Shown here in pieces: positions 1-14,755 of a stretch of 14,755 nt of DNA; positions within the stretch are counted from its first letter, which is position 1; every line of letters begins with the position of its first letter. Source of the DNA: Amoebophrya sp. AT5.2. Lineage: Eukaryota > Sar > Dinophyceae > Syndiniales > Amoebophryaceae. The notes beneath the pieces are model-generated. The model worked only from the letters and a program-made list of their open reading frames with translations, was not told the origin of the DNA and did not search any database. A program made the position numbers and the translations under genes. The stretch lies in contig RXOD01005324.1 of the NCBI GenBank assembly GCA_005223375.1, positions 1 through 14,755 of the forward strand, read 5' to 3'.

Positions 1-195
1 CAGACTGCGCGGGCCGCCTATGCTGGCGGCCCGGTAGATTGCGAATAGATTGGCTGCGCCGCGTCTCAGACTGCGCAAGCCGCCGCAAGCGGCCTGGATC
101 GCGAGCGGACTGGCTGCGCCGCGTTTCTTCAGATTGCGCGGGCTGCCTATGGCCATGGCGGCCCAGATCGCGAACCGCGCGCGGCTGCTCTTTCC
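1..195. repeat. Three tandem degenerate hairpin-forming repeats
   Basis: Three head-to-tail copies begin at 1, 67 and 130, each opening with CAGAYTGCGC, so the periods are 66 and 63 nt. Each copy holds an internal inverted repeat, for example GGGCCGCC followed six bases later by GGCGGCCC in copy 1. Copies 1 and 2 share the block GGCTGCGCCGCGT, and the corresponding stretch of copy 3 is diverged. Periods divisible by three leave a plus-strand frame open across the array, but that frame has no recognisable product and runs against the direction of all the genes. I read this as a GC-rich non-coding satellite or as the edge of a longer array cut by the window start. Function unknown. Confidence 0.7.
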
Positions 196-1441
196 GGGGT
201 TCGTACTGCTCGCGAGGTGCGAGAAGGAGGGCGAGAGACAGAAAAAGAACCCGAAGGAACGCGAAAGATAGAACGATGCCCCGGCGGTCTAGCAGTAAAA
301 TCACTGAGACTGAGGGCCCGGGAGTGCACGCGGCCCGTGGTGCTCTTGGTTTCGTTTCGTCACAGATCCATCTGCCGGCGCAACTTTATCAAGCGCCGGT
401 CGGGCGCCTTATCTTATGTCATGGCGCGCGGCTTCGCTTGTAAATCAATGTATACTCATCTTCACCATTCATCTGTTTCTGCTACAACTGCTCTGAATCT
501 GAAAGACTGCTTACTAAACCACTCTTCGAAAGAAAATTCCGCACCTATCGGTCCCCGGCGGCGAGGCGGCTCCTGGGGCTCCTGCGACTGGCCGGCATTG
601 GATACGGGGACGAACTACAACTACAACGAACTTCTTCAGGAGAGGTTCAGATTGCAAAGGTTCAGTGCCTGCTCTATCTAAAAATAAACAAGCAGACTCA
701 AACTACTAGCAAGCCGGGACCGGGTCCGGGAGGCATCTCTGTCTCCTAAGGGCCTGCTGCCGATCTGTTAGCTGTTGCTTGGTCAGCGAAGTAGCACCTT
801 CGAGCGACGGCATTCACACTTTCGCAGGCCAATCCAAGCGCAAGCCTCCGGCTAGCCGCTACGCGATCCGCCCTTGTTCTTCTTTTCAGTTCGTGGCTTC
901 ATTGCATTCTCATATGATGATTTAGATATAGATTTACCCAACTAGGGGCGTACTTCTAATGAATGAACAAGAGTAGACTGCAGCAAGTAGAATTAGAAAA
1001 CTCTCGGTCGGCTCCCGCCTATCGGCGTGCACAGGCAGCCCAACTCTCCGTGGTCCAATGTGTCCGAGATGCGAGGGTCGTCGTGCTTTCGCTTATGCAC
1101 GTGGTTGTTCATCGGGTCGCTCCCGTCAATGTCTAGGTGCGTGTCGTTAGAGCATCCCCTGCAAGTCTTCCTGCAACCGTGATAGGCGTCAGGATCAGCA
1201 TCATGGACGTCCCCCGAGTCCTCGAAGTGGCGAAACGCTTCCGAGCTGCTATGCCGGGGCCAATTCGGTGTAGTTCGTGTTCCGTATGATCAAATGAGTC
1301 CGTTTCTCGATAAATACTTATCTAAATCTATGTATAGTCGATCAATCTTCGAGATAAAGTATTAACTTGGTCATCTTCTACTTCTGATCCGGAAGAACCA
1401 ACTCTACAGCTGCTCTTTCCTTCCTCCACCGGGACATCTCA
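196..1441. other. No convincing gene; 3' flank of the secreted-protein gene
   Basis: About 1.25 kb downstream of the stop codon of the 447-aa gene. The plus strand has an open frame from about 217 to 681, but it lacks an ATG at its start, shows no recognisable domain and opposes the unidirectional cluster. The minus strand has no open frame of useful length between 330 and 1440. AT-rich patches near 910-960 and 1310-1350 could belong to 3'-UTR or intergenic DNA. I see no tRNA, rRNA or CRISPR structure here. Confidence 0.5.
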
Positions 1442-3624
1442 TCAGTATCGAACCGGATCAATCAATTCAAACTTGGAACGAAGCATCGAATTGGTCGCTT
1501 CTTGGTCTACGGTAAGTGTCCTCCCAGTTCCATATGGCGGAACCAGTTGGCCAAGTAGGTGAGTGGAGAGTAAAATTTTTTGGGGGCCTTCAATCAGGGT
1601 CCCCTTTATTGGCCGGTGTCGGTGGTCCTGCTAAGAGGCCAGCAGCTGGGGCTGCAGCTGCAATCCTAGGTGGGGCAAATAGCGGCGGCCTTTTGCGGTT
1701 GGCAAGCCTGGCACCGTCGCACCCTCAAGCTGACAGTAAGGCACTATTCTGGGCGCCCGCTTTTCCCCTGCTTTTAGGCTCTATCATCATTCAAGCCACT
1801 CGCCTTCCAACGTGGTGGGCTGCCACTTGTACCTCTGCGTCTACCCCGCCGCTCCATAATTCTAGGTCTAGTGACGCCTACCACCAATAATATTTTTATA
1901 CCTTTCCCTACCTCCACTTTCCACTTGTTCCTTTACCACCAGTTCCCTTCCTACTCCAGTCACGAAACTTGAACGCAACCTCGCCCGGATCTGGAAAGTC
2001 ATTGTCTTTGTCACTTGTCCACGTCGAGTTCCAATCGTACCTCTTCGCCCTCCCGTACAGCCCGCACAAAACTTCCTCGAAGCACCTCGCGTAGTCAAGT
2101 GGCACCTGGTATTTTCCGTGCTTGTCTTTATCATGGTCGCAAGCAGGAAACTTGTGCTTAAACGCGGCGATCTTCTCGTCGATAGTGCAGTGCGCGAAGT
2201 GCCCCTTGTGTACGCGGTCCGCGCAGTTCGATAAGTGTTCCGGATGGCACGCGGCCTTCCGCTGCCGCTCTGCCTCCTCCGGGTGCTCACTGTCGTCTTC
2301 CCAGTCCATGTTTTTTCGGCACTTCTCGTGGTCTGCTGTCACGGCGGCAACGCCTATGGCTTTCCCCCCTCTGCAGCTCTCCAGCATTATGTTTCTTGTT
2401 CCACCCGCATCTACTAATTCGTCGACATCCCGCGCGCCGCCACCGGCCCCCTTTACCTTCAGGGAGGCTGCGCTGGCCGGCGCCACGGTGCGGTAATTAG
2501 TAACCGCAGTGGCGCCAATCTGGCTCGTCTGCCGGCTTGCCTGTCGGCGGAGGCTGTCGGCGGAGGAAGTAGGCGCTGGTGCCGCCGGCGGAGGTAGTGG
2601 TGGTGCGCAGCACGGGAGACCTTGTTCTTGGAGCAGCGTAGACTCGTCCTCCTGCTCTCGTGGTTGCTCCAATTCATCTTCCGGATCATCTCCTGCTCGG
2701 GAGGTGGAGGTCGTGGTCGCGTCGAAGTTGTAGTACATCCTGGGGAGGTGGTCCCCGGCGTCGGCGTCGTGTTCCTCTTCATACGCTTCGTCCGAGAACT
2801 CCGAGTACAAGTCGCCTTTATGGCGAAACCAGATGACCAGTGGCTAAGAAGTGGTAAGTGATTTTTTGGGCGGGGGGCTCTTCGGGGTGGTCTTCGAAGT
2901 CCTGCTAAAAAGAGGGCAGCAGAAGTACTCCTGTACATAGCTAGGAGAAAGCGCGACCATTTCCGCGGTCGGCAGGTGTGGCATTGGTGTATGAGAGAGT
3001 ATGACCACCCAGCAAGCCCAGCCACTCAACAAGAACACAGCGCCACTCTGGGCGCCGGCCCCTTGTGCCCTGCTCTCATGCTCTAGCAGCAGCATCCTAG
3101 CGCCTGGCTTCCATGGCCTTCCTTTCCTTCCCGACGGCTCACTTCCCTACTGTTTCTAGTTCTACCCGCCCCCATCGAATGGGGCCCATTTGCCAGTTGC
3201 TCACTTACTTAGACTTACCATCTGGTCTCTCTCACTAGCCTTCCTCCGTCACCTCCGTGTACGAGTCGCCTTGCTCCTCCACTTCCACTTCACGCGGAGG
3301 ACGAGCTCGGAGGCTGGTTTGCTTTTGCTCCGTCCCCTCCGTGTACGAGTCGCCTTGCTCTTCCACTTCCACTTCACGCGGAGTAGCTCGGAGGCTGGTT
3401 TGCTTTCTCGCCACCTTCTCGACAATGCCGAGGGCGCCCCAAGTTGTACTACTACTAGATGAGGATGACAGAGACAGCCGCTCTGACACCGGCGGCCCAA
3501 CAAGGAACGTAGCTACCCTGGCGAACAGTAGTTGATGCACTGGGCCGCCCCCGCGGCTATCGCCACCCGCAAGCAAAGGCAGCAGCGGCAGCAGCCGCGC
3601 TGCGAACAACCTTCTCCTGCCCAT
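1442..3624 (-). CDS. Predicted secreted acidic, Cys-rich protein with tandem repeats (three exons)
   Basis: Not recognised as a known family. The proposed exons are 3624-3238, 2813-1939 and 1523-1442, giving about 447 aa. The ATG at 3624 opens a signal-peptide-like start (MGRRRLFAARLLPLLPLLAGG). Residues about 55-140 contain a serine run and two near-identical acidic repeats of about 28 residues with the core EVEVEEQGDSYTE, followed after splicing by a third degenerate copy, EEGDLYSE. A long low-complexity acidic/proline stretch follows. The C-terminal 150 residues hold about seven spaced cysteines and many His, Lys and Asp residues. Both introns are non-canonical: each is bounded by a direct repeat (AAGGC; GGAACTGG), and joining at the repeats keeps the frame and ends at a TGA at 1442-1444. 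Without removal, exons 1 and 2 run into TAG stops. A secreted parasite effector or surface protein is possible but is inference only. An extra upstream exon cannot be excluded. Confidence 0.62.
1524..1946 (-). mobile_element. Introner-like element R1 (non-canonical intron, 8-nt direct repeats)
   Basis: The direct repeat CCAGTTCC (plus strand) occurs at 1524-1531 and 1939-1946, a spacing of 415 nt. Excising one unit joins ...GGA ACT GG to G AGG ACA CTT in frame and adds about 26 codons before a stop. The plus-strand left end reads ATATGGCGGAACCAG, almost the same as the left end of R2 (TATGGCGAAACCAG). The other end carries an imperfect inverted copy (GGAAC.AGTGG on the minus strand). Internal blocks (TTTTTTGGG, GTCCTGCTAA, GGGCGCC) are shared with R2 at 2814-3242. 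The interior is in the same orientation as R2 and opposite to R3, relative to the host gene's direction. Confidence 0.65.
2814..3242 (-). mobile_element. Introner-like element R2 (non-canonical intron, 5-nt direct repeats and terminal inverted repeats)
   Basis: The direct repeat GCCTT (minus AAGGC) lies at 2814-2818 and 3238-3242, a spacing of 424 nt. Just inside it are inverted repeats: GAAACCAGATG at 2825-2835 and CATCTGGTCTC at 3219-3229 (one mismatch). Excision at AAGGC keeps the frame and fuses GAG GAA GGC to GAC TTG TAC. That junction recreates a unit matching the exon 1 tandem repeats at 21 of 24 bases. A standard-looking donor (ATG/GTAAGT on the minus strand, 3218-3213) and acceptor (CTTCTTAG, ending at 2843) lie inside the element, but using them would leave in-frame stops. 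The plus strand also has GTAAGT at 2854-2859, reading inward from the other end. Confidence 0.75.
3243..3406 (-). repeat. Two 81-84-nt coding tandem repeats in the secreted protein
   Basis: The plus-strand block CCTCCGTGTACGAGTCGCC occurs at 3252 and 3336 (period 84), followed in both copies by the same purine/pyrimidine-rich stretch and by GGAGGCTGGTTTGCTTT. The copies differ by a 3-nt indel and a few substitutions, so the minus-strand frame coding KQTSLRA...EVEVEEQGDSYTE is preserved. This supports the frame being translated. A shorter third copy (CTCCGAGTACAAGTCGCCTT) lies at 2801-2818, immediately across the R2 intron. Confidence 0.8.
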
Positions 3625-4504
3625 GGATATTACCGATGGACGAGGAGCGATATCTGGCTGCTCCGATGGAGCGATATTCCGGATTACCGATCCAGCCGGA
3701 TCACTTGTTGTCCGGATCACAGTTGTCGTCCGGATCCCCGATCCTCGCGACCCGCATGCTGCTCAAGCTCATCTTGAAGATCTCCTCATAACTTCTAAGT
3801 ACTTCATTGTCGCTTCCTCCTAAGATTCGTCTTTCAAAAATTTAAAAAATCGGATCTGATCCAGGAGCTGCTCGCTCGGCTCTCGACGAGGATCTAGAAT
3901 CTCATCAGTTGTAGCTTCTCGCGCCCGCGGGCATCAATAGCTTTCGCGTCGTGAGTTCTGCTAACTCTCTTATTGATCAATGAAAATGATGACAAACACA
4001 AATATAACCGCCGTGAGAGGTGGCAACTATGAGTCTCAGTAGCACCACTCTCCGCTACCACTGGAAATTATCCAGGTACCCCAGGTGGCTCATCTCACTG
4101 GCGGTTTCCAGTTCATCTCTCCAACAGGGATACAAGTAGAACAGTAGGTACTCAACCTCCAAGGTGGCATATAGCACGCAGTGCCCAAAGGAAGATCCCG
4201 CCACATAGCTCAGCAGTCGTGAGGATCTCGAGCAGTAGTCGAAGAAAGTCGACCACGCCGGCGAAGCAGGCTATCATGTTCGTGCTTGCCTCTATGAACC
4301 GTCTCGATACACATTATGGATGTCGTCCGATCATGAAACCGTAGGGCCTGCATGATGCCGTGAATGTGATGTAGATGTGATCAAAATCAAATTCAATTGG
4401 AGTATATATAAGTAATCTTCTTTTTAATTTTAAGTAGCGAGGAAGTAGTATAGTAAGATGAGCACCAGCTGGAAGTGGTCCATCACTCAGTTCGTAAAGC
4501 TGCG
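3625..4504. other. Intergenic stretch, no supported gene; short 18-nt repeats
   Basis: This region lies upstream of the secreted-protein start and downstream of the 104-aa ORF. From about 3690 to 3740 the motif CCGGATC recurs with 18-nt spacing (three times), next to other short repeats such as CGATAT and TTACCGAT, giving a locally repetitive promoter-proximal stretch. The rest contains only a 64-codon minus-strand frame (4508-4314) that overlaps the preceding stop codon in an ATGA arrangement and has no recognisable features. I could not identify RNA genes here. Confidence 0.5.
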
Positions 4505-4819
4505 TCATGGTGACTTCGAAGTCGTCTTCTTCTCGGCCTTCTTCTGCGCCTCCTTCGCGATTTTCCGCTTCCAGCGGTTCTTTTCGTTCACTGGATGTCG
4601 CCGTGAACGGAAAGAACCATAACCCGTGCAGTCCTTTGTGTCCTTCGGCGATGCGATGAATTGTTCTAATTGTAATTTATTTTTCTGAAAGAATATATGG
4701 GCTTGGTTTGCAAAATTTTGTACATCATTCAGTAAAGTGGAAACGCAACAGCCGATAGACTTCATCTTGGGCGGGGTATACTTGGTAGAGTGGAGTTGGA
4801 CCCGGCCCTGGTGGCCCAT
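4505..4819 (-). CDS. Hypothetical small basic protein, 104 aa
   Basis: The frame starts at an ATG (4819) and ends with TGA at 4505-4507. I do not recognise the family. The N-terminal part is mixed, the middle (residues about 25-55) is encoded by distinctly AT-rich DNA, and the C-terminal 30 residues are strongly basic (RSRRHPVNEKNRWKRKIAKE, then a lysine-rich tail), as in nucleolar or ribosome-associated proteins. The AT-rich middle contains a GTACAAAATTTTG...TATTCTTTCAG stretch that could itself be a short intron, which would remove part of the middle of the protein. Strand and position fit the unidirectional cluster. Product and exon structure are uncertain. Confidence 0.42.
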   Translation of the reverse strand: MGHQGRVQLHSTKYTPPKMKSIGCCVSTLLNDVQNFANQAHIFFQKNKLQLEQFIASPKDTKDCTGYGSFRSRRHPVNEKNRWKRKIAKEAQKKAEKKTTSKSP

Positions 4820-5161
4820 GATTCTCTAGCACTCCACTTCTCGAGCTCCTTGTCGTTCTGCTCGTTGGCTCGTCGCTTATTTTTTTATTCACGACTAGTA
4901 CAGTGTCGTCGACGACATCGACAGGCGCGAAGATGAAGATTTCGCACGTCTATAAAATATTAATGGCCTGAATTTGTATTCTGGCTATAAATATATATAT
5001 TTAAATACGGTGTCGGTGTATTGTTCCGGTGGCTGCTCCTGCAGCACCAATGGTACTGGTACAACACATACGCTGCTCGTACTGCTTTTGTATACAGAAG
5101 ATTCCATCCAGCAGCATTTCCTATGTTAAAAATCAGTGACGAGGCTCAACAGATCTCCGTC
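4820..5161. other. AT-rich intergenic gap
   Basis: About 340 nt between the stop of the large membrane-protein gene and the 104-aa ORF. It contains a notably AT-rich segment (about 4955-5005, with TATAAATATATATATTTAAAT) and no open frame of interest on the minus strand. It probably carries the 3' end of the upstream gene and the 5' end of the next, but no specific signal can be named with confidence. Confidence 0.45.
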
Positions 5162-8100
5162 TCACAGCGTTTCTTCGTCTTGCCCCCCTTCTCCGCCCAC
5201 GAATTCGTTTTTTTCTTCCAGCGCCAGGTACATGCTGCCCGCGGCGAGGGCGCAAGCGAGCCACACCGCGCACCAGCCGAGCCCGACTGTTAAGGAGGGG
5301 AGGACCAGGAACAGCGGGACGTTCAGCACGTTGTTCGCTCGGTTGCCCAGCATCTTCATCAGGTTGTTCCCGAACGAATGGCTCCAAGACTTCGCCTTCA
5401 CCTTCACCTTCGGCGTCGTCCGCAAAAACAGCACCGCCACCGTTATGAAGCGAGATCCAGCGATGGTACTCAGTGGCCAACTACTGGTATAAAAAAATAC
5501 TTCTTCGCGATGTTGGGTCGTTCCCACTTGGCGATGGCGACGGCGAGTGCCGATCATTAAAAATTTAAGGCGCTCTACTGAACGGTTTCAGAGATCATGC
5601 CCCAATTTGTGGAGGCGGGTAGAAAAAGGCGGACCTCTCGCTGGAGAGGAACCATCCATCGGGAGGTAGAGGGAATTGGAGAGAGCTACTGCTGTGGTGA
5701 TTCTTCTTCTTGGTTGTCAGCTATAGGGCGCCGGTGCAGGAGCCAGAGCCACAGCCAGGAATGTGCCGGTCATCTTACCGGCCGCGAAATGCGAATGCCA
5801 CCAGTGGTCCTACTACTGCAGCCTTCTGCTCAGGAGGACCACTAAAGACGACCCCCCGAAAAGGAAAAGAGCCCCCTATAATAAAAATTTAAATTTTAAA
5901 TTTCACCTTCACAACTAAGGACCTAGCTTGCCTACTTACCATCGCTGGTGAAGATCTCGGTCATCTCGCGCCGTAACCGTCGGGCCGCAGATGCTGAAGT
6001 GCACGGAGCTCCACAGCATCCAGAAGACCGCCACCAGCAGGTACCGCTGCAGGTAGGAAAGCCCGCCGTCGTTCCCGGGGAACCGCTCGATTCTGGTCAG
6101 CCGGTTCCCTCTCTCCAGCTTCCCGCTCCAGTCCTTGTCGGGCACCACCACCGTCAGAATGTGCAACTCATCTTTATCTGTATGTTTGTTGTTGTTTTCC
6201 TCCTCCGCCACCTGCGAGATTGCGCGGTTCAGAACGAGGACCAGTGCCCGCGCGCCCTCCTGCTGCACCTCGCGCGCGACCGCCTCGAAGGTCTTCGGCG
6301 ACGCGACCACGTACGCCCTCTGTCCGGGCGCGAACACGCTCGCGGGATCCAGCGGGAGCGGGACTAAAGAACCTAAAGATGAACTACTTCTACCGTGCTT
6401 GCCGAACAACGTGCAGAGCGACGAGGTGGAGTGAAAGGTGAGGTAGGCGCACTCCCGGTTGTGCTGCGCGCAGAGCTGCCCGCAAGCGTCCGCGGACTCC
6501 GCCTTCTTGGAGAGGTGGGAGAGCACCTCGAACTGGGGGCGGTTCTGCTCGTCGACGACCACCACACCCGCCGGCGGTGCCGCGATGGAGAGGTGCTTGC
6601 TCCACTCGTAGGAGACCACTTTGCCACCATAAGAACTTGAACTCGAACTCCGCGCGGGGGGACTGGAATCCGCCAGCCCGTACTCCACCACGTCGGCAGC
6701 AGTCAGCCCCTCCAGAACATTGCCCTGTCGTTAAATAAAATATTAATCAAAAGAACCTCCATTCACATGTACTATGAGTATTTATAGTATGCACAACGGG
6801 CACAGAAAGCCGGCCGGGAGGGCCGTCAGGTCCAGGTGGAGGGTCCTAGGAGCAAACTGCGCGCAAGGCGCGACCCTTCTCCGAGGACGGCAGGCGCGTG
6901 TCTGAAAGCAGCAACTGAAACAACTGTGGAAGCGATTCCGGAGGCCCCCTCCGGGAAATAACACGCAGGAAGCATCTAACACGTAGGAGGCATGTCAGGA
7001 GACATGCCAGGAGGGGCGAAGGAGCGCCATAGGAGACATCCAGGACGAAAATACCCGACAGAACAACAGCGCTGCGGCAGCCGAATAAAAAGATTCGAGA
7101 CAGTGACAGTATGGATGTAGTCAGTAAGTAATACAGAATAAGTATGTAAGAGTAAGTATAGATTAGCTACCCCCGCGGCTCCTGCAGCCAGGCTTGCTCG
7201 GTCGTTCCACGGGACGAAGGTTTGCGTGTAGCTGAGGGCTTTGTCGGCGTTGAGCTGGGTCCACGAGTGGTGTTCGCAGATGAACTCTGAGCCCGCGAAC
7301 ACGAAGAGGCACAGCGCACCCACCAGCGGGTTCAGGATGAGCGTGGTGCGCACGCCCAGTTTCTTTACCAGCTCCTGCGTGGCCATCACGTTCACCGCAG
7401 CGTTCAATCCTCCGGCCAGCAATCCGCACACGGTCATGAGTGTGAGCTTCTCGTCCTTCATGTGCGAGCAGGAGGGCCCGTTGAGCGAGGAACCGTTGTC
7501 CGGCGGGCAGGGGTAGATCCCCGCGAGGAGCACCGCCAGCTGGATGTCGATCATCTGGCGGATCGGCAAATTACTGTACGAGACGATGAACAGAAGAAAC
7601 ACGTACCGGTGGTTCACCGTGAGCGCGAGGCCCTCGATACTGCTCCACACCTGCTGCCGCACGGCCGCCCACACCGAAGATCCGGTGGGGGGCGCGGCGC
7701 CTGTTGTACTGAAAGAGCCGCCGCTAAGCTTGTACACGTAGGCCTTGAGGAGCTCGACGCGGTCGGACAGCGAGAGAACGACCTCCTTACCCCCGGCCAA
7801 ACGAGCCGTCGACGGCCGGGATAATTTGCCCGGATCCAAGTTTTGGTTTTGCCCGCTCGTCGCGATCCGGTCCCCGCGCGAAGACAACTGCTCGCCAGAG
7901 CAGAATGGCACCCGGTTATTTATTGAGGCAGCGCCGACGTTTCCATTACCATTTGGCGGTGTGTCGACACGGTCCAACTCGGCACCCAGGACCATGCGGC
8001 GCTGGCCACTCATCAACGGCCGGTGTTCCTCGGTGGAGGGGGGGTGTTGATACAGATCTTCAGCCTCCACCGGCGTTCCGTGGTCGCTGTCGATTTCGTG

Positions 8101-8646
8101 GTCGCTGCCGCCCTGCGACGCGACGCCGCGCAGTAAACTATCGTGCCCAGCAGCGGGGGACATGTTGACTCCCCGCTCGACGCCGGGGTCATGAACAAGA
8201 GCTAGGTGCTGCTCGATGTTCCCTGTGCTCGGCCTTATGGTAACACGCCCACCGCCGCTGATGGTGGACGATACCAGAAGCCCATTGTTCGCGGCCGACG
8301 CAGCTCCTACTGTCCCCGTCCCCCCGTACGTTGCATTTGAATTTAATATTCCGACGGCTCCGCCTGCGGTCGCCGGGGCCGGGCCGGGGAACGGCGGCGC
8401 CAGGGTGTTGCTGTAGTTGCCTCCCAAACTATTGTTCTGCTGGTGAAGACCTCCACCTGCTCCCTGAAGTAGATCCCCAGCACCCACCAGCAAACCGCCC
8501 GCCTGATCCTCGCGCAGCTTGCAGGCCTCCAGGGCATCGTAGGCGGGCACGGCCATCTCCGCGATGAGGAGCGTCACGAGCGCAATCGCGACCGTGAGAA
8601 CCACCGACCCCGAAATCGCGCTGCCACCGCCGAGATCGATCACCAT
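5162..8646 (-). CDS. Polytopic membrane protein with PAN/Apple-like and PA-like regions (three exons)
   Basis: The proposed exons are 8646-7171, 6724-5971 and 5439-5162, about 835 aa. The ATG at 8646 is followed by a hydrophobic helix (residues about 13-35), then about 300 residues of low-complexity Gly/Asn/Ser-rich sequence. Hydrophobic segments follow near 347-378, 401-421 and 434-452. Exon 2 has a short PAN/Apple-like Cys pattern (Cys573, 577, 584, 596; core CGQLCAQHNRECAYLTF). After it comes a stretch resembling a protease-associated (PA) domain (AREVQQEGARALVLVLN...ILTVVVPD). More membrane segments close the protein, including VLNVPLFLVLPSLTVGLGWC in exon 3. The first intron is GT-AG in phase 0. 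The second is introner-like and, cut at its ACGG repeats, rebuilds the hydrophobic join TVTVAVLFL. Transport or a sensor/adhesin role is possible; no specific function is assigned. The exon 1-2 link rests only on splice consensus and phase. Confidence 0.6.
5440..5974 (-). mobile_element. Introner-like element R3 (4-nt direct repeats, inverted-repeat ends)
   Basis: The direct repeat ACGG (minus strand) lies at 5971-5974 and 5440-5443, a spacing of 531 nt. Near the ends is an inverted repeat: TACCATCGCTGG at 5937-5948 against CCAGCGATGGTA at 5457-5468, extended by CGAGATC in both arms after a short gap. The minus-strand interior (from about 5900 down to 5590) resembles the plus-strand interiors of R1 and R2: GGGGGCTCTT, GTGGTCCT, GCAG, and TTCTACCCGCC near the far end. 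R3 is therefore inserted in the opposite orientation relative to its gene. A conventional GTAAGT donor (5939) and TAG acceptor (about 5480) also sit inside, and their use would also stay in frame, giving a longer protein. Confidence 0.68.
6725..7170 (-). other. GT-AG intron in the large membrane-protein gene
   Basis: Read on the minus strand, the exon ends GCC GCG GGG, followed by GTAGCTAATC. The far end is TTTAACGACAG before GGC AAT GTT. Both borders are phase 0, so 492 codons join to the next exon in frame. The intron is about 446 nt. It contains a perfect 8-bp hairpin (GGCATGTC AGGA GACATGCC, about 6991-7010) and a 7-bp one (CCGGAGG CCC CCTCCGG, near 6939-6955). Near its 3' end it has GGAGGTTCTT, also found in the intron of the upstream membrane gene. 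Confidence 0.55.
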
Positions 8647-8892
8647 CCACCGCGGAGTTTACAAAAGACGGAGCGACGAGTTCTTCTTCTTCGCCTTCCG
8701 ACTTCTATCCGACTAACCAACCGTGGCGCGCAGAAGCTTCAGTTCCCCTGCCCAGGAAGATGCAGGAGAGTGAGAGCCTGGGCCACAACTACTTCGATTC
8801 CTAAATCAGCTAAGTACAAGACCAAGCAAACTCGAAGTCCAACTACAACGAACTAGCAAGAAGCCAAAAGCAAAACTAAGATAATGAATCTA
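8647..8892. other. Short intergenic gap between the two membrane-protein genes
   Basis: About 246 nt separate the TAG of the upstream gene (8893-8895) from the ATG at 8646. On the minus strand it is rich in T/C runs ending in AG (for example CTTCTTGCTAG and CTTCCTGGGCAG), which could serve as cis or trans splice acceptors. If the cell trans-splices like other dinoflagellates, one of these would receive the spliced leader. An intron linking the two flanking genes into one cannot be excluded. Confidence 0.4.
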
Positions 8893-9907
8893 CTAAGGGA
8901 AAGTGGTGGAACGCAATATGAACATCGACCTCGTGACCTCGATAGGGTCTACCGAGGACAACGCTCCTGCATCCTCGCTGAGTTTCTTTATTGCGCATCG
9001 AAGAAAGAACTTTCCTCGCCCCCTCGCGTAAGAGATGCTTCCACTGAAGAGAAACATCATGATGCCGATTTGCTGCCAGAAGTTCATGAACGCGAAGCAG
9101 GCCACGCTGAACTGCTTGGAGCTCGCGCCCATGTAGAGCTGCAGGAACGACATGATCATCCCGTTCAGCACTACGCTCCTTGTTTCCACTACGATGAACA
9201 GTGTGTAGGTCACGATCGTCCGCATGTTTTGCTGCCACACCCAGCGGAATGATGATGGTGCAGTATTCATATTGAGCGAAGGCGGCAGCTGCAGCTCTTC
9301 GTCGAAGACGCGGACGCCGTTCTTGCCGCCGTTGGCGTCGAGCACGGCGACGTAGAGCGCGAGCAGAAGCAAGACGAAGGCGTACACATAGCAGATGCGG
9401 TACACCAGGGTCTGGGGCCGCGCCAACGACGTGAGCACGTTGTAAAGCAGAACCATCGGGATGATGCTCCAAATGGCGTACTCGCGAGCGGTGCGCTCGG
9501 CCTCCACCGAAACGTACTCCTGGAAAATCGGCGTCCTCAGCGCAGCACCCAACCACTGGGTGCCGGTAACTGTTTATCATTTATGAGTCGAAGAACCTCC
9601 CATGATAGATGATATTACCCAGAGTCAGTGGTCACACGAACAACATGGATCACACGAACAACAATAGAAGTGCAACTAGCACGATCGGCATCGATAGCCA
9701 CAAGCATGTAGACAGTAAAGTACCGAGCAGGAAGACGAAAGCGATTTTCCGAAGGGCGGAGACCTTCTGTTCCTCGACGAAGTGGATGCTTCCGTCGGCG
9801 TTCCGCACCGTCAGCAGCCTGTCTCGCGCCATGCGGTTGATGGCCGGCCAACACAGCGCGACCAGGGCTGTCACGCCGAGTAGAACCAACAGCCACAGAC
9901 ACGGCAT
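8893..9907 (-). CDS. Six-segment membrane protein, unknown function (two exons)
   Basis: The proposed exons are 9907-9656 and 9555-8893, about 304 aa. The ATG at 9907 starts directly in a hydrophobic helix (MPCLWLLVLLGVTALVALC). A second helix lies near residues 55-80. Four more follow in exon 2: around YAIWSIIPMVLLYNVLTSLA, YRICYVYAFVLLLLALYVAV, IVTYTLFIVVETRSVVLNG and FAFMNFWQQIGIMMFLFSG. The last two weakly recall the C-terminal helices of UNC93/MFS-type carriers, but this is an impression, not an assignment. It lies 246 nt upstream of the 835-aa membrane protein on the same strand. The two could be functional partners, or one 12-helix transporter split by a missed intron. The tail after the last helix is short and soluble. 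Confidence 0.55.
9553..9659 (-). other. Short intron with inverted-repeat ends and an 18-nt tandem duplication at its 5' side
   Basis: A GT-AG reading is possible: TTC/GTGTGATCC (from 9655) to CACCCAG (9556), about 100 nt, phase 0. CCACTGGGTGCCGGTAA at 9553-9569 is an imperfect inverted partner of TTACCCAGAGTCAGTGG at 9615-9631 (arms share CCACTG and GGTAA). The 5' border lies in an 18-nt tandem duplication whose repeated core is TCACACGAACAAC (about 9633-9664, plus strand). A direct-repeat reading using TTG at both borders would also keep the frame, so the exact edges are ambiguous. Confidence 0.5.
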
Positions 9908-11165
9908 CTTCGATGTTGTTTTCTCTACGTTAATATGAAGTAGTAGTTCAACAAAAACAGCTCGTGAATGTACTTCGCGGAGTGGTCGTTCATCCAGCTT
10001 TGTTCATAGTTTAGGCTTATTATTTTACGACCTGATTTTTGCCCTACCCCTAGTACCTCACACTATAGCAACCTCCCAACTGCATCTGAAACTTCTCAAG
10101 CAGTACGACAACAGATAGAGATACCCAGATGAGGCCGCATTCTCACGCGTGCGGGGCGATAACTTGTATACTGGAACTGGAAGGTGGTTAGTTTGACCTA
10201 GATACTAGCGTGAGCAGCCGAGCGTGAGCGAAGGCGAAGTCACGATATCAAAGACACGACGACGTAGCCATTCAACAAGTCCACAAACGTTAAAGGAGCA
10301 CACGATGCATGGAGATGATCATCAATGACCGTGATCCCGACAAGGCAAACCGATGGCGAGGACCGATTCTATCCACGTGGTATTGCTTCTAACCTGTGAC
10401 GTTCACGAATCGACGTAGTTCAACGAAACGACCCCCACTTTGACTTATTTGCTCCCGAAGTGAGAGTCAGTCAGACGCTGGCTCATCAAACTCACGTTCA
10501 CGTACAACGAGGAGGTACTAACCAATACGACCACGACGTACGTCGTATAGAAGATTGACGTTGGTTAACTCTTGACGCCGACGTTCCAAAAAATCGAACC
10601 ACGACGGAGCCAACTCTTCAGAAGCCGACACGACACGGCTTCGATCAGTGGTCGCAATCGCGTTCCTTTTCTTTTGATGGAGAAGTTGAAGTACAAGTCG
10701 TGGTCGTGCGCTGCCGTCGCTACATATTCATATTTATAGCATAAATAGAGATCGGGGTCGACGTGAGTTGTTGAATACCGATGGAATACGAATAGGCTAG
10801 GACCTCCAGGAATACTTTAGATATAGTGAACCAGTCATATGACCTATGAGAATCTGAATCTTCGACGACGGAGTCTTCCTCTCGATCTTCTCGCGTCAAG
10901 AGCGCCCTGCTGCAGTTTTTGTTTTCTTTTTCCTGCTCAGCTATAAAGCGCTTTGCTTTCGTCAGTGATAAAAGAATTTCAATAAGAATAAATTGACTCA
11001 TGCCTTCCACCTCCTGCCTTTTTTTATTATATCACTTAAATCTCGCAGCTCTGAGGAGCAGACGCCACTCCGGCAGCACCACGAGGAGCAGACGGCACAA
11101 CTCCAGCAGCACATACTTCAGCTCGTTCTACATGCTGGCTGCAGCGTCAAACATCGGGTACTTCT
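9908..11165. other. Intergenic region of about 1.26 kb
   Basis: This region lies between the CFAP65-like stop (11166) and the small membrane-protein start (9907). Most of it has no open frame. A hairpin GAAGCCG-8 nt-CGGCTTC lies at about 10620-10641. The only candidate gene is the doubtful ORF at 10720-11001. The remaining sequence shows no tRNA, rRNA or clear snRNA signature by eye. Confidence 0.45.
10720..11001 (-). CDS. Doubtful small ORF, 93 aa
   Basis: The frame starts at ATG 11001 with the sequence MSQFILIEILLSLTKAKRF and has a short charged middle (REDREEDSVVEDSDSH). It has no recognisable domain and a skewed, AT-rich end. It sits 165 nt downstream of the CFAP65-like stop on the same strand. 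It may be an exon of a small gene, a 3'-UTR frame or chance. It is listed because position and ATG fit the cluster; I rate it weak. Confidence 0.2.
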   Translation of the reverse strand: MSQFILIEILLSLTKAKRFIAEQEKENKNCSRALLTREDREEDSVVEDSDSHRSYDWFTISKVFLEVLAYSYSIGIQQLTSTPISIYAINMNM

Positions 11166-14100
11166 TCATCGCTTGTCGAGGTGCAGCTTGGCCCAGTTTC
11201 CCTGGCCCGAAATGGTTTCGTCCGTGACCCGCAGCACCGTGTGCTCCAGCACGTGCGACGCGCAGTTGGTGAAAAAGTTCTCGAGTTGCAGCTGCCCGTA
11301 CTGCCGCACGGTGTCCGTCCAGTACTCCTCCGCCCACAGTATTTTCGATTGTGGTCCAGGACCCCTTCCCCCTTCATGTTCATCCTTCATCGCGGGGGGG
11401 TGCAGTGCCGCATCCTCTTCCAGCGACGCGTCGTCGAAGAGGTTCTGCGCGGCTCGCGCGGGGAAGTCCAGCATCAGGGCGGAGCTGGTGCTGCTACTCT
11501 TGCTTTCGCCTTCGGTTTCAACATGTTCATGTTCACCAGCAGCTACCGCAGCCCCTGCTTCCACCTCCCGGAGTCGAAGAAGATCCTCGGGCGCTGGTGA
11601 CTCGAGCGGGTCCGTGCGCTGTCGCGGCCGCAGCGCGCGGAGGCCCTCGGACAACTTGCCCCGCACGCCCGTGGTCGGATCCAGCTGCGCGAGGTAGGGC
11701 GTCCGCTCCGACAGGTGCCACTCCAGTAACTGCTTGAACTCGCCGCCCTTCAAAAACAGCCTCATTCCCTCGACTACGGTCCCGCACACCTGGTCGAAGT
11801 CGCTCTTTCCCGTTCCGTCAGGGAGAACGCCGGCGTGTAGTTGTTTGGACGTAGTTGCCCCCGATCCACTCCTGGACTCTCCTGCTCCGCGCGGTGGTGC
11901 GTCTTCGATCACCATGGATGGAGGTCGTGACGAGGACGACGCTGCTCTCGAAGCGCCGGTGAGCGGGATGGATGGCTCCGACACCGCGACCAGGTGCTTC
12001 TCGCGTGCCAGCGCCATCGCGAAGTCAGAGGTCTCCTCGGCGCGGCACGCCACCGACAGCCGCACGAACAGGGGAAAGCTGGCCAGTGCTATTGATGGGG
12101 GACTTGCTGTTGCTCCTCCTGCACCTGCTGCGCCCTCGGAGAGCAGTTGCGACTGATCGATTTCTGAGAGCAGTTGCGAGAAGCCGAGGTTCTCCCGGTC
12201 CAGCTCGTCCGTCTTGGTCTCCTGCTCGCGCGTGCGCAAGAAGTTCTGCTCGAGCTTCTTGTAGGCCCGCCGCGGCGTCAGGTTGGATATGTGGCTCGAC
12301 AGCAGTGCGGTGCGGTCCAGCGACCGGTTTAGGTACTTCTGGCCCGCGGCGGTGGACATCAAGGCGCGGAACCGGGCCACGGTGAGCCGATTCACCACCG
12401 ACACATGCCGATTCGCGAAGTTCCCCGGGTCGTACGTCGGCTCGTGGATGTTCTCAGCGTGGGCGGCGAACACCTCCTCGTTCTCAGCCCCGTCCGCACG
12501 CTCCCACGGGTCAGGGCCCGGCGGCGGCGCCGGGTGCAACAACTCCCAGCTTATCTGGCACTCCAGATCGCCAACCAGCTCCAAGGGACCTTCGATGCAG
12601 TGCAGTTTATGTTCTGACGACCAACCAACCAAACCATCTGAATAAGAAATCATTGAAAGAGTACCAATACCGTCACTCGCTGGAGCTAGTAGTAAAACTA
12701 AAATACTAGTTGTAATACTCATCGCTGCTGGTACCATACATACTTTTGTACCTTCGATGCAGTGCAGTCGGAAGAGGATGATTTGGTGGGTGCCGGGGTA
12801 GAGGGTTCCCGACTCCGGCGTGATGCTGAATTCCTCGCTGTTGCGGAACAGCCCCTGCGTGCGCCAGTGGAAGGCCAGGACGGAGTCCTTAGAATAGTTG
12901 ACGAGCGCCACAATCTTGGTGTTTACGCTGTCCAGGGACGCTATGGCGATTTCTTCTACTTCACTTGCATCCACTTCAATAATTTTGAAGGTGAACTGGA
13001 ACTGCTGCCCGGGGGTTACCGGGGCACGGGGTCGGGAGGTAGGTGACACGGGGAGCAGAGGTGTCCTCCGGGACTCCTGGCCATTCCTAGTAGAAGGAGG
13101 CGCCTTCGTCCTCTTTCATGCCTGCGGGGTATCACCGATGCAGCTGATACTAGGCACCAATGCAACCCCGGAGAGGCATCTACGGAGGGGGCCTCTTGGG
13201 TTACAGACTGTGGTCGGGGATGGGGTTCGGGAGCTGGCTGACTATCCTATGTCTATGAGGGGAGGTACAACCGTTGAATTTTTGTTCCGAATGAAGTAGA
13301 AAAAATCGGCATAAGCACCACGCCGAAGTCCACCGCCTCGCACGAGAGCGCCGCCCCGTAGTTGGGCAGCGGGGCGTAGGTCTGCAGCGGCAGCGTCGGC
13401 CCGAAGGGCGGCGTGAGGTAGCCCAGCGGGGGAGGGTTATTGCCCAATTTCTGGGGGTCGAACCCGTGCGCGCACAGTTCGAAGTCCAGCGTCTCCTTAC
13501 AGGGGTGAAATAAAACCCACTTTTGGAGGCATTTCTGACGCCGATGGCTATCGCTAGTACGACTTGACTGCTAGTACGGCGAGCGACTACGACACGGAAA
13601 ACGAAATACACGAGACAACGCGGACAAATTCCTGGCAGTGGCACTTCCTGGCTATCAATTTGCGGCGCTTGCTCCCTCCCTCGCTGCAACGGGCACAATG
13701 CGACCAGACACGGGACCCAATACAAGGCAAACCATGAGACGAAATGCAAGAGAATAAATACCAGCCGGGAGACCCTCGGCATAGGTCATAGCAGCTTGCT
13801 TTAAAGATCGGAGCGGACGACGACGAGCTATAGAAGTAGCCCACCTCAATCGATCGAGACAATCTCTCGCGCCGGAAACCAAAGTGGGTTTTTTAAAACT
13901 CTATCCTCTTCGCTTAATCTCCACAACCGAGGATCCGTCCCCCCGGAGCGTGAGGTCGATCTTGATGGGGCAGCGGATGCGCTTTTCCTCGATCGGGGTG
14001 AAGTGGCAGTGGAGGAAGATGCGCGACTTCGGCTCCAGCACCCCACTTACCGGGTGGACTGTCAACAGCGGGAAGCCGTACCCCTCTCGCTCCTGCAGGT

Positions 14101-14614
14101 CGTCCAGGCTCTCGCGGTTCAGCTGCCAGCAGGCGGGCGCGGAACCGCAGTTGGAGAGCTCGATCACCTGCAGCGGGCCCTTCTCGTAGCCGATGGGGAC
14201 CGGCCGAAGCGTGATCGCGTTCGCGCGCACAGAGAGCCGCCCGATGTTGGGCGGGAGCGTGTTCGCCTTACAGTAGAACACCATCGACTTGCCCCGCCAC
14301 ACGTTCAAGACGAAGGGAAGGATGTGCGTGCCCACCGAGAAGTGCTGGTACGTAAACCGGACAAACTGGAACTCACCGGGCGCGATGGTGGAAGACTTCG
14401 GGTACACATCGAGGACCTTGTGGTTCTCCACCCACTCGTAGTGGTGCTCGGCCATGATCAGCCGCTGCTCCTCCACGGAGGGCACGTCAGCATCTTCGTG
14501 TTCCCGGTTGTTATTTTTAGAAGACTTACTCACCGCCACACTCTGGCCGCGGTGCCACGGCGGAATCTCGTCGTGCCACAGCGGCACGTCGCGCAGCTGC
14601 AGGTCGCCCGGAGT
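11166..14614 (-). CDS. CFAP65: CFAP65/CCDC108-like cilia and flagella protein, 3' part (at least four exons)
   Basis: CFAP65 proteins act at the axoneme central apparatus and in flagellar assembly, and contain repeated MSP/ASH-type beta-sandwich domains. The proposed exons are 14614-13913, about 13495-13314, about 12936-12752 and 12589-11166 (about 830 aa in the window, 5' end missing). Visible features are an ASH-like unit ending VFYCKANTLPP, the segment PLQVIELSNCGSAPACWQL with LLTVHPVSGVLEPKSRIF and HFTPIEEKRIRCPIKI, then FELCAHGFDP. These strongly recall the central part of CFAP65. A last ASH unit (VDFGVV, then LDSVNTKIVALVNYSKDSVL, FSITPESGTLYPGTHQI, HCIEGPLELVGDLECQISW) is restored only if the three internal insertions are removed. 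The C-terminal 450 residues are charged and low in recognisable domains, ending at TGA 11166-11168. Exon 2-3 borders are approximate. Upstream exons lie beyond the window. Confidence 0.72.
12139..12179 (-). repeat. 14-nt direct repeat in the CFAP65-like coding region
   Basis: GAGAGCAGTTGCGA occurs at 12139-12152 and 12166-12179, a spacing of 27 nt. It encodes the duplicated peptide SQLLSE in frame (SQLLSEIDQSQLLSE), so it looks like a small in-frame duplication in a flexible region. Confidence 0.75.
12588..12768 (-). repeat. 162-nt GT-AG intron bounded by a perfect 19-nt direct repeat
   Basis: The block ACCTTCGATGCAGTGCAGT occurs at 12588-12606 and 12750-12768. On the minus strand both copies contain GAAG/GT, so the intron can run from 12751 (GTACAAAAG) to 12590 (CATCGAAG) with one copy left in the mRNA. 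Removal yields FRLHCIEGPLELVGDLECQ, a continuous ASH strand. The 162 nt are 54 codons without a stop, so retention would add a 54-residue insert beginning TKVCMVPAAM. No inverted-repeat ends are visible, so it differs from the introner-like elements. Confidence 0.78.
12942..13313 (-). mobile_element. Introner-like element R4 with 21-nt terminal inverted repeats
   Basis: ATGGCGATTTCTTCTACTTCA at 12943-12963 is the reverse complement of 13292-13312 with two mismatches. The element end (minus CGCCATA) matches that of R1 and R2. Cutting close to these ends joins FGVV to LDSVNTK and restores the usual spacing of an ASH-domain strand. The unspliced frame runs into a TAG near 13257. A clear flanking direct repeat is not visible; five flanking bases on each side (minus GTGCT and GCGTC) are at best a degenerate one. 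Exact borders are therefore uncertain by a few bases. Confidence 0.62.
13496..13915 (-). mobile_element. Introner-like element of a second type (AAG direct repeats, AAAACCCACTTT inverted repeats)
   Basis: Plus-strand AAAACCCACTTTTGG at 13512-13526 faces CCAAAGTGGGTTTT at 13879-13892, a 12-14-nt inverted repeat. Outside it, AAG (minus strand) occurs at 13913-13915 and 13496-13498. Joining at AAG is in frame and gives SSVVEIKETLDFELC. Reading on from exon 1 meets TAG within four codons, and no GT donor or matching acceptor is available at the right phase. The spacing is 417 nt. Its interior does not resemble R1-R4, so it belongs to another family. Confidence 0.68.
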
Positions 14615-14755
14615 CTGCAACTCAAACTACTTACAAAAAAGATGCTACCAGCACATATGGATAAAAAGATGGAAACCTCCCTCCTCGTCCATGAACCAAA
14701 ATTATAGAACGCAAGGCTAAATCTACTTATTTCATGACTGACAGGGGGAGCCCCG
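14615..14755 (-). other. 3' end of an upstream intron of the CFAP65-like gene
   Basis: The minus strand shows TTTTTTGTAAGTAGTTTG followed by AGTTGCAG and then ACT CCG GGC, where the frame becomes protein-like (TPGDLQLRDVPLW). The preceding 140 nt lack a matching coding frame and there is no ATG at this point. I therefore read it as intron whose donor lies beyond the window. A start codon at this position is not supported. Confidence 0.55.

Follow-up and report, generated by a model that had tools for sequence, protein, structure and literature searches.

Genes and inserted elements in the window

The window, i.e., the whole stretch of 14,755 nucleotides analyzed here, carries gene A, gene B, and a CFAP65/HYDIN-like gene, all on the minus strand. 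As an earlier sequence-only reading had it, repeated elements lie in two neighboring genes; R1 and R2 are in gene A and R3 is in the next gene, gene B. The genes, the elements, and the copies of the target sites are as follows.

993-3624, minus strand: gene A, exons about 3624-3238, 2813-1954, 1527-1515, and 1244-993, based on the transcript protein P0003
5162-6730 (5′ end undefined), minus strand: gene B, exon to 5976, then 5438-5162; PAN domain
1533-1953, minus strand: R1 element, 421 bp, gene A intron, with arms and flanking 5-bp repeats
1528-1532, minus strand: R1 right target-site copy, TGGAA (gene strand)
1954-1958, minus strand: R1 left target-site copy, TGGAG (gene strand)
2819-3237, minus strand: R2 element, 419 bp, gene A intron
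2814-2818, minus strand: R2 right target-site copy, AAGGC
3238-3242, minus strand: R2 left target-site copy, AAGGC
5444-5975, minus strand: R3 element, 532 bp, interrupting gene B, interior reversed relative to R1 and R2
5439-5443, minus strand: R3 right target-site copy, ACGGT
5976-5980, minus strand: R3 left target-site copy, ACGGT
1250-1514, minus strand: R4, third gene A intron (from P0003), 265 bp, ends TA...CATA, diverged 5-nt flanks ACACT/GCAGC (1245-1519 with flanks)
12942-13313, minus strand: R5, 372 bp, an element of similar kind within the CFAP65/HYDIN-like gene; its 5-nt flanks, GTGCT/GCGTC, have diverged

Gene A has no Pfam family over its cut-off. An 84-bp tandem repeat at 3241-3406, encoding 28 residues, has two copies in the assembly but a single one in P0003. 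The PAN domain of gene B (PF00024) was found with E 5.6e-6 and 26.6 bits (cut-off 21.4), and the frame of this gene is joined across R3. With a cut-off of E 0.001, the 7998 best candidates included no gene B homologue or transcript protein, leaving R3 without a transcript match. The arms of R5 are 22 nt long and 91% complementary; taking R5 out at the 5-nt offset brings the two parts of an Ig-like domain into one frame, and HYDIN aligns gaplessly over the junction with a low per-domain score. Pfam gave no family on the CFAP65-like piece spanning R5, and Rfam gave nothing over the gathering score on the window. Elsewhere in the CFAP65/HYDIN-like gene, at 12588-12768, two perfect 19-nt direct repeats lie 162 nt apart; the sequence between them is in frame and free of stops and is perhaps one more removable segment.

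Edges, duplications, and shared sequence of R1-R3

R1, R2, and R3 are confirmed as members of one superfamily of short elements with terminal inverted repeats (TIRs), approximately TATGGCGAGACCAGATGGTAAGTGG, and 5-bp target-site duplications. A TIR subfamily pattern matches within R3 at 5932-5949. On the gene strand, R1 and R2 start with TAG and R3 with TAC, and all three end with CATA; next to the direct repeat these ends read CCATA in R1 and R2 and TTCATA in R3, in agreement with the sequence-only reading. An in-frame TAG at 3235-3237 directly follows the left copy of the R2 duplication. The duplication of R1 is imperfect (TGGAG/TGGAA), with four of five bases equal.

The shared blocks proposed by the sequence-only reading are real. 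When the pairs were aligned with R3 reverse-complemented, both R1-R2 and R2-R3 scored above all 200 dinucleotide shuffles; the similarity of R1 to reverse-complemented R3 is weaker, being reached by 5 of 200 shuffles. Alignments in the opposite orientations were unremarkable, reached by 24, 82, and 120 of 200 shuffles. Hence the similarity is found only in the orientation originally claimed, with the R1 and R2 interiors running one way and that of R3 the other. The edges of the intervals first assigned to the elements (1524-1946, 2814-3242, and 5440-5974) are corrected to 1533-1953, 2819-3237, and 5444-5975. The direct repeats at the borders were likewise recognized by that reading, which left the non-GT-AG nature of the ends unremarked. 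Its repeat for R1, CCAGTTCC, was wrong: used as the duplication it keeps the frame open and would give RKGTG, yet P0003 rules out this junction.

Transcript evidence for exact removal

At a cut-off of E 0.001, spliced gene A matched a single one of the 7988 candidates scored: P0003, a complete MMETSP transcript protein. Over the part that ends with WEDT, P0003 agrees with spliced gene A at 391 of 392 aligned residues and lacks one copy of the 28-residue repeat. At R2 the protein reads TEEG|DLYSE and at R1 FRDWNWEDT, in both cases as expected from exact removal at the repeats. The single differing residue is the N at the R1 junction, explained by the codon AAC from the right copy of the duplication; the left copy would encode S. 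At R4 the protein reads WEDT|SEAF and continues SEAFRH. R4 is skipped at the 5-nt offset despite its diverged flanks, and at least four bases of the left flank copy are kept. From this one transcript, a cut after the fourth base of the duplication would fit both R1 and R4.

As expected of introner elements of the Amoebophrya type, R1, R2, and R4 are excised from the mRNA according to P0003, and their junctions fall within the 5-nt flanks and have non-GT-AG borders. The family also has inverted repeats at both ends, and its border repeats fall in the expected range of 3-5 nt. That R1 and R2 are introns is thus supported by an mRNA-derived protein.

A genome-wide family with 5-bp duplications

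The assembly to which the window belongs comprises 50.7 Mb in 2759 contigs. The 21-mer of the dinoflagellate spliced leader occurs in it 18 times exactly and 65 times with at most three mismatches (reversed control, 3), which indicates that the organism is a dinoflagellate. Relatives of R1, R2, and R3 are present outside the window: among the best candidates scored, at least 41 pieces matched R2, at least 18 R1, and at least 7 R3, the query itself counted. The family arms resemble TATGG(C/A)GAGACCAGATGGTAAGTGG, with CCAGCGATGG instead in R3. Three TIR patterns, allowing two mismatches, match 289, 670, and 160 places, and the reversed controls 0, 4, and 2; these totals are not copy numbers, since the patterns overlap and each element has two ends. 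In contigs C128, C801, C1214, and C2601, TIR matches lie within about 20 bases of the contig ends, as if the assembly breaks there.

From 98 loci (some overlapping, and three being the window itself), 46 end pairs were picked by TIR match alone. R1, with arms that have diverged too far to pass the cut, is not among them, and neither is R3, whose arms the pattern missed. The elements are 176-563 bp long. A perfect 5-bp duplication flanks 30 of the 46, compared with 0.26% in the between-element control; four of five bases agree in five elements, three of five in three, and none or one in eight, where R2 is counted because its left arm is offset. The duplication extends to 6 bp in none of the 46. 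TIRs together with a target-site duplication of fixed length are the hallmarks of MITEs, i.e., non-autonomous TIR transposons, and a 5-bp duplication alone is insufficient to name the transposon superfamily.

Reading phase and homology across the junctions

ORF length over the junction was tried and dropped as a test of removal (13 wins, 13 ties, and 9 losses among 35 elements). It is too weak in this GC-rich genome, and therefore a test based on codon usage was used, in which the frame was scored on 180-nt flanks after removing the element plus 5 nt. The flanks were in phase in 33 of 37 scorable cases from all 46 elements and in 27 of 28 from the 35 elements with at least four of five duplicated bases (binomial p 6e-9). 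Stricter score cuts gave 28/32 and 18/20. In comparison, mismatched flanks taken from different loci were in phase in 431 of 964 scorable cases (45%) out of 1190. Four scorable elements are out of phase, including L079, which has a 5/5 duplication. The strand is clear for 30 in-phase elements, of which 26 are open through the junction; in the other four (L033, L074, L083, and L087) a stop lies in the left-flank frame ahead of it. Coding-like flanks on both sides were found for 28 of 35 elements; random positions drawn from these loci had them in 1194 of 3000 cases. The restored reading phase supports the conclusion that the family consists of introns. As a separate observation, the value of 45% for mismatched flanks, where 33% would be expected by chance, suggests a preferred codon phase of insertion.

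Homology points the same way at individual loci. A dynein heavy chain (L095; AAA1 region, GKF|FKGL) and a GH2 enzyme (L072) align gaplessly at the predicted junctions. Pfam was run on 10 of 30 spliced locus proteins, chosen by eye, and a domain spans the junction in seven of them, by just three residues for CNNM in L031; three of the seven domains score below the curated cut-off. Of the remaining proteins, two have no domain and one has a domain that ends before the junction. The trypsin-like protein of L045 had no PDB match, and the match for the NUDIX protein of L053 is confined to the region upstream of its junction. In L095, the intron that follows the dynein exon ending in MNPGY seems to be without GT-AG and to be bordered by just a TAC repeat; this intron was read by comparison with the conserved stretch GYAGRTELPDN.

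Orientation and symmetry of the ends

Orientation was judged by the best alignment to R1-R3. Relative to the gene strand, the 32 elements with a clear strand divide 14 versus 13, with 5 unclear; over all 46 elements the corresponding numbers are 19, 21, and 6. This division supports the spread in the manner of DNA transposons that the sequence-only reading had proposed, as do the TIRs and the perfect 5-bp duplications around 30 of the 46 elements.

The ends themselves are alike on the two strands. When 45 nt are considered at the start of the element, GGTAAGT is present in 27 of 32 left arms, and it is about as frequent in the mirrored right arms (25 of 32), so it is part of the TIR and not a strand-specific donor. 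Comparing the strands at 32 arm positions gave no p value below 0.05, with two positions at 0.053. Leaving the duplication aside, none of the 32 elements has an AG in the last 22 nt. Within the last 45 nt, the counts for the gene strand and the opposite strand are 36 versus 38 for AG, 21 versus 15 for CAG, and 7 versus 17 for TAG (p 0.064). The deficit of TAG on the gene strand is possibly a small strand difference. Compared with the other strand, the sequence before the 3′ end shows no bias toward pyrimidines or toward T (Wilcoxon p 0.32 and 0.55). A rule that splices from GTRAG to the last AG inside the element keeps a stop-free frame in 9 of 28 elements, and the GY...AG borders of canonical GT-AG introners were not found. 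The elements are introners with non-GT-AG and apparently orientation-blind ends, like the introner elements of Amoebophrya.

In all 32 elements, and on either strand, the first 32 nt are predicted to pair with the last 32, an unavoidable consequence of the TIRs. When 25 shuffles were made per element, the end pairing of R1 and R2 scored above every one; that of R3 and R4 was matched or exceeded by at least one. No covariation of the two arms within elements was detected (identity 0.838, against 0.846 when shuffled), and arm mismatches of the GU and AC types are equally frequent, 34 versus 34. A search for the RtcB ligase gave no candidate in an assembly that may be incomplete and whose genes are split by introns; the same search matched 9 of 14 control genomes. 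Rfam gave no match to U1 or U2, with controls equally silent.

Proposed mechanism and alternatives

R1-R3 are very probably introner elements, i.e., short non-autonomous TIR DNA transposons that are removed from the message. Copies would have inserted into coding exons in either orientation, presumably moved by a transposase, and each insertion would have duplicated 5 bp of target. The element and one 5-bp copy would then leave the mRNA, which restores the reading frame. The transposon anatomy and the presence of both orientations are observed directly. Removal is exact at R1, R2, and R4 according to the mRNA-derived protein and elsewhere according to reading phase and homology. The junctions that the transcript supports lack GT-AG, and a strand-specific signal at the ends was not detected in 32 elements. 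Base pairing of the two ends may guide removal by bringing the junctions together on either strand; given the symmetry of the ends, this is best inferred as the route, which could involve a modified spliceosome or be independent of the spliceosome. More tentatively, and with a likelihood that we place somewhat short of even, these could be truly orientation-blind nuclear introns. Their inverted-repeat ends and 5-bp duplication would then hold everything needed for removal, by an end-pairing excision that ignores GT-AG and always cuts the duplication between its fourth and fifth bases. A transposon copy would consequently work as an intron whichever way it lands.

That these are ordinary spliceosomal introns, which use GTAAGT in the left arm as their donor and take as acceptor an AG within the element or immediately downstream of it, is extremely improbable. 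GGTAAGT is indeed found within the first 45 nt in 27/32 elements, but it is about as common in the mirrored right arm (25/32), the in-frame TAG of R2 precedes GTAAGT, and the simple rule keeps a frame without a stop in just 9/28. Moreover, the exact 5-bp junctions in P0003 exclude ordinary splicing for R1 and R2. It is rather unlikely, and a more serious contender, that a relaxed spliceosome reads hidden signals, such as a branch point or others in the interior, and settles on the duplicated 5 nt, the end pairing being a relic of the TIRs. Excerpts of PMC7789003 report 83 of 89 spliceosomal proteins, i.e., all but six, in Amoebophrya, and the absent arm covariation and the slight strand difference in TAG near the 3′ end (7 versus 17) fit as well. 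However, there is no pyrimidine or T bias (p 0.32 and 0.55), and the near-equal orientations leave little room for strand-specific interior signals. The internal eliminated sequences of ciliates are cut from the expressed genome copy at the DNA level, and similar removal here, not from RNA, would fit exact, orientation-blind excision leaving one target copy equally well; a transcript protein is unable to tell DNA from RNA excision. Nevertheless, we know of no second nucleus in Amoebophrya, which counts against this improbable reading. So does the fact that RNA-seq-supported Amoebophrya introns were called against assembled genomes (excerpts of PMC7789003).

Relation to known introners

Excerpts of PMC7789003 describe introner elements in Amoebophrya A25 and A120 with non-GT-AG borders, TIRs, and direct repeats of 3-5 nt, and repeated introns numbering in the thousands. 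The resemblance claimed by the sequence-only reading is borne out in the main traits: a dinoflagellate host, non-GT-AG borders, and inverted and direct repeats, those inverted in A120 starting with TAT as they do here (PMC7789003, in part). There are also differences. The duplication here is 5 bp where intact, compared with 3-5 nt in A25/A120; lengths of 176-563 bp compare with averages of 120 and 240 nt for their non-canonical introns (both from excerpts of PMC7789003). In addition, one TIR motif recurs here over subfamilies, and measuring the orientation relative to the gene strand gave a nearly even division. In the excerpts, family repeat motifs appear in the Results of PMC7789003, and its Discussion reports that no family-specific motif was detected.

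The GY-AG introners of other eukaryotes are likewise repeated elements that form introns genome-wide, some with TIRs and target-site duplications; unlike the elements here, with no GT-AG at the transcript-supported junctions, they carry or co-opt splice sites (excerpts of PMC9860276). The method in that paper allows for insertion in the opposite orientation. We did not find even orientation of such introns reported in the excerpts of PMC7789003 and PMC9860276, and it may already be published. The nonconventional introns of euglenids and diplonemids share non-canonical borders, short direct repeats, and a proposed MITE-like origin, and they have paired ends, as is predicted for the ends here (PMC12621601, PMC6221363, in part). 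They belong to the Euglenozoa lineage, in contrast to the multi-copy TIR family with a measured 5-bp duplication described here. In SOS splicing, too, a DNA transposon is cut out of the mRNA and the message rejoined; that process is known from animals and uses the RTCB ligase (PMC13247085, in part); the present, possibly incomplete assembly gave no RtcB match.

In excerpts of PMC7789003 and PMC12621601, the route by which introns of this kind are excised in Amoebophrya, euglenids, and diplonemids is treated as unsettled. The present family, with many copies in both orientations, a defined TIR, and a 5-bp footprint, amounts to a natural experiment: with sense and antisense copies both present, the features common to both must suffice for removal. 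The family also suggests that a DNA transposon, once inserted, can work as an intron with no splice site there beforehand.
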